Assembly: GCA_018262985.1 (NCBI GenBank)
Contig: JADFDI010000005.1
Coordinates: forward strand, 62,001 to 126,000
Direction: 5' to 3'
Length of the DNA: 64,000 bases
DNA from: Spirochaetota bacterium
Lineage (GTDB): Bacteria > Spirochaetota > Spirochaetia > Treponematales > UBA12059
Position numbers and translations under genes: made by a program. The notes under the pieces were generated by a model. The model was not told where the DNA came from. It was given only the letters and a program-made list of their open reading frames with translations, and did not search any database. This document shows positions 1-64,000 of this stretch, one piece after another; positions within the stretch are counted from its first letter, which is position 1, and each line of letters begins with the position of its first letter.

Positions 1-1
1 A

Positions 2-589
2 GTCGCCCCGGTAGCCTGGAGTTTCGAGAACACGAAGGACGGCAGGAAGCTGCTATTCGCCGATGGCGTGTACGCGGAATACGCTGTTTTCACGCCGGAC
101 GAACTCGCCGGCGCAGCGTTCGCGGAGGGACGATGGATCGTTCGCCGGGCGGAGCTTCCGGATGGGCTACGGGTGACAAAAAACGATTCAGGCAGGATAA
201 GGCCACGCGCGGACACAACGTGGTCGGCCGGCGAGCTGGTTTCTTGCCTTTACGTAGGTCTCTGCAGGTTCCATCGGGGGGAGCGGTTATCGGCATGGCG
301 TTTCGTCCAGACCTTTTGCCTCGATCGATGGCAGGAACTGGTGGAACAGCTTGAGCCCGTCTCGGAGGCGCTCGCCGATCCGTATGGTCGCGACCGTCGC
401 TTCGAAGCCCGCTGGCCGAACGCGGCGGCCATGCTTCCACGGCTCATCCGGGGACTCGAAGAGACCCCGGCGGCGGCGCTCGCATACCTGGAGTGGCTCG
501 AGGCGCGGAACCTCGCCCCTCCAGCCATGTCATCGGAAATCCGCCGCTTGGCGGGAAGCGTGTACCCGCTCGAGCCTTGGTTGCCTTGA
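2..589 (+). CDS. 3' part of a nucleotidyltransferase-like protein
   Basis: The reading frame is already open at the window edge, so this is the C-terminal 195 residues of a longer gene; the GTG at 68 is probably internal. The visible part begins with a segment reading GRKLLFADGVYAEYAVF and is otherwise mixed alpha/beta ending in Pro-Trp-Leu-Pro. I associate this style of sequence with the C-terminal half of small-molecule nucleotidyltransferases (lincosamide/aminoglycoside adenylyltransferase type), but the catalytic half lies outside the window, so this rests on memory alone. It converges with glpK, whose stop is only 10 bases away. It could equally be an unrelated hypothetical protein. Confidence 0.55.
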   Translation, partial: VAPVAWSFENTKDGRKLLFADGVYAEYAVFTPDELAGAAFAEGRWIVRRAELPDGLRVTKNDSGRIRPRADTTWSAGELVSCLYVGLCRFHRGERLSAWRFVQTFCLDRWQELVEQLEPVSEALADPYGRDRRFEARWPNAAAMLPRLIRGLEETPAAALAYLEWLEARNLAPPAMSSEIRRLAGSVYPLEPWLP

Positions 590-598
590 CTTTATCCG

Positions 599-2089
599 CT
601 ACTTGTAGAACCTCGCCGTCTCCACCGCCGCGCGCCACCGCTCGAGCAAGCGCTCCCGCGTCGACTCGGCCATCTCAGGCAGGAACTCGCGCTTCTTCCG
701 CCAGTTACGCTCTACGTCCTCGAGGCCGGACCAGAATCCGACGGCGAGTCCGGCCAGATAGGCCGCCCCGAGCGCCGTCGTCTCGTTGACTTCCGGCAGG
801 ATGACCGGACGGTCAATTACGTCCGCCTGGAACTGCATGAGGAAACTGTTCGCGCTCGCGCCCCCGTCCGCCTTGATGTACGGCAAGGGCTGCCCGAAAT
901 CCTTTTCCATGGCGTCGAGGAGGTCCCGCGACTGGTACGCTATCGCCTCGAGCGCGGCCCGGACGATGTGCGCCTTGGTGGCGCCGCGCGTCAGTCCGAC
1001 CAGGGTCCCGCGCGCACCAGAGTCCCAGTACGGCGCGCCCATGCCGACGAACGCCGGAACCAGGTAGACCTCGCCGTTGTCGGGAACGGATCTGGCGAGC
1101 GCCTCGGTTTCGGCCGCTTCCTTGACGAGACCGAGCTCGTCCCGCAGCCATTGCACCACAGCGCCCGCGATAAAGACCGAGCCTTCCAGCGCGTAGGTTG
1201 GGCCATCCCCGAGATCCCAGGCGATGGTGGTCAACAGCTGGTTGCGCGAAGGGACGGGCATGGAGCCCGTGTTCATCAGGGTGAAACAGCCCGTCCCGTA
1301 GGTGTTCTTCGCCGAGCCGGGGGCGAAGCACGCCTGTCCGAAGAGCGCGGCCTGCTGGTCGCCCGCGACGCCGGATACCGGAATCCCGACGCCGAAGAGT
1401 TCCGGCTTGGTCGTGCCGTACAGGGCCGAGCTCGGCTCCACGTCTGGAAGGATCGACTCCGGAATGTTGAAGAGCCGAAGCATCTCAGGATCCCAGCGTC
1501 GCTCATTTATATTGAAGAGAAGCGTTCGCGATGCGTTGGTGACGTCCGTGGCGTGGCGGCCGCACAGCTTCCAGAGCAACCAGGAATCGATGGTTCCGAA
1601 GGCGAGGTCGCCCCGATCGGCCCTGTCCCGCAATCCGGGGATTTCATTGAACAACCATACGAGCTTGGTTGCGGAAAAATACGGGTCGAGCACCAGGCCT
1701 GTGCGCGCGCGGACCTGATCGCTTGCCCCTAGGGCCCGAAGTTCGCCGCAGATATCAGAGGAACGTCGACATTGCCACACGATTGCGTTGTGGACAGGCT
1801 CTCCGGTCTTCCTGTCCCAGACCACGGTCGTTTCGCGCTGGTTCGTGATGCCGATCGCCGCGATCTGGTCGCTCCGGATCTGCGCCGCCTCGATCGCGCC
1901 CCGCGCCGCCGCGAGTTGCGTCGACCATATCTCCGCCGGATCGTGTTCCACCCAGCCGGGCTTCGGATAGATCTGCCTGAAGGGCAATTGCCGCATACCG
2001 ATGGCCACGCCGCTCCGGTTGAACACGATGGCCCTGCTCGTGGTCGTTCCCTGGTCCAGCGCGAGGATGTATCGTTCGGATCCGGGCAT
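599..2089 (-). CDS. glpK: glycerol kinase
   Basis: Phosphorylates glycerol to glycerol-3-phosphate with ATP in the cytoplasm, the entry step of glycerol use. The 496-residue product matches the usual length (about 500). The N-terminal FGGY-kinase phosphate loop is present ([11 protein letters not shown] near residue 10), followed by the hallmark region [13 protein letters not shown] and the KNTYGTGCF glycine-rich segment. I start it at the ATG at 2089, preceded by GGGAGA at good spacing; the frame extends 15 codons further upstream with no support. No glpF or glpD is adjacent, and it is divergent from the symporter gene, so it appears to stand alone. Confidence 0.96.
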
Positions 2090-2293
2090 GGCATTCTCCC
2101 GAAGTCTGTGGATTGCGGTCATTCTAGACCGCATTTCGAAGCTCGTCGAGCTTCGCGGTCATCACGGTCGCGAAGGAGGCGTGCCATTCGCGCGGAAGCG
2201 GAATTCCCGCCCTCGATCGACGGATGGCGAAAGCGGGTGTAGCATGATCGAAATCGCCGGCGTCCAGCCGGCATTCCGCTGAAGGAGGCAACC

Positions 2294-3598
2294 ATGGCGG
2301 AAAAGAAGAAAGGGCTCTTCTCCTGGTATTTCGGGACGAACCTGCTGGTCAGGATACTCGTCGGTCTGATCCTCGGCGCCATCGTCGGAATAATCCTCGG
2401 ATTCTTCCCGGACGCGACCACAAGCTTCGCGACCTGGGCCAAGCCCTTCGGCGACCTATTCGTCCGGCTCCTCAAGATGATAGTCGTGCCGGTCATCTTC
2501 CTCTCGCTCGTGGCGGGCTCCGCGAGCATCGCCCCGTCGCGCCTCGGCAAGGTCGGCGTTAAAATTCTTGGTTATTATTTAGTAACATCCGCTGTCGCCG
2601 TCATCCTCGGCCTCGTGGCGGGACAGCTATTCCAGCCCGGCGCGGGTCTTTCGATCGTGGCGGACACCGCGGCGAAAGCCAAGCCCGCCAACGCGCTTCC
2701 CCTCAAGGACGTGCTGCTGAACATCGTTCCGACCAACCCCGTCGAATCGCTCGTGAAGGGCGACGTGCTGCCGATCATCTTCTTCGCGCTGTGCTTCGGC
2801 ATCGGTCTCGCGGTGCTGAAGGACTCGAAGCAGAAGCGCTTGGCCGAGTCGGCCGAGTGGCTCTACCGCATCTTCGAGGCCATGGCCGAGACGATGTACA
2901 AGGTCGTGAGCGGCGTCATGCAGTACGCGCCCATCGGCGTGTTCGCGCTCATCGCCATCGTCTTCGCCCAGCAGGGACCGAAGGCGATAGGACCGCTCCT
3001 GATCGTGGTGCTGGCGACCTTCCTGGCCATGATCGTCCACTTCGTGGTTGTCTACGGCGGATTCCTCTCCACCTCGAAGCTGTCCCTGTTCAAGTTCATC
3101 AGCCGCGCGCGCGAGGCGATGATCACCGCGTTCGTGACCAGGTCGAGCAACGGCACGCTGCCGGTCACCATGCGCAACACCGAAGAGAACATGGGCGTCC
3201 CCCGCGCCATCGGCGCCTTCACGCTGCCCCTCGGCGCCACCATCAACATGGACGGCACCGCCATCTACCTCGGCGTGTGCGCGTCGTTCATCGGCTTCGC
3301 GACCGGGAACCCGCTCAGCTTCGCGCAGATGGCCACCATCGTCCTGACCGCCACGCTCGCCTCCATCGGAACGGCGGGCGTGCCCGGAGCTGGCGCCATC
3401 ATGTTGCTCATGGTCCTCGAGTCCATCGGCCTCGGCGTCACGGAAGGCTCCGCCATCGCGGCCGCCTACGCTATGATCCTGGGCATCGACGCCCTCCTCG
3501 ACATGGGTCGCACCTGGCTCAACGTCTCCGGGGACATGGTCGGTACGGCCATCGTCGCGAAAAGCGAGAAGGAGCTCGACCAGTCCAAGTGGGACTGA
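2294..3598 (+). CDS. dicarboxylate/amino acid:cation symporter (DAACS family)
   Basis: Secondary transporter of the SDF/DAACS family (GltP, DctA), taking up glutamate, aspartate or C4-dicarboxylates with protons or sodium. The 434-residue protein has an N-terminal hydrophobic segment after a short lysine-rich start, and about eight membrane spans with two re-entrant loops expected. The C-terminal half carries the family substrate/ion motifs, including [11 protein letters not shown] (serine-rich hairpin) and NMDGTAIY (cation/substrate site). The start is fixed by AAGGAGGCAACC immediately before the ATG. The gene is followed by a strong rho-independent hairpin and so is a single-gene unit. Exact substrate cannot be told. 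Confidence 0.93.
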
Positions 3599-3616
3599 TG
3601 GGTTCCCGTCGATTCG

Positions 3617-3642
3617 CGGGCCCGGGCGACCGGGCCCGTTTT
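3617..3642 (+). terminator. rho-independent terminator after the symporter gene
   Basis: A 9-bp perfect GC stem (CGGGCCCGG / CCGGGCCCG, loop GCGA) is followed by TTTT, 19 bases after the symporter stop codon. Confidence 0.88.
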
Positions 3643-3686
3643 CGTCATCATCCCGCGCCCTTGCCTCTCGCGAAGGAAATCTTCAT

Positions 3687-3692
3687 TATAAT
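3687..3692 (+). promoter_or_regulatory. probable -10 box of metK
   Basis: A perfect TATAAT lies 54 bases upstream of the metK start inside an otherwise GC-rich stretch. A TTGCCT at 3661 sits 20 bases upstream, too far for an ideal -35. No SAM-riboswitch-like structure is apparent in the short leader. Confidence 0.5.
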
Positions 3693-3746
3693 TACGGAAT
3701 GAACCTGGTCGACGAATCATGCTTCCGACCAGGCAAAGGAAAGGCA

Positions 3747-4928
3747 ATGAAGGACAAGCGCTATCTTTTTACTTCCGAGTCCGTAGGCGAAGGTCACCCC
3801 GACAAGCTGTGCGACCAGGTTTCCGACGCGGTGCTCGACGCCTGCCTAAAGGATGATCGGAAAGCGCACGTGGCGTGCGAATGCTACGCGACCACCGGCA
3901 TGGTCCTGATCGGCGGAGAAATCACGACCGATACCTACGTGGACATCCAGCAGCTCGCGCGGGACGTCGTGGAAGACATCGGCTATACGAATCCCGACTA
4001 CGGTATCGACTACGAGTCCATGGCCGTTCTCAACGTGATCCACGCGCAAAGCCCCGACATCGACCAGGGCGTCGAGGGGCATCGTCACGTCGAAGATCTC
4101 AAGCAGTGGGAAGGCAAGCAGGGCGCCGGCGACCAAGGCATGATGTTCGGTTTCGCCTGTTCGGAAACGCCCGAGCTCATGCCCGCGCCGATCATGTACG
4201 CCCACCGCATCCTCGAGAACGCCACTCGGCTCCGCAAGGAAAAAAGGATTCCCTGGCTGCGGCCCGACGCCAAAAGCCAGGTTACGCTCGAATACGAGGG
4301 GCACAAGCCGGTCCGCGCGGACACGATAGTCGTTTCTCACCAGCACGACCCAGAAATACCTTATAAGACGATCAAGGAAGCCGTAATAGAGGAAATCATC
4401 CGCCCGATATTGGGACCGACCGGCTTGCTGACGCCGGACACCAAGTTCTTCGTCAACCCTACGGGTCGTTTCGTCATCGGCGGACCTACCGGGGATACGG
4501 GTTTGACCGGTCGCAAGATCATCGTGGACACCTACGGCGGCATGGGCCGCCACGGCGGCGGCGCGTTCTCCGGGAAGGATCCCTCCAAGGTCGACCGTTC
4601 CGCGGCCTACATGGCCCGCTACGTCGCCAAGAACATCGTGGCCGCGGGACTGGCCGAACGCTGCGAAGTGCAGCTGGCCTACGCCATCGGCGTTCCGGAA
4701 CCCGTCTCGGTGATGGTCGACACCTTCGACACGAGCCAGGTCGCGGAGCACGTGATAGCGGACGCCATCCGCAAGGTCTTCCAGCTTGACCCGCACGGGA
4801 TCATCAAGACACTTGACTTGCTCAAGCCCGTCTACCGGAAAACCGCCGCGTACGGACATTTCGGCCGCGATGGCTTCACCTGGGAGCGCACGGACAAAGC
4901 GGAGGCGTTGAAGAAAGCCATCCGCTGA
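3747..4928 (+). CDS. metK: S-adenosylmethionine synthetase
   Basis: Makes S-adenosylmethionine from methionine and ATP. The 393-residue protein has the three signature segments: [13 protein letters not shown] at the N terminus (ATP and methionine binding), [12 protein letters not shown] in the middle, and [16 protein letters not shown] in the C-terminal third (P-loop-like). The start at 3747 follows AAAGGAAAGGCA and gives the canonical N terminus; the frame extends 16 codons upstream without homology. A TATAAT box lies upstream. Its product is used by the MTA-generating reactions that the mtn genes near 53 kb would clean up. Confidence 0.97.
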
Positions 4929-4980
4929 CCGTGCTTGTTTTCCCCTTGCATTGGAGGAGCGTTCAGGCGAACATCGCCGT

Positions 4981-5301
4981 ATGGACGCTCCTTCTCTTTT
5001 TTTCGAAGCGGTGCGAAGCGCGCCACGCGCGACGGCGCAATCCCGCCTTCTCGCCACCGCCGATCGCGACCTGGCGGCCGTCCTGTCCATCGCCTGCGCC
5101 GAGGATCTGGCCCTGGTGCTCGCGCTGGTAGGACCCGCGAAGAAGAAAAGGCTCGAGGAAGAGATCGCCCGCATGCGCCACGTCCGGCTGAGTCCCGCCA
5201 CGCTCGAGCGGATCGCCACGCACCTGAGCGTTCACGTCTCGGGGGACAAACCACTAGGCCCGGCATCCCGCTACTTCAAACCCGCCCGGGACGATGACTG
5301 A
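4981..5301 (+). CDS. small hypothetical protein, FliG-C-like helical segment
   Basis: A 106-residue, mostly helical, soluble protein. The segment AEDLALVLALVGPAKKKRL followed by EEEIARMRHVRL loosely resembles the C-terminal helical repeat of the flagellar switch protein FliG, but the torque-generating charged residues cannot be verified, so I do not assign a flagellar role. The ATG at 4981 lacks a close ribosome site; a TTG at 4951 would add ten residues and overlaps a GGAGGAG. It sits 52 bases after metK and 49 bases before a lipoprotein gene, and may be cotranscribed with them. No clear family recognised. Confidence 0.6.
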   Translation: MDAPSLFFEAVRSAPRATAQSRLLATADRDLAAVLSIACAEDLALVLALVGPAKKKRLEEEIARMRHVRLSPATLERIATHLSVHVSGDKPLGPASRYFKPARDDD

Positions 5302-5350
5302 TCCAGCCAAGCGCTACTGTCCTGAATCCACGGCCCAGAAAGGAGGAACC

Positions 5351-5683
5351 ATGTCACGAAGAAGCTTGCGTATCATCGCCATCCTCGCTGTCGGCTTTCT
5401 GCTTCTCTCCTCGTGCGGACTGTTCGACGGAACCAGCATCGAGGGAAAACTGAAGCGACTGAATCGGGACGCACAAAGCCTGATAGCCCAAATCCAAAAG
5501 GAAGCCGATCCGTCGCGCCGGAAGACGCTCGAAAAGGATCTCGCCAAGATCAAGGACAATATCGAAGACTTGCTCAAGGAGCTTGCGAACGAGAGCACGA
5601 AAATCGACGTTAAGGGCTTGCTCGATGATTTAGGCGATGGGTTCGGGGACCTCGGAGAGGCCATCAAGGATATCGGGAAGTAG
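5351..5683 (+). CDS. small coiled-coil lipoprotein
   Basis: A 110-residue exported lipoprotein. The N terminus (RRS start, then hydrophobic ILAVGFLLLSSCGLF) ends in the lipobox LSSC with the modified cysteine near residue 22. The mature part is a lysine/leucine-rich predicted coiled coil (residues 30-85, spacing typical of heptads) followed by a glycine-rich tail repeating the theme D-LGDGFGDLGEAIKDIG. The start is set by AAAGGAGGAACC just before the ATG. It could be a small envelope tether of the Lpp type, but it has no C-terminal lysine known for peptidoglycan linkage beyond a final GK; function unknown. Confidence 0.75.
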   Translation: MSRRSLRIIAILAVGFLLLSSCGLFDGTSIEGKLKRLNRDAQSLIAQIQKEADPSRRKTLEKDLAKIKDNIEDLLKELANESTKIDVKGLLDDLGDGFGDLGEAIKDIGK

Positions 5684-5690
5684 CATCTCA

Positions 5691-5706
5691 TGTTCCACGT
5701 GGAACA
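5691..5706. other. parS site 1 (ParB/Spo0J binding site)
   Basis: TGTTCCACGTGGAACA is a perfect 16-base palindrome differing from the Bacillus parS consensus TGTTTCACGTGAAACA only at the symmetric T/C and A/G pair. It lies in the short gap between the convergent lipoprotein and gyrA genes, about 5 kb from dnaA, where origin-proximal parS sites are expected. Confidence 0.88.
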
Positions 5707-5754
5707 ATTCCACCAGAACGGTCACACATTCCTATCGCGCCGGAACCACTGAGC

Positions 5755-5770
5755 TGTTCCACGTGAAACA
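5755..5770. other. parS site 2 (ParB/Spo0J binding site)
   Basis: TGTTCCACGTGAAACA matches the parS consensus at 15 of 16 positions and lies 48 bases after parS site 1. Two sites in one intergenic gap would make a ParB loading centre. No parA or parB gene is in the window. Confidence 0.88.
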
Positions 5771-5772
5771 AA

Positions 5773-5802
5773 AAGGCCCGGCGGGACAACCCGCCGGGCC
5801 TT
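5773..5802 (-). terminator. gyrA terminator (bidirectional)
   Basis: A 13-bp perfect stem (AAGGCCCGGCGGG with its complement, loop ACAA) lies just after the gyrA stop. Read leftward it is followed by a T-rich run, read rightward by TTCGC, so it best serves gyrA. Confidence 0.88.
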
Positions 5803-5820
5803 CGCATTTCCACCTCGTTA

Positions 5821-8373
5821 TCAGTTCGGAGACGCTTCCCCGTCAAGCTCGTCGACTTCAACGAAGGTCGGAACAGGATCCTCGGGGAGCGTCGCGGTAT
5901 CCTCGGAATCCGCTTCGGCTCCCTCGGGAGCCGGGCTGGCGCTTTCCTCTTCCCTGACAATCCGATCCAGCCCGATGACGAAGTCCGGCGGGTCGATTGC
6001 CAGGATTCGGACGCCGTGGGCGGCCTTGCCTTGGATGCTGACCGTGTCCGCGGCGATCTTGAGGGTCTTGCCCGCGCTCGTGATGACCATGACGTCGTCG
6101 GTGTCCAGAACCGAAATCGCGCCGACCAGTTCCCCGGTCTTGTCGTCAGGGTCGTAGATCATCTGCCCTCGGGTTCCGCGGCCGTGCGGGTTGAAGTTGG
6201 AGTATTCGACGCGCTTGCCGTAGCCGTGCTCGGAGAGGAGGAGCATCCGCGCTCCGTCGGTGACGCGCAGCATGGCGGAAAGCTCGTCGTCATTGGCCAG
6301 CCTGATTCCGGTGACGCCTCGGGATGCTCGGCCCATGGCGCGAACGTCTTCCTCGGTCATGCGAAGCGCCTGACCCTTCCGGGTGATGAGGACGACTTCG
6401 TCCTTGCCGGCCGTCTTGCAGGCGGACACCAGCTTGTCGCCATCGTCGAGGCGGATGGCGATGATTCCGCGCGTTCGGGCGTTGATGAATTCGCTGGTGG
6501 CGACTTTTTTGACCACGCCGCGCAGCGTACCGAGCAGGAGGTAGACGGATTCGGAGAACTCGCGGAGGTCGATCACCGTCGTGATTTCCTCATCCGAGTT
6601 GATCGCGAGCAGTCCCTTGAGGTGTACGCCGCGCGCGGCCCTCGAAGCCTCGGGGATCTCGTGCACCTTGAGCCAGTAGGCCTTGCCGAGGCTCGAGATG
6701 AAGAGCAGATAGTCGTGGGTGTTCGCGACGAAGAGTTGTTCGACGAAATCGTCCTCGATAAGGCTGGCGGAGTTGGAGCCCTTCCCTCCCCGACCCTGGC
6801 TCCGATAGGCGCTGGTAGCCACGCGCTTCACGAAGCCCTTGTTCGAGATGAGAATGACCATCTCCTCTTTGCGGATCAAGTCTTCGATGTTGATCGCCTC
6901 GACCTCGTCCGCGACGATCTCGGTGCGCCGGGCGTCGCCGTACTTCTTCGAAACCTCGATCGTCTCGGCCTTGACCACCTGGAGGATCTTCTCCGGATGG
7001 GCGAGCAAGTCCTCGAGATAGGCGATTCGGGCCTTGATCTCGGCGAGCTCGGCTTGGAGCTTCTCGACCTCGAGGCTGGTGAGCCGGCCGAGGCGCATGT
7101 CTACGATGGCCTGCGCCTGGATCTCCGAAAGCAGGAAGCGTTCGCAGAGCCGGACCTTGGCGGCGTCGACGTCTTTCGAACCCTTGATGATCGCGACCAC
7201 CTCGTCGATGTTCGCGAGCGCGATGACGAGCCCTTCGAGGATGTGGGCGCGCTCCTTCGCCTTTCTGAGCTCGTAGCGCGAGCGGCGCTCCACGACGTCG
7301 ACGCGATGGTCGACGAAGTGCAGGATCATGTCCTTGAGCGAGAGGGTCTTCGGCGTTCCGCCGACCAGGGCCAGCGCGTTGACGCCGAAGGTGGTCTGGA
7401 GCGAGGTGTGCGCGAAGAGGAGGTTGAGCACCAGCTTGGCGATCGCGCCCTTCTTCAGCTCGAGGACGATGCGGATGCCCTCGCGGTCGGATTCGTCGCG
7501 GACGTCGCCGATGCCGTCGATCACCTTCTCGCGCACCAGTTCCGCGATGCGCGCGATGAGCGTCGACTTGTTCACCGCATAGGGGATTTCGGAGAAGATG
7601 ATCTGCTCGCGCCCGCCGCGCATGGTTTCGATCTGGAATTTGCCGCGTACGGTTATCTTGCCGCGACCAGTGGTGTAGGCCTCTCGGATTCCCCTTCGGC
7701 CGAAAATGATCCCGCCCGTCGGGAAGTCGGGACCCTTCACGTGCCGCATGAGGGCCTCGATGCTTATCTCGGGGTCGTCGATGTAGGCTGCGATGGCCTC
7801 GCCGATTTCCACGATGTTGTGCGGCGGCAGGTTGGTGGCCATGCCGACCGCGATGCCGCTCGAGCCGTTGACGAGCAGGTTCGGCACCGCCGAGGGCAGC
7901 ACCGAAGGTTCCTTGAGGCTCTCGTCGTAGTTGGGTACGAAGTCGACCGTTTCCTTGTCGAGGTCGGCGAGCATTTCGTCTCCGACCTTGGAGAGCTTTG
8001 CTTCGGTGTATCGGCTCGCGGCGGGCGGGTCCCCGTCGATCGAGCCGAAGTTTCCCTGGCCGTGGACCAGCGGATAGCGCAGGCTGAATTCCTGGGCCAT
8101 GCGGACGAGGGCGTCGTACAGGGAAAGATCGCCGTGCGGATGGTACTTTCCCATCGCGTCGCCGGTGATGCGCGCGCTCTTCTTGGTTGAGGCGTTCGGT
8201 TTAAGGCCGAGCTCGTCCATGGCATAGAGCAGGCGGCGGTGCACTGGCTTGAGCCCGTCGCGCACGTCCGGGAGCGCGCGGGCGACGATGACGCTCATCG
8301 CGTAGTTGAGGTAGGCGGTCTTCACCTCCTCCTCGATGGGCATCGGGATTATCTTGCCGGTCATTTCAGCCAT
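5821..8373 (-). CDS. gyrA: DNA gyrase subunit A
   Basis: Breakage-reunion subunit of gyrase, which introduces negative supercoils. 850 residues. The catalytic tyrosine is at residue 122 (ASRYTEAK), and numbering through this region is the same as in E. coli. The C-terminal wrapping domain contains a GyrA box (QGRGGKG), which marks it as GyrA rather than ParC. The tail after the last blade is acidic (rich in E, D, P). At the quinolone-resistance position 83 the residue is leucine (HGDLSLYD), where susceptible E. coli has serine; D87 is retained. The start follows AAGGAAAG. It lies 21 bases after gyrB and should be cotranscribed. Confidence 0.98.
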
Positions 8374-8394
8374 CGTGATCTTTCCTTAACAGCC

Positions 8395-10503
<2,109 letters not shown>

Positions 10504-10687
10504 CTATGCACAGCAAGGAAAAGCGCGGCCCCCTTCTTTGAGATGATTGGGCATCCTTGCGGCAACTGTTTTTAATTCTATATCCAGCATGCATTTGCCT
10601 TTGTTTACTACATGCCTATTCAGTAAATGGGGCGTTTCGGAGCGATAAAGTCAGTCGGTACCTTCCTTTATTGCACAGTAACCGCAC

Positions 10688-10717
10688 TTGCGCCTTTGTG
10701 GATAAGTTGTGTATAGA
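10688..10717 (+). promoter_or_regulatory. candidate dnaA promoter
   Basis: TTGCGC and TATAGA are separated by 18 bases, with the -10 box 17 bases before the dnaA start codon. The perfect DnaA box at 10697-10705 lies in the spacer, an arrangement that would allow autorepression by DnaA. Assignment rests on spacing only. Confidence 0.35.
10697..10705 (-). promoter_or_regulatory. perfect DnaA box
   Basis: The minus strand reads TTATCCACA, the strongest DnaA-binding nonamer, 30 bases before the dnaA start. TGTGTATAG at 10708-10716 is a one-mismatch neighbour. Confidence 0.8.
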
Positions 10718-10734
10718 GTGAACCGGGGAGTACT

Positions 10735-12135
10735 ATGACCAACTGGGATTACTCGGCATTCTGGAACGAAGCAATGAGCCAGCTGAAGGCGAAATACGGC
10801 GAACACGAGTTCGGCCTCTGGTTCAACATCAGCTACGAGTCGGCCACCGAGAATACCATTTCAATCGGCGTCCCTTCGACCTTCTACCGTGATCAGCTCG
10901 TGAAGAACTACCAGAACGCCATCGAATCGACCTTGTTCGAGCTATCCGGCAAACGCTTGGCCCTCGATTTCGTGGTCGTCCGACGAGCCGTGACCGATCC
11001 TGATCCCGCGGTCGCCCCGCGACCGGAAACCTCGGGGAGCGCCACGGAACCTGTTCGGCAGGCGCCTCCGCCGCGAACCGAGCTCGACCGCGGCAAGCAT
11101 CCCCAGATGCGCCTCGACTTCGTCTTCGAGAACTTCGTCATCGGCGAGAACAACTCGTTCGCGGCCAACGCCGCCCTGGCCATCGCCAGCAACCCGGGAA
11201 CCGCGTACAACCCCTTCCTGATCTACGGCGGAGTAGGCCTCGGCAAGACGCACTTGATGCAGTCCATCGGCAACCGGGTATGGCGCACCAAGGAAAGCGC
11301 TCGCATCATCTGCATCACCGCGGAAGAGTTCACCAACGAGTTCATCCAGTCGATCCACGACAAGACCGCCCAGTCCTTCAAGAACAAGTACCGCTACGTC
11401 GACGTCCTGCTGATCGACGACATCCACTTCTTCCAGGACAAGAAAGGGGTCCAGGAGGAACTGTTCTATACCTTCAACGCATTGTACGACGCCGGCAAGC
11501 AGATGGTTTTCACCTGCGACCGACCGGTGTCGGAATTGAAAAACCTGAACGACCGCCTCAGGAGCCGTTTCGAACGGGGCTTGAACGTGGATCTGCAGCC
11601 GCCCAACTTCGAGACGCGCATGGCGATACTGCGTAAAAAAACGGAAGCTTGGGCCTTCTCGGTTCCCGTGGAAGCCGTAGAGGTCATCGCGAAGAACATC
11701 TCCTCAAACGTCCGCGACCTCGAGGCGGCGCTCCAGAAGCTGGTCGCCTACGCCCAGCTCGTCGGAAAGGAGATCACGCTCGACGTCGCCCGTCAGCAGC
11801 TGAAGGATGTCTTCAGCCAACCGCGCCAGGGAAACGTGACGGTCGACACCATCATCAGGACCGTTTCGGACCAGTTCAAAGTGAGCTACAACGACCTCAA
11901 GGGGAAGAAGCGTACCAGGAACATAGCTTTCCCGCGCCAGGTGGCCATGTACATCGCTCGCGAGATCACGGAGTTCTCGACCACCGAGCTCGGACTCGAA
12001 TTCGGCGGTCGTGACCATACGACGGTCATGCACGCGTGTCAGAAGGTCGACGAAAAACTGAAACTCGATCCCTCGCTCGAAACCACCATCCAGAAGCTCA
12101 TCGTCAGCGTGAAGGAACTTTCGACGCGAACCTGA
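10735..12135 (+). CDS. dnaA: chromosomal replication initiator DnaA
   Basis: AAA+ initiator that binds DnaA boxes and opens the origin. 466 residues with the standard four domains: an N-terminal interaction domain (about 1-90), a short proline-rich linker (about 95-120), the AAA+ core with Walker [10 protein letters not shown] (165-173) and Walker [10 protein letters not shown] (225-233), and a C-terminal helix-turn-helix with the DnaA signature [10 protein letters not shown] starting at residue 424. The ATG follows GGGGAGTACT. Boxes lie both upstream and downstream, so the gene sits inside the origin. The stop at 12135 is followed by the second box-containing gap rather than a clear terminator. 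Confidence 0.98.
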
Positions 12136-12187
12136 CGGGTTTTGGATTAAGGTAGAAAAAAATCTCGGTTTTTCCTTTTTCCCATCC

Positions 12188-12196
12188 TGTGGATAA
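12188..12196 (-). promoter_or_regulatory. perfect DnaA box
   Basis: The minus strand reads TTATCCACA, 53 bases after the dnaA stop codon. Confidence 0.8.
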
Positions 12197-12352
12197 GCCC
12201 TGTATGGAATTGTATAACTACTGCTCTTTTGTGGGATCTTTTCCGTGTCGGTGGACATGTGGATGACCGCGTTCGTTCCGTACTCCGGCGTTGTGGGTTG
12301 TAATTCCTTGCACTGAAAGACGTATCGCCTGTTTTACACAAATCCACCGCCC

Positions 12353-12400
12353 TTATTACTATTATGATTGATATATTTAAATTTCCATTCCTAATAAGCT
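12353..12400. other. AT-rich tract, candidate DNA unwinding element
   Basis: 39 of 48 bases are A or T, including ATATATTTAAATTT. This is the longest such tract I see in the window, and it lies 12 bases beyond a DnaA-box-like nonamer. Confidence 0.65.
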
Positions 12401-12443
12401 TGCGAGGTAACCGGATCCGGTCAGGCTGCCGCATGCGGGTCAG

Positions 12444-12472
12444 TTGCGAGGTCGGATTGACCATGCTAGAGT
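12444..12472 (+). promoter_or_regulatory. candidate dnaN promoter
   Basis: TTGCGA and TAGAGT are separated by 17 bases, and the -10 box ends 21 bases before the dnaN start codon. Confidence 0.45.
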
Positions 12473-12493
12473 AAGCGCTCAAAGAGGTGCCCG

Positions 12494-13597
12494 ATGAAGT
12501 TCGTATGCGAGAAGAACGCGTTCGCGAGGGAAGTATCGTTCGCCCAGGAAATCATCGCCTCGAAAAACGCACTGTCGGTCATGTCCAACGTATTGCTGGA
12601 CGCTGACAGCGACGGTCTCGCCATCAAGGCGACGGATATCAAGGTCGCCTTTGAAACGCGGATTCCGGTCGAGGTAAGCGACTCCGGCGCGGCCACCGTC
12701 TTTTGCGACAAGCTTTCCGGGATACTCGCGAGCATTCCCGAGGGCGATATCGAGCTCGAGGCCGACGATAGCAAGGCGGTCGTCAAGCCTACCTTCAAGA
12801 AGGTTCGGTTCCAGCTGAAAACCATAGCGAGCGACAAGTTCCCCGAGTTGCCCGCCATCGACGAAGCCGCCTATTTCTCCGTGCCGGCGCGCGAGCTCAA
12901 GGATATGATCTCGCAGACGGTCTTCGCCGTCTCGGACGACGAAACGCGCTACTTCATGAACGGCGTATTCCTGGAGCGGACCGACGACGGCCTCGCGATG
13001 GTCGCGACCGACGGTCGACGCCTCGCTTATGTACGAAAGCATCTGGAAGCGACCATACCCGAGTTCAAGGGCGTGATCGTACCCCCGAAGATTCTCCACC
13101 TGATACAGAAGCGGGCTTCCGACGAAGGGCTGATCGAGCTGGCCGTGACCGAGAAGAACCTGTTCGTGAAGTTCGGGTCCTACCGGATAAGCTCCGTCCT
13201 GATCGAGGGGCAGTTCCCGAACTACCAGAAGGTGATTCCCGAATCACAGAAGCATACGCTGACCGTCAAGCGTTCGGACCTGGTCGACGCGTTGAAGCGC
13301 GTCTCGATCTTCGTGGAGCAGAAGTCGCGCAGGACCTTCCTCGAGCTGTCGGGCGGGTCGATAGCAATCGCGAGCGAGGAGAGCGAGCTCGGCGCCGCCC
13401 GCGAGGAGATCCCCTGTCGGTATTCGGAGGAGGACGTTACCATCGCCCTCAACTACCGTTACATCGAGGATCCGCTCAAGGTCATGTCGTGCGAGGACGT
13501 GAGCATCGAGTTCAGCGAACCGACGCGGGCCATCACGCTTCGACCCGAGCCTGCCTCGGACTACTTCCACATAGTGATGCCGATGGTGCTCGAGTAG
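12494..13597 (+). CDS. dnaN: DNA polymerase III sliding clamp (beta subunit)
   Basis: Ring-shaped processivity clamp of the replicase, a dimer of three-fold repeated domains. 367 residues, the normal length. The N terminus MKFVCEKNAF and later KATDIKVAFET, then LMATDGRRLAY-like VATDGRRLAYV (about residue 174) and the C-terminal hydrophobic-cleft end FHIVMPMVLE are typical. The start follows AGAGGTGCCCG. It lies beyond the AT-rich origin tract with its own probable promoter, and 117 bases before recF. Confidence 0.98.
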   Translation: MKFVCEKNAFAREVSFAQEIIASKNALSVMSNVLLDADSDGLAIKATDIKVAFETRIPVEVSDSGAATVFCDKLSGILASIPEGDIELEADDSKAVVKPTFKKVRFQLKTIASDKFPELPAIDEAAYFSVPARELKDMISQTVFAVSDDETRYFMNGVFLERTDDGLAMVATDGRRLAYVRKHLEATIPEFKGVIVPPKILHLIQKRASDEGLIELAVTEKNLFVKFGSYRISSVLIEGQFPNYQKVIPESQKHTLTVKRSDLVDALKRVSIFVEQKSRRTFLELSGGSIAIASEESELGAAREEIPCRYSEEDVTIALNYRYIEDPLKVMSCEDVSIEFSEPTRAITLRPEPASDYFHIVMPMVLE

Positions 13598-13668
13598 CGA
13601 GGAAGGGTTTTCGCTCAACCGCGAAGCCGCTTCCCTACGCGCGGAGTACGAGCCTGGAGGATGACACC

Positions 13669-13694
13669 ACGGGGAGGGCGCAGGCCCTCCCCGT
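13669..13694. terminator. hairpin between dnaN and recF
   Basis: An 11-bp perfect stem (ACGGGGAGGGC with its complement, loop GCAG) ends 20 bases before the recF start codon. There is no T-run, so it may attenuate or process the dnaN-recF transcript rather than fully terminate it. Confidence 0.5.
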
Positions 13695-13714
13695 TCCATG
13701 ACCAAGGAGAACCG

Positions 13715-14806
13715 GTGCGCCTCGTTTCTATCGAGACTCGCTCCTTCAGGAACCTCGAGGACAGGCCGGTGGACACCGACGCCGAACGGGTATTCCTGGT
13801 CGGAGAGAACGGTCAGGGCAAATCCAATTTTCTCGACGCGGCCTATACGCTCTGCTTCGGCGCCTCGTTTCGGAGCGCACTGGACGGCGAGGCCGCCAGA
13901 AAGGGACAGAAGGCTTGGGGTCTCGGGGCGTACGTCGACGATGGATGCGCGGTCCAGCGTTCCATCCGGGTGCTCTGGGAAGAAGGCGCGAAGCGGATAC
14001 TCGAGGACGGAAAACGCGTCGCGGATCGGAAGGAACTCGTCGCGCGCAATCCGGCGGTCGTGTTCTGCCACGAAGATTTCACGTTCGCCTCGGGAGAGCC
14101 CGAAAGGCGGCGCTTCTTCTTCGACCAGACGGCGAGCCTCGCTTCCGCGGACTACGTGGATCGGCTGCGCTCGTATCGCCGCGCCCTCAGGATGCGGAAC
14201 GCCTCGTTGAGAGAAGGACGCGTCGACGTAGTCGAAGTGCTCGACGAACAGGTGGCGGAGCACGGATTGGCGCTTACGAAGGCCAGGGCGGGGCTGGCCG
14301 CGCGTTTCGATCCGGTTTTCGCGGAACGCTTCGAGTCCGTCTCGAGGATCGGAACGCGGGTCGGGCTCGAGTACCGACCATCCTGGCCCGTCGAGCTCGG
14401 GATCCGCGATATCGTCGAGCGCCTCAGGTCGAAGCGACGGGAGGAGCTGACGATGGCCACCACCCTCTCCGGCCCGCATCGCGACCGTTTCCGCTTCGCG
14501 CAGGAGGGGGCCGGAGATTTCTCCGACTCGGCTTCAACCGGACAGTTGCGTCTGCTCGCCCTGACGCTCCGCGTAGCGCAGGCCGTCTTCGCGTCCGAGG
14601 AGACCGGCCGGCCGCCGATACTCCTCCTCGATGACGTGCTGCTGGAGCTGGATCCGGAAAAGCGCAGGCGTTTCATGGAAGCGCTGCCCTCGACTCCGCA
14701 GGCCTTCTTCACCTTTCTGCCCGGAGAGCAATGGGAAGCTTACCGGACCGCATCGACGCTGGTATACTGGACGGACGATGGACGATTCGCGCGTAAAGAA
14801 GGCTAG
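13715..14806 (+). CDS. recF: DNA replication and repair protein RecF
   Basis: SMC-like ATPase acting in the RecFOR pathway that loads RecA at single-strand gaps. 363 residues from the GTG at 13715, which is preceded by CAAGGAGAACCG; the frame opens 18 codons earlier without support. Walker A GENGQGKSN is at residues 30-38. The ABC signature region reads DSASTGQLRLLAL and Walker B reads ILLLDDVLLELD, both in the last third as expected. It overlaps the following DUF721 gene by 29 bases in a different frame, so the two are likely translationally coupled. Confidence 0.95.
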   Translation: MRLVSIETRSFRNLEDRPVDTDAERVFLVGENGQGKSNFLDAAYTLCFGASFRSALDGEAARKGQKAWGLGAYVDDGCAVQRSIRVLWEEGAKRILEDGKRVADRKELVARNPAVVFCHEDFTFASGEPERRRFFFDQTASLASADYVDRLRSYRRALRMRNASLREGRVDVVEVLDEQVAEHGLALTKARAGLAARFDPVFAERFESVSRIGTRVGLEYRPSWPVELGIRDIVERLRSKRREELTMATTLSGPHRDRFRFAQEGAGDFSDSASTGQLRLLALTLRVAQAVFASEETGRPPILLLDDVLLELDPEKRRRFMEALPSTPQAFFTFLPGEQWEAYRTASTLVYWTDDGRFARKEG

Positions 14807-15275
14807 CGACCTGGTGAGCGCCTTGGTAAGCCCCAAGGCAGCGAGGACGGGTGAAGGCTGGGTCGGGTTCTTCTCCGCATGGGCCGAGGTGGCCGGAGAG
14901 CGCGCCGCCGCCCATTCGCGCATCTCGGACGTGAAAAACGGCATAGTCCTCGTCGAAGCCGACTATCCCGGGTGGATCCAGACCCTGCAGTTCTCGCAGG
15001 CCAGGATTCTGGCCGAGCTCAAGAGGCGCTTTCCTAGACTCGAGCTCCGCGGCATCTCCTTCCGCGTCGCCCCCGGCGGGCAGGAACCGGTTCCGGCGCG
15101 CGTCCCCCTATCCGCCTCCGAGCAGAACGCGACCGCATGGTCCGGAACCATGGAAGCGGTTCGCGGGGATCCGGAGTCGGCGAACTCGGCCACCGCGGCG
15201 CCGGCGTCCGGGGAGCTCGGAGAGGCGCTCGAACGCCTGCGCAAAGCGCTTTCCGGCGGTGGACGCTCCGATTGA
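14778..15275 (+). CDS. DUF721 / DciA-like protein
   Basis: 165 residues. The core from about residue 20 to 110 matches the DUF721 pattern: W-F-AW-EVAGERAAAHSRISDVKNGIVLVEADYPGWIQTL followed by ILAELKRRFP, a KH-like fold. DciA, the characterised member, is a loader or operator of the replicative helicase DnaB, and DUF721 genes commonly sit beside recF in spirochaetes. The C-terminal 60 residues are alanine/proline-rich and look disordered. The ATG at 14778 lies inside the end of recF and lacks a strong ribosome site, consistent with coupling to recF translation. Confidence 0.82.
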   Translation: MDDSRVKKASDLVSALVSPKAARTGEGWVGFFSAWAEVAGERAAAHSRISDVKNGIVLVEADYPGWIQTLQFSQARILAELKRRFPRLELRGISFRVAPGGQEPVPARVPLSASEQNATAWSGTMEAVRGDPESANSATAAPASGELGEALERLRKALSGGGRSD

Positions 15276-15301
15276 CGCGCGGCCGGCGTTCACGCTAGAC
15301 T
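15272..15301 (+). promoter_or_regulatory. candidate promoter of the rpmH-rnpA-yidC cluster
   Basis: TTGACG and TAGACT are separated by 18 bases; the -35 overlaps the stop codon of the DUF721 gene. The spacing to rpmH leaves a leader of roughly 88 bases. Confidence 0.5.
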
Positions 15302-15395
15302 CCCCCGATTTTCCGTCGAAATTTCGGCGCCCGCAGGTCGAGACCGCCCAGCGTCGGCTCGGTCCGGGTCGCCTTGATTCCCAAGGAGCATTCGC

Positions 15396-15551
15396 ATGAA
15401 GCGTACCTACCAGCCGAGCCGGACCCGCCGCGTGCGCAAGTTCGGGTTCCGCGCCCGCATGAAGACCCGTGGCGGTCGCCTCGTACTCAAGCGCCGACGC
15501 GCCAAGGGCCGGATCAAGCTGAGCGCCAGCGACGAGCAGAAGAAGTACTAG
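15396..15551 (+). CDS. rpmH: 50S ribosomal protein L34
   Basis: A 51-residue, extremely basic protein beginning MKRTYQPS and containing the L34 core [22 protein letters not shown], with a short acidic-basic tail ending KKY. Bacterial L34 is usually 44-50 residues, so this is full length. The start follows CCAAGGAGCATTCGC. It is too short for many gene finders but unmistakable. It precedes rnpA by four bases, the near-universal arrangement. Confidence 0.97.
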
Positions 15552-15555
15552 TTCC

Positions 15556-15930
15556 GTGGCCGACGGCGGACGGACCGCCCGGGCCTTCGCGTTCCCGAAG
15601 TCCGAGCGCATACGGAAACGTGCCGACATCGACGTGGTCTTCAAGAAGGGAACCCGGTTCTCCGTGCGGGGCTTGCGCCTGCACGTCGTCCCCAACGGGA
15701 CGGAGGAGAACCGGGTCGTCTTCGTTCCCGTCAGGCAGTTCGGCAATTCCGTACGACGCAACCGCGCGCGCAGGCTCGTCAGGGAGGCGTACCGCCTCTC
15801 CAGGGGAGAGCCAGACGGGCGCGACCTGGTGTTCGTGATCTATCCAGGCTTCGACGCCTTCGCCGAGCGCGAAGACCAGGTGAAGCGCCTCCTCTGCATG
15901 GCAGGCGTCGATCGGGGGCGGAGAACATGA
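15556..15930 (+). CDS. rnpA: ribonuclease P protein component
   Basis: Protein cofactor of RNase P, which matures the 5' ends of tRNAs together with the RnpB RNA. 124 residues from the GTG at 15556, four bases after rpmH. The RNA-binding signature [13 protein letters not shown] (about residues 74-86) and the preceding GNSVRR are present, as is [12 protein letters not shown] in the central cleft region. The stop overlaps the yidD start (ATGA). Confidence 0.95.
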
Positions 15931-16148
15931 AGGCGGTGCTGAACGCCGTTCTTAAGGGCCTCGTCCGCGCCTATCGCTTCGCGATCTCTCCGCTCTTTCC
16001 GCCATCCTGCCGTTACCATCCGACCTGCTCGGCATACGCCCTGGAGGCGCTCGAACGCCACGGACCCGTCAAGGGCCTCGGCTTGAGCGTCCGGCGTATC
16101 CTGCGCTGCCACCCGTTCCATCCTGGAGGCTTCGACCCGGTACCATGA
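15927..16148 (+). CDS. yidD: membrane protein insertion efficiency factor YidD
   Basis: 73-residue YidD family protein that assists YidC-dependent membrane insertion. It contains the defining cysteine-rich motif [22 protein letters not shown] and the end motif [17 protein letters not shown]. It overlaps rnpA by four bases and yidC by four bases, so the three are translated as a unit. Confidence 0.95.
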
Positions 16149-17989
16149 GCATATTCAACCAGAACGAAAAGGGCATGGACTGGCGCACGCTGCTCGCCGT
16201 CGCGCTCTCCGTGCTCGTAATGAGCGGCTACGCCTTCCTCCAGACCCTCAAGGCTCCCCAGGCGGTCGAGCCGGCGGCCGTCGCCGAGCCCGCCCCGATC
16301 GCGGAGCCGCCCAAGGCCGCGGAACTCGTCGCCGCCCCGCCTCCCGTCGCCCCCGAGGTTTCCGCGGCCGCGGCTGGGGCGGGCCTGCCCGCGGTCGACG
16401 CGCCGAGCGCAGAGAGCAAGACCGTTCTCAAAACCGACGTCTTCGAGGCGACCTTCACCAACCGCGGCGGCGAGCTCGTCTCGCTCAAGCTGCTCCAGCA
16501 CGCGGACCGCGACGGCGTCATGGACCTCGTGCTCGACCCGGAGGCCGACGTGGAAGGCTTCGCGATAGCCTTCGGCGGACCGGACGCCGCGCCGGCGCGC
16601 GAGCTCATGAACGTTTCGCGCCCCGATTCCAACAGCATCGTTTTCTCCCGCACCTATTTCGGCCGCGGCGCAGACGGCTCCCTGAAGCCTTTCACGCTCT
16701 CCAAGCGGTACCAGTTCGCCCCGGGCGAATACATGTTCCGGCTCGAGATAACGCTGGCCACCGAAACGGGGGATTACGTGCCCCTCGACTCGGGCGGCAA
16801 GGGTTACACCCTCTCCTTCGGTCCGCAGATCGGTCCGCGCTACGAGCACCTGTCCAAGACGGCGGACTTCCGGAAATTCGTAGTTCTCCAGGAAGGAAAG
16901 CGCAAGCTGATCAGGCCCAAAGGCGGCCTCGAGACCAAGAGCGATCGCGTCGCGTGGTCGGCCATCTCCGGCAAGTATTTCACCCTGATCGCCATCCCCG
17001 ACGCCGGGAACTGGGAGACCACCTACGAGTCCACGGTGGTCGACGGCAAGCCCGACATCACCGCGTTCGCGTTCACGCGCCCCGCCATCAAGTCCTCCCG
17101 GCAGACGGATACCTTCCTGTTCTACGCCGGTCCGAAAAGCTCCAGGGAGCTCGCCCGCTACGACGGCGCGGACCGCAACTCCTTCAAGCGCTCGGACGAC
17201 AACCTCGAGGAGGTCCTCGAGGGCGGGAACGTCCTCGGCTGGCTCGAGGCCATCCTCAAGATCGGTCTGAACTTCTTCTACGGCCTCGTGAAGAACTACG
17301 GCGTCGCCATAATCCTGCTGACCGTGCTGGTCAAGCTTATCATGTTCCCCTTGACCAAGAAGGGCTCGATGGCGACGGCCCGCATGGCCGAGTTCCAGCC
17401 GCGGATCAAGGAACTCCAGGAAAAGTACAAAAACAATCCGCAGAAGCTGAATCAGGAGATGGCGGCCCTCTACCAGAAGGAAGGCTACAACCCCCTCTCC
17501 GGCTGCCTTCCGATGTTGATCCAGATTCCTTTGTTCATCGCCATGTACGCGCTGTTCAACAACCACTTCGACCTGCGCGGGGCGTCGTTCATTCCCGGCT
17601 GGATCTCCGACCTTTCGCAGCCCGAGGCCATCGTCGAGTTCCCGACCGTATCGCTCCTGATCTTCAAGTTCAGCGCGATCCGCGCCCTGCCCATCATCTA
17701 CCTGGCCAGCCAGCTGCTCTACGGCAAGTTCACGCAGCAGCCCACGAGCGGCGCCCAGAGCGCCGGCCAGATGAAGATGATGATGTACGGCATGCCGATC
17801 ATGTTCTTCTTCATCCTGTACGACGTGCCCTCCGGCCTGCTCGTGTACTGGATCGTGTCGAACGTGCTGACCATCTTCCAGCAGATCGCGATCAACCGGA
17901 TCATCCACGCCAAGCGCGCGGAAGCCGCCGCGGCCGCGCCCGCCGCGCCGAAGCTGATCGTGCCGAACAAGGGAACGCGCAAGAAGTAA
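16145..17989 (+). CDS. yidC: membrane protein insertase YidC
   Basis: Inserts and folds inner-membrane proteins, alone or with SecYEG. 614 residues with the didermic architecture: first membrane span at about residues 13-31 ([16 protein letters not shown]), an alanine/proline-rich linker, a large periplasmic beta domain (about 90-350), then the conserved five-span core starting near [22 protein letters not shown]. The conserved loop [20 protein letters not shown] and [20 protein letters not shown] follow. The C terminus is basic (KGTRKK), suited to ribosome contact. The large periplasmic domain supports a two-membrane organism. Confidence 0.97.
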
Positions 17990-18019
17990 GCATCCTCCCA
18001 TCCGTCAGGAGACAGAAAT

Positions 18020-18742
18020 ATGGTGCACGAATTCGAAGGCAAGACCGAGCGGGAGGCCATCGACCAGGCCGCCGCCGAGCTCGGCCTCGCCCGGGACGAG
18101 TTCGACGTCGAAATCGTCGAATCCCAGTCCGGCGGGATCTTCAAGAAGGGGCGGGTCGTGATCCGCGTCCACACCCGCGAGGCCCACGTGGAAAACCGGC
18201 GCGTCGAGCGCCCGCGAGCGACCCGGTCCGAGGAGGGCATGGTTCGCGCCCCGCGCGCCATGGCCGAACCCGTCCCCGCGGACGAGTTCGAGGCGCAGGT
18301 CGTGGACTTCACCAAGACCGTCGTCGAGAAGATGGGCTACGATTGCACGGTGTCCGTGCTTTTCAGGGAACCACTGAAGCTGGGCCTCAAGATCGACAGC
18401 GAGCACGCGTCGATCCTGATCGGCAAGAAGGGGAAGAACCTCGACGCGATCCAGTTGCTCGCCAACGTGTACGCGGGCAAGCTCGGGCGCGAAGATACGA
18501 GGATCATCGTGGACTCCGAGAACTACCGGATCCGCCGCGAGGAGAGCCTGGTTCGGATGGCCTACGAGACCGCCGAGACGGTGCGCCGTACCCGGAACTC
18601 CGTCCTGCTCGAACCGATGAACCCGTTCGAGCGACGCATCATACACACCACGCTAAACGACATCGTCGACATCGAGACCAAGAGCGAGGGCGAAGGCCTC
18701 TACAAACAGGTCCGGATCCTCTGGAAGGGCCTCAGGCGCTGA
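18020..18742 (+). CDS. jag: RNA-binding protein Jag/KhpB
   Basis: Cytoplasmic RNA-binding protein found next to yidC in many bacteria. 240 residues with three domains: an N-terminal Jag_N domain (EFEGKTEREAIDQAAAELG, with the GGIFKKGRVVIRV lobe), a KH-II domain around residues 110-165 containing IGKKGKNLDAIQLLANV, and a C-terminal R3H domain (RRTRNSVLLEPMNPFERRIIH). The middle linker is arginine/alanine-rich. The start follows CAGGAGACAGAAAT, 30 bases after yidC. The gene closes the origin-side operon; the usual mnmE-mnmG-parAB continuation is absent here. Confidence 0.94.
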   Translation: MVHEFEGKTEREAIDQAAAELGLARDEFDVEIVESQSGGIFKKGRVVIRVHTREAHVENRRVERPRATRSEEGMVRAPRAMAEPVPADEFEAQVVDFTKTVVEKMGYDCTVSVLFREPLKLGLKIDSEHASILIGKKGKNLDAIQLLANVYAGKLGREDTRIIVDSENYRIRREESLVRMAYETAETVRRTRNSVLLEPMNPFERRIIHTTLNDIVDIETKSEGEGLYKQVRILWKGLRR

Positions 18743-18771
18743 CGCGCCGCGAAGCGAGCGAGCGAAATAAA

Positions 18772-18803
18772 GGCGCCGTCCCCGAGGGGGCGGCGCCGTT
18801 TTT
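18772..18803 (+). terminator. rho-independent terminator after jag
   Basis: GGCGCCG pairs with CGGCGCC with a further TCCCC/GGGGG inner stem, followed by TTTTT. It lies between jag and the convergent TIGR03545 gene and could act on both strands. Confidence 0.85.
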
Positions 18804-18813
18804 ATGGCCCCGA

Positions 18814-20886
18814 TCAGGGTTTGAGCGAAGGGAGAGTCGGCAAGGCGGGCAGGCCCGGCAGCGCGCCGGCCGCGAGGGTCTTGGCCCGGGTTTCCAGATC
18901 CGCGAGCTTCCGGTCGAGCGCCGTCTTGATTTCCCCGACGGCCTTCTCGTCGCCGCGTGCCGCGCCGAGCAGGCCCTCGACCGAGGACTTGGATCCGAGC
19001 AGCGGCGCGAGCGAGTCCGAGGCCCAGGCGGAAACCGCCTGTTCGATTTCCGCGCGCGCCTTGGCGACATACTTGGCGGTCATTTCCGACAGAGCCGAGG
19101 CGATGAGCTCGTCGACGTTGGTATCGGCCTTGAACGAGTCCTCTCCTCCGGGGACGGAGCTCCACTCCAGGTCCGCGTCGAGGTATCCCGTCTTCCCGAG
19201 CGCGCCGGCGACGATCGTTCCGATCGTGCCGCTCGAGCCGAGCACCCGGAGCCCGGCGGCCTTCGCGCCGATCGCGGCGACGAAGCCGCCCGCCTTGGGA
19301 CCGGAGACCGAGCCCGAAACGTCGGCGAGGCCGGCCAGACCGTCGAGCCCGATGACGGAGAGCTGGTCGGTTAACTTGAAGGGGACGGAGCTCGCGCGGA
19401 ACCGTACGGCGAAGGCGTCGGGCGAGGCGGACCGGAGATCCGCCACCGCCGTGGTTTCCACGACGGAGGCGCCGCGGATCCAGCCGAGGGACAGAGCCGT
19501 CGCGCCGGGAACCAGGTCCGGGTCGGTGGAGACGAATTCGAGGGCGGCCGACCATTCGGCGTCGCCGGCGCGGAAGGAAGCCGCGAGGCGGTCGAGCCTG
19601 AACGCCGGCCAGTCGGACTTGAAGCGGATATCGCGGCCTTTCGAGACGTCTTCCGCGACGGACTCGGGAGCGTCGAGGTTCTCGGGCCTGCTCCGCAGCG
19701 CGAGCTCGCGGATCTTCAAGGCAGCCTCGAGGGCTCGGCGACCGTAGTAGAGGGCGGTCTCGGCCTTGGACGAGAGGACCTCGCGGAGAACGGGCTCGAG
19801 TACCCCCGCCGCCGCGCCGCTCCGGAAATCCACGAGCGAAAGCAGGTAGGCGAGGTCCGCGGAGAGGGCGTCGCGCGCCGCCTTCTCGAGGGCGCGCGCG
19901 GCTTCCACGTCTCCCGCTAGGCCTCCTGCGACGGCCACGGCCTCGCCGGACGCGCCTTTCGCCGCCTCGATCGCCTCCTTGACCTTGGCGATGGCCGACG
20001 CGGCGTCGGCCGCGGTGGCGATCTTCGCCGGCTCGAGGGCCAGCACCGCGCGCGACGAGTCCTTCAGCCGGGCGACTGCCGCCTTCGAGGTTTCGGCCCG
20101 GGCGGCCCATTCGGCCTTCGCGCCGTCCCAGGCCGCGCCGGCGTCCGTCCAGGCCTCCGCGGACTTGAGCTTGTCCATTTCGCGCCGGAGCAGGGCCTTC
20201 GCGTCGAAGGCGGCGAGGTCGACGAGGGGCGGGCCGGCGGGCCCTTCCGGTTCGGGCTCGGATATCCTGGCGGGTTTGTCGGGCAGGGCGCCGGAGAAGT
20301 CGCGCGGAGTGCCGAGCGCGATCGCGGCGACGCTCGCTTCCTCGATGTGGACGCGGCCGAGCAGCAGCGCTTCGGGATTCAGGAAGAGGGCGATGCGGCC
20401 GGTCTCCACCAGGTTGGTCATGGGGGCGTCGCGGTCGGCGATGGTCAGGCCGGACATGGAGAAATCCATGCCGATCGGGTCGAAGCGCAGGCCGATCACG
20501 TCGGACCGGGCTTCGAACACGGATTCGAGCGCCATTTCGATGAGGCGCTCCAGCGAGGAGTTCAGGAAGAAGGCGCCGTAGACGACCGCGCCGCCGGCCA
20601 CGAGCGTCGTGGCGAGCAAAGGGCCGGCCTTGAGCAGGCCCCGGTTGGCGAGGATGGTCTTTCCGAGCTTCCCGATCCGGGCGGCGGCCTTCGCGTCGAG
20701 GCCCGGCTTCGGCACCATCACGCCGTCCCTGGCTTCGAAGCTGGCGGAAAGGAAGTCGCGGTCCTGCGGCTGCTCGATGGCCTTGAGGATCTTGCGCTGG
20801 AAGTCCGCTTCGGACAGCGGCTTGCGGAAGAGCTTGCCGAGCTTGGGGGCTTTCGCGGCCTTGGCGATACCGGCGGGCTTTGGCAT
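18814..20886 (-). CDS. TIGR03545-like large membrane-anchored protein
   Basis: 690 residues. After a basic N terminus (KAAKAPKLGKLFRK) and a soluble stretch, a membrane span is visible at about residues 85-110 (LLATTLVAGGAVVYGAFFL). The remainder is a long alternating beta/helix region; the part right after the span (SVFEARSDVIGLRFDPIGMDFSM then LTIADRDAPMTNLVE) recalls the AsmA-like start of the TIGR03545 family. The alanine/lysine/glutamate-rich middle is helical. It sits 12 bases after the TIGR03546 gene, its constant partner in spirochaetes and some gammaproteobacteria, so a joint envelope function is likely. Function is unknown; lipid or envelope transport is a guess from the AsmA-like look. 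Confidence 0.85.
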   Translation of the reverse strand: MPKPAGIAKAAKAPKLGKLFRKPLSEADFQRKILKAIEQPQDRDFLSASFEARDGVMVPKPGLDAKAAARIGKLGKTILANRGLLKAGPLLATTLVAGGAVVYGAFFLNSSLERLIEMALESVFEARSDVIGLRFDPIGMDFSMSGLTIADRDAPMTNLVETGRIALFLNPEALLLGRVHIEEASVAAIALGTPRDFSGALPDKPARISEPEPEGPAGPPLVDLAAFDAKALLRREMDKLKSAEAWTDAGAAWDGAKAEWAARAETSKAAVARLKDSSRAVLALEPAKIATAADAASAIAKVKEAIEAAKGASGEAVAVAGGLAGDVEAARALEKAARDALSADLAYLLSLVDFRSGAAAGVLEPVLREVLSSKAETALYYGRRALEAALKIRELALRSRPENLDAPESVAEDVSKGRDIRFKSDWPAFRLDRLAASFRAGDAEWSAALEFVSTDPDLVPGATALSLGWIRGASVVETTAVADLRSASPDAFAVRFRASSVPFKLTDQLSVIGLDGLAGLADVSGSVSGPKAGGFVAAIGAKAAGLRVLGSSGTIGTIVAGALGKTGYLDADLEWSSVPGGEDSFKADTNVDELIASALSEMTAKYVAKARAEIEQAVSAWASDSLAPLLGSKSSVEGLLGAARGDEKAVGEIKTALDRKLADLETRAKTLAAGALPGLPALPTLPSLKP

Positions 20887-20898
20887 GGCGGATTCCCC

Positions 20899-21438
20899 TT
20901 ACTCGAACGCGCGCGCGAGGCGCGAGGCCGTGGACACGGCGCCGGCGAGCTTCTGCGCCAACGGGATCTTGAACAGGGCCTTGACGAGCTTGCTTCCGGC
21001 GATCTCGGGCGCGAGCTTCTCGCGGTAGGCGTGGATGAGGGCGCGGGCGCCGAAGAAGAGCGGCAACCAGAGCGCGAGCCCGAGCGCGAGCCCGCCCATG
21101 ACCAGGGTGTTGTTGAACCGGGTCAGCGGGAGGATGGGCAGGTCGTAGAGCCGCTCGAACAGGCTCCTCAGGAAGGGCATGCCGAGCAGCGAGGCGCCGA
21201 GTGCGTCGAGCGGCCGCGCGAGGAGCGGCACCAGGAGCTTTCCGACGCCCATGACGAGCATGGTCATGCCGTAGTTGGCCTTGGTCATGAACGAGACGAA
21301 GAACAGCGCGATCCACAGCAGGTTGCCGGACGGGACGAGGGCGAGGAGCAATCCCGTGGCCATGCCGGCGGCGATCTGCCCTCGGCTCACGTTGGAGTTG
21401 AGCGCCACGATGAGTCGGGCAATTTTCTTGATGAACAT
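20899..21438 (-). CDS. TIGR03546 family integral membrane protein
   Basis: 179 residues with two or three membrane spans (TGLLLALVPSGNLLWIALFFVSF near residues 28-50; LVMGGLALGLALWLPLFFGA near 112-131). The N-terminal hydrophobic hairpin containing ALVPSGN resembles DUF2062 proteins, to which this family is related. The start follows CGGAGGCCGTAA. It is the first gene of a two-gene unit with the TIGR03545 partner; the two families are almost always adjacent. No enzymatic motif is visible. Confidence 0.85.
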   Translation of the reverse strand: MFIKKIARLIVALNSNVSRGQIAAGMATGLLLALVPSGNLLWIALFFVSFMTKANYGMTMLVMGVGKLLVPLLARPLDALGASLLGMPFLRSLFERLYDLPILPLTRFNNTLVMGGLALGLALWLPLFFGARALIHAYREKLAPEIAGSKLVKALFKIPLAQKLAGAVSTASRLARAFE

Positions 21439-21548
21439 TTACGGCCTCCGCGGCAAAGTATGGAGCGCGCCGCGGCCCGAGGCAAATTCGGTCCGCAGAA
21501 GACGCGCGCGGTGGGACGGGGCTCGCGGGACGGCGCTCGGCCGCGGCG

Positions 21549-21560
21549 GGGGACAGAGCC
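21549..21560. repeat. REP-like motif copy (GGGGACAGAGCC)
   Basis: One intergenic copy of the 11-base core GGGGACAGAGC that recurs in this window, here between the TIGR03546 gene and the prenyltransferase gene. Confidence 0.6.
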
Positions 21561-21589
21561 CGGGCGTAACGCGGGTCGGCGCGCCGGCG

Positions 21590-22501
21590 TCAACCGAGCG
21601 CGATGCCGGCGATCCAGAGCGCACCGAAGGAGAGGTGGAGGATGTTCGTGGCCGGAATCGCGTCGCGCCGGGCGGCCGCGACGCGGGCGCGGGCGCGGAG
21701 GGCCAGCGGCGCGGCGGCGAGGGCGGCGAGGGCTCCCTTGGGGACAGACCCCGCGAGAGGCAGGAGGAGCGCGAGCGCGAAGGCGACGACGAGCAGGCCC
21801 TCGTAGAGGCGGAGCCCCGCCGGTCGCCCGAGCAGCACCGTGAGGGTCCGGACGCCGAGCGCGCGATCGTGGTCCGTGTCGCGGATCTCGTTCGAGAGCA
21901 TCATGGCCGGCACGAGGAGCGACACGGGGAGCGAGAGCAGGACGGGCTTCCACGAGAGGGCGCCGCCGTAGCCCAGCCAGGCGCCGAGGTTCATGAGCGG
22001 CCCCATGAGGATGAAGGAAAGGACTGTCCCCAGGGCGAAGCGCTTGTAGACGACGGGCTCGCCGGTGTAGCCGTAGCCGCCGACGAGGCCGAGCGCGCCG
22101 ACCCAGAGCAGGTGCGGAGAGCCGGTCGCCACGAGGTAGAGACCGATCAGGCCCGCGAGACCGAAGCAGGCGAGGCCGGCCAGGAAGACCAGGACCGAAA
22201 AAGCCTCGCGTTCCTTCCCCAGGAAGCGCACGAAGCGGGTCGAAGGAGCCGCCGCCTTCTGGCCGCATTCGAAGAAGTCGTTGATGAAGTTGGTGGCGCC
22301 CTGGATGGCCAGCCCGGCCGCCGTGACGAGCGCGAGCAGCAGCCAGCCGCGGGAGCCGGCGCTCGGTCCGAGAATGCCGTCACGGAAAGCTAGGGCGGCG
22401 GGAACGCCCGTCGCGTAAAGCGCGAGGCTGAGGGACAGAGGCCGCGAGGCCTTCCAGAGGTCGCGGACGAGGGCCGCGGGGGTACGGTCGAGGATGGTCA
22501 T
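21590..22501 (-). CDS. UbiA-type prenyltransferase, MenA-like
   Basis: Integral membrane prenyltransferase, 303 residues, about eight spans. The first aspartate-rich motif is the MenA-like variant NFINDFFE (about residue 79), and the second is NEIRDTDHDRALG (about residue 206), a DxxxD site for the prenyl diphosphate magnesium. These favour 1,4-dihydroxy-2-naphthoate polyprenyltransferase (menaquinone synthesis) over 4-hydroxybenzoate transferases. No other men genes are nearby, so the aromatic acceptor is uncertain and I give no symbol. The start at 22501 follows a GGGCGGAG; the frame opens 25 codons earlier. Confidence 0.85.
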   Translation of the reverse strand: MTILDRTPAALVRDLWKASRPLSLSLALYATGVPAALAFRDGILGPSAGSRGWLLLALVTAAGLAIQGATNFINDFFECGQKAAAPSTRFVRFLGKEREAFSVLVFLAGLACFGLAGLIGLYLVATGSPHLLWVGALGLVGGYGYTGEPVVYKRFALGTVLSFILMGPLMNLGAWLGYGGALSWKPVLLSLPVSLLVPAMMLSNEIRDTDHDRALGVRTLTVLLGRPAGLRLYEGLLVVAFALALLLPLAGSVPKGALAALAAAPLALRARARVAAARRDAIPATNILHLSFGALWIAGIALG

Positions 22502-22605
22502 GCTGCTCCGCCCTTCCGGGTATTGTTGTCGTGCCGGAAGGGACGATACCATGACGCGGCGGCGCGGGCCAATCACGCCGGCGCCGAGCCGAAAGGAATG
22601 CCCTC

Positions 22606-23517
22606 ATGGATCATAGTAATCGCCCGGGGCTTGCTGGAAGATTCATCGCGACGCTCGTCATGCTGGCGGCTCTGTCCCTGCCGGTCGCGGCCGCTCCCGT
22701 CAAGCTGAAGGTCGGGCTCATGCCCGCCGTCGACGCGGCCCCGATGCTGCTCGCCGCGGAACGCGGATATTTCGCCGCGGAGGGCGTCGAGGTCGAGCTC
22801 GTCGTGTTCCCGAGCGCGAACGAGCGCCAGGTGGCCCTGCAGACCGGCGCCGTCGACGGCACGATCACCGACCTCGTCGCCTTCGTCTACAACGTTCAGG
22901 GCGGCTTCGACCTGCGCATCGCCTCGTCCACCGACGGCGCCTTCCCGTTCCTGGTCCGCAAGGGCTTCGTCGAGACGCGCTCGGTCCGCGTCGCGATGAT
23001 GGAAGTCAGCGTGTCGAACTACCTGGCCGACGCGTGGCTCGCCGGACGCTACGAAATCGAAAAGATCTTCATTACGGAAATTCCCGCGCGGCTCGAGATG
23101 ATCAAGGCCGGCAAGATCGACATGGCCTGCCTGCCCGAGCCGATCGCGTCGATGGGCCAGCTGGCCGGCCTCGAGAAGCGCGAGTTCGAGAATCCCGACG
23201 GCTACTATCCCGACATCCTCGCCTTCACCGCGAAGGCCGCCGCGGAGAAGCTGGACGCGATCCGGCGTTTCAACCGCGCCGTGGACCGCGCGGTGGCCGA
23301 CCTGGCGAAGGATCCCGAGCTCGCGCGCCGCCTGCTGGTCGTCAAGCTCAAACTCGATCCGCGGGTCGAGAGCCTCATGACCCTGCCGACCTGGCACGCC
23401 ACGCGCATGCCGGGGGACGCGTACCTGGCCAAGGTCTCAGCTTGGATAGCCGGATTGCAGGGCAAGCCCGTAGCCCTGGATTGGAGCAAGTACCTGCTCC
23501 GCGAGGCCCTACCCTGA
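22606..23517 (+). CDS. ABC transporter substrate-binding protein (NMT1/THI5-like)
   Basis: Exported solute-binding protein, 303 residues. The Sec signal (residues 12-30, FIATLVMLAALSLPVAAA) is cleaved before PVKLKVGLMPAVDAAP. The fold is NMT1/THI5-like, as in nitrate, sulfonate and pyrimidine binders: AAERGYFAAEGVEVELVVF then a QVALQTGAVDGTITDL motif that contacts ligand. It is the first gene of a four-gene run in which each stop overlaps the next start. Ligand cannot be told. There is no lipobox, so it is periplasmic rather than lipid anchored. Confidence 0.9.
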   Translation: MDHSNRPGLAGRFIATLVMLAALSLPVAAAPVKLKVGLMPAVDAAPMLLAAERGYFAAEGVEVELVVFPSANERQVALQTGAVDGTITDLVAFVYNVQGGFDLRIASSTDGAFPFLVRKGFVETRSVRVAMMEVSVSNYLADAWLAGRYEIEKIFITEIPARLEMIKAGKIDMACLPEPIASMGQLAGLEKREFENPDGYYPDILAFTAKAAAEKLDAIRRFNRAVDRAVADLAKDPELARRLLVVKLKLDPRVESLMTLPTWHATRMPGDAYLAKVSAWIAGLQGKPVALDWSKYLLREALP

Positions 23518-24293
23518 TGGTCGAGGTCGCGGGCCTCTCGGTCGAGTACCGGAGGCCGCGCGGCGAAGGCGTTGAGCGGGCGGTCGACGCCTTCTCGCTG
23601 TCGGTGGGGCGGGGACGGACCTGCGCCGTCATCGGGCGCTCGGGCTGCGGCAAGACGAGCCTGCTCTACTCGATAGCCGGGCTTCTCGAACCCGTCGCCG
23701 GATCGGTTCGGGTCGCCGGCGCGCCGGTTACGGGTCCGCGCCGCGGCACGGCGATGGTGCTCCAGGATCTGGGTCTCTTTCCGTGGAAAACCGCGCGTGA
23801 CAACGTGGCCCTTGGCGCGCTCGCGTGGACCGCCGGAGCGTCCGGGCACGAACCTCGACGGCTGGCTCGATTGAAGGCCGAGGGTATCCTCGACCGCCTC
23901 GGCGTTCCGGATATCGTCGACAAATATCCCGCGGAGCTTTCCGGGGGACAGAGGCAGCGCGTCGCCATCGGACGCGCCTTGGCCGCCGAGCCCGACCTGC
24001 TTCTTCTCGACGAACCGAGCGCCTCCCTCGACGCCATGACCAAGGAAGCCTTCCAGCGGCTCTTGTTGACGCTTTCACGTCCGGAAGCCGGCGGTCGGGA
24101 ACTCACCTTGGTGCTCGTAACCCACGACGTGGAGGAGGCCGCTTACCTGGCCGACACGATCGTGGTGATGGACTCGGGCCGCGTACGCCATATCGTCAAG
24201 AACCCGCTAGAGAGGAACCCCACCCTGCGGGACCGACTGGAGTTCTACGAATTCTGCATGGACCTTCGACTGCGCGTCGGAGGCGTCGTATGA
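23517..24293 (+). CDS. ABC transporter ATP-binding protein (SsuB/TauB-like)
   Basis: 258-residue ATPase of the importer. Walker A GRSGCGKTS (about residues 42-50), Q-loop VLQDLGLFPWKTARDNV, signature LSGGQRQR and Walker B LLLLDEPSASLD are all intact, and the H-loop histidine is in VTHDVEEAA. FPWKTARDNV after the Q-loop is typical of the nitrate/sulfonate/taurine class. The ATG shares its A with the TGA of the binding-protein gene, and its own stop overlaps the permease start (ATGA). Confidence 0.95.
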   Translation: MVEVAGLSVEYRRPRGEGVERAVDAFSLSVGRGRTCAVIGRSGCGKTSLLYSIAGLLEPVAGSVRVAGAPVTGPRRGTAMVLQDLGLFPWKTARDNVALGALAWTAGASGHEPRRLARLKAEGILDRLGVPDIVDKYPAELSGGQRQRVAIGRALAAEPDLLLLDEPSASLDAMTKEAFQRLLLTLSRPEAGGRELTLVLVTHDVEEAAYLADTIVVMDSGRVRHIVKNPLERNPTLRDRLEFYEFCMDLRLRVGGVV

Positions 24294-25108
24294 GGGGAAT
24301 GCAATCCAGCGCGAGCCCTGTCCCCGGCGCGGCCTCGCGGACGGGACTTCGAGACGTTCGGAAGACCTTGGCCGGGCTTTTGCTGGTCACGCTGGCCTGG
24401 GAGCTGCTTCACCTCGCGCTCGGGACGAGCGCCGTGCCTTCGCCCCGGGACGCCGTCGAAACCTTGTTCGGGCGACTCGGTCGCGACCTTCCCGCCCACC
24501 TCGGCGCGAGCCTCGCGCGCATCCTGGTCGCCACCCTGGTCCAGGTCGTCTTGGGAGGAGCGCTCGGCATGGTAATCGGCGCGAGTCATCGCGCGGCCGC
24601 TCTCATCGGTCCGGCCGTCTCGGTGCTCTACCCGGCGCCGAAGATCGCATTTCTGCCGGTATTCATGATCACGCTCGGCATCGGCGAGAGTTCGAAAATT
24701 CTCTTCGTCGTAACGGTGGCGATCTTCCAGACCATAGTCGCGCTACGGGACGGAGTGGCGGAGATTCCGCCGAACCTGCGACTGGCCGCGAGGTCGCTCG
24801 GACTCGGACGGCTCGGCATGTTCCGGCACCTGATCCTGCCGGCTCTGGTACCGCGGCTCTTCACCTCCGCCCGGCTCGGCGTGGGAGTTGGCATGTCGGC
24901 CCTCTTTTTCGCCGAGAACTACGCGACGCGGTACGGCGTCGGCTACCTGATCATGAATTCCTTCTCGATGGCCGACTACAAGGCGACCTACGCGGGCATC
25001 CTGGCCCTGTCCCTGATGGCGCTCGCGCTGTTCGCCGCGATAGACGCCGTCGAGCGGCGGCTCTGTCCCTGGTTGCGCGCCGGGCATGGCGCGGGGGGGC
25101 ACGCGTGA
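24290..25108 (+). CDS. ABC transporter permease (SsuC/TauC-like)
   Basis: 272-residue membrane permease with about six spans. The coupling EAA loop is recognisable in the last third (LAARSLGLGRLGMFRHLILPALVPRL). The start ATG at 24290 overlaps the ATPase stop; the preceding part of the open frame is antisense-free shadow and is excluded. Together with the two upstream genes it makes one complete importer. Confidence 0.93.
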   Translation: MRGMQSSASPVPGAASRTGLRDVRKTLAGLLLVTLAWELLHLALGTSAVPSPRDAVETLFGRLGRDLPAHLGASLARILVATLVQVVLGGALGMVIGASHRAAALIGPAVSVLYPAPKIAFLPVFMITLGIGESSKILFVVTVAIFQTIVALRDGVAEIPPNLRLAARSLGLGRLGMFRHLILPALVPRLFTSARLGVGVGMSALFFAENYATRYGVGYLIMNSFSMADYKATYAGILALSLMALALFAAIDAVERRLCPWLRAGHGAGGHA

Positions 25109-25560
25109 CGACGATACGTTCCTGGAGGCGCGAGGACCTTCCGCGCGTCGGCGGGCTGCTCGCGGAACTGGCAGCGGCGCTGGGCGAGGATTTCAAACCC
25201 GACGCGGCGCTCCTCGCCGAGCATTTCGCCCTCATGGCCGAGGCGCCCGGCGTCTACCGGAATTTCGTCGCGGAGCTCGACGGCCGCGTCGTCGGATTCC
25301 TGACGCTCGCATGCTACCGCAGCGCTTTCCACCGCAAGGGGACAGTGCTCGTCAACGAGCTCGCCGTGGAGGAGCGCGCGCGCGGCCTCGGCGTCGGCGG
25401 CGCCCTCATCGAGCACGCGCTCGACCTCGCGCGTGACGAGGGCTGGGACGAGCTCGAAGCGGGCGTGATGAAGGACAACGAAGGCGCGATCCGCTTCTAC
25501 AAGGCGCACGGAATTTCCGAGGAATACCTGTTGCTCGGGAAGGAATTCGATGAGGCCTGA
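25105..25560 (+). CDS. GNAT family N-acetyltransferase
   Basis: 151-residue single-domain acetyltransferase. The acetyl-CoA pyrophosphate loop reads ERARGLGVGGAL (R-x-x-G-x-G/A), preceded by strand VNELAVEE, with a terminal strand IRFYKAHGI typical of GNATs. The GTG start overlaps the permease stop by four bases (GTGA), so it is coupled to the importer operon and may modify the imported compound. Substrate unknown. Confidence 0.88.
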   Translation: MTTIRSWRREDLPRVGGLLAELAAALGEDFKPDAALLAEHFALMAEAPGVYRNFVAELDGRVVGFLTLACYRSAFHRKGTVLVNELAVEERARGLGVGGALIEHALDLARDEGWDELEAGVMKDNEGAIRFYKAHGISEEYLLLGKEFDEA

Positions 25561-25587
25561 CGGCGCGCCGCGCCGATGGAGGGTTCC

Positions 25588-26586
25588 ATGTCGAAGGTGT
25601 CGTTCTCTCGGGCGGGCCTCGAAGCGCTGACGGCCGACCAGCCCTGGTCCCGCTTCGCCGCCCTGGACCGCGGCCTCTGCGGCGTCGGCTCGGTCGCCGA
25701 CCTCGAGGCCGCGCGTCGCGCTTCCGTCGAGTCACCGCTCGTCGCGACGCTGCTCGAAGCCCTCCGCGCCTGGCCCGGCCCCGCCATCGCGAGCCACAGG
25801 AGCGCCGAGCAGGCCTTCCACAAGCTCGCGTTCGCCGTCGAGCTCGGCCTGCGCCGCGGCGACGAGGGCGCCGACGTGATCGCCGAAGCCGTGATGTCGC
25901 GCGTGTCGGAGGAAGGACCGTTCGCGCTGCCTTCCACGGTGTCGGTCTCCCATGGCGGCTCCGGCGAGGAAACGCGCGGCTGGGCGCTCTGCGACGCGCC
26001 CGTCATCCTGCGCGCGCTAGTCCGCATGGGCTACGGCGACGATCCGCGCGTCGCCCGGGCGATCGACTTCCTCGTCCCGCTCGCGCGCGAAAACGGCTAC
26101 CCCTGCGCGGTATCCTCGACCCTCGGCGCGTGGCGCGGCCCCGGCAAGAAATCCGACCCGTGTCCCTACGCGACCCTCGTAATGCTCGAACTGCTCCTCG
26201 AGCTGCCCGCGCGCCGCGAGGAGCCCGAGGCGCGCGCGGCGGCCGAATGCCTGCTCCGGCTCTGGGAACGCAGCCGGGACGAGCACCCCTATATCTTCTA
26301 CATGGGCGACGACTTCCGGAAGCCCAAGGCCCCGCTCATCTGGTACGACCTAGTCCACGTCCTCGAGGCGCTCTCGAAGGCGCCGTGGATCGGGGGCGAC
26401 GCGCGTCTCGGGTCCATGCTCGACGCGCTCGCCGCGAAAGCCGGTCCCGGCGGCCTCTTCACGCCCGAATCCGCGTATCAAGCCTGGAAGGCCTACGATT
26501 TCGGGCAGAAGAAAGTTCCCTCCGGCTACCTGAGCGCGGTAGCGCTCGGCATCCTGTCGCGGTGCGGCCGCCTCGCCGGCTCGTGA
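25588..26586 (+). CDS. hypothetical protein with predicted alpha/alpha-toroid fold
   Basis: 332 residues, soluble, rich in regularly spaced helices. Segments such as WALCDAPVILRALVRMGYGDDPRVARAIDFL and HEALSKAPWIGG-like repeats resemble the helical-barrel (terpenoid cyclase / prenyltransferase beta-subunit) fold used by squalene cyclases, but I see no DxDD or QW motif, so it is not a typical cyclase. The start at 25588 is set by GGAGGGTTCC. It lies 27 bases after the acetyltransferase gene and may be the last member of that operon. A perfect hairpin follows. Confidence 0.75.
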   Translation: MSKVSFSRAGLEALTADQPWSRFAALDRGLCGVGSVADLEAARRASVESPLVATLLEALRAWPGPAIASHRSAEQAFHKLAFAVELGLRRGDEGADVIAEAVMSRVSEEGPFALPSTVSVSHGGSGEETRGWALCDAPVILRALVRMGYGDDPRVARAIDFLVPLARENGYPCAVSSTLGAWRGPGKKSDPCPYATLVMLELLLELPARREEPEARAAAECLLRLWERSRDEHPYIFYMGDDFRKPKAPLIWYDLVHVLEALSKAPWIGGDARLGSMLDALAAKAGPGGLFTPESAYQAWKAYDFGQKKVPSGYLSAVALGILSRCGRLAGS

Positions 26587-26604
26587 ATCCGGAGGGAGCC
26601 GGAC

Positions 26605-26635
26605 GAGGAAGGAAGGGGGAATCCCTTCCTTCCTC
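26605..26635. terminator. hairpin between convergent genes
   Basis: A 13-bp perfect inverted repeat (GAGGAAGGAAGGG, loop GGAAT) lies between the toroid gene and the convergent lipoprotein gene. It lacks a T-run, so its strength as a terminator is uncertain. Confidence 0.6.
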
Positions 26636-26659
26636 GCGCTTCATCCACCCCGAAATGAA

Positions 26660-27271
26660 CTAGCGGGGTGACGACATCGATACAACCGCGGCCGACTCAA
26701 ACGCGGCCACGATATCGGCGCGTTCTTCGGGACTTGGATCCCTGAGTGAACAAGCGTATACCTTAATGCCGGTCTGTTCTTGCGGGGAATCGAAAAATAC
26801 CAGATTGAATCGCAACCGATCGACAGCCGCTTTTGCCTCCAGCTCGCCTTCCAGCTCCGTGCAGGGCAATAGCGCCGAGACCACCTGATCCGAGGGCAGC
26901 ATGATGAAGTCGTTCCAGCGATATCGGGCCGAAATGATCAGCCCTTCTTGCCAGGAATCGAGGTCGCGTGTCGCGATTCGATCCAGAAGAAGGCGCTCCG
27001 CCTCGCTTAGCGTGACTTGCGGCGTGCCGGGTGTGAAGCCGAGTATCACCACCGTTCGCTCTGCTTCGAAATCCCGCGTCCCGGCTTCCACCAGAAGGGA
27101 CCAGGAGTCGTACCCTTCAAACCCCGACATGGCCTCTTCCACCAGGCGCTTGAAGTCCGCCAAGCCCATGTCATCTCCGATATTCGGCTGCCTGGCACAA
27201 GCGGCCAGCAGCAACATCGAGAGGAGGAGCGGCGCGGGATAGGCCGGGCGTGATTGTTTCAAAACGGACAT
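26660..27271 (-). CDS. predicted lipoprotein
   Basis: 203 residues. The N terminus has a basic start, hydrophobic core PLLLSMLLLAA and lipobox LAAC with the modified Cys near residue 25. The mature part is mixed alpha/beta with two further Cys (in LLPCTEL and VYACSL) that could pair. No known family is recognised. The start at 27271 follows AGGTGCGTT and overlaps the 3' end of the upstream lipoprotein gene by 13 bases. Base composition is lower in GC than most of the window. Confidence 0.75.
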   Translation of the reverse strand: MSVLKQSRPAYPAPLLLSMLLLAACARQPNIGDDMGLADFKRLVEEAMSGFEGYDSWSLLVEAGTRDFEAERTVVILGFTPGTPQVTLSEAERLLLDRIATRDLDSWQEGLIISARYRWNDFIMLPSDQVVSALLPCTELEGELEAKAAVDRLRFNLVFFDSPQEQTGIKVYACSLRDPSPEERADIVAAFESAAVVSMSSPR

Positions 27272-27681
27272 AACGCACCTACGATTTCCTGTCTTCCGGT
27301 ATAGGTGAGTCCCGCCGCGGTGCAAAAATAAACCGAGCAGACCCAGACCTTGTATTCGCGTTGCACGCAGGCAAAGGGTTCTTGTTTGAGGATGTAGACC
27401 ACTTGGCCGGTATAGCTCTTTATGTGCGTGGAGTGAGGAAGCGCGACCTGACGAGTGCCTGTGGTGTCATTGGCAAGAAGTGTCTCTCCATTGTCGTCCA
27501 GGGTGTGGCTTTTACATGCTACCTTGATTCGTTCAAGCATCTGTATCGGAAGACCGTCCTCCGCAAGGATGATGTACTCATCCACGACACTGGACTTCGG
27601 GGAATCGATTTCAGCAATAATGCCAAGACTGCAGGATGAAAGAATCAGAAGATTTAATAAAATCAACGCACGATGTTTCAT
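27259..27681 (-). CDS. predicted cysteine-rich lipoprotein
   Basis: 140 residues with an N-terminal signal (HRALILLNLLILSSCSLG) and lipobox LSSC. The mature domain has several cysteines, including VACKSH, FACVQREYKVWVCSVYFC and a terminal GALCPF, suggesting disulfides outside the cytoplasm. No family is recognised. Codon usage is clearly AT-richer than in the core genes, as is the upstream gap, a sign of recent acquisition. It is the first gene of an overlapping pair of lipoproteins. Confidence 0.72.
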   Translation of the reverse strand: MKHRALILLNLLILSSCSLGIIAEIDSPKSSVVDEYIILAEDGLPIQMLERIKVACKSHTLDDNGETLLANDTTGTRQVALPHSTHIKSYTGQVVYILKQEPFACVQREYKVWVCSVYFCTAAGLTYTGRQEIVGALCPF

Positions 27682-27840
27682 AATTGCTCCATTAGTTGAA
27701 TTATATTCCAGTGCAAACACATGTCAAGGAATGTCCAGCCGTTCGAGCCTTTCCGGAGATCGCTGTGCGACTGAGTGGTTCCATGAATACCTCGGCTACA
27801 GGCGCGAGACGCTATTCGCGGGCTGTCGAAAATTGGGGGA

Positions 27841-28413
27841 CTAGGACTTCGGCCACCCCCTTCCTTCCCTGCGATACACGCATTCCAAATGCGGCGCCGC
27901 GAGCGCGAGTTTCGCATGCTCGGGGAAGAGGAGCTCGACGACCGGCGACCGCGGACCAAACGGATCGGGAATACCCGAGCGATGTCGCCAGATCGCGCCA
28001 AAGCGCCAGCCGCGCGGGTTAGGGACCTGGCCGGCCTTTACCGGATTTTCGTCGATGTACTTGAAGACCTCGAGGAACGCCGCAAGACCCTCGACGATGC
28101 GCGAGAAGAAGCGCTGGCCCCAGACGTGGCCGGTCAGCCGATGTCTCCGGTTCCAGGCCATGGCGTAGACGCTCATGATCCACTGCATGATCCGGGAGAG
28201 GTTCTCGCGCGGACCGGGGCGGATCATGAGGTGGAAATGGTTTCCCAGGACGCAGAAATTCTCGAGGCGGAAATCGTACCGCCCCCGCGCCCGCAGGAGG
28301 GTCCGGATGAAAAGCGCTTTCATGGCGGCGCGCTCCATCACCAGCTCCTGCCGGTTCGCGCGGGCGACGACGTGGTAGACGGCTCCATCATTCAGCATTC
28401 TCGGCTTGCGCAT
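27841..28413 (-). CDS. REP-associated tyrosine transposase (RAYT, IS200-like Y1 family)
   Basis: 190-residue HUH single-strand DNA transposase. The HUH metal motif is GNHFHLMI (H59, H61), the candidate catalytic tyrosine is Y83 in SVYAMAW, and the RAYT hallmark YIDENPVKAG follows. RAYTs are stand-alone, domesticated relatives of IS200/IS605 TnpA that recognise short palindromic REP sequences. There are no flanking IS ends or tnpB. Directly upstream lie four copies of a GGGGACAGAGC motif, two of them forming an inverted pair, which makes these the probable target. I start the gene at the ATG at 28413; a GTG/ATG further up would read through the motif region. Confidence 0.88.
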   Translation of the reverse strand: MRKPRMLNDGAVYHVVARANRQELVMERAAMKALFIRTLLRARGRYDFRLENFCVLGNHFHLMIRPGPRENLSRIMQWIMSVYAMAWNRRHRLTGHVWGQRFFSRIVEGLAAFLEVFKYIDENPVKAGQVPNPRGWRFGAIWRHRSGIPDPFGPRSPVVELLFPEHAKLALAAPHLECVYRREGRGWPKS

Positions 28414-28467
28414 GCGGGAGTACCGCTCGCGGGTCAAGCGAACGCTTGCGATGTCCGGGGGGAAAGA

Positions 28468-28511
28468 GCTCTGTCCCCGAAACAATCACCCAATCCTGTA
28501 GCTCTGTCCCC
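28468..28511. repeat. two direct copies of the REP-like motif
   Basis: GCTCTGTCCCC occurs at 28468-28478 and 28501-28511 in the same orientation, 33 bases apart, just upstream of the RAYT gene. Confidence 0.8.
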
Positions 28512-28600
28512 GCAGATGGGTGTCATTTATGCCCTGCTCCTCGGGTTCTTCGTGATCTCGGCGTAACTCAGAGACACTGATGGAGCTGTCCTGTTACTGC

Positions 28601-28646
28601 AGCTCTGTCCCCAAGTAACTTCAAGCAGTGATATGGGGACAGAGCT
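28601..28646. repeat. inverted pair of REP-like motifs (BIME-like)
   Basis: AGCTCTGTCCCCA (28601-28613) is the exact inverse complement of TGGGGACAGAGCT (28634-28646) with a 20-base interior. The 13-bp arms would fold into a hairpin, as paired REPs do. Confidence 0.85.
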
Positions 28647-28801
28647 TCTGATGTGCCTGGTAAAGGAGCGGGGGTGCCGGAGAAGACCGGAGTCCGGCGC
28701 GTCGCGCCGGACGAGGACTTCGGAGGCAGGGGGAGACGCGGCGAGGCTGGTGCCGCCGCGCTATGGCGGCGCCGACCTCGGAGCGGTTCTCCCTCTCCGC
28801 G

Positions 28802-29593
28802 CTAGATCCTCGCCCCCATCTTGTTCCCCGACTCGTAGCGCTTCAGGCCCGCGCGGAAGAGCGCGCGCGTGATGATGAGCCACGCGAGCGCGGCCGCCCA
28901 GACGACGCCGACGGCGCCCCAGTCGAGGCTGCGCCAGGCGGCGAGCGGGACGTAGGCGACGAAGGCCGAGGGCACGAGCGTGTAGAAGATCCAGCGCATG
29001 CCGGGCTCGAAGATGGTCTCGGGGTAGAGCGAGAACGAGAGGAGGAATTCCTGGAGCGCGCCCGAGATGCCCTGCGAGTCGCCGAGCCAGAACGCGAGGG
29101 TCTCGGCGGCGGAGAAGGCGGCCGCGAACACGAGCGCGGCCGCGGGGATGATGGCGAGGAACACGAGCCAGCGCCCGAGGCCGACGCCCGGCATAAGGGC
29201 GAGCACGATGAAGCCGTACGCGAAGTCGCCCCAGGCGCTGACGACGGTGCGCGAGCAGACGACGTTGAGCCAGACGTCGCGCGGCTGGAGCAGGTACACG
29301 TCGAGCTCGCCCTCGCGCACCATGCGCGAGATGGAGCGGATGTTGCCCGCGACGACGTGGGCGAGCCCGAACGAGGTGCTCGAGACGGCCCATACGAACA
29401 TGATGTCGGTGAAGCCGTAGCCGCCGACGCCGCCGGTGCGGTCGATGAGGACCTTCCAGAAGACGGCGAAGGCTGCGTTGTTGAGCATCATGCCGAAGAC
29501 CTGCAGGAAAAAGTTCACGCGGTACTCGAGCACGGCCTTGACGTTGACGGCGAAGGCGCGGCCGAGGAAGCGGAAGGTAGAGGCGAAGCGCAC
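28802..29593 (-). CDS. ABC-2 type permease (COG3694-like)
   Basis: 263 residues, six predicted spans. It begins VRFASTFRFLGRAFAVNVKAVLEYRVNF, has a conserved cytoplasmic loop (MVREGELDVYLLQPRDVW) and ends in a basic tail. These features fit the second permease of the uncharacterised three-component exporter COG4586/COG4587/COG3694. The GTG start at 29593 is preceded by GGAGGTTGACC and sits two bases after the stop of the first permease gene; the same frame extends upstream only as an antisense shadow. Confidence 0.87.
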   Translation of the reverse strand: MRFASTFRFLGRAFAVNVKAVLEYRVNFFLQVFGMMLNNAAFAVFWKVLIDRTGGVGGYGFTDIMFVWAVSSTSFGLAHVVAGNIRSISRMVREGELDVYLLQPRDVWLNVVCSRTVVSAWGDFAYGFIVLALMPGVGLGRWLVFLAIIPAAALVFAAAFSAAETLAFWLGDSQGISGALQEFLLSFSLYPETIFEPGMRWIFYTLVPSAFVAYVPLAAWRSLDWGAVGVVWAAALAWLIITRALFRAGLKRYESGNKMGARI

Positions 29594-29595
29594 GG

Positions 29596-30408
29596 TCAAC
29601 CTCCGTTGACGACGACGTGACGGCGCCCGGCGGCGAAGACCGCGGACGAAAGCAGGGCGGCGGCCAGCACCCACGCCGCCTGGACGCCGAGGATCGAGAG
29701 CGCCTCGCGCGGCTCGAAGGCGACCAGGATGCGCGCGGGCGACCAGGAGATCGCGGGAAAGGGCGTCCAGCGCGCGAGCGCGCGGGCCGCGTCCGGCAGG
29801 AACTCGATCGGGATCAGGGTGCCCACCACGAGCGCCAGCTTCTGGTAGATCCAGTAGAAGGCGTCGTTCTCCTCGAGCCGGAAGGCCGTCATGGCGAGCG
29901 ACATCTGCAGGAAGAACTGGAGGCACGCCGAGAGGACGAGCGAGAGGGCGAGCGCCGGCGCGACCGCGAACGACAGGCCCGCGGGCACGGGCGGGGGACC
30001 CGCGAGCGCGAAGCCGAGCGCGAAGCCGACCGCGCCGAATACCGCGAGGTCGAGCAGCGCGGGGCCGACGCGCTCGGCGAACGAGGCGGGGATGAAGCCG
30101 TAGGGCCGGGCCAGGCGGTACGCGATCTGCCCGTTCTTGAGCTCCTCCGACACGCGCGCGAAGAAGGCGCTGAACGAGAAGATCGGCAGCTCCGCGACGA
30201 TGAAGTACCAGGTGGACATCTCACGCGTGTACCCGGCGATGCTCGCGGAGCCGGCGTACACGGCGGCCCAGATGCGCGAGAACACGAACACGAAGAGGCC
30301 GTAGGTCAGGTAGCGCGCGGCGTAGCTCGCGAGGTACGCGGACTTCTCGCGGATCGCGACCGCGGCGATCACGGAGTACTTCCTATAGGCGAGCGCCGGC
30401 CGCGACAT
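29596..30408 (-). CDS. ABC-2 type permease (COG4587-like)
   Basis: 270 residues, six spans. The N-terminal half contains ELKNGQIAYRLARPYGF, the counterpart of the other permease's G-E/Q-x-x-Y-L-L/A-x-P motif, so the two permeases are paralogous halves of one heterodimeric channel. The start follows GAGGAGGAAGCCC and lies inside the 3' end of the ATPase gene (26-base overlap). Confidence 0.88.
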   Translation of the reverse strand: MSRPALAYRKYSVIAAVAIREKSAYLASYAARYLTYGLFVFVFSRIWAAVYAGSASIAGYTREMSTWYFIVAELPIFSFSAFFARVSEELKNGQIAYRLARPYGFIPASFAERVGPALLDLAVFGAVGFALGFALAGPPPVPAGLSFAVAPALALSLVLSACLQFFLQMSLAMTAFRLEENDAFYWIYQKLALVVGTLIPIEFLPDAARALARWTPFPAISWSPARILVAFEPREALSILGVQAAWVLAAALLSSAVFAAGRRHVVVNGG

Positions 30409-31396
30409 GGGCTTCCTCCTCGGAGCGGCTCGCGAAGATGGCCGCGATGATGTCCTCGAGCGGCTCGTCCTCGACGGTCAGGTCGACGAGCTCGCCGCGG
30501 GCGGCGAGGGCGGAGATCACATCCTCGAGCCGGTGCTTCGTGGTGTCGACGTCGTACTTGGCGGCGTCCTCGGTTCGCTTGATGGGCTCGAGTCCCGGCA
30601 GCGAGGAGTCGGCGGGCCCCGCCCACTTGACGCCGACCCGCTTTCGCCTGAGCGCGCGGTGCTTGAGCTCCTTCATCGACTCGTCGACCACGACGGTGCC
30701 GTGGTGGATGATGACCGCGCGCTTGCACACCTTCTCGATGTCGCCGATGTCGTGGCTCGTGAGGAAGATCGTGACGCCGTCCTCGCGGCGTAGCTCGTCG
30801 AGGAGGACGCGCACTTCGCGCTTGGCCACCACGTCGAGTCCGATGGTGGGCTCGTCGAGGAAGAGGATCTCGGGCTTGTGGAGGAGGCTCGCCGCGATCT
30901 CGCAGCGCACGCGCTCGCCGAGCGAGAGCTTGCGCACCGGAGTCTCGAGGTAGGGCGCGAGGGCGAAGCGTTCGACGAGCTCCGCCGTGCGCCGCGCGAG
31001 CGTCGCGTCGTCGAGCTCGTACACGGCGCCGAGCAGGCGGAAGCTGTCGCTCGCGGGCAGGTGGTACCAGAGCTGGCTCTTCTGCCCGAACACCGTGCCG
31101 ATGCCCATGGCCAGCTTCATGCGGTCGCGCGCGGGGTCGAGGCCGAGCACCCGGGCCGTGCCGCCGGAGGGGTGGAGGATGCCGGTGAGCATCTTGATGG
31201 TGGTGGACTTTCCGGCGCCGTTCGGGCCGAGGAACGCGAGCACCTCGCCCCGTTCGACCTCGAGGTCGATGCCGCGGACGGCGTTCACGACGCGCCTCTC
31301 GGGCTTGACGAGGGACTTGAGCGAGGCGGCGAAGCCGCGAGGGCGGACGCGCGATTCGAAGGTCCTCGACAGGCCGCGGGTTTCGATGACGGACAT
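30383..31396 (-). CDS. ABC exporter ATP-binding protein (COG4586-like)
   Basis: 337-residue ATPase, longer than a minimal domain because of an extended N-terminal segment (SLVKPERRVVNAVRG) and a C-terminal helical extension. Walker A GPNGAGKST, Q-loop VFGQKSQLWYHLPASDSF, signature LSLGERVRCEIAASLLH and Walker B LFLDEPTIGLD are intact; the W-H-L-P-x-x-D-S-F stretch is characteristic of the COG4586 family. It leads a three-gene minus-strand operon with two permeases. The exported compound is unknown. Start set by GGGGAGACGGCC. Confidence 0.93.
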   Translation of the reverse strand: MSVIETRGLSRTFESRVRPRGFAASLKSLVKPERRVVNAVRGIDLEVERGEVLAFLGPNGAGKSTTIKMLTGILHPSGGTARVLGLDPARDRMKLAMGIGTVFGQKSQLWYHLPASDSFRLLGAVYELDDATLARRTAELVERFALAPYLETPVRKLSLGERVRCEIAASLLHKPEILFLDEPTIGLDVVAKREVRVLLDELRREDGVTIFLTSHDIGDIEKVCKRAVIIHHGTVVVDESMKELKHRALRRKRVGVKWAGPADSSLPGLEPIKRTEDAAKYDVDTTKHRLEDVISALAARGELVDLTVEDEPLEDIIAAIFASRSEEEAHVAAGARL

Positions 31397-31604
31397 GGCC
31401 GTCTCCCCGTTGCGGGGCGACCGCGCGGACGCGGGGGAGCCCCGAAGGTCGAGACTCCGTCCTCGGGCTTTTTTCCCGTGGGTGTCGCGGGGCTACGCCC
31501 GCCGGCGCCGCTCGGTCGCTGCCGCGGAAGCCGCGGATCCGGCCGCGAATCGGCCAGAACGCGCTCCCGCGAGGAACCCTAGGCGCCCTCTCGAGATGAT
31601 GAAC

Positions 31605-31633
31605 CGAATTGAAACGCCGCCCGGGGGGCGGCG
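31605..31633 (-). terminator. hairpin downstream of the rRNA/tRNA methyltransferase gene
   Basis: ACGCCGCCC pairs with GGGCGGCGT across a three-base loop; on the minus strand it is followed by only a short T tract (TTCAATT). It lies 32 bases beyond the methyltransferase stop. Confidence 0.6.
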
Positions 31634-31664
31634 TCAAGGGGCGCGGGCGTTTCTCTATAAAGAG

Positions 31665-32435
31665 TTATCGAGTGGGGTCGGATTTCCGGCCGGCCAGCTC
31701 CCAGCAGAACACGGTGGCGGCCTGGGCGACGTTGAGGCTTTCGACCTCGCCGGTGCCGGGGATCGAGACGAGCTTGTCCATCAGCTGGCGCACGGCGGGG
31801 GACAGACCTTCCTCCTCGTTGCCGAGGAAGAGCGCGACGCCCTTGCCCGCGCCCACCTGGGCGGAAAGCTCGCCGGCCCCGATCTTGCCGCGGTGGTCGG
31901 CGCCGACGCGGAGGAGCTTGCCTTCGGCGATGCGGGCGAAGGCCGCGGCGGTCTGGGTGCGGTGGATGCGGACGAGCTCCATGCCGCCCTGCGCGACGCG
32001 GTAGGCGCTCGTGGTCGGCTTGGCGTCCGCGTCGTCGTCGGACACCACCAGGGTGCGGATGCCGAAGAAGGCCATGCTGCGCACCACGGCGCCGAGGTTG
32101 AGCGCGTTGCCGATGCCGTCGAGCGCGACGACCTTCTCGCCGGCGCGCGCCCAGGCCTCGACGAGGCGGGCGTCCACCGGCTCGACGCGGGGCGGCTCGA
32201 TCATGGCGACGACGCCCTGGTGGTGCACCGTGTCGGAGAGCTTCTCGAGGTCGGCTTCCGCGACCACGTTGTAGGGCTTCTTGTCGGCGGCCATGCGCGA
32301 GCAGAGCTCGCCGAATTCCCGCGCCCGCTCGCGGAGGATGTAGAGCCTGGTGATGCGCTCCGGGTGGCGCTCGGCGAGGGCGTGGACCGCGGCGCGGCCG
32401 CAGACCGCGAGTTCGTTGCGGATGGTGTTCTTCAC
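31665..32435 (-). CDS. TrmH/SpoU family RNA 2'-O-methyltransferase
   Basis: 256-residue SPOUT methyltransferase with an N-terminal substrate-binding domain (about 1-95, VHHQGVVAMIEP) and a C-terminal knotted SpoU domain. Motif 1 is NALNLGAVVRSM, motif 2 LFLGNEEEGLS and motif 3 IPGTGEVESLNVAQAATVF. RlmB (23S rRNA G2251) is one possibility, but several paralogues share this layout, so no symbol is given. The start is a GTG at 32435 with a weak ribosome site. A REP-like pair and a hairpin lie just upstream. Confidence 0.9.
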   Translation of the reverse strand: MKNTIRNELAVCGRAAVHALAERHPERITRLYILRERAREFGELCSRMAADKKPYNVVAEADLEKLSDTVHHQGVVAMIEPPRVEPVDARLVEAWARAGEKVVALDGIGNALNLGAVVRSMAFFGIRTLVVSDDDADAKPTTSAYRVAQGGMELVRIHRTQTAAAFARIAEGKLLRVGADHRGKIGAGELSAQVGAGKGVALFLGNEEEGLSPAVRQLMDKLVSIPGTGEVESLNVAQAATVFCWELAGRKSDPTR

Positions 32436-32481
32436 GGGAACAATCTAGACCGCGGGGCGGCCGCGGCGCAATGGAGGTCGA

Positions 32482-32538
32482 GGGGACAGAGCTTTTCTCG
32501 AGGGGCCGATGGAGCCAGGCGGGAAGGGGACAGAGCTT
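32482..32538. repeat. two direct copies of the REP-like motif
   Basis: GGGGACAGAGCTT occurs at 32482-32494 and 32526-32538, 44 bases apart, in the gap between the methyltransferase and ferritin genes. Confidence 0.8.
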
Positions 32539-32563
32539 TGAGAGCCGGCGGGGATGCGGGGGG

Positions 32564-32599
32564 CCGGGGGAGAAGGGGCGGCGGTCCCTTCTCCCCCGG
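32564..32599 (-). terminator. hairpin downstream of ferritin gene
   Basis: A 14-bp perfect inverted repeat (CCGGGGGAGAAGGG, 8-base loop) begins 15 bases after the ferritin stop on the minus strand. No T-run follows, so termination may depend on Rho or the hairpin may protect the mRNA end. Confidence 0.6.
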
Positions 32600-32614
32600 A
32601 TGGATCCCGGAGGC

Positions 32615-33145
32615 TCAGTCCTCTCCGCCGATCTCGGTGAAGTCGAGGGGGATCGAGGCCTTGCGCTTTCCGAGCTCGATGTTCAGCATGAAGATTCCCT
32701 GCTTCGAATCGCCGAGAAGCGCCAGGTTGCGGAGGATCTCCTCGGCGTTCTTCTCCTCTTCCACCTGCTCGTTGATGTACCACTGGCACAGTACCTGGGT
32801 GGGGTAGTCCTTTTCCGCGAGCGCCAGTTCGTAGAGCTCGTTGATGCTCGCGGTGACCTTCTTCTCGTGGGCGAGCACGCGCTCGAAGAGCGCCTTGATG
32901 GTGGTTTCCTTGACTTCCTGCTTCGAAATGGCGGGAACGGCGAAGGACGCGCCGCGGTCCTGCAGGAAGCGCGCGAACTTCATGGAATGGAACATTTCCT
33001 CGTGGTACTGGATGGTCAGCCACTTGGCGAAGCCCTCGAAGCCCTCGTTGACCATGCGCGAGGCCATCTCGAGGTAGAGGAAGGCGGATTCCATCTCGCG
33101 CTCGATCTGCAGATTGATCCGGTCGGTGACTTTCTTCGATATCAT
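32615..33145 (-). CDS. ftnA: ferritin
   Basis: Non-haem ferritin, an iron-oxidising and iron-storing 24-mer shell. 176 residues, four-helix bundle plus short fifth helix. All six ferroxidase ligands are in place at E. coli FtnA numbering: E17, E50 and H53 (YHEEMFH), E94, Q127 and E130. There is no haem-binding methionine as in bacterioferritin. The start follows ACAGGAGGTTCCC, a strong site. It stands alone between the methyltransferase and the sensor gene. Confidence 0.96.
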   Translation of the reverse strand: MISKKVTDRINLQIEREMESAFLYLEMASRMVNEGFEGFAKWLTIQYHEEMFHSMKFARFLQDRGASFAVPAISKQEVKETTIKALFERVLAHEKKVTASINELYELALAEKDYPTQVLCQWYINEQVEEEKNAEEILRNLALLGDSKQGIFMLNIELGKRKASIPLDFTEIGGED

Positions 33146-33355
33146 GGGAACCTCCTGTGGGATGGCCCGATTCAGTCGGGTCGGAGCGACGCCGAGGCGT
33201 TGCCTCCATTCCGGGTAAAAGTAGTAATTTAATCGGCAGGAAGCAAGGATGTCGGGCTTGGCTGCCGCATCGGGTCGGAACCGGGCTTGTCGCCTCCGCG
33301 CCGAGGAACCGGGTAGCCGTCTATGGGTGGCGGCCCCGGGCCCTGCCGGGTTCGC

Positions 33356-33383
33356 TTGACAAGTCTCGGGGCAAGATTATGTT
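33356..33383 (+). promoter_or_regulatory. promoter of the sugar-diacid sensor gene
   Basis: A perfect -35 box TTGACA and a TATGTT -10 box are separated by 16 bases, with the -10 ending 22 bases before the start codon at 33406. This is the best sigma-70-type match seen in the window. Confidence 0.65.
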
Positions 33384-33405
33384 TGTCAGGTGAAATGGAG
33401 CTTCA

Positions 33406-33990
33406 ATGGCACACGAAGATGACCTGAACGCGGAGCTCGCCCGGCGCGTCGTCCAGTTGGTCGGCGAGGCGACGGGTCACAATGTCAACGTGATGGGACA
33501 GGGCGGGGTCATCATCGCGTCGACCGATCCGGCCCGTGTCGGGACCATCCATGACGGAGCCCGTCGCATCATGGCCGGAGAGGTGGACGAGATCGCGGTG
33601 ACGCCCGAGATGGCCGCGGGCATGGCGGGAACGAAAGCGGGCTACAACGGGGTGATCACCTGGAACGAGCGCCGCGTGGCCTGCATCGGCATCTCGGGCG
33701 ATCCGTCCATGGTCAAGCCGGTGCAGAAGATGGCGGAGATCGTGGTGCGCGAGGAACTCGACCGGCTCGCCGCCCGGCGGCGCGAGCAGGAGTTCATCTC
33801 GTCGATGGACGCGGAAATCGCCGACATAGCCGAGCGGATGATGGTCCTTTCGCTGAACGGATCCATTCAGGCCGCGCGGGTCGGGGCGGCGGGACGTGGC
33901 TTCAAGATCGTCGTTCAGGAAATGCGGAGCCTTGCGGCCCAGATCCAGGAAAAAGTGCGGCGCCTCGACGAGGCCGCCCGGGAAGATTGA
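33406..33990 (+). CDS. sugar-diacid recognition domain joined to an MCP-like tip
   Basis: 194 residues in two parts. Residues 1-125 match the putative sugar-diacid recognition domain of CdaR regulators (LARRVVQLVGEATGHNVNVMG, ARRIMAGEVDEIAVTPE, YNGVITWNERRVACIGISGD). CdaR itself is followed by a DNA-binding domain, but here residues 128-190 instead read IADIAERMMVLSLNGSIQAA then GRGFKIVVQEMRSLAAQ, which lines up with the hairpin tip of methyl-accepting chemotaxis proteins ([27 protein letters not shown]). No membrane span or HTH is visible. It may be a small soluble receptor feeding a CheA/CheW complex. The following genes include cheD. Start set by the ATG after GGAGCTTCA. Confidence 0.85.
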   Translation: MAHEDDLNAELARRVVQLVGEATGHNVNVMGQGGVIIASTDPARVGTIHDGARRIMAGEVDEIAVTPEMAAGMAGTKAGYNGVITWNERRVACIGISGDPSMVKPVQKMAEIVVREELDRLAARRREQEFISSMDAEIADIAERMMVLSLNGSIQAARVGAAGRGFKIVVQEMRSLAAQIQEKVRRLDEAARED

Positions 33991-34041
33991 GCAAGGCTTC
34001 TCCCCTTCCAGGCCGGCCGGCGCTCTACGATGGAGGAAACT

Positions 34042-35016
34042 ATGGACATGCAGTACAGGCGTCTGGGTTCGGCGGGTATCCGCACGAGCGTCTTTTCCCT
34101 CGGCTCCTGGGTGACCTACGGCAAGCAGGTGGACATGGACGCGGCGGAAGCGAGCCTGCGCATCGCCTACGACGCGGGCGTCAACTTTTTCGACAACGCC
34201 GAGGCCTACGCCGGGGGCGCGGCTGAAGAGCTCATGGGCGCCGCGCTCAAGCGCCTCGGCTGGCGCCGCGGATCCTATCTCGTCTCGACGAAAATCTACT
34301 GGGGCCTCCATGACGGACCCAACGAGAAGAATACGCTGAACCGCAAGCGACTGCTCGAGGGCATCGACGGCTCCCTCAAGCGGCTCGGCATGGATTACGT
34401 CGACCTGCTGTACTGCCACAGGCCCGATCCGGACACGCCCATAGAGGAGACGGTCTGGGCCATGTCCGACATCGTCGCCTCGGGGCGGGCCATGTACTGG
34501 GGAACCAGCGAGTGGAGCGCCGAGCAGATCCGCGAGGCTTGGGATGTCGCGGACCGCTGCAAGCTCCGGAAGCCCCAGATGGAGCAGCCGCAATACAACC
34601 TTTTCGTCCGCAACCGGGTCGAGAAGGAGTATTCGCGGCTCTACGACTCGATCGGCCTGGGGCTTACGACCTGGAGCCCGCTCGCGTCGGGCGTCCTGAC
34701 CGGCAAGTATCTCAAGGGCATCCCCGAAGGCAGCCGGCTTTCGCTGAAGGGTTACGAGTGGCTCAAGGAAGCGACCCTCACCCATGCGCGAATCGACGCC
34801 GTGCGCAAGCTGGAGGGCATCGCCAAGGATCTCGGCGTGCCGCTCGCCCGCCTGGCGCTGGCCTGGGTCGCCCGGAATCCGCGCGTCAGCTCCGTGATCA
34901 CCGGGGCGAGCCGGCCCGAACAGGTGGCCGAAAACCTGAAGGCGCTTGACCTGCTTCCACAGCTTGACGATGCCGTGGTCGCGCGCATCGAGGATGCCGC
35001 CGGACCGGGAGAATGA
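34042..35016 (+). CDS. aldo/keto reductase (potassium-channel beta-subunit-like)
   Basis: 324-residue NADPH-dependent TIM-barrel oxidoreductase. The catalytic tetrad is recognisable: D in [11 protein letters not shown] with Y, K in LVSTKIYWG, and H in [29 protein letters not shown] and [19 protein letters not shown] fit the AKR6/YghZ-Kv-beta group. The start at 34042 follows GGAGGAAACT; an ATG four codons upstream contains the ribosome site itself. It overlaps cheD by four bases, an unusual pairing of metabolism and chemotaxis genes. Substrate unknown. Confidence 0.93.
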
Positions 35017-35627
35017 CGGACAAACGCGCCATGGCATACACGGCTCCGCCCCTGGAACAGCGCATCATCCTCCACCCCGGCGAGCATCGGGTCGTCCAGG
35101 GAAAGGCCATCCTGCAGACCCTCCTCGGATCGTGCGTGGCCGCTTGCCTGTATGACGAGAAGGCCGGGGTGGCCGGGATGAACCATTTCCTGCTGGCGAA
35201 CAAGCGCTATGCGAAATCGATGCCGCTCAGTGTCACCGAAGCGGGGCGCTACGGCATCCACGCGATGGAGCTCCTGATCAACGACATGATCAAGCTCGGG
35301 GCCGAGAAGCCGCGCATCAAGGCCAAGGCGTTCGGCGCCGGCAACATCATCGAGACGCTCGGCTCCGACAATTTCGAGTGCGTCGGCGACGTCAACGGCC
35401 GCTTCATCAGGGAATTCCTGAGCACGGAGGGTATCGACCTGATCTCCGCCGACCTCGGCGGAGATCTCGGCCGCGTGATCCACTTCCACACTGATACGCA
35501 TCAGGTATTCAGGCGTTTCATCAAGAAGCATGAAACCCTCGAGATCGAGAAGGACGAGCGCACGTTCTGGACCCGGGAGATCGAGCGGCATGAGAAACCG
35601 GAGGGCGGCGTAGTCTTCTTCAAATGA
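35013..35627 (+). CDS. cheD: chemoreceptor glutamine deamidase CheD
   Basis: Deamidates glutamines on chemoreceptors and, in systems with CheC, regulates CheC phosphatase. 204 residues. Catalytic Cys41 in LGSCVAACL and His58 in GMNHFLL are spaced 17 apart as in Thermotoga CheD, with a nearby threonine (T36). The C-terminal extension after residue 165 is longer than in the minimal enzyme. It starts at the ATGA overlap with the reductase gene and has GGGAGA as ribosome site. The rest of the che operon is elsewhere. Confidence 0.93.
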
Positions 35628-35669
35628 GGCCCTGGCGTCGAGAAACCCGGCCGGTCGCTTCGAGACGGT

Positions 35670-36146
35670 TCAGGATATCCAGGCGAGCATCGCCGCGCCC
35701 GAGTCCGCGGTCTTCGCGAACCAGGCCTTGATCCGCTCGAAGTGGTACTCGAGGTAGTCGAAATCCGAAGCGTCCTCGAAACCGGGAAGGATTTCCCGGT
35801 TCCCGAGGACCTCCGTCTCGAAACGGCCGCGGAGCGCCGTAAAAGAAATCGTATCCAGGGCGGTCCGGATCGACGCAACCGCTTCGGGAGCGAGGACGCG
35901 CGCCGGGCCGTAGCCCCAGTCCTCATCGCCCAGGCTTTCGCCGCCGAAGGCGAGGTCATGGAACGGGCCTTGGCCGTCCCAGGGCGAGCCGCACAGCAGG
36001 TAGTGTATGCCGTGCCAGGACTTGTCGGCGTCCAGTGCGAGCGCGTCGTCGTCCTCGGCGAGTTCGAGGAAGCGCACGAGCGCCGCGTCGTCGGCCGCGA
36101 GCTCAGCGAGCCGCGCGGGCGAGACCGGCGCGTAGCGGGCGATCAT
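35670..36146 (-). CDS. DUF1877 (YfbM-like) protein
   Basis: 158 residues, acidic and soluble. The pattern is DUF1877: LELAEDDDALALDADKSWHGIHYLLCG then GGESLGDEDWGYGPARVL and FDYLEYHFERIKAWFAKTADSGAAMLAWIS. Members such as E. coli YfbM have no assigned function. The start ATG overlaps the stop of the DUF3788 gene, so the two are coupled. It converges with cheD 42 bases away. Confidence 0.85.
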   Translation of the reverse strand: MIARYAPVSPARLAELAADDAALVRFLELAEDDDALALDADKSWHGIHYLLCGSPWDGQGPFHDLAFGGESLGDEDWGYGPARVLAPEAVASIRTALDTISFTALRGRFETEVLGNREILPGFEDASDFDYLEYHFERIKAWFAKTADSGAAMLAWIS

Positions 36147-36559
36147 CTCATTCCCGCCACGAGCCGGGCTACGGTGAATGCGTCATCGAAGCTGCGGCCG
36201 TCATGCACGAACCACTGGGCGGCGTACCCTTCCGGGAACTCCTTCGCGATACGGACGGGCTTACGCACGGTTTCCGGGAAATCGCCGCCCAGAACCGCCT
36301 CTTTCTCGCTCTTGCGGAGCGAAAGGCCGAACACCACGCCGCCGACCGCCGGCGCCATCCAGTACAGCGATTCCTTTTTGCGCTCGGCCTTCCAGGTCCA
36401 GCCGTAGCGCTTGTTGTGATACTTCCACGATCCTTTCCAGCCATCCGCCTCGGCGAATTCCACAAACCGCTCGAACCAGGGCGCGGCCTTGCCGAGGCGC
36501 TCGCGGACGAGTGCGGCGTCGGGGACCGGGGACTTGTCCACGAAAATGCGTTCTTCCAT
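36143..36559 (-). CDS. DUF3788 protein
   Basis: 138 residues. RIFVDKSPVPDAALVRERLG, then WKYHNKRYGWTWKAERKKESLYWMAP and a C-terminal FVHDGRSFDDAFTVARL match the DUF3788 family, small soluble proteins of unknown role. The start at 36559 follows GGAGGTTCGCG. It lies between the tandem acetyltransferase and DUF1877 genes in one minus-strand unit. Confidence 0.83.
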   Translation of the reverse strand: MEERIFVDKSPVPDAALVRERLGKAAPWFERFVEFAEADGWKGSWKYHNKRYGWTWKAERKKESLYWMAPAVGGVVFGLSLRKSEKEAVLGGDFPETVRKPVRIAKEFPEGYAAQWFVHDGRSFDDAFTVARLVAGMR

Positions 36560-36603
36560 CGCGAACCTCCGCGCGTCGGGCCTTGGGGCCCGCAAGGACC
36601 AGT

Positions 36604-37545
36604 TTATCCGAGCGACGCGAGCGCGTCGACGGAGGCGGCCAGACAGACCATGGCGCGCTCCTGGACGAAGCCTTCGCCCTCGTAGAGGGACAGGGCCGAT
36701 CGATTGAGGGCGTTGACCGACAGGAAGGCTTTCGTGAAGCCCCGCTCGGCGCCGAAGGTGAGCGCGGAACGAACGAGGAACCGCCCCAAGCCCTGCCCCC
36801 GCACTTCACGATCCACGGTTACGGCCCCGACGAAGAGCACGCCTTCGTCATCGTCACGATCGAGAAACAAGGTTCCATGCGCCGTGCCGTTCCGGTCCCG
36901 GAGCAGGAGGAGCCCGCCCGGAAGGGCCGTGTCCGAACGCAGCATCTCCAGGACATCTTCGGTGCTCGCGTCGTGGGCGCCGAGCACCTCCTTGAAGTTG
37001 CGGTTTCGGACCTCGACGAACTCCATGACGGCGCGCTCGTCCTCGGCCTTGACGGCTTCGAGCGTCCAGCCGGCCGGCGCTACCGGAGGCATGTCCGAAA
37101 GGATGGGCGCTTCCATGCCGTACACGACGCGCTCCCTCGAGAAGCCGAGCGCCTCGAGCGCGGCAAGCGTTCCGGCGGCCGTCTCCGGCAGAAAGAGGTA
37201 GAGTTCGCGGACCCGGCCTTCCGCGGCCCGGGCGGACGCGAGGAGCAGGTTCCGGTAAGCGTCGCGCGCGCCTCCCGAGCCTCCCGAGCCTCCCGCGCCT
37301 TCCGTGTGGAGTATCGCGAAGCGTCCTCGTCCCGCGCGCCCCCAGGAGCCGCCGAGGAGCAGCGAGGCGGCGCCCTCGACCTTTCCGTCGTCCCTCGCGA
37401 GGATGAAGGCCGGGGTTTCCGGTCCCGGCCGGAAATCCGGGCCCGGAAGGAAGGATTCGTCATGTGCCTTCCCGTGCGTCGCGCAGTAGTCCAGGAACGA
37501 GGAAAGGTTCCCCGGTCCGACCGGAATTGCCTCGGAAGTTTTCAT
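36604..37545 (-). CDS. tandem-domain GNAT acetyltransferase
   Basis: 313 residues containing two GNAT folds. The C-terminal domain is catalytic-looking, with VTVDREVRGQGLGRFLV as acetyl-CoA loop and NRSALSLYEGEGFVQE as terminal motif. The N-terminal domain (about 1-150) is degenerate and has a glycine/serine-rich loop (GAGGSGGSGGARD). The double-GNAT layout is that of mycothiol synthase-like proteins. It heads the DUF3788-DUF1877 operon. The start at 37545 follows GAGGATGGTG. Substrate unknown. Confidence 0.85.
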   Translation of the reverse strand: MKTSEAIPVGPGNLSSFLDYCATHGKAHDESFLPGPDFRPGPETPAFILARDDGKVEGAASLLLGGSWGRAGRGRFAILHTEGAGGSGGSGGARDAYRNLLLASARAAEGRVRELYLFLPETAAGTLAALEALGFSRERVVYGMEAPILSDMPPVAPAGWTLEAVKAEDERAVMEFVEVRNRNFKEVLGAHDASTEDVLEMLRSDTALPGGLLLLRDRNGTAHGTLFLDRDDDEGVLFVGAVTVDREVRGQGLGRFLVRSALTFGAERGFTKAFLSVNALNRSALSLYEGEGFVQERAMVCLAASVDALASLG

Positions 37546-37570
37546 CACCATCCTCGCTTTCTCGTTCGGC

Positions 37571-38752
37571 TCATCGATTGCGTCGCTTCCACGGGGCGGC
37601 GTCGTCGTCCCCGGCGGCGCCCGTGGTTCGCGCGCGCTTCGCGAGGCGCGACTTGATCGAAGGGCGCGGCCGCTGGCCCTGCGTGCGATCGTGTCCGGAC
37701 TTGCGCCGGACGGTCGGCAGTCCCAGGGTCGCCGCGATCCAGGCGCCCGCGCGCGCCAGGGTTTCTCGCCCGGGGCGGGTCGGGACGCCGATGAAGGCGT
37801 GGACCACTCCGGGAACCTTGATGAATTCGACGGGAACGCCGGCTTCCCTTAGGCGTTTGGCGTACTGCTCTCCGTCGGAGGAAAGCGGATCGAGGCCGGC
37901 GCTGGCGATGAAGGCGGGCGGGAGTCCGGCCAGGGACGCGGCCCTTAGCGGCGACGCCAGCGGGTCGTACGCGTCGGAGAGGTCCCGCAGGTACTGGTCG
38001 CGGAACCAACGGATGTCGCGCTCGGTCAACATGTAGCCTTCGCCGAAGTTCCGATACGACTCGGTATCGAAGCGGGAGAGGTCCGTGGCGGGTACGAAGA
38101 GCACCTGGGCGGCGATCGGCGGCAAGCGTGCATAGCGGAGATCGCGCAGGTGTATGCAGAGGGCGGCGGCGATGGCGGCACCCGCGGAGTCTCCGCCCAG
38201 GATGATCCGGGAGGCGTCCAACTCAGGGCTCGCGCCTCTGTCGGCCAGCCACTCGAGTACGGCGGTTCCTTCCTGGATGGGCGTCGGGAAGCGGGCTTCG
38301 GGCGCGAGCGAGTACTCCACCGAGAGGACGGCGCAGCCGGAGGACGCCGCGAGCCCGCGGCACAGTCCGTCATGGGTCTCGATCGAGCCCGTCACCCAAC
38401 CGCCGCCGTGGAAATATACGATGACCGGCCGGCGACCCGAGCCGGGAGGCAGGTAGCGTCGAACCGGAATCCTGCGGCCGCGGGCCTTGGCGACCAAGTC
38501 CACCGTGTCGATGTCCCGCGGGTAGAAGGGAATGACGAGCCGCGTGGCGAGTTCGGTTTCGCGGCGTTTCCACGCTACCGAAACCTCCTTGCGGCGCCAG
38601 GAGCTGGTTGCGCGCTCCGCCGCGATCAGGAAGGCGAAAAAGGGATCCACGCGGGGCGAGGTCCTGTCGGAGCGACGGCGTCGCCAGAGCAGAAGGTAGA
38701 GCGCCCCGAACAGGAGTACGAGCAAGGTGAATACGCTACGGTCGAAAGGCAT
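37571..38752 (-). CDS. membrane-anchored alpha/beta hydrolase (HSL-family esterase)
   Basis: 393 residues. An N-terminal span (VFTLLVLLFGALYLLLW) anchors the protein. The hormone-sensitive-lipase family features follow: oxyanion motif YFHGGGWVTGS, nucleophile motif GGDSAGAAIA, acid DPLSSDG and histidine VVHAF. The last 40 residues are strongly basic and disordered. It is divergent from the acyltransferase gene, with a 19-base palindrome between them, suggesting joint control. Likely a carboxylesterase or lipase; substrate unknown. Start set by GGGAGCGCGC before the ATG at 38752. Confidence 0.9.
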   Translation of the reverse strand: MPFDRSVFTLLVLLFGALYLLLWRRRRSDRTSPRVDPFFAFLIAAERATSSWRRKEVSVAWKRRETELATRLVIPFYPRDIDTVDLVAKARGRRIPVRRYLPPGSGRRPVIVYFHGGGWVTGSIETHDGLCRGLAASSGCAVLSVEYSLAPEARFPTPIQEGTAVLEWLADRGASPELDASRIILGGDSAGAAIAAALCIHLRDLRYARLPPIAAQVLFVPATDLSRFDTESYRNFGEGYMLTERDIRWFRDQYLRDLSDAYDPLASPLRAASLAGLPPAFIASAGLDPLSSDGEQYAKRLREAGVPVEFIKVPGVVHAFIGVPTRPGRETLARAGAWIAATLGLPTVRRKSGHDRTQGQRPRPSIKSRLAKRARTTGAAGDDDAAPWKRRNR

Positions 38753-38834
38753 GCGCGCTCCCGGGTCGGTATGAAGGCTCCGACTCCGAAGTATATGCTT
38801 TCGGGCGGGATTTCGCCCGATCGCGGCGCCCTGT

Positions 38835-38853
38835 TGCACCCGTCACGGGTGCA
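38835..38853. promoter_or_regulatory. palindromic operator candidate
   Basis: TGCACCCGT and ACGGGTGCA flank a single C, a perfect 9-bp-arm palindrome in the gap between the divergent hydrolase and acyltransferase genes, immediately before a TATCAT box (38855-38860). I see no second copy in the window. Confidence 0.5.
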
Positions 38854-38870
38854 GTATCATCTAAGGAGTC

Positions 38871-40202
38871 ATGGAAATCGAAGAAAGCCTCAAGCGCGGA
38901 CCGATGCCCCCGTGGTATGCCCTCGACCACGCCGCCATCATCTACCCGGCTGTCATCTCGGACCGGATAACGGTGTTCTTCCGGCTCCAGGCCACCCTCG
39001 ACCGGCCGGTCAACATCGAAATCCTGTCCAAGGCCATGGCGAACATCGCGAAGCGCTTCCCGCACTACCACGTCGAGCTCAGGCGCGGCCTCTTCTGGTA
39101 CTACCTGGAGAAGAATCCGGAGCCACAGCAGCCGATCGCGGATTCGCGCTATCCCATGCAGAAGCCCGGCGTCGGCCGGCGCGGCGTTCATCTGTATCGC
39201 GTCCGGGCCTACCATGACCGCATCGCGCTCGAGGTCTGCCACATCATCACCGACGGATCCGGCGGCCTGATCCTGCTCAAGACGCTGCTCGGCGAGTACT
39301 TCCGCCTGCAGGGGGTGGACGTCGCGTACGTCGACGGCGTGCTCGATCCGGAATCCGAGCCGCCCGAGGACGAGTGGGAGGATGCCTTCGCGAAGTACAG
39401 CATGCCCGGCTATCCGCCGCCGCCGCACGAGGTGAAGGCGTACCATATCCCGGGTACCCACCTGCCGATCCGGACGAACCGCATCGTCACGGGCTACCTC
39501 TCGGTGAAGGAGCTGCTCGATGCGTCGAGGAAGCACGGCGCGTCGGCCACCGAGTACCTCTCGGCCCACTACGTCGCGGCGCTCCAGGACATCCAGGACG
39601 CCGACCCGACCCAACGGAACCGGAGGCGGCGCAGGCCCATCAAGTTCGAGATACCGGCGAACATGCGCAAGATCTTCCCCACCAATACAATGAGGAATTT
39701 CAGCCTCTTCATGATGCCCTTCGTCGACACCCGGCTCGGGCACTGGAAATTCGAGGAGATCCTTCACACGGTCAAGCACTCGATGGCGCTCCAGCTTCGG
39801 CCCAAGGAGCTCCTCAAGACCATCACGCGCAACGTCCAGGCCGCACGGAGCATCTTCATCCGCGCGCTGCCGTTGCCGCTCAAAAACGCCTTCATGCGCA
39901 TGCTCTACAGCGCCCTCGGCGAATCGCTCTTCTCGGGGCTGTTGACCAACCTGGGCCCCGCCGGAATCCCCGAGCCGATCGCCTCCAGGGTTCGCAAGGT
40001 CGAGGTCCTGGTGACGCCGAGCCCGTTCATGAAGACCACCGCCGCCATGGTGAGCCACGGCGACGTCGCGGCGATCAGCTTCGGCAGCAATATCGTCGAA
40101 ACCGACCTCGAGCGGATCTTCTTCCGCCGCCTGGTCAAGGCCGGGCTCCACGTCAAGATCGAATCGAACGTCTCGTCGCACGACGAGAGGAAGGAAGGAT
40201 AA
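38871..40202 (+). CDS. alcohol acetyltransferase / condensation-like acyltransferase
   Basis: 443-residue protein of the chloramphenicol-acetyltransferase-like superfamily (alcohol acetyltransferase/condensation fold). The HxxxD catalytic motif reads CHIITDGSGG (about residue 121). The C-terminal half carries FEIPANMRKIFPTNTMRNFSLF and the late strand ISFGSNIVETDLERIFFRRL. It lacks carrier-protein domains, so it is a stand-alone enzyme. It overlaps the DUF6320 gene closely (two-base gap) and the pair is conserved with alpha/beta hydrolases in other genomes, as here. Ribosome site AAGGAG before the ATG. Confidence 0.85.
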   Translation: MEIEESLKRGPMPPWYALDHAAIIYPAVISDRITVFFRLQATLDRPVNIEILSKAMANIAKRFPHYHVELRRGLFWYYLEKNPEPQQPIADSRYPMQKPGVGRRGVHLYRVRAYHDRIALEVCHIITDGSGGLILLKTLLGEYFRLQGVDVAYVDGVLDPESEPPEDEWEDAFAKYSMPGYPPPPHEVKAYHIPGTHLPIRTNRIVTGYLSVKELLDASRKHGASATEYLSAHYVAALQDIQDADPTQRNRRRRRPIKFEIPANMRKIFPTNTMRNFSLFMMPFVDTRLGHWKFEEILHTVKHSMALQLRPKELLKTITRNVQAARSIFIRALPLPLKNAFMRMLYSALGESLFSGLLTNLGPAGIPEPIASRVRKVEVLVTPSPFMKTTAAMVSHGDVAAISFGSNIVETDLERIFFRRLVKAGLHVKIESNVSSHDERKEG

Positions 40203-40204
40203 GC

Positions 40205-40930
40205 ATGCCCTATTGCAGCGATTGCGGGGTGGAGGTCGACGCGGGAGTCGAGGCCTGCCCCCTATGCAAGGCTCCCATCCACAGGTCGGCGGAGTGCGCC
40301 GAGCCGACGCGGCCGCACGCGGCCTATCCCGATCGGATCATCGACCCCGAGGACCGCTACCACCTGACGGCCACCGAGCGGCGCCGCATCGCGGTCGAGT
40401 TGCTATCCCTGGCCTTCGGGCTCGCCGGGGCGGTGATCCTGCTCGTGGACCTGGTGGTCAACCAGCGGCTCGGCTGGTCCCTCTACGCCCTCGTGTCGGT
40501 CGGCTTCGCCTGGCTGGTGACGACCATGCCCCTGATCCTCTTCGGCAAGCCGTGGCTCGTGTTCGCGGTGCTGGCTCCGGCCCTCCCGCTCTTCCTGTTC
40601 CTGATCGACGTATTCGACGGGCGCGGCATCGGCTGGTTCCTGCCCTACGGCCTGCCGATCGCGGGGGCCGGCATGGGCGCCGTGGCCGCCGTCGGGGCGG
40701 TCATCGGGGCGAGTCGGCGCAAGGGCCTCAACGTCGTAGCCACCATCTTCCTCGGGGCGGCGCTCTTCGTGCTCATCCTCGAGGGCATCCTCGACCTGAA
40801 CCGCGGCGGACTCTCGCCCTACTGGTCGGCGATCGCGGCGCTCGCGCTGGCGCCGACCGCGGTGGTGCTCTACTTCCTGCACGGCCGCGTGCTCCGCGGC
40901 GCCGATCTGAGGAAGGTGTTCAGGCTCTGA
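40205..40930 (+). CDS. DUF6320 zinc-ribbon membrane protein
   Basis: 241 residues. The N terminus is a zinc ribbon (CSDCGVEVDAGVEACPLC, two CxxC pairs), then a proline-rich linker and about six membrane spans in tight hairpins (residues 65-230). The C terminus is short and basic. It matches DUF6320 proteins that partner with alcohol-acetyltransferase genes. Function unknown. It lies two bases after the acyltransferase gene and is followed by a strong terminator, so the two make one operon. Confidence 0.85.
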   Translation: MPYCSDCGVEVDAGVEACPLCKAPIHRSAECAEPTRPHAAYPDRIIDPEDRYHLTATERRRIAVELLSLAFGLAGAVILLVDLVVNQRLGWSLYALVSVGFAWLVTTMPLILFGKPWLVFAVLAPALPLFLFLIDVFDGRGIGWFLPYGLPIAGAGMGAVAAVGAVIGASRRKGLNVVATIFLGAALFVLILEGILDLNRGGLSPYWSAIAALALAPTAVVLYFLHGRVLRGADLRKVFRL

Positions 40931-40959
40931 CCCCCCAGCCCCTCGCGGACGGCGGTGGA

Positions 40960-40996
40960 GAAACCGGCTCCCGTTGCGGGGGCCGGTTTCTTTTTT
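40960..40996 (+). terminator. rho-independent terminator after DUF6320 gene
   Basis: GAAACCGGC pairs with GCCGGTTTC with an additional inner CCCG/CGGG stem, and a TTTTTT run follows. Confidence 0.9.
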
Positions 40997-41000
40997 GAGG

Positions 41001-41055
41001 AAAGGGGCGGGGACGGGGGAAAGGGGCGGGGACGGGGGAAAGGGGCGGGGACGGA
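41001..41055. repeat. 19-base G-rich tandem repeat, 2.9 copies
   Basis: Unit AAAGGGGCGGGGACGGGGG at 41001, 41020 and 41039 (last copy partial). It runs directly into further GGGGCGGAGCC / GGGGACAGAGCC elements (to 41128), so this gap seems to have grown by repeat amplification. G-tracts could form quadruplexes. Confidence 0.85.
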
Positions 41056-41084
41056 CGGAGGGGCGGAGCCGTTCTCGGCCGGGC

Positions 41085-41096
41085 GGGGACAGAGCC
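41085..41096. repeat. REP-like motif copy (GGGGACAGAGCC)
   Basis: Exact 11-base core inside the G-rich repeat tract, followed by GTTCTCGG. Two one-base variants flank it (near 41061 and 41112), each with the same following GTTYTC. Confidence 0.7.
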
Positions 41097-41127
41097 GTTC
41101 TCGGAAGGGGCGGGGACGGAGCCGTTT

Positions 41128-41613
41128 TCAGCCGTGCCGGGGTCCTTCGTAGGGGCCTCGGAAGCGCTTCGGCGCGTAGAGGAAGCCGAAGCTGGTCGCG
41201 CCCTCCTTGGTGGCCGTGGCGTGGTGCCGTCGGTGCGCGTTGACTATGCCTTCCAGATACGCGCCGCGTGCGGGAATCCTGAGCCACCGGATCCGCTTGT
41301 GGAACATGATGTCATGGAAGAGCACGTAGCCGAGGCCGTAGAGCGCGACGCCGAAGCCCGCCGCCGCCACGAGCGACCGACCGCGGAGCAACCCGTTGTA
41401 GATAAGAAGGAAGGACGCGAACGCGAAAACGAGCGCGTACGCGTCGTTGCGCTGGAGCCGGCGCCCCGATTTACTGTGGTGGTCGCTGTGCAGGAACCAG
41501 CCGAAGCCGTGCATCACCCAGCGGTGCATGCCGTAGGCGACGCCCTCGAAGGCCGCCGCGGAAGCGAGCAGGACGAGGGCGTGGGCCAGGAACGATACGA
41601 TTGGCGATACCAT
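41128..41613 (-). CDS. crtZ: beta-carotene hydroxylase-like di-iron membrane enzyme
   Basis: 161 residues, fatty-acid-hydroxylase superfamily. The histidine clusters are complete: HRWVMH, HSDHH, FHDIMFHKR and NAHRRHH, in the spacing of CrtZ beta-carotene 3-hydroxylase, set among about four membrane spans. It is divergent from a carotenoid desaturase gene, which supports carotenoid hydroxylation. The exact ring substrate is not known, since no cyclase gene is visible. Start set by GGAGGACGCCC. Confidence 0.85.
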   Translation of the reverse strand: MVSPIVSFLAHALVLLASAAAFEGVAYGMHRWVMHGFGWFLHSDHHSKSGRRLQRNDAYALVFAFASFLLIYNGLLRGRSLVAAAGFGVALYGLGYVLFHDIMFHKRIRWLRIPARGAYLEGIVNAHRRHHATATKEGATSFGFLYAPKRFRGPYEGPRHG

Positions 41614-41750
41614 GGGCGTCCTCCGGAGGCGCGCGGCGCTTCGCCCTTGCGACGGCGACCGGACGCGCCTGATACTCTAGGACCGGCGTCGCTCCGGCGC
41701 AAGCGAGGAACGGCGCGGCACGAGAACCGCGGCACGGGGACGGAGGACCA

Positions 41751-43253
41751 ATGGGCGGAAGGGCGATCGTGATCGGCGCGGGGCTCGGCGGGCTTTCGGC
41801 CGCGGCGAACCTGGCGCGCGTGGGCTGGCGCGTGGAAGTCCTCGAGCAGGGGGAGGGTCCGGGAGGGAAGGCGACCGAAGTCCGGCTCGGCGCCTATCGC
41901 TGGGACGCCGGCCCGAGCCTCGTGACCATGCCGCGGGTGTTCCGCTCCACGTTCGAACGGCTCGGGAGGCGCCTGGAGGACTACCTTACGCTCGTCCCCC
42001 TGGACCGGATCTACGCCTATTTCTGGCCGGACGGCGCGGCGCTCGGCTCGTACGCCGACCGCGCGCGTTTCGGCGACGAGGCGGATCGGACCTTCGGATC
42101 CGGCTCGAAGGAGCTGACTCGCTACCTTGCGGACGCCGCGCGGCTCTGGCGCATCGCGGGCGAGATCTTCCTCGAGCGGCCCATCCACGAGATCGGGTCC
42201 TGGCTCGGATTCCGAACCCTTCCCAAGATCCTGGGGCTACCCTTCATCGATCCGCTCCGCAGCTTCCACGCGCGCAACGCCGCGAGCTTCCGCGACCCGC
42301 GCCTCGTGCAGCTCTTCGACCGCTACGCCACCTACAACGGCTCGAACCCCTGGCGCACGCCGGCCACCATGGGCATCATCCCCCACGTCGAGTACGAGTG
42401 GGGCGGTTGGACCGTGCTGGAAGGCATCCACGCCATACCCCGCGCCCTCGAGCGCGTCGCGCGCGAGCTAGGCGTCGAATTCCGTTACGGCGCGCGGGTC
42501 GAACGCATCCTGACTGACGGGAGAAACGCGGTCGGCGCAGCCTGGGTCGACGCGGGGGGGCGTCGTGGCGAGGTCCGCGCCGACGCCGTGGTTTCGGACC
42601 TGGACGTCCTCGCCACCTGGCGCGAATTGTTGAACGCGCCTGAATCGAAGGCTGCCCGCCGCTACGCGCGGCTGGAACCTTCAAGTTCGGGCGTGGTGTT
42701 CTATTGGGGAATCAAGCGGCGCGACGGGCGGCTCGGCGTCAACAACATCTTCTTCTCGACTGATTACGCGGCCGAGTTCCGCGACATCTTCGACGAGGGC
42801 CGCCTGCCCGACGACCCGACCGTCTATGTCAACATCACGGGCCGCGTCACCGCGGGCGACGCTCCGCCGGACGGGGACAACTGGTTCGTGCTGGTCAACG
42901 CGCCGCCCGATCGAGGGCAGGACTGGTCCGCGGAGCTCGCGAGGCTCCGCGCGACGGTCATCCGCGTCCTTTCGGAGCGGCTCGGCTGGAACGTCGGCGC
43001 GGCCATCGTCGAGGAGGCCACGCTCGACCCCGCGCGCATCGCGCTCCGGACCGGCGGCTCGGGCGGCTCGCTTTACGGCATCGCCTCGAATTCTCCCTCG
43101 GCCGCCTTCCGCCGGCAAGCCAATCGTTGCCGCGAGGTCGACGGGCTCTACTTCTGCTCCGGCTCGGCCCATCCGGGCGGCGGCATGCCGCTCGTGCTGC
43201 TGTCCGGCCGCATTGCCGCGGAGCTCGCGGACCGGAGGTACCGCGGGCGCTGA
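41751..43253 (+). CDS. crtI: phytoene desaturase-like carotenoid oxidoreductase
   Basis: 500-residue FAD enzyme of the CrtI family. The N-terminal dinucleotide-binding motif VIGAGLGGLSAAANLARVG leads into EVLEQGEGPGGKATE, and the family end motif reads YFCSGSAHPGGGMPLVLLSGR. Sister functions (neurosporene or hydroxyneurosporene desaturase, CrtD; diapophytoene desaturase) share this layout, so desaturation of a carotenoid is firm while the exact step is not. It is divergent from crtZ. No phytoene synthase is in the window. Confidence 0.87.
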   Translation: MGGRAIVIGAGLGGLSAAANLARVGWRVEVLEQGEGPGGKATEVRLGAYRWDAGPSLVTMPRVFRSTFERLGRRLEDYLTLVPLDRIYAYFWPDGAALGSYADRARFGDEADRTFGSGSKELTRYLADAARLWRIAGEIFLERPIHEIGSWLGFRTLPKILGLPFIDPLRSFHARNAASFRDPRLVQLFDRYATYNGSNPWRTPATMGIIPHVEYEWGGWTVLEGIHAIPRALERVARELGVEFRYGARVERILTDGRNAVGAAWVDAGGRRGEVRADAVVSDLDVLATWRELLNAPESKAARRYARLEPSSSGVVFYWGIKRRDGRLGVNNIFFSTDYAAEFRDIFDEGRLPDDPTVYVNITGRVTAGDAPPDGDNWFVLVNAPPDRGQDWSAELARLRATVIRVLSERLGWNVGAAIVEEATLDPARIALRTGGSGGSLYGIASNSPSAAFRRQANRCREVDGLYFCSGSAHPGGGMPLVLLSGRIAAELADRRYRGR

Positions 43254-43254
43254 C

Positions 43255-44598
43255 TCAGGCGCCCTCGAGCCCCTCTTGGCCGACGGCGGTTTCGGCGATT
43301 TTCTTCACCTTGAGATACTCGGTGTTGAGCCGCGACATGCGCAGGTTGAGCCGCGCCAGCCGCTGCGCCAGCAGGCGCGCCAGGTAGATGCCGTAGTGCG
43401 GGTTGTCCTTGATCAGGTTGACGAAATCCTGCTTCGAGATGCGGATCAGGGTGCTCTTGCCCTTCGACACCACCGTGGCGGAGCGACGGTTGGAGAGGAG
43501 GAAGCTCATCTCGCCCATGAACATGTCGTCCGGGGTGAGCGCGGACACCAGCTTGCCCTTGGCGTAGACATGCAGGCGGCCTGAGACGATGTAATAGAGG
43601 AAGTCGCTCGCCTCTCCCTCGGAGCAGATGTACTGACCGTCCTGGAAATTCATTTCCAGCGCGCTTTCGAAGATGGCGGGGATGACGTTCGACTGGGCCA
43701 CCTGGTGGTCGATCTCGAAGCTGACCTCGTTGCCCTTCTCGTTGTAGGCGAGGTTCTTGACGTAGATGCCGGCCATGCGCATGCCCATGCCGTGGAGTCC
43801 CGGCTCGGCCGGATCGGCGTTGATGCGGGAGCGCCAATCGAAGCCGTCGCCTTCGTCGCGGATGGTGAAGCGCGACCACTCCGGCATGATCGTGTAGGTG
43901 AAGTAGACCTTCCTGGCCCGCACACCGGAATCGCGGTTCTTTTCGCGGATCAGGTCCATGATGTCGCGGTTCTTCTCGAGCCAGGCGCTTTTCTCTTCGA
44001 AGGAAATCTTGCAGTTCCCGTGTTCGATGGCGTTTATGAGGAGCTCGAGCAGCGCGACGTGGAGCTTTTCCTTCATCTCGCGGTCGATCAGGTTGGCGTT
44101 GTAGAGGTAGTTGGTGACGAGGTTCGAATACGTGGTGATGTCGAGCGGCTCGTTGTCGATGACGAAGGAGCCGGAAATGCTCTTGATCAGGTGCTGCTGG
44201 ATGCCGCGCTGGAAGAGGATCTGCTTGTTCTGCCGCACGATCTTCAGGAGGCGCTGGAAACCGGCGGCCAGTTCGCGCTTCTTGAGCATCGCGATGACGT
44301 TCTGGTCGCGCATGGACTCGCGCAGGTCCTTCTCGTCCAGCTGGTCGTGGATGGCCACGATGCCGCCGTAGTGGAGCCACGGGTCGCGCCGTATTTCCTC
44401 GAGCACGGCCATCGCGTCCACTTTCGGATCGGAGAAGCAGATGACCTTCATGTCGGGGAGCTCGTACTTGAGGAACTCGATGACGGACGAGCCGTCGCTG
44501 AAGAAGACGGGCTCGAACTCGCCGCCGAAAGCCGCGCACTGGGCCTCGATGAAGCGGTTGAGCTGTTCGTCGGAGGAGATGACGGGGAACTTTCTCAC
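43255..44598 (-). CDS. pseudo-receiver / HATPase / cyclic-nucleotide-binding protein
   Basis: 447 residues with three parts. Residues 1-115 have the alternating pattern of a receiver-like domain (VICFSDPKVDAM, possible acceptor D57). Residues 165-300 form a GHKL ATPase of the RsbW/anti-sigma type: N box LLELLINAIEHGN, G1 box RDEGDGFDW and G2 GLHGMGMRMAG. Residues 305-410 are a cNMP-binding domain with the phosphate-binding cassette FMGEMSFLLSNRRSATVVS. No dimerisation histidine or DNA-binding region is seen. It may act as a cyclic-nucleotide-gated serine kinase or phosphate sensor. It converges with crtI (1-base gap). Confidence 0.85.
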   Translation of the reverse strand: MRKFPVISSDEQLNRFIEAQCAAFGGEFEPVFFSDGSSVIEFLKYELPDMKVICFSDPKVDAMAVLEEIRRDPWLHYGGIVAIHDQLDEKDLRESMRDQNVIAMLKKRELAAGFQRLLKIVRQNKQILFQRGIQQHLIKSISGSFVIDNEPLDITTYSNLVTNYLYNANLIDREMKEKLHVALLELLINAIEHGNCKISFEEKSAWLEKNRDIMDLIREKNRDSGVRARKVYFTYTIMPEWSRFTIRDEGDGFDWRSRINADPAEPGLHGMGMRMAGIYVKNLAYNEKGNEVSFEIDHQVAQSNVIPAIFESALEMNFQDGQYICSEGEASDFLYYIVSGRLHVYAKGKLVSALTPDDMFMGEMSFLLSNRRSATVVSKGKSTLIRISKQDFVNLIKDNPHYGIYLARLLAQRLARLNLRMSRLNTEYLKVKKIAETAVGQEGLEGA

Positions 44599-44685
44599 GA
44601 TGGCCGGTCCTTGTCTTCGTTCGAGGTGGAAGCCCGCGCCGGGCGCGCGTTGCTCCCTACAGCATCGGCGCGAAAGGCGCTCCGA

Positions 44686-44715
44686 TTGACGACGATGGCT
44701 TCACTTTTGTATCAT
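44686..44715 (+). promoter_or_regulatory. tRNA-Ile promoter
   Basis: TTGACG and TATCAT separated by 18 bases, with the -10 box ending 20 bases before the tRNA. Confidence 0.6.
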
Positions 44716-44735
44716 GACCCGGCATTTAGCGCCAC

Positions 44736-44808
44736 GGGCCTATAGCTCAGCGGTCAGAGCTGCGGACTCATAATCCGTAGGTCGCTGGTTCAAATCCAGC
44801 TGGGCCCA
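44736..44808 (+). tRNA. ileX: tRNA-Ile with CAU anticodon (AUA-reading after lysidine modification)
   Basis: The sequence folds into a complete cloverleaf: acceptor GGGCCTA/TGGGCCC, D arm GCTC/GAGC, anticodon loop CTCATAA, T arm GCTGG/CCAGC with TTCAAAT, discriminator A. The anticodon CAU would suggest methionine, but GACTCATAATC followed by GGTCGCTGG matches the minor isoleucine tRNA (ileX type), whose C34 is converted to lysidine by TilS. The CCA end is not encoded. Its terminator and a set of palindromes follow directly. Confidence 0.9.
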
Positions 44809-44874
44809 GAAAACGCCGTCTCGCCCGTAAGGGCGGGGCGGCGTTTTCTATAAGGATCCAGCTGGATTTGAACC
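44787..44874. repeat. palindrome A built from the tRNA 3' end
   Basis: GGTTCAAATCCAGCTGG (44787-44803, T arm and acceptor end of the tRNA) recurs in exact inverse orientation at 44858-44874. The tRNA terminator stem (AAAACGCCG/CGGCGTTTT) is nested between the 17-bp arms. Confidence 0.9.
44810..44850 (+). terminator. tRNA-Ile terminator
   Basis: AAAACGCCG pairs with CGGCGTTTT with an inner TCGCCC/GGGCG(G) stem and a T-rich tail, two bases after the tRNA. Confidence 0.85.
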
Positions 44875-44941
44875 GAGGCGTCCGTTCCGAGCGATGAGCG
44901 AGGACGAGCGCCATGGAAGGCGCGAGAGGGCTCTCGAGGCG

Positions 44942-44980
44942 GGCTTTAGGGCTCTGGCACGATGCCCGAGCCCTAAAGCC
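44942..44980. repeat. palindrome C
   Basis: GGCTTTAGGGCTC (44942-44954) and its exact complement GAGCCCTAAAGCC (44968-44980) flank a 13-base interior with a small TGGCA/TGCCC inner pairing. Its right arm abuts the left arm of palindrome B, sharing GCC. Confidence 0.9.
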
Positions 44981-45059
44981 AAATCCAGCTGGGCCCAGAA
45001 AACGCCGTTCCGCCCTTGGGTGGGACGGCGTTTTCGATAAAGGCCCAGCTGGATTTGGC
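44978..45059. repeat. palindrome B, second copy of tRNA 3' end plus terminator
   Basis: GCCAAATCCAGCTGGGCC (44978-44995) and its exact complement (45042-45059) form 18-bp arms around a second copy of the terminator stem (AAAACGCCGT/ACGGCGTTTT). The 28 bases at 44981-45008 are identical to 44792-44819 at the tRNA. Confidence 0.9.
44999..45037 (+). terminator. duplicate of the tRNA terminator
   Basis: A 10-bp stem AAAACGCCGT/ACGGCGTTTT with TTTT tail, nested within palindrome B. It has no tRNA in front of it. Confidence 0.75.
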
Positions 45060-45148
45060 TCGGACCCGGTCGACCGTCGTGGGATGGAGCCTCGGTACGC
45101 CGGCCGCGCGAGCGAGGTGCCCGGCCGGTCCGCGGCCGGCTCCCTGAT

Positions 45149-45373
45149 TCAGCTGCCGTCCCGCGAGTTGGCTTCGACCAGTTCCCGGAGCGAGGCCAGG
45201 GCCGCCTCGCAGGAATACTGCGCCACGTCGATGGATATCGAGTCCTCGCGACCGCCGATGCCGGAGTCGAAACGGCCGGAAATGATGTTGAGCGCGGCGA
45301 GCGCGGTCTTGAAGTGCAGGATGCCCTCGTGGGCCACGTCCCGGACCGCGCGCCTTCGCGCTTCAGCCTGCAA
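45149..45373 (-). CDS. small protein coupled to CheW-like gene
   Basis: 74 residues, helical and soluble (HFKTALAALNIISGRFDSGIGG then a second helix ALASLRELVEA). The likely start is a TTG at 45373 preceded by GGAGACGCGC; it overlaps the end of the CheW-like gene by 11 bases, so translation is probably coupled. No family is recognised. By context it may be a small partner of the CheW/MCP pair upstream. Confidence 0.6.
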   Translation of the reverse strand: MQAEARRRAVRDVAHEGILHFKTALAALNIISGRFDSGIGGREDSISIDVAQYSCEAALASLRELVEANSRDGS

Positions 45374-45815
45374 GCGCGTCTCCGATCTCGCGTGACGAAA
45401 AGAGGCCGTCCGGCGACATCCTCACGATCGCCCTGCCGTCGAGCCGGGATATGCCGAGCACGAAGGGTTCCCAGACGCCGTGTACGGCATCGTCCCCGTC
45501 CGAGTCCGTGGTTTCTTCCAGGTCGACCACCCCTGAAACGCCATCGACGAGGGCGCCGACGAGCGCCCGTTCCCCGGCGCCCGGGAGCGTGAACACCAGC
45601 ACGCACGCGTCCGAGCCGAGCTCGCCCGCCCGGAGCCCCAATTTGGCGCGAAGGTCGAGGATCGGAACGCTTTCGCCCCTGAGATCCATGACCCCGCGGA
45701 AGTACGGCAAGCGGCTCGGGACGGCGGTCTCTCCCGCGTACTCGACGACGCTTTGGACTATCCGGACGTCGACGGCGTACTCGACGCCGTCGAGCTTGAA
45801 TGCCAGGTACTGCAT
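45363..45815 (-). CDS. cheW: CheW-like chemotaxis adaptor
   Basis: 150-residue single CheW domain linking receptors to CheA. MQYLAFKLDGVEYAVDVRIVQSVVEY is the typical first beta-barrel strand pair, and LPYFRGVMDLRGESVPILDLRAKLGL the conserved core (R-G-x-x-x-P-I-x-D-L). The second lobe contains VDGVSGVVDLEETT. It sits nine bases after an MCP gene and is followed by the small overlapping gene, so the three form one sensory unit. No CheA is in the window. Confidence 0.9.
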   Translation of the reverse strand: MQYLAFKLDGVEYAVDVRIVQSVVEYAGETAVPSRLPYFRGVMDLRGESVPILDLRAKLGLRAGELGSDACVLVFTLPGAGERALVGALVDGVSGVVDLEETTDSDGDDAVHGVWEPFVLGISRLDGRAIVRMSPDGLFSSREIGDALAG

Positions 45816-45824
45816 GCCGGCTCC

Positions 45825-47570
45825 TCAATAGCTCTCGAAATCGGTATCGGATACCGTCGAGGCCAGGATCGCTTGACCGGTGCGGTCGTTTTTCGGGACG
45901 ATTCCGCGAGGAGTCGCTTCGATGGACCGCCTCGATGTCGGAGCTTCGAAGACGGGTTCACCATGGTCGCCCGGACCTCGTTCGAAGCGCGCGTTGACGT
46001 GTGCGGCGCGCTCCGTCCTTCTCCCGCGTTCCGCGCCGGGGCGGGGGGCGTCCGCGTCGAGCTTGAAGAAAGAGACCGTCTCTTCGAGCAGTCTCGCCTG
46101 CCCGGAGAGCTCCTCGGCCATGCTCGCGAGTTCTTCGCTGGCGCTCGCGTTTTGCTGGATCACGGCGTCGAGCTGCGACATGGCGAGAGCGACCTGGTCG
46201 GTGCCCGTGGTCTGCTCCTGGCTCGCGGCGGCGATCTCGGCCACGAGGTCGGCCGTTTTCCGGATGTCGGGAACGGAGTCGGCGATGAGCCGGCCCGCCG
46301 CGTCGGCGGTTTCGACGGTCTTCGAGGACAGGTCCGCGATCTCGCCCGCGGCCTTCTGGCTCCGTTCCGCCAGCTTCCGCACTTCGCTCGCGACGACCGC
46401 GAAGCCGCGGCCGGCCTCGCCGGCCCGCGCCGCCTCGATGGCCGCGTTCAGCGCGAGGAGGTTGGTCTGCCTCGCGATCTCGTCGATGATGCCGGTCTTC
46501 GCGGCGATCTCCCGCATGGCTTCCACCGCGCCCGCGACGGACCGAGCTCCGGACTCGGCGCTCGCCGCAGCCTTCCTCGAAAGCGAGTCGGTGGTCTTCG
46601 CGTTGTCCGCGTTCTGCCGCACCGATCCGGACATTTCCTCGACGCTGGCCGAGACCTCCTCGGCGCTCGAGGCCTGCTCGCTGGCGCCCTGGCTCAGCTG
46701 CTCGGCCGTGGCGCTCATGCCGTCCGAGCCGCTCGAGACGTTGCGCACGGACGACTGGACCGCGGCTACGACCTCGCGCAGCTTGTCGGCCATGGCCGCG
46801 AGCGACCGGGCGATGCTGCCGGGTTTCGCCTTGCGAATGTCCAGGCGGAGCGAAAGGTCGCCCTCGGACAGGCTCGCCGCCGCGGCCGCGATCTCGGCGG
46901 GCTCGCCGCCGACCTGCCGCGTGACGGCGCGGGTGATGATGATGCCGAGCAGTACGCCGAGGCCGGTGCATCCGGCGACGAGAAGGACCATGAAGCGGAC
47001 GCTCGATTCGTACAGCTTGGTGGTCTCGACCGAGTAGTCCTCGGCGTTGGCTTCCTTCCGTCTCGACGCCTCGGTCATGGCCAGGTCGAGCGCGTCCGCT
47101 ACGGCGCGGCCTTCCCCCTGCGCCAGGGTCACCGACGCCCGACGCTCCTGCAGGTCCTCGAGCAGCGCGAGATCGATGACGCGCCGTTTGAGCGCGTCGG
47201 CGGCTGCGGCTTTCGCCCGGATGTCCTCGATGAGCCGACGACCGTCTTCGGTGACGAAGAGCCAGGACGCCTTGTCGAGGTATTCGAGCATGGCAGCCTG
47301 GTACCGGCCGACGGCTTCCGCGTGCCGGGTCCGGTCCTCCGCCGTGCTCGACAGCAGCATGTTCTTCTCGGCCCGGCCCGCGTAGATCAGGTTGATGTTC
47401 GCCTCTTTGATGTACGAAAGCCCGAGCAGCTCGCGCCGGTACATCGTGTCGGCCATGTCGTTCATGGCTCCCACGTTCCGAATTCCCACGACGCCCACGA
47501 CGGCGCTCAAGGCCGACAAGGAAAGGAACGCCAGGATCAGCATGGTTCCCAGACGCATTCGACTCTTCAT
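45825..47570 (-). CDS. methyl-accepting chemotaxis protein
   Basis: 581-residue membrane receptor. First span at about residues 8-30 ([20 protein letters not shown]), a four-helix-bundle type periplasmic sensor to about residue 190, second span ([21 protein letters not shown]), HAMP ([26 protein letters not shown]) and the coiled-coil signalling domain with the invariant tip [20 protein letters not shown] and [18 protein letters not shown]. The C-terminal 60 residues are charged and disordered and lack a CheR-tethering pentapeptide. The start at 47570 follows GGGGAGCGGAC. It is directly upstream of cheW. Confidence 0.94.
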
Positions 47571-47783
47571 GTCCGCTCCCCGGCTCCGCCGCGGGCGGAA
47601 CCTCATGGAACCAAGCTAGGAGGGGCGGAGCGCCGGGGCAACGCAACTTTGGTGCAAAGTCGGGCGCCGACCGATTGGTCGATCGCCCAAGCCGGATCCC
47701 GCGGTGGCCTTTTGCGACGAAAGTTAACTGCGCCCTGCGCGCGGACGTTGGTACCTTTCAGGCATCGTCCATCGGGGGAGAGC

Positions 47784-48410
47784 ATGCAGGGAAGCGTTCA
47801 GGGGAGGCCCGCGGGAAGGGCCGCCGTCATGCGCGCGTTGATCGAGGCGGCCGTCGAGCTGTTCTCGTCGCGGAGCTATGGAGAGGTCGGCGTGAGGGAG
47901 CTCGCGTCGAAGGCGGGGGTCAATCCCGCCCTCGTGCACCTCTATTTCGAGTCGAAGGAAGACGTCCTCCGGGAGGCTTCGATGGCGTGCTTCGGGCGTC
48001 TCGAGGAAAGGATGCGGTTCCTGCGCGCTTCGTCCGCGTCGCCGTCGGCGTTGGCCTCGGCCTGCGTCGAGCAGGGTCGGTATTTGCGCGTGCTCCTGAC
48101 GGCGCTGTGCGCCCCGCTTCGCCGCCCCTTGCCGTTCGACGGGGAGACGGTGCTGGACTTGCTCGCGATGGCGGCCGACGGAACCCGGGCTTCCGCGTCG
48201 GGCGATGCCCGCGACGTGCTTCGGGGCATCGCCGCCGCGGGGATCGGCTTCCTCATGCTGGAGCGCGCGGCTCCGGGCAGCGGGAACGGCGGCGAAGCGG
48301 CGGGCGGACGGATTTTCGAGGAAACCTATCCGCGCTTGATCGAGGCCGCGCTCGCGGGACTGGGCGCGGCCCGCTCCGGGTTCACGGCTCTATCCCCATC
48401 TCCCGGATGA
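47784..48410 (+). CDS. TetR family transcriptional regulator
   Basis: 208 residues. The N-terminal HTH is clear (AAVELFSSRSYGEVGVREL then ASKAGVNPALVHLYFESKEDV), with a helical C-terminal ligand domain of alanine/arginine-rich character. The start follows GGGGGAGAGC. It lies between the divergent MCP gene and the convergent PAS-LuxR gene, whose end it overlaps by 29 bases. Ligand and targets unknown. Confidence 0.9.
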   Translation: MQGSVQGRPAGRAAVMRALIEAAVELFSSRSYGEVGVRELASKAGVNPALVHLYFESKEDVLREASMACFGRLEERMRFLRASSASPSALASACVEQGRYLRVLLTALCAPLRRPLPFDGETVLDLLAMAADGTRASASGDARDVLRGIAAAGIGFLMLERAAPGSGNGGEAAGGRIFEETYPRLIEAALAGLGAARSGFTALSPSPG

Positions 48411-50001
48411 AGCGGATGAATTCCACCCGGCTGTGCGTGCGGGTTTTGCGGTAGAGCGAAAATACCTGGACCTTGACCGCCGATTCGGAGATTTCCATGG
48501 CGCGGGCGATCTCCTTGTTGGACATGCCCGATGCGAGGCATTTCGCGATCTGCTCCTGACGATGGGTGACGCCCCATTCCGAGAGGCGGTGCGGCGCTTC
48601 TTCCGCGCCCAGCCTCGACCCGAGCTCGGCGATGGAGGAGGCCAGCGACTTGAGCCGTCCTATCAAGTAACCGCGGTCGGCTTCGATCTGGCGCTCGTGG
48701 CTCAGGTCCTTGAACACGGCGATGGTTCGGATCGACGCGCCGTTTTCGTCGAGTACGGGCACCACCTGCGCGCTCGCGGGAAACGGGACGCCGTTGGAAC
48801 GTTTGAGCCGGACGTCGCCCTGCGCGAATCCCTTCCGGGCGAGCTCGCCGGAGGCCCAGACGGCGATCCGCTCCTCCTGGGCGCAGAAGAGGTCGAGCGA
48901 CTTCCCGACCAGGTCCTCGCCCGGCAGGCCGAAGGTCAAGGAGGCCGCGCGGTTGCCTTCCAGGATGGTCGAACAATCCGAATCGAGGGCTATCACGGCG
49001 TCCTCGAGATTGGCGAGGATGCGTCCCGCCGCCGGCTGTCCCGCTTCGGTCCCGGGCAGGAACCGGGCATGGTCGGCCGCGATGGAGCCGACGACGAGGA
49101 AGCTCCTGCCTTCGTCCCCGCTCTCCACGCGCCGGGCGTAGAGCTCGAGGACGATCCTGGCCCCGTGGCCGGTGCGGAACGCCAGTCTGGTCTCGGCCGC
49201 GCCGAGGACGGCGACCGAAGCCAGGCACTCGTCGGCTCTCGCGGAATCGTCCGGGTGCACCAGCGCCTCGGTCCAGGCCTGGCCGCGGAGCTGCTCGATC
49301 GAGGCGCGACCGAGCACCCTTCGGGCGAACTCGCCCGCCTCGCGGATGCATCCGGCGGGGTCCAGGTGCAGCACGAGCTGTTTCTCGGCTCCGAACAGCG
49401 CTTCCACGAGGCGCGCCGAAGTGCCGCCGCCGGCCTCCGGGATGCGCCGGTCCGAGCCTTCGCGGATTCCGCCCCTGCCCCTGTCCGGATCCGGGCTCGG
49501 CGCTTCCGAGAAGACGCCGACGATGGACCGCACCCTGCCGCGCGAGTCCCGCACGGGGCTCGTCGAGAGCAGGAGCCGGATGAAGACGCCGTCCTTCCGC
49601 CGTCGGACGATTTCGCGATTCACGAAGCACTCGCCGCCGATCACGCGCGCGCGCATGGAATCGTACTCCCGATGGAGGTCTTCGGGAACGTACGGGGCGT
49701 ACCGGCCGAGCGCTTCGTCGCGGGTCCATCCGAACAGGCGCTCCGCGGCCGCGTTCCAGGCCAGCATGACGCCGTCGAGGCTCGCTTCGGTGACCGCGAG
49801 CGGATGGCATTCGACCAGGGCGCGGTATCGGGATTCGCTGTCTCCGGCGTCGCCGACGTGGTCGGCGGAACGGAAGGCGGCGTCCGCGGCCTCCGAGGGG
49901 AACGAGGGAGCATATCCTTCGCCGACGCGCGAGCGCGACGAAGCCGAGGGCGATTCCCGCGCGCTTTCCGCGAACGGGGTCGTGACCGAGAGCGTGGGCA
50001 T
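48382..50001 (-). CDS. PAS-domain LuxR-type regulator
   Basis: 539 residues, cytoplasmic. Three PAS segments are visible: about 55-165 (SRYRALVECHPLAVTEAS then ERLFGWTRDEALGRYAP), about 195-310 (weaker, LVLHLDPAGCIREAGEFARRVLG) and about 325-440 (ANLEDAVIALDSDCSTILEGN then VFKDLSHERQ). The C-terminal HTH, about 478-535, reads VTHRQEQIAKCLASGMSNKE and IARAMEISESAVKVQVFSLYRK, a LuxR-type domain. The architecture is a sensor-plus-DNA-binding one-component regulator; the second PAS contains no obvious haem or flavin signature. The start follows GGCGGAGTAA. Confidence 0.88.
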   Translation of the reverse strand: MPTLSVTTPFAESARESPSASSRSRVGEGYAPSFPSEAADAAFRSADHVGDAGDSESRYRALVECHPLAVTEASLDGVMLAWNAAAERLFGWTRDEALGRYAPYVPEDLHREYDSMRARVIGGECFVNREIVRRRKDGVFIRLLLSTSPVRDSRGRVRSIVGVFSEAPSPDPDRGRGGIREGSDRRIPEAGGGTSARLVEALFGAEKQLVLHLDPAGCIREAGEFARRVLGRASIEQLRGQAWTEALVHPDDSARADECLASVAVLGAAETRLAFRTGHGARIVLELYARRVESGDEGRSFLVVGSIAADHARFLPGTEAGQPAAGRILANLEDAVIALDSDCSTILEGNRAASLTFGLPGEDLVGKSLDLFCAQEERIAVWASGELARKGFAQGDVRLKRSNGVPFPASAQVVPVLDENGASIRTIAVFKDLSHERQIEADRGYLIGRLKSLASSIAELGSRLGAEEAPHRLSEWGVTHRQEQIAKCLASGMSNKEIARAMEISESAVKVQVFSLYRKTRTHSRVEFIRFIREMGIEP

Positions 50002-50304
50002 TTACTCCGCCTGGATTTGATCGCTTTTTGGGAAATCCGGACCCCGCGAGGGGCCGTCGGAATCGCGACTGGACGGGAACCGCCGCGATGCTCGCCGCGG
50101 GCGAGCTTACGTCGACCTGTCCAACACGTCAAATATAATAAAAGATTACATATCAAGTCGACATTTTTCGAACATTCGTCAAGATCCGGGCCGGGGTTTC
50201 AAAATGCATGGAAATCGTTGACCTCCGCGGGCTTGCGCGCTAGGGTGCCGTTCCCGCGTTCGATCCTGATCGCGGCGCATCCACGGGCGACGGAGTCTGG
50301 CGTC
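50002..50304. other. intergenic region between regulator and PanE-like gene
   Basis: This 303-base divergent gap has an AT-rich core near 50128-50170 that probably holds promoters for both flanking genes; no clear -35/-10 pair can be chosen. Nothing else is recognised. Confidence 0.6.
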
Positions 50305-51315
50305 ATGAAGCTCTGCATCTACGGGACGGGTTCGATGGGGACGGTGCTGGGCGCGTTCCTGGCGCGGGCGGGCAGGGAGGTCGACCTCGTCGACGCGTAC
50401 GAGGAACACGTGGCGGCGCTGAACCGCGACGGCGCGCGCGTCATCGGGAAGGTGGATTTTGTCGCGCCGGTTCGGGCCGTGAGTCCCGCGGCGTTGGGCT
50501 CCGGATACGACGTCGTGTTCCTGATGACGAAGCAGCACGAGAACCGGAAGCTCGCGTCCTTCCTCGCGGATAGGCTCGCTCCGGGCGGCGTGGTCTGTAC
50601 CATGCAGAACGGCTTGCCGGAGCGCGCGCTCGCCGAGGTGTTGGGCGCGGACCGGGTGGCGGGTTGCGCGCTGGGTTGGGGCGCCACGTTCCGCGGCCCC
50701 GGCGTGTCGGAACTCACGTCGGAACCCGGTGCGCTGACGTTCCATCTCGGAAGCGAGGGCGTGGGCGAGGAACGGCTCGAACGGATCGCCGAACAATTGC
50801 GCGACATGGGGTCCGTGACGATCGAGCGGAACTTCATTGGCGCGCGCTGGTCGAAGCTCCTCATCAACGCGGCCCTGAGCGGAGTCTCCACCGCGCTCGG
50901 CTACGATTTCGGCTCGGCGGTCTCTACCGATCGGCGGCGCCGAGTCGTCCACGCCGTCATCAAGGAGTGCATCGAGGTGACGCGCGCGGGCGGCATCCGC
51001 GTCGAGCCCGTCCAGGGCACGGACATCGTCCGCCTCTTCGACTACCGCGGCCCAGTCAAGCGCTTCGTCGCACGATCCCTCATCCCCTTCGCGACGCGCC
51101 GGCACCGCGCGCTCCGGGCCAGCATGTTGCAGGACCTCGAGAAGGGACGACCCTGCGAAATCGACGCCATCAACGGAGCGGTGCGCGCGGAAGGCCTGAG
51201 GCTCGGCGTCGCGACTCCCGTCAACGACCGCGTGGTGGAGCTCGTCAAATCCTTCGAGGCGGGCGAACGGAAACCGGGGCCGGAAAACCTCGCGCTCTTC
51301 GACGGACTGGCCTGA
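50305..51315 (+). CDS. ketopantoate reductase family protein (PanE/ApbA-like)
   Basis: 336-residue NADPH-dependent reductase of the 6-phosphogluconate-dehydrogenase-like fold. The nucleotide motif is YGTGSMGTVLGAFLARAG at the N terminus, FLMTKQHENRKLA covers the middle, and the C-terminal domain contains RWSKLLINAALSGVSTALG with the catalytic lysine position, as in PanE. It would reduce 2-dehydropantoate to pantoate in coenzyme A synthesis, but paralogues act on other 2-ketoacids, and no panB/panC is adjacent. The start at 50305 follows CGGAGTCTGGCGTC; the open frame upstream is a shadow. Confidence 0.88.
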   Translation: MKLCIYGTGSMGTVLGAFLARAGREVDLVDAYEEHVAALNRDGARVIGKVDFVAPVRAVSPAALGSGYDVVFLMTKQHENRKLASFLADRLAPGGVVCTMQNGLPERALAEVLGADRVAGCALGWGATFRGPGVSELTSEPGALTFHLGSEGVGEERLERIAEQLRDMGSVTIERNFIGARWSKLLINAALSGVSTALGYDFGSAVSTDRRRRVVHAVIKECIEVTRAGGIRVEPVQGTDIVRLFDYRGPVKRFVARSLIPFATRRHRALRASMLQDLEKGRPCEIDAINGAVRAEGLRLGVATPVNDRVVELVKSFEAGERKPGPENLALFDGLA

Positions 51316-51334
51316 GCCTCGTCGCGGAGGGCTA

Positions 51335-51372
51335 GAAAAAAGACCGGCCGCCTCGAGGGCGGCCGGCCGGTC
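51335..51372 (-). terminator. terminator at the convergent PanE-like / lipoprotein junction
   Basis: CCGGCCGCC pairs with GGCGGCCGG around TCGA, with alternative GACCGGCC/GGCCGGTC pairing. An A-run on the plus strand gives a T-run for the leftward lipoprotein gene. Confidence 0.8.
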
Positions 51373-51405
51373 GTGATGCAAGGATGCTCGGGAAACGCTT
51401 CCCGC

Positions 51406-52365
51406 TTACTCCTCGACCTTCACCCAGATGACGGTGTTGTGGTAGACGGGCCGGAACGCGGGCACGAGGTTGTCGGCCACCCGGTCGACGAGGGCCTCGG
51501 CGGTCGCGGTGAAGTCGTAGCTCCGGAAGAACGTGGAGTACGCCGCCGCGTCCTTGTTCTTCACGGGGACGAGTTCGAAGGCGCCTTCGACATAGGCGAG
51601 CGGGATCGCCTGCTTAGTCTTCTCGTCGACGAGCACTTCGCCCGTGCGCGCGTTGACGAGGGAGAACTCCGCGTAGGCCTTGTAGGTCAGGTAGTAATCG
51701 CCCTTCGCGGGTTTCCTGTCCATGATGCCGAACGAGCTCGTGTTGTAGCCATAGTCCGCCAGGATCTCGAGGATCTCGCTCCGGATGTCGACGGAGACGG
51801 AGAGGCGGTAGTCCGCGGTGACGGGGTTGGGCGCCGCGGCGAAGATCGCCGCCAGCGGCGCGCTCCCCTCGTCGACGGAGGCGGCATAAGGGGTGACGGT
51901 GTAGTCGTAGACAATTTTCCGCGTCGCGTATTCGCCGGCGTCCGGGTACGCGCGGTTGACCGGCAGTCGGATGTCGCCCGCGCCGGTGATGCCGTCTTGC
52001 AAACGTTTCGCGAGCCGGACGCCGAGGGCTCGGGCGTCGACCCCGGATTTCTTGAAGATGTTGGTGTCGAGCACCCCGACCTCGCCGAGGTCGAAGTCGT
52101 TGTCGGTTTCGAGGTAGCGGCCGCCCAGCTCGATGGTTTGGGCGGAATCGCCCGCCGTCACGGTCACCGAGACCCCGCGCAGGTCGAACTCGGAGCGCGA
52201 CGAGGTCAATTCGACGTCCGCGCGCTCCACCGCGAGCGTCGCGCCGCGCGCGACGGCGAGGGGCGGCTCGATCAGGTTGGACACGCTCTGGCGCTGCATG
52301 CCCGCGCACGACGCGAGGGCCGCCGCCGCGACGAGCGCGGTTCCGATTTTCAACGCTGTCTTCAT
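51406..52365 (-). CDS. predicted lipoprotein
   Basis: 319 residues. Signal MKTALKIGTALVAAAALASCAG ends in lipobox LASC (modified Cys about residue 20). The mature part is beta-rich, with repeated strands (VELTSSRSEFDLRGVSVTV; DFDLGEVGVLDTN; RKIVYDYTVTPYAASVD; YYLTYKAYAEFSLVNA), consistent with an outer-membrane- or periplasm-facing beta protein. No family is recognised. The start at 52365 (after an ATTCACCTTGG upstream) is the one giving a proper signal; a longer in-frame start is unsupported. Confidence 0.78.
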   Translation of the reverse strand: MKTALKIGTALVAAAALASCAGMQRQSVSNLIEPPLAVARGATLAVERADVELTSSRSEFDLRGVSVTVTAGDSAQTIELGGRYLETDNDFDLGEVGVLDTNIFKKSGVDARALGVRLAKRLQDGITGAGDIRLPVNRAYPDAGEYATRKIVYDYTVTPYAASVDEGSAPLAAIFAAAPNPVTADYRLSVSVDIRSEILEILADYGYNTSSFGIMDRKPAKGDYYLTYKAYAEFSLVNARTGEVLVDEKTKQAIPLAYVEGAFELVPVKNKDAAAYSTFFRSYDFTATAEALVDRVADNLVPAFRPVYHNTVIWVKVEE

Positions 52366-52486
52366 TCTGTATTCACCTTGGGGCCGGTTCGAGCCGGCCC
52401 GCGACCAGTGTAGCACGCCGGTCCGGGGCCGTCCGACCGGGCGGGAATTTCGCGCGCGGCGACTGCCGCCGGGTTACAATGTCCCC

Positions 52487-53620
52487 ATGCTCATCGACGG
52501 CGTCCAGCATCGAACCATCCGCGTCGCGGTCGACGGCGCGTCGGTAGAACTGATCGACCAGCGCGAGCTTCCCTTCGCCGTGCGCTTCGAGACCGTCCGC
52601 GCCCACCGCGAAATGGCCACGGCCATCCGCGACATGCACCTCCGCGGCGCGCCCCTCATCGGGGCGGCGGCGGCGTACGGCGCCTGGCTCGCCTGCCGCG
52701 AATTCGAGGCTCTGTCCCCGTCCCGGTTCGCCGCCGCGCTCGACGCGGCATTCGAGACGCTCGAGGCCGCCAGGCCCACCGCGGTCAACCTGCGCTGGGC
52801 TCTTTCCCGCCAGCGCGCGGCCTTGGCCGACGCGGGCGATCCGTCCGACGCCGTCCGCCGCGCCCTCGCCGAGGCGACCGCTATCGCCGACGGGGACGTC
52901 GCCATCAACGCGGCGCTCGGCCGCCACGGCGCCGACCTCGTCGAGCGCCTCCGCGCCGAGCGCGGGCTCGATAGGGTCCGCGTACTGACGCACTGCAACG
53001 CCGGATGGCTCGCGACGGTCGATCGCGGCACGGTGACGGCCGTCCTATACGAGCTCCGCGAGCGCGGCGTCCCGCTCCACGTGTGGGTCGACGAGACTCG
53101 CCCCCGTAACCAGGGAGCCCTCACTTCATGGGAGCTGACTCAGAACGGCGTCCCGAACACCGTGGTCTGCGACAACTCCGGGGGCCACCTCATGCGGCGC
53201 GGCGAGGTCGACCTGGTGCTGGTCGGCACCGACCGCACGGCGCGGAACGGCGACGTGGCGAACAAGATCGGCACGTACCTCAAAGCCCTCGCCGCGCGCG
53301 ACAACGGCGTCCCCTTCTTCGTCGCGCTGCCCTCGCCGAGCTTCGATCCGGCCATGCGCGACGGCGACGCGATTCCCATCGAGGAACGCTCGCCCGAAGA
53401 GGTGCTGTACGTCCGGGGCCGCGACCGCTCCGGCGGGGACGCAAGCGTCTCGCCTTACGCGCCGGGCGCGCGCGCGTTCAATCCCGGCTTCGACGTGACG
53501 CCGGCCCGCTTGGTCACGGGCTACGTCACCGAGCGGGGGGTGTTCGACGCGGATGGTCTCGCGGCGGCTCTGTCCCCCGACCCGGCTCTGTCCCCCGTCC
53601 CGGGGCCCGGGGCTTCGTGA
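52487..53620 (+). CDS. mtnA: methylthioribose-1-phosphate isomerase
   Basis: Isomerises 5-methylthioribose-1-phosphate to 5-methylthioribulose-1-phosphate in methionine salvage. 377 residues, eIF2B-like fold. The catalytic cysteine is C170 (LTHCNAGWLA) and the catalytic aspartate D249 (VGTDRTARNGDVANK); the phosphate-binding RGAP is at 53-56. The last about 17 residues (ALSPDPALSPVPGPGAS) are low in complexity and are encoded by two tandem copies of the REP-like motif, and a further copy lies at 52709 inside the gene. The ATG overlaps no strong ribosome site; TACAAT seven bases upstream may make the mRNA leaderless. Stop overlaps the next gene's ATG. Confidence 0.93.
   Translation: MLIDGVQHRTIRVAVDGASVELIDQRELPFAVRFETVRAHREMATAIRDMHLRGAPLIGAAAAYGAWLACREFEALSPSRFAAALDAAFETLEAARPTAVNLRWALSRQRAALADAGDPSDAVRRALAEATAIADGDVAINAALGRHGADLVERLRAERGLDRVRVLTHCNAGWLATVDRGTVTAVLYELRERGVPLHVWVDETRPRNQGALTSWELTQNGVPNTVVCDNSGGHLMRRGEVDLVLVGTDRTARNGDVANKIGTYLKALAARDNGVPFFVALPSPSFDPAMRDGDAIPIEERSPEEVLYVRGRDRSGGDASVSPYAPGARAFNPGFDVTPARLVTGYVTERGVFDADGLAAALSPDPALSPVPGPGAS
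52709..52719. repeat. REP-like motif inside mtnA
   Basis: GCTCTGTCCCC, encoding part of residues 75-78 of MtnA in a surface-like segment (FEALSPSR). Confidence 0.7.
53566..53601. repeat. tandem REP-like units at the 3' end of mtnA
   Basis: Two 18-base units, GGCTCTGTCCCCCGACCC and GGCTCTGTCCCCCGTCCC, differing at one base, encode the ALSPDP/ALSPVP tail of MtnA and end 19 bases before its stop. Confidence 0.85.
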
Positions 53621-54273
53621 TGGCGGGCGATCGGGGGACGGGCGACTCGGCCGACGCTCCGCGCGGGGCGGAGGGCGTCATCAAATTCGCCGTCGGCAGC
53701 CACCGGCGGATCGCGACCCTTCCCGAAGCGGAGTGGGTCGAGCTGGAAAGCTGGCGCTCGCGCTTGTGGCGGAGGGGGCTCGTCGGGCACGACGAAGCGT
53801 CGGGCCTCGGCTACGGCAACGTCTCGGTCCGCCGCCGGGCGGGCGGCTTCGTCATCACGGGCACGCAGACGGGTCGCCTCGAACGGCTCGACGGCCGGGC
53901 TTATGTCGTCGTGGACGCCTGGGATTTCGAGCGGTCCAGCGTGGACTGCACGGGGCCGACGCTGCCCTCGAGCGAGGCCCTGAGCCACGCCGCGTTCTAC
54001 GCGGCGAACCCGTCGATCGGCGCGGTCGTCCACGCGCATTCGCGTTCCCTTTGGCGCCGCATGCTCGACGCCGGCGATCCTTCCACGCCCGCGGACGCGC
54101 CGTACGGTAGCGTCGCGTTGTATACTCGGCTCGGGGAACTGGCGCGCGGGCGGATGGCGCTGCCCTTCCTCGTCGCGCTCGAGGGGCACGAGGACGGCGT
54201 CTTCGCCGCGGGCGGCACGCTGGCCGATGCCTGCGGAGCGCTCTTGACCCGATTCGAAGGGGAGGACCGATGA
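53620..54273 (+). CDS. class II aldolase/adducin family protein (putative methylthioribulose-1-phosphate aldolase or dehydratase)
   Basis: 217 residues of the class II aldolase fold. Zinc ligands are H138 and H140 (VVHAHSRS) and H190 (LEGHEDG), with the acidic residue E119 (PSSEAL) in the aldolase position. GYGNVSVRR and ITGTQTGRL are family signatures. Sitting between mtnA and mtnP with coupled starts on both sides, it should act on 5-methylthioribulose-1-phosphate, either as dehydratase MtnB or, more interestingly, as an aldolase releasing DHAP. The start ATG at 53620 shares its A with the mtnA stop. Confidence 0.85.
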   Translation: MAGDRGTGDSADAPRGAEGVIKFAVGSHRRIATLPEAEWVELESWRSRLWRRGLVGHDEASGLGYGNVSVRRRAGGFVITGTQTGRLERLDGRAYVVVDAWDFERSSVDCTGPTLPSSEALSHAAFYAANPSIGAVVHAHSRSLWRRMLDAGDPSTPADAPYGSVALYTRLGELARGRMALPFLVALEGHEDGVFAAGGTLADACGALLTRFEGEDR

Positions 54274-55025
54274 CGAAGATCGGCATCATAGGCGGCTCGG
54301 GACTCGAGGATCCGCGGATACTCGACCACGCGGCCGAGCGCTCGGTGACGACGCGCTTCGGCGCGCCGTCCTCCACCCTCACCGAAGGGAACCTGGGCGG
54401 CGTACCCGTGGTCATCCTCTCGCGGCATGACCGCGACCACCACATTCCGCCGACGGGCATCCCGAACCGCGCCAACCTCCAGGCCCTCAAGGACGCGGGC
54501 TGCGAGCAGGTCATCGCGAGCACCGCGGTCGGCTCGCTCCGCGAGGATATCGGCCGCGGCGATTTCGTCGTCCTCGACCAGTTCATCGACTTCACGCGCC
54601 GCCGCGAGGTCACCGTGTTCGATAGCTTCCTCGACGGCATGCACCACGTCGGCATGGCCGAGCCCTTCGACGAGACGCTCCGCCGGATCCTGGCCGAGGA
54701 GGCCGAGCGTCTCGGCATTAGGACGCATCGGGCCGGCACCGTCGTCACCATCGAAGGCCCGCGCTTTTCGACCCGGGCGGAGTCGCGCATGTTCCGCGCA
54801 TGGGGAGCCGACGTGATCAACATGAGCACCGCCCCCGAATGCATCGTCGCGAACGAGCTCGGCCTGGCCTACGCGGCGGTCGCCATGGCCACGGACTACG
54901 ATTGCTGGAAGGAGGACGAGGCGCCGGTCAGCTGGCAAGCCGTCCTCGAAATATTCAAGTCCAACGCCGAGCGCATGACCTCGTTGCTGGCCGCGGCGGT
55001 CAGGGCCGTCGCCGCCGGGCGCTGA
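54270..55025 (+). CDS. mtnP: methylthioadenosine phosphorylase
   Basis: Splits 5'-methylthioadenosine with phosphate into adenine and methylthioribose-1-phosphate, the substrate of MtnA. 251 residues of the trimeric PNP/MTAP family. The phosphate-binding IIGGSGLED is at residue 6, SRHDRDHHIPPTGIPNRANL is the MTAP hallmark, and STAPECIVANELGLAYA with the catalytic ATDYDCW follows. It overlaps the class II aldolase gene (ATGA). Sequence features favour MTAP over purine nucleoside phosphorylase. Confidence 0.94.
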   Translation: MTKIGIIGGSGLEDPRILDHAAERSVTTRFGAPSSTLTEGNLGGVPVVILSRHDRDHHIPPTGIPNRANLQALKDAGCEQVIASTAVGSLREDIGRGDFVVLDQFIDFTRRREVTVFDSFLDGMHHVGMAEPFDETLRRILAEEAERLGIRTHRAGTVVTIEGPRFSTRAESRMFRAWGADVINMSTAPECIVANELGLAYAAVAMATDYDCWKEDEAPVSWQAVLEIFKSNAERMTSLLAAAVRAVAAGR

Positions 55026-55054
55026 CCCTCGGTCGGGCGGCAAAGGAGGAGACG

Positions 55055-55765
55055 ATGGATACGGATACCCCGGGAACCGAAGCCACCGGGAGCGCAACGC
55101 GCGCGAGGCGTCCTTCGCGCGGACCGCGCCGCGGCGGCGATGGCTTCGCGAAGGCCGCGCGACGCTTCCGGCGGACCCTCCTCGTCGTCCTAGTTTCCGC
55201 GCTGGCGGGCCTCGCCGCGGGCTTCGGCATCGTGGCGCTGGCGAACGCTGATCGGGCGGCCAAGGTCGAGGACGTCGCCGTCTTCGTCGCGGGAACCGCC
55301 GAGGCGGGCAAGCTCGTGCTGGCGGAAACCCGCGGCGTTTGGGAGGGCACCCGGCGCGTCCCGGCCGCCGTGCTCGGCATACGGTCGGACTGGCAAGCCC
55401 GCTTCAGGGCGGGTTACCTGGTGCGTTGGTACGTGGATTTCCTCGAGGACGGTCCGCCGCGCGTCAGCTACGCGGATCATGTCGCCCTGGTGGAGGTGCC
55501 CCGCCTCCGGGCAGACCGCGCCGAGTTCCTGCCGGAAACCTTCGCGGTCCTCTCCGAGGACCGCTCGATGCTGGTGGACGAGGAGAGGGCCAAGATGGAG
55601 CTCGTTCGCGGCCTCGGCGCCGAGCTCGCGGCCGTGGTGCCGCACCTCGACACGGGCGCCTCGCCCCGGGCGACGGCAATGGCTTCGCTCGCGCGCTTGG
55701 TCCGGGACGCCTTCGTCGCGGCCGGCTTCCGCGTCGACCATGTGTCCGTCCGCTTCGCCGACTGA
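55055..55765 (+). CDS. hypothetical membrane-anchored protein
   Basis: 236 residues. A basic, disordered N terminus (RARRPSRGPRRGGDGFAKAARRFRR) precedes one span at about residues 48-68 (LLVVLVSALAGLAAGFGIVALA), then a 170-residue extracytoplasmic domain (KLVLAETRGVWEGTRRVPAAV; DFLEDGPPRVSYADHVALVEVP). No family is recognised. The start follows CAAAGGAGGAGACG, 29 bases after mtnP, so it may be the last gene of the salvage operon or begin its own. Confidence 0.7.
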   Translation: MDTDTPGTEATGSATRARRPSRGPRRGGDGFAKAARRFRRTLLVVLVSALAGLAAGFGIVALANADRAAKVEDVAVFVAGTAEAGKLVLAETRGVWEGTRRVPAAVLGIRSDWQARFRAGYLVRWYVDFLEDGPPRVSYADHVALVEVPRLRADRAEFLPETFAVLSEDRSMLVDEERAKMELVRGLGAELAAVVPHLDTGASPRATAMASLARLVRDAFVAAGFRVDHVSVRFAD

Positions 55766-55827
55766 ACCGGAGGGGAACTTTCCCCCTGGCCGTGTTTTCC
55801 GTATATTCGGATGAAACGGAGGCAGTC

Positions 55828-56031
55828 ATGAAAGCGAACATGGGTACGATCGACCGTGTCATACGCATCGCGCTCGCCGCGCTTTTCACGGTGCTGATCG
55901 CGACGGGAATTGTCACGGGTACCGGCGCCTGGGTGCTCGGCGTGCTCGGGGCGGTGTTCCTCGTCACGGGCGTCATAGCCTTCTGCCCGCTCTACCTGCC
56001 GTTCGGGCTCAGCACCAAGGGAAAGAAGTAG
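55828..56031 (+). CDS. small inner-membrane protein, DUF2892 type
   Basis: 67 residues with two membrane spans. MKANMGTIDRVIRIALAALF and the CPLYLPFGLSTKGK tail match DUF2892 (the transmembrane domain also seen fused in YgaP-like proteins). The single conserved cysteine is in FCPLY. The start follows ACGGAGGCAGTC. Function unknown; too short for many gene finders. Confidence 0.8.
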   Translation: MKANMGTIDRVIRIALAALFTVLIATGIVTGTGAWVLGVLGAVFLVTGVIAFCPLYLPFGLSTKGKK

Positions 56032-56135
56032 CGGCGCACCGCCCGGGACGCCCGCCGCGCGCGGCGGGCGCCCATCACGGTTCAGCCGGACCCGGGCTCG
56101 CGGTCGCGGGTCGCGCGCGGTGGAAGCGGCATGCC

Positions 56136-56163
56136 TTGCCGTCGCACAACGCACGCATATACT
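56136..56163 (+). promoter_or_regulatory. candidate promoter of the histidine kinase gene
   Basis: TTGCCG and TATACT are separated by 16 bases; the start codon at 56172 lies only eight bases beyond the -10 box, so a leaderless transcript is predicted. No ribosome-binding site is visible there. Confidence 0.45.
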
Positions 56164-56171
56164 TTGCGGAC

Positions 56172-57464
56172 ATGACCGTAGCGGAGCCATCACGCAGCGG
56201 CCCGCAGCGGCGCCTGCCGCGCCCTTCGCGACAGCGTCCATCGCCGCTCTCGTTCCCGCTCCTCCTCGCCCTCGTATCAGCCTTGCCGTTCGGCGCGCGG
56301 GTTTTCGCCCAGACCGACGGCGGCGACGGCTTTTCCCTCGTCGAAAACCACGCGGCGGTCATGCTCCTCATCGAACCCGAGTCCGGAAGGATCGTGGCGG
56401 CCAACGCGGCCGCGGACGCATATTACGGCTACCGATCCGGCGTGCTCGAGACGATGAACATCAAGGACGTCAACGCGTTCGAGCCCGAGGCCGTCGACGA
56501 GGAACGGGAGCGCGCCGCTACCGAGGAGCGCTCGTACTTCATCTTTCCGCATCGTCATGCCGACGGGTCGGTGCACGCGGTGGAAGTCTATTCCTCGCCC
56601 GTGCGTACCCCGGACGGCGACCTGCTGCTATCGATCATCCACGACATCACGGGCAAGGCGGTGGCGCCGGACGACGTCGCCGAGTACCAGGCTCGGCTCA
56701 CGGCGCTCGCCGAGACGCGGGCCAACCAGCTTTCGCGGACGCGGGGCGTCGTCGCCTTCGTGGCGGCGGCCCTGGCCGTGGCCATCGTCGCGATGGTGGC
56801 GCTCGCCCACGCGGTCTCCGTGAGGAGGCGGGCGACCCTCCACGCGGAGGCGGCCCTCGCCGAGCGCACGAACCTCTACCGGGAACTCCAGCACCGCGTC
56901 AAGAATTCCCTGTCGACCATCGCGGCCCTGGTCGCCATCGAGACCGCGCGCGCCGCGGGCGAGGAGGCGCGGACCGCGCTGTCGGCCATCGGCGCGCGGA
57001 TCGGCACGGTCGCCTCGCTTTACCGCATCCTCCATGAAAGCGGCAGCATCGGAAAGGTGGATGCCGCCCGCTATCTCGATGCCGTGGCGCGCTCCGCCCA
57101 TGACGCGTGCAGCGCTTCGTGCGCGGACATCGAGCTCGTCCTCGACCTGGCTCCCCTCCCCCTGGACGCCCGGCAGGCATCGGCGCTCGGCCTGGTGCTC
57201 AACGAACTGCTCGCCAACGCGTACAAGCACGCGTTCGCCGCGGGAGCCTCGGGCTCGATCAAGGTGAGCTTCGGCGATTCCGCGTCCGGGCGGCGCGAGC
57301 TCTCGGTCCTCACGGACGGCAAGCCTTTCCCTCCCGACTTCGATCCGGCCGCCGCGAAGGGCTTCGGGCTCCGCATGGTCGGCGAATTCGCGCGCCAGCT
57401 CCACGGCGAGCTGGTCCTGGCCGACGGCCCCGCTCCGGGGTTCGTCCTGAGGTACTCCGCATGA
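56172..57464 (+). CDS. sensor histidine kinase (HisKA_2 family) with PAS domain
   Basis: 430 residues. An N-terminal hydrophobic segment (about 24-46) is followed by a PAS domain (about 55-160, HAAVMLLIEPESGRIVAANAA and HADGSVHAVEVYSS) that would be outside the cytoplasm, then a span at about 192-214. The dimerisation/phosphoacceptor segment LYRELQHRVKNSLSTIAALV (H241) is the HisKA_2 type found in general stress and light-type kinases, and the ATPase N box is LVLNELLANAYKHAF. No receiver is fused. The start ATG at 56172 is chosen over a TTG 12 codons upstream. It overlaps the nitroreductase gene by four bases. Confidence 0.87.
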   Translation: MTVAEPSRSGPQRRLPRPSRQRPSPLSFPLLLALVSALPFGARVFAQTDGGDGFSLVENHAAVMLLIEPESGRIVAANAAADAYYGYRSGVLETMNIKDVNAFEPEAVDEERERAATEERSYFIFPHRHADGSVHAVEVYSSPVRTPDGDLLLSIIHDITGKAVAPDDVAEYQARLTALAETRANQLSRTRGVVAFVAAALAVAIVAMVALAHAVSVRRRATLHAEAALAERTNLYRELQHRVKNSLSTIAALVAIETARAAGEEARTALSAIGARIGTVASLYRILHESGSIGKVDAARYLDAVARSAHDACSASCADIELVLDLAPLPLDARQASALGLVLNELLANAYKHAFAAGASGSIKVSFGDSASGRRELSVLTDGKPFPPDFDPAAAKGFGLRMVGEFARQLHGELVLADGPAPGFVLRYSA

Positions 57465-58324
57465 GCATCGCCCTGGACACCCTTCTTTCGCGCCGCTCGG
57501 TGCGCTCCTTCGACGGACGGCCGCTCGATGCCGAGGACCGGGACGCGCTCGAGACCGTTTTGGCCGAGACCGGCCCGGGACCGTTCGGAGCCGCGCCAAG
57601 GGTCCGACTCCTTGACGCGGCGCAGGCCGGCCTCGAGGACGCGGACCGGGCGCCGGCGCGCATCGGCGCCTACGGCGTGGTTTCCGGGGCCCGCGCCTGG
57701 CTGGTCGGCGCGATCGAGAACGGGCCCGACGCCTGCGTCGATTTCGGCTACGCGTTCGAGGGAATCGTATTGGCAGCCGCCGAACGGGGAGTCGGCACCT
57801 GTTGGCTTGGCGGTACCTTCTCGCGCGGAGCCGCGGCGCGGGCGATCGGCCTCGCGGAGGGCGAACTGCTTCCCGCGATATCTCCCGTCGGATATCCCGC
57901 GGACCGTCGCACCCTGGTGGACGCCGCGTTCCGCCTCGGGGCCGGCTCCGACGGCCGCAAGCCGTGGCGCGAGTTGTTTTTCGACGGCGAACCCGGCCGG
58001 CCCTTGCCCGCGTCCGGACTCGGCGACTGGGCCGGCATTCTCGAGGCGGTCAGGCGCGCGCCCTCGGCCTCGAACCGGCAGCCCTGGCGTCTGGTCCGCG
58101 ACGCTCCGGGAAGGATCCGGCTCCTGTTCGCCGAGAACCGCGCCTACAATCGCGCGCTCGAACCGGTTCGCGTCCAGGAACTCGATCTCGGCATCGCGAT
58201 GCGCCACCTCGCCGAAGCGTGCGCCGCCACGGGCCGGGCCGGCGCCTGGGCGCGCCTGCCCGAGGACGCCGCGAAACCCGCCGCCCCGTTCGCCTACCAC
58301 GCCACCTGGCTCGGAGACGCATAG
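57461..58324 (+). CDS. nitroreductase family protein (TM1586-like)
   Basis: 287 residues. LLSRRSVRSFDGRPL at the N terminus is the FMN-binding start of nitroreductases, AERGVGTCWLGGTFSR is a family block, and SASNRQPWRLVRD the second flavin contact; the internal duplication of the two halves fits the putative TM nitroreductase (TM1586) group. A PRGTG-like NADPH loop is not seen. The gene overlaps the histidine kinase stop by ATGA, suggesting the kinase and a flavin enzyme work together, for example in redox sensing. Substrate unknown. Confidence 0.85.
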   Translation: MSIALDTLLSRRSVRSFDGRPLDAEDRDALETVLAETGPGPFGAAPRVRLLDAAQAGLEDADRAPARIGAYGVVSGARAWLVGAIENGPDACVDFGYAFEGIVLAAAERGVGTCWLGGTFSRGAAARAIGLAEGELLPAISPVGYPADRRTLVDAAFRLGAGSDGRKPWRELFFDGEPGRPLPASGLGDWAGILEAVRRAPSASNRQPWRLVRDAPGRIRLLFAENRAYNRALEPVRVQELDLGIAMRHLAEACAATGRAGAWARLPEDAAKPAAPFAYHATWLGDA

Positions 58325-58472
58325 GCGGACGGGGGGATTGTAATTTCGGGAAGCCTCGAAGCCGGATCCCGGGGAAAGGCAACTCGTCCGCCTCCGCCTG
58401 ATCCCGCGGCGCCGTAATCGCGCGCACCCGGCAGCTCGCTTCGCCCGCCCGCCGCACCGACGGCGGCCGGCC

Positions 58473-59660
58473 CTACGGCTGGGGCTGGAGCCGCCAGAGC
58501 TTTCCGGCCGGGCCGTCCGACAACAGGTACACGAATCCGTCGGGACCGACGCGCACGTCGCGGATGCGGCCGATGTCGCCGTCGAGAAGAAGCTCCTCGG
58601 ACGCTACCCGGCGTCCGTCCAGGACCAGCCTGACGAGCTTCCGCCCGGCGAGCGAGCCCGCGAGGAGGTTTCCGTTCCAGTACGGGAATGCGCCACCCGC
58701 GTAGAAGGCAAGGCCCGAGGGAGCGATGGACGGGGTCCAGTGCAGGATCGGGTCCGTCACGCCCGGAGCCGTCGCGCCGACGCCTACCTTCGCCCCCGAG
58801 TACGCCACGCCGTAGGTGGTCAGGTCCCATCCGTAATCCGCGCCGCGGAGGACGACGTTCACCTCGTCGCCGCCCCTCGGGCCGTGCTCGGTCAGCCAGG
58901 GTAGGCCGTCCGCGGGGTTGATGGCGAGGCCTTGCGCGTTGCGGTGGCCGAGCGACCAGACGGCCGGCGCGTCGCCGGAGCCGCCCGCGAAGGGATTGTC
59001 CGCGGGGACGGAGCCGTCGTCGCGGAGCCGGACCACCTTGCCCTGGCCGTCTGCGGGATCGCGCGCGCGCTTGCCGTCGCCGCGCTCTCCGGTCGTGACG
59101 AACAGGTAGCCCGCCGCGTCGAACGCGAGCCGGGATCCGAAGTGGACGTCCGATCCCGTTTTCTTCGCTGCCCGCCAGATGACCCGCCCCTCGACGAGGG
59201 CCGGCGCCGCGCCGGGACGCTCCTCGAGCCTCGCGCGATACACGGCGGTCGAGGCCCCGCCGGCTCCGGGTTCGGCGAAGGAGAGGTACACGAGGCGGTT
59301 CTCCGCGAAGCGCGGATGGAGAGCGATGTCGAGCAGTCCCCCCTGTCCGGCCGCCGCGACCTTCGGCGGTCCGGCTACGGGGACGGAGCTCGAGCCGTCC
59401 AGCAGCAGGAGCCTGCCTTCGCGCTCGGTGACCAACGCGCGGCCGTCCGGCAGGAAGGCGAGGGCCCAGGGGTTCGAAAAGGCGTAGGGGAAGGCCGCGA
59501 GCGAGAAGCGGACGCCGCCGCGTTCCTTCGCCGGAACCTCGACGCGCGGTTCGGACAGGCGGACCGCTTCGGCGGAACCGTGCCAGGGAACGAGGAACAC
59601 CGCCAGAGCGGCCAAAATCGAGGCGAGGCGCCTGGTCAGTGGTCGTACGATCGTATTCAT
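58473..59660 (-). CDS. PQQ-dependent aldose sugar dehydrogenase-like protein
   Basis: 395 residues, exported: signal RRLASILAALAVFLVPWHGSAEA then a beta-propeller of the glucose/sorbosone dehydrogenase (YliI/GdhB) family. Typical blocks are PWALAFLPDGRALVTEREGRLLLLDG, HFGSRLAFDAAGYLFVTTGER, VWSLGHRNAQGLAINPADGLPWLTEHGPRGGDEVN and DYGWDLTTYG. It would oxidise an aldose in the periplasm using PQQ; no PQQ-synthesis gene is in the window, so cofactor may be scavenged. The start at 59660 gives a good signal; the preceding TTG is not used. Confidence 0.87.
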   Translation of the reverse strand: MNTIVRPLTRRLASILAALAVFLVPWHGSAEAVRLSEPRVEVPAKERGGVRFSLAAFPYAFSNPWALAFLPDGRALVTEREGRLLLLDGSSSVPVAGPPKVAAAGQGGLLDIALHPRFAENRLVYLSFAEPGAGGASTAVYRARLEERPGAAPALVEGRVIWRAAKKTGSDVHFGSRLAFDAAGYLFVTTGERGDGKRARDPADGQGKVVRLRDDGSVPADNPFAGGSGDAPAVWSLGHRNAQGLAINPADGLPWLTEHGPRGGDEVNVVLRGADYGWDLTTYGVAYSGAKVGVGATAPGVTDPILHWTPSIAPSGLAFYAGGAFPYWNGNLLAGSLAGRKLVRLVLDGRRVASEELLLDGDIGRIRDVRVGPDGFVYLLSDGPAGKLWRLQPQP

Positions 59661-59782
59661 GACATTAAATATAATCAATTTTGGGACGGTCGGCGCCTCG
59701 GGGACGCGAAACCCGAGATCGCGTCGGCGCGGTCCGCGTCCTCGCTTGACCCCGGGCCGGCGCGGGGCTAGGCTGGCCGGCC

Positions 59783-61003
59783 ATGCGCTTCATCCACGTC
59801 TCCGATCTCCACCTCGGCCGGACGCTTCGCGAACGCCCGCTCCGCGACGAGCAGGCCGCCATGCTGGCCGCCGTCGCCGAAGCCGCCCGCGACCCGTCGA
59901 TCGCCGCGCTGGTGATCGCGGGCGACGTCTACGATCGTGGCGTGCCTCCGCCCGACGCGGTCGCCTTGCTGGACGGTTTCCTGGCGGGGCTCCGGGCGGC
60001 GCGGCCCGACCTGGCCATCATCGTCGTACCCGGAAACCACGATTCGGCCGCGCGGCTTTCCTTCGGCGCCCGCTTTTTCGAGGGAGCCGGCGTGCACATC
60101 AGGACCGACGCGGCCTCTTGCGTCGTCCCCGTCGTGGTCGAGCGCGAGGGGGAGCGGGCGGCGTTCTGGCCTCTGCCCTTCCTGACTCCGGGCTGCCTTC
60201 CTCCGGATTTCGGAGAACCGCGCGCGGACGCAAGGGCCGGAACCGCGCCCGGCGAGCTCGACTTCGGGGAGGCCCCGCTGGAACGGCTCAGATCCCAGGA
60301 GGAGCTCTGCGCCGCCGCGCTTTCGGCAATCGCGCGGCGCCTGGAGCCGGGCGCCGCCAACATCCTCGTCGCCCACCTGTTCGCCAGGGGGGGGCTCGCG
60401 AGCGAATCGGAACGGGCTTTCGTGGGCGCCGCGGAGCAAGTGGACGCCGGACTCTTCGACATCTTCGATTACGCGGCGCTCGGTCACCTGCACCGGCCCC
60501 AGGCGGCGGGCGGGAAGGGGCGCTATTCAGGCGCGCCGCTGGCCTACTCCTTCGACGAGTCGGGGCAGGAGCGCGGCTTCCTGGTCGTGGACGTCGATTC
60601 CGTCGATCCCGCCAAGGTGGATTTCGTCCCGATCCGCCCCAAGAGGGCGTTGAGGCGGATTACCGGAACCTGGGAAGAGATCATGGCGGCCGCCGCCCGC
60701 GACGAGAGTCCCGACGATTTCATCGAGGCGGTAATCGAGGATCCGGCTCCGGTGCTGAATCCGGTGGAGCGTCTGCGCGAGCGCCTGCCGAACCTGCTGT
60801 CGGTGCGCCAGGCGGCGTTCGAGTCCGCGGTCGACGCGCCGGGCGCCGCGCCTATCCGGATCGAGCGCGCGGACGCCGACGGCGTGCTCGACGATTTTTC
60901 GGCCTTCCATAAGGAAGTCCTCGGGATGGAGGCGGACGCGGATACGCTCGCGCTGATGGCCGGTCTGGTCGAGGAGGCGGAACATGCGGCCCGTCAGGCT
61001 TAG
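59783..61003 (+). CDS. sbcD: exonuclease SbcCD subunit D
   Basis: Mre11-type nuclease that, with SbcC, opens hairpins and protein-blocked DNA ends. 406 residues. Metal-binding motifs are D8-x-H10 (VSDLHLG), AGDVYD (D48), PGNHD (N85, H86), H in LVAHLF and GHLH, all in order. The C-terminal cap is normal. It overlaps sbcC by 20 bases, so the subunits are translated together. Confidence 0.95.
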   Translation: MRFIHVSDLHLGRTLRERPLRDEQAAMLAAVAEAARDPSIAALVIAGDVYDRGVPPPDAVALLDGFLAGLRAARPDLAIIVVPGNHDSAARLSFGARFFEGAGVHIRTDAASCVVPVVVEREGERAAFWPLPFLTPGCLPPDFGEPRADARAGTAPGELDFGEAPLERLRSQEELCAAALSAIARRLEPGAANILVAHLFARGGLASESERAFVGAAEQVDAGLFDIFDYAALGHLHRPQAAGGKGRYSGAPLAYSFDESGQERGFLVVDVDSVDPAKVDFVPIRPKRALRRITGTWEEIMAAAARDESPDDFIEAVIEDPAPVLNPVERLRERLPNLLSVRQAAFESAVDAPGAAPIRIERADADGVLDDFSAFHKEVLGMEADADTLALMAGLVEEAEHAARQA

Positions 61004-63989
61004 GCTCGAGAATTTCGGACCCTACCGCGCTCCGGTCGAGGTCGACTTCGAGAAGCTCGGAGGACTGTTCCTGGTGCACGGCAAGACCGGCTCGGGAAAG
61101 ACCACGCTGTTCGACGCCATGACCTACGCCCTCTACGGAGAGGCCCCCGGTGCGCGGAGCAGCTTCGAGAAGCAGCTGGCCTCGCATTGGGCGGAGCCGG
61201 GCGAAGGGTCGAGCGTCTCGTTCGAGTTCCTGGCCTCGGGCACGCGCTACCTGGCGGAGCGCAATCCGCCGTCGCGCCGGCTCAAACGGAACGGCGAGCT
61301 CGACTACACTCCCGCCTCGGCGTCGCTTTCGCGGTTCGAGAGCGGGGAGTGGAAACCCCTCGCTTCGATGGTGTCCGAGGTAGGGGCCGCGGTCACGGGG
61401 CTGCTAGGCCTGAGCGCCGACGAGTTCTCCAAAGTGGTCCTACTGCCCCAGGGCGAGTTCGAGAATTTCCTCCGGATGAACAGCAGGGACCGGACCGCGG
61501 TGCTCGAGAAGCTCTTCCCCGTGGATCTTTACGAGGCGAGCACCCGCTTGGCCCGCGATCGCTCGAAGGCGGCGGAGGACGCGGCCTCTCGGGTCGGGGC
61601 GGAGCTCGCCCGCGTCGCGGCGGCTGAACCGGAGGGAGGCGCCGCGCCCGCCCTCGTGGCGGCGGGGGTCGCGCTCGAGGAAGCGGAAGCGCGGCGGCAG
61701 TCGGCCGCGGCGGAAGCGACCGCGTTGGCGCTCGCGCTGGAGGGAGCCCGAACGAAACTACTCGCGGCCAGGCGCGCGGAAGCCGCCGCGAACCGCCTGG
61801 CGTCGCTCGAAGCCCGCCGGCCCGAGCTGCTCGCGCTCGAGGGACGCATCGACGCCGCCCGTCGGGCGGCGGAAGCGGCGCCCGCCATCCGCGAAGCGAA
61901 ACGGCTCGCGGCCGAGCTGGCCTCGGTCGAGTTCCGCCTGGAAGGGTTCCGCGCGAAGGCTCGCGAGATCGAAGCGAACGAAGCGGCCATGGACGCCGCG
62001 CTGGTCGAATCGGCAGCTCTCGTCGAGCGGCTCGCCGCGCTCGACGGAGACATCGGCACCCTGACGGCGGCGCTCGTGGCTTGGGACAGGGCGCTCGATG
62101 TGTCGGCGCGTCGGGATCGGGCCGCGCTCGAGCGTGACGCCGCCCTGGCGGCCGCCGCCGCGCGCGGGGTGGCGCTTGAAGAGGCGGAGAGCGCCTTCGC
62201 GGCCATGGCGGTCGAAGACGGCGAGGATGAGCGGCGGCAGCAGGCGCGCGACGAGGCCAGAGCCGCGTTCGAGGCCGCCCGCGACGCGAAGGCCCGCGCC
62301 GACGCGCGCGCGGCGGAACGCGCGGCGCTGGAGCGTTCCGCCGGGGAACTGGCCGGGGCCGAGGCGGCGCGCGCGGAAGCGGAAGCCAGGCTGGCCGCCC
62401 TGGACGCGCGCATGCTCGAGGAGACGGCGCGACGCGACGCCTCGATCGCCGCCTCGCTCGCGGCCACCCTCGTCTCCGGCGCCCCGTGCCCGGTCTGCGG
62501 TTCGACCGAGCACCCCGCCCCTGCCCGATCGACAGGAAACGACGCTCCCGACGCCGACGCGCTCCGGAGCCTCGAGGCCGAGCGCCGCGCCGCGCTCGAG
62601 GCCTTTTCGAAAGCCGCGGCCGAAGTCGGTCCGCTCGCGGACGCCGTCGCCCGGGGCAAGCTCGCCGAGGCGGACTCGACGGAACTCGAGCCGTCCGTGG
62701 CGGCGGCGTCGCTCGCGGAGGCCGTTCGCGCCGACGAGGCGGCCGCGGCCGCGCTCCGCGACCTGGCCGTGTTGAGGCGGAAGCGCGACGAGGCGGCGCG
62801 GGCGGTCGAGGCTGCCCGCGAGGATCTGAAGGCCGCGAATGAACTTCTCGTGCTTGCGCGCGAGACCTTCGCGCGGCTGGACGCCGAAGCGTCCGAGAAT
62901 TCCAGGGCGGCGGGAGGCTCGGACCCGCGACCGCGGCTCGCGACCGCGCGGAAGGAGCGTTCCGTCGTCGAGACGCGCCGCGCGAAGCTAGAAGCCGATC
63001 GCGCGGCGCATGCCGAAGCGCGGTCCCGCGTAGCCAGCGCCATGGATGAGACCATCAAGCGCCTCGAGGCGCTCCGGCCGGAGGTCGAAAACTCGCGGGG
63101 ACTGTGCGCCGCCGCCCTAGTCGGGTGCGGATTCGGCGACGAGGCCGCGGCTTCGGCCGCCTTCGTCGAGCCGGGCGCACTCGCCGAGATGGAGAAAGCC
63201 CGCGCCGAATGGGACCTGGAGCTCGCCGCGGCGCGCGCCGCCGCCGAGGAAGCGCTTCACGCGGCCGAAGGGCCGCTCCCCGACGTCGACGAGCTGGCGC
63301 GCAAGCTAGCCGAAGCCGAGGGGCGGCGCGACCTCGCCGAGGGCGAACGCGACCGGGCCCGCGACGAGGCGGCACGGCTGCGCGCGCTCGTCGACGACCG
63401 GACTCGACTGGAAGCCGAACGGCAGGAACTCGACGCGCGACACGCCAGGCTCTCCAACCTTTCCCAGCTGCTGTCGGGAACCATCAACCAGCGCAGGCTG
63501 CCGTTCAAGAACTACGCGCTCTCGGCCTGGTTCCGCGCCGTGGTGGAACGGGGAAACCTGAGGCTCCGCGAGATGTCGGGCGGACGGTACAGCCTCGCGG
63601 TGGAGGATCAGGGCGGACGGGGTTACGGCGGACTCGATCTGACGGTCCGGGACGCCTATACGGGCTCTTCCCGCCCGACCGGAACCCTGTCCGGCGGCGA
63701 ACGCTTCCTCGCGTCGGTCTCGCTCGCCCTCGGCCTCGCGGACGCCATCCGCGAACGCTCGGGCGGAGCTTCGCTCGAGGCGGTCTTCATCGACGAAGGC
63801 TTCGGGTCGCTCGACGAGGAAGCCCTCGACCGGGCGATAAGCGCGCTCGAGTCCATCAGGGGCGCGCGCGTCATCGGCATCGTGTCTCACGTGGCGGCCC
63901 TGCGTTCGCGCGTCGCCTCGCGGATCGAAGTGGTGCGCGAGCGCGAAGGCTCCCGGATAGTCATGGCCGACGGTTTCGAGGAGGAGTAG
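60984..63989 (+). CDS. sbcC: exonuclease SbcCD subunit C
   Basis: Rad50/SMC-type ATPase of SbcCD. 1001 residues. Walker A is HGKTGSGKTTLFDAM (33-47), followed by long alanine/arginine/glutamate-rich coiled coils, a zinc hook C502-P-V-C505 in GAPCPVCGSTEHPAP at the bend, and the C-terminal signature LSGGERFLASVSLALGLA with Walker B VFIDEGFGSLDEEAL. Complete, ending 11 bases before the window edge. Confidence 0.95.
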   Translation: MRPVRLRLENFGPYRAPVEVDFEKLGGLFLVHGKTGSGKTTLFDAMTYALYGEAPGARSSFEKQLASHWAEPGEGSSVSFEFLASGTRYLAERNPPSRRLKRNGELDYTPASASLSRFESGEWKPLASMVSEVGAAVTGLLGLSADEFSKVVLLPQGEFENFLRMNSRDRTAVLEKLFPVDLYEASTRLARDRSKAAEDAASRVGAELARVAAAEPEGGAAPALVAAGVALEEAEARRQSAAAEATALALALEGARTKLLAARRAEAAANRLASLEARRPELLALEGRIDAARRAAEAAPAIREAKRLAAELASVEFRLEGFRAKAREIEANEAAMDAALVESAALVERLAALDGDIGTLTAALVAWDRALDVSARRDRAALERDAALAAAAARGVALEEAESAFAAMAVEDGEDERRQQARDEARAAFEAARDAKARADARAAERAALERSAGELAGAEAARAEAEARLAALDARMLEETARRDASIAASLAATLVSGAPCPVCGSTEHPAPARSTGNDAPDADALRSLEAERRAALEAFSKAAAEVGPLADAVARGKLAEADSTELEPSVAAASLAEAVRADEAAAAALRDLAVLRRKRDEAARAVEAAREDLKAANELLVLARETFARLDAEASENSRAAGGSDPRPRLATARKERSVVETRRAKLEADRAAHAEARSRVASAMDETIKRLEALRPEVENSRGLCAAALVGCGFGDEAAASAAFVEPGALAEMEKARAEWDLELAAARAAAEEALHAAEGPLPDVDELARKLAEAEGRRDLAEGERDRARDEAARLRALVDDRTRLEAERQELDARHARLSNLSQLLSGTINQRRLPFKNYALSAWFRAVVERGNLRLREMSGGRYSLAVEDQGGRGYGGLDLTVRDAYTGSSRPTGTLSGGERFLASVSLALGLADAIRERSGGASLEAVFIDEGFGSLDEEALDRAISALESIRGARVIGIVSHVAALRSRVASRIEVVREREGSRIVMADGFEEE

Positions 63990-64000
63990 CGGGAACGACG

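Follow-up and report, generated by a model that had tools for sequence, protein, structure and literature searches.

Several described systems share single features with the locus analyzed here. The region from the T loop to base 73 of tRNA genes is the usual attB site of tyrosine integrases, and REP elements moved by RAYT transposases are short palindromic intergenic repeats with many copies. RtT RNA, a small RNA tied to tyrT and other tRNA operons of E. coli and Pasteurellaceae, consists of tandem repeats of about 178 bp which start with about 19 bp of the tRNA 3' end. It is released from the tRNA transcript (PMC4986893). The hairpin loops of CsrB contain CAGGA(U/A/C)G elements, and the SELEX consensus of the CsrA binding site is RUACARGGAUGU (PMC7652899). 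The nearest described candidate is TwoAYGGAY (RF01731), a proposed CsrA-binding RNA with AYGGAY loops and tandem G-A pairs (PMC4333381). RNA antagonists of CsrA were, as of 2014, established in Gammaproteobacteria (PMC4333381). In spirochaetes FliW is the proposed CsrA antagonist, with one CsrA-related RNA candidate only, in Leptospira biflexa (PMC8668096).

Here we describe an apparently undescribed family of small structured tRNA-tail repeats, one member of which lies in the window, the whole stretch of 64,000 nucleotides of spirochaete DNA that was analyzed. A literature search for this layout gave no match. An Rfam scan at gathering and permissive thresholds returned nothing real except the tRNA; hits to eukaryotic miRNAs in the permissive scan were rejected as chance matches to a perfect hairpin. 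There was no match to the RtT model, none above gathering to the CsrB/RsmY-type models, and none at E values up to 10 when the TwoAYGGAY model was compared with short stretches of the core. The likeness to RsmY and rsmX in the permissive cmscan stayed below threshold, with 26.3 bits for RsmY against a gathering cutoff of 57. With RtT the family shares the place downstream of tRNA genes and the repeats of the tRNA tail, but it differs in structure, in the inverted tail copy, in the GGA loops and in its association with dozens of isotypes. The direct tail copy extends, like an attB site, from the T loop to base 73; however, an inverted copy and a conserved core are added and a cargo gene is missing. 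Compared with REP elements the family has a larger core with a three-way junction, arms copied from the host and a fixed place and orientation behind tRNAs, and by eye the core is unlike the GTAG/GTGG-type REP palindrome.

The host tRNA gene in the window has the anticodon CAU (44736-44808, plus strand, ARAGORN and Rfam) and is of the tRNA-Ile2 type; ARAGORN labeled it tRNA-Met and an earlier note on this DNA tRNA-Ile(CAU). It is followed on the same strand by a first terminator hairpin, T1 (44808-44849), seen as an inverted repeat, and by an inverted copy of the tRNA 3' end (44858-44874, tRNA bases 52-68), identified by repeat analysis and comparison with the tRNA. The conserved core (44870-44980) matched our covariance model R1 with 86.8 bits (E 1.2e-15). 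Then come a direct copy of the tRNA 3' end (44980-44997, tRNA bases 56-73, repeat analysis), the second terminator hairpin T2 (44998-45035, inverted and direct repeats) and, read from the sequence, a second inverted copy of the tail (45042-45060). All copied arms derive from bases 52-73 of the host tRNA, and sequence comparison identifies T1 and T2 as diverged duplicates of a single terminator. No second core follows the second inverted copy, which by its sequence appears to be a truncated next unit.

The core contains the P1 apical hairpin GCGCC-AUGGAA-GGCGC with a GGA loop (44908-44923, plus strand, sequence and fold) and the P2 hairpin (44942-44980, plus strand, inverted repeat and alignment). 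The window copy of P2 has the loop CACGAUG in place of the CAGGA(U/A/C)G of the family, and paired bases replace the GGA/GGA internal loop of the family; with one GGA loop lost, the P1 loop AUGGAA alone retains GGA. The RNA fold z-scores of 44736-45062 (-14.9) and 44850-45037 (-8.8) are far beyond chance, and the predicted fold of the latter segment comprises a closing stem, the core and the terminator. The divergent upstream neighbor encodes a histidine-kinase-like ATPase/cNMP-binding protein, CheW and MCP genes lie downstream, and the surroundings were judged ordinary. Over 43258-47606 the tRNA is set among signaling and chemotaxis genes, and the upstream gene is apparently syntenic in several relatives.

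The repeats described by the earlier note could be confirmed. Palindrome A (44787-44803 / 44858-44874) is perfect over 17 bp, palindrome C (44942-44959 / 44963-44980, identical with P2) has a perfect outer arm of 13 bp, and palindrome B (44977-44995 / 45042-45060), described with 18-bp arms, is perfect over 19 bp. The direct repeat (44791-44826 versus 44980-45015) has a spacing of 189 bases, and its first 29 bases are identical. Only the arms had been recognized; the conserved part is not the arms, whose sequence varies with each host tRNA, but the core between them, with its three-way junction and palindrome C. Whole-genome searches with the 28-base segment and palindrome C found the literal sequences at this locus only, whereas the architecture recurs. 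A sequence search alone would therefore have judged the locus a singleton. The suggestion of a tRNA-derived repeat family was correct: further tRNAs of this genome are followed by the layout, most relatives have it, also after tRNA-Ile(CAU), and the locus is neither a single occurrence nor unconserved. That of a hairpin-end element found no support. A decoy or processing RNA comes near the best explanation given below, with the difference that the target of the decoy would be a GGA-loop-binding protein such as CsrA and not the tRNA enzymes. An assembly artefact was excluded by independent genomes with the same layout, including the one-contig genomes G031 and G034, and a plain tandem duplication was rejected on the basis of independent genomes and isotype-specific arms.

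The window's own genome shows the same layout after tRNA-Gly(TCC) and tRNA-Pro(CGG), each with the tail of its own tRNA. R1, which was built on the core of about 110 nt, had matches in 40 of 59 relatives. Within the order, probably Treponematales to judge from relatives named Spirochaetes or Treponema, 247 of 394 genomes and 69 of 92 genera had matches, with scores of up to 106 bits across genera. The order-wide search scored nine candidates per genome, and copy numbers from it are lower bounds. Fuller searches of single genomes revealed 11 copies in G000, 6 in G031 and 20 in G034; carriers have several to 20 core copies per genome.

The core is located between the inverted and the direct tail copy and consists of a three-way junction (P1) and a hairpin (P2). 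It has about 110 nt in nearly all copies and no coding capacity. In a MAFFT alignment of the 16 first copies, both partners vary in 22 of 30 pairs, which exceeds every shuffle. When the alignment of 86 distinct copies was fitted to the covariance model, 91.2% of the cells were paired compared with 61.9% in shuffles, and both sides had changed in 29 of the 30 pairs. The covariation score of these copies was 0.625 versus 0.173 for shuffled and at most 0.09 for slid controls. Single core sequences gave fold z-scores from -3.8 to -7.6. Tandem G-A motifs (5'-CGAG) can be read from the sequences of both core parts, and the internal loop of P2 is GGA/GGA. In the stems, G-U or U-G (61) was more frequent than A-C or C-A (23), an excess which favors an RNA of the tRNA strand, with the reservation that the model itself tolerates G-U.

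GGA is present in the P1 loop of 76 of the 86 copies, in the forms CAUGGAUG, CAGGAUG and CAGGGAUG, and in the P2 loop of 60. The P2 loop reads CAGGA(U/A/C)G in 52 of the 86 and CACGA(U/A/C)G, lacking GGA, in 17, the window copy included. CA(N)GGA(A/C/U)G occurs in 75 of the 86 copies, where a first-order Markov model predicts about 6, and the tRNA strand carries GGA 8 times as often as the opposite strand. The conserved loop motifs of the two hairpins, CAUGGAUG and CAGGA(U/A/C)G, correspond to the CsrB/CsrA-site motif, and the hairpin loops resemble sites at which the global regulator CsrA docks. The CAGGA(U/A/C)G hairpin loops and a terminal intrinsic terminator are shared with CsrB, RsmX, RsmY and RsmZ; in contrast to these RNAs, the family has few sites per unit, many units per genome and a tie to tRNAs. 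The P1 loop AUGGAU fits the AYGGAY of TwoAYGGAY, and both arms carry the 5'-CGAG tandem G-A, but the family combines a three-way junction with a hairpin containing a GGA/GGA internal loop, is linked to tRNAs and occurs in other phyla.

The position of the family is also conserved. Among 55 spirochaete copies, 49 are located directly downstream of a co-directional tRNA gene, with a median gap of 60 nt and 24 different anticodons, and several of the exceptions still have a tRNA- or tmRNA-like 3' stub. The longest match of an arm to its own tRNA was on average 14.5 nt for the inverted and 15.3 nt for the direct copy, compared with 6.2 and 5.5 when the tRNAs were swapped. In most cases the geometry is constant: the direct copy spans tRNA bases 56-73 and the inverted copy runs from about 52-54 to about 70-73. 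Behind tRNA-Gly(TCC) tandem units are present in G000 but not in the sister species G001, where tRNA and terminator pass straight into the flank. Some tRNAs retain solely a palindrome of tail, terminator and inverted tail.

A pattern scan detected the core also in two MAGs with the title Deltaproteobacteria, for which the model gave 14 and 36 matches. The class of these MAGs, labeled Deltaproteobacteria, is distant, and 11 of 26 genomes from it carry the core. Here the core stands behind tRNA-Glu, -Ser, -Sec, -Asn and -Leu and behind an apparent tmRNA tail, with the same arms. In G395 the copies are mostly dispersed, each after a hairpin made from the local flank, and at two loci (L229 and L245) the hairpin-forming flank is duplicated on both sides of the copy; judged from these sequences, the logic would be the same as at tRNAs with other targets. 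Dispersed copies of this second class often lie just after the stop codons of co-directional open frames, according to a refined stop-codon check which was not decisive.

The gene csrA is present in the window's genome. Counting among the 59 relatives only genomes that are at least 90% complete, 31 have both csrA and the element, 11 only csrA, one only the element and 6 neither; the association of element and csrA in the relatives (Fisher p = 0.005) is not corrected for phylogeny. In one family (f4) among the 394 genomes the 11 csrA genomes are exactly the carriers of the element, and the 13 csrA-free genomes listed lack it, a concordance that could reflect a single evolutionary event. Exceptions are G091 (99% complete), G014 and G063, which carry the element without a detected csrA; in the second bacterial group csrA was found in G395 and none was detected in the element-bearing G394. 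The element is missing from many genomes with csrA, so that the link is partial; it is suggestive, has exceptions and gives weak to moderate support for a CsrA reading.

Our best explanation, which we hold tentatively and with a little less than even confidence, is a tRNA-coupled small RNA titrating CsrA or a similar GGA-binding protein, carried on a unit that spreads by copying the tail of its target. It starts from what is observed: conservation, covarying structure, loops on one strand, a co-directional location downstream of tRNAs and target-specific tail copies. In the mechanism that we infer, RNA polymerase would read through the tRNA terminator T1, and in the resulting RNA the inverted and direct tail copies would pair to a long closing helix around the P1 three-way junction and P2, until the transcript ends at the duplicated terminator T2. 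The loops of P1 and P2 would display CAUGGAUG and CAGGA(U/A/C)G, the motif by which CsrB/RsmY-type RNAs bind and titrate CsrA, and through the family the level of free CsrA, or of a similar protein that binds GGA loops, would be coupled to the transcription of tRNAs. The unit itself would spread among tRNA and tmRNA genes by an insertion that copies the 3' end of the target on both sides. If this is true, the family is the missing RNA arm of CsrA control in the order, linked to tRNA transcription. CsrA titration alone leaves the tail copies unexplained; a pure titrator needs no host-matching arms. A bolder version, to which we give distinctly less credence, sees the family as tRNA-parasitic genetic units of a new class. 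In it, a folded element of about 110 nt would move among tRNA and tmRNA 3' ends, rebuild the host tail in both orientations and make each tRNA unit a source of CsrA-titrating RNA; tRNA synthesis would then determine how active a global regulator is in spirochaetes and in at least one further class. No familiar insertion mechanism rebuilds the target's own tail both ways, and the element makes one testable. The covariance model offers an immediate annotation route for thousands of blank intergenic regions.

The strongest rival, quite possible in our judgment and compatible with a CsrA-titrating RNA, is a non-autonomous mobile repeat, comparable to REP or MITE elements, which targets tRNA and tmRNA 3' ends and copies them on insertion; its hairpins would serve its own movement, as folded single-stranded DNA or an RNA intermediate, with no host function. 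The filled and empty tRNA-Gly(TCC) of the sister species, the tandem expansion of units, the arms copied from each host tRNA, the 36 copies of G395, which are mostly dispersed and in some cases have the flank duplicated on both sides, the patchy distribution across two distant bacterial groups and REP-like inserts at the same places are all in line with mobility. The loop motif, the orientation and the G-U bias, however, speak for a function exerted by the transcribed strand, the copies are nearly confined to tRNAs in spirochaetes, and a search that was not systematic identified no partner recombinase or transposase. Position and tail-repeat logic would also suit a processing product which, like E. 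coli RtT (PMC4986893), is freed from precursors of tRNA and has a CsrA-independent role in growth or stringent control. We consider this improbable, because it leaves the CsrA-type loops and the inverted arms unexplained and the RtT model of Rfam did not match.

Two alternatives remain. An over-long terminator or insulator palindrome downstream of tRNA genes, in which the core is filler, is very unlikely: T1 and T2 are good hairpins and some tRNAs keep just the palindrome of tail, terminator and inverted tail, but the core is the conserved part, with up to 106 bits across genera, and its role as a filler is refuted by the covariation in 86 copies. Least credible are scars left by integrative elements at attachment sites in the 3' ends of tRNAs. 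The extent of the direct copy from T loop to base 73 would fit, and tyrosine-integrase-like frames were recognized in the sequence after a broken direct copy (L046) and directly after a tRNA (L060). Such scars are, however, direct repeats only, as the earlier note had also argued for phage attachment; an inverted copy and a covarying core of constant length (about 110 nt in nearly all copies) belong to no att site, and the matches of the arms to their own tRNAs together with the core covariation largely refute this reading.

Some further arrangements were observed at tail copies. Behind tRNA-Ser GCT, L166 in G001 lacks the core exactly between the inverted and direct copies when compared with L135 in G000, possibly by deletion between GAACC repeats. 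At tRNA-Thr GGT, a palindromic insert of about 50 bp in G000 (L138) is flanked by a 16-bp direct copy of the tRNA tail, and G001 (L168) has a clean empty site. A short REP-like hairpin replaces the GGA core between the tail copies at tRNA-Pro GGG (L150/L173) and tRNA-Cys GCA (L140/L170); the tail-copying layout is therefore not exclusive to the GGA core. REP-like inserts of about 60 bp, a second class of insert consisting of a hairpin and a CAATCCATTCC-type tail, are located within core loops, sometimes in tandem (L004, 1701-2100; L040, 498-672, minus strand; L143; L175). They insert into units of the family as if hairpin loops were preferred sites. Tyrosine-integrase-like frames begin right behind tRNA-Ile(CAU) or a broken tail copy at L060, L046 and L044, indicating that larger elements, too, use tRNA-Ile(CAU) as an integration site.
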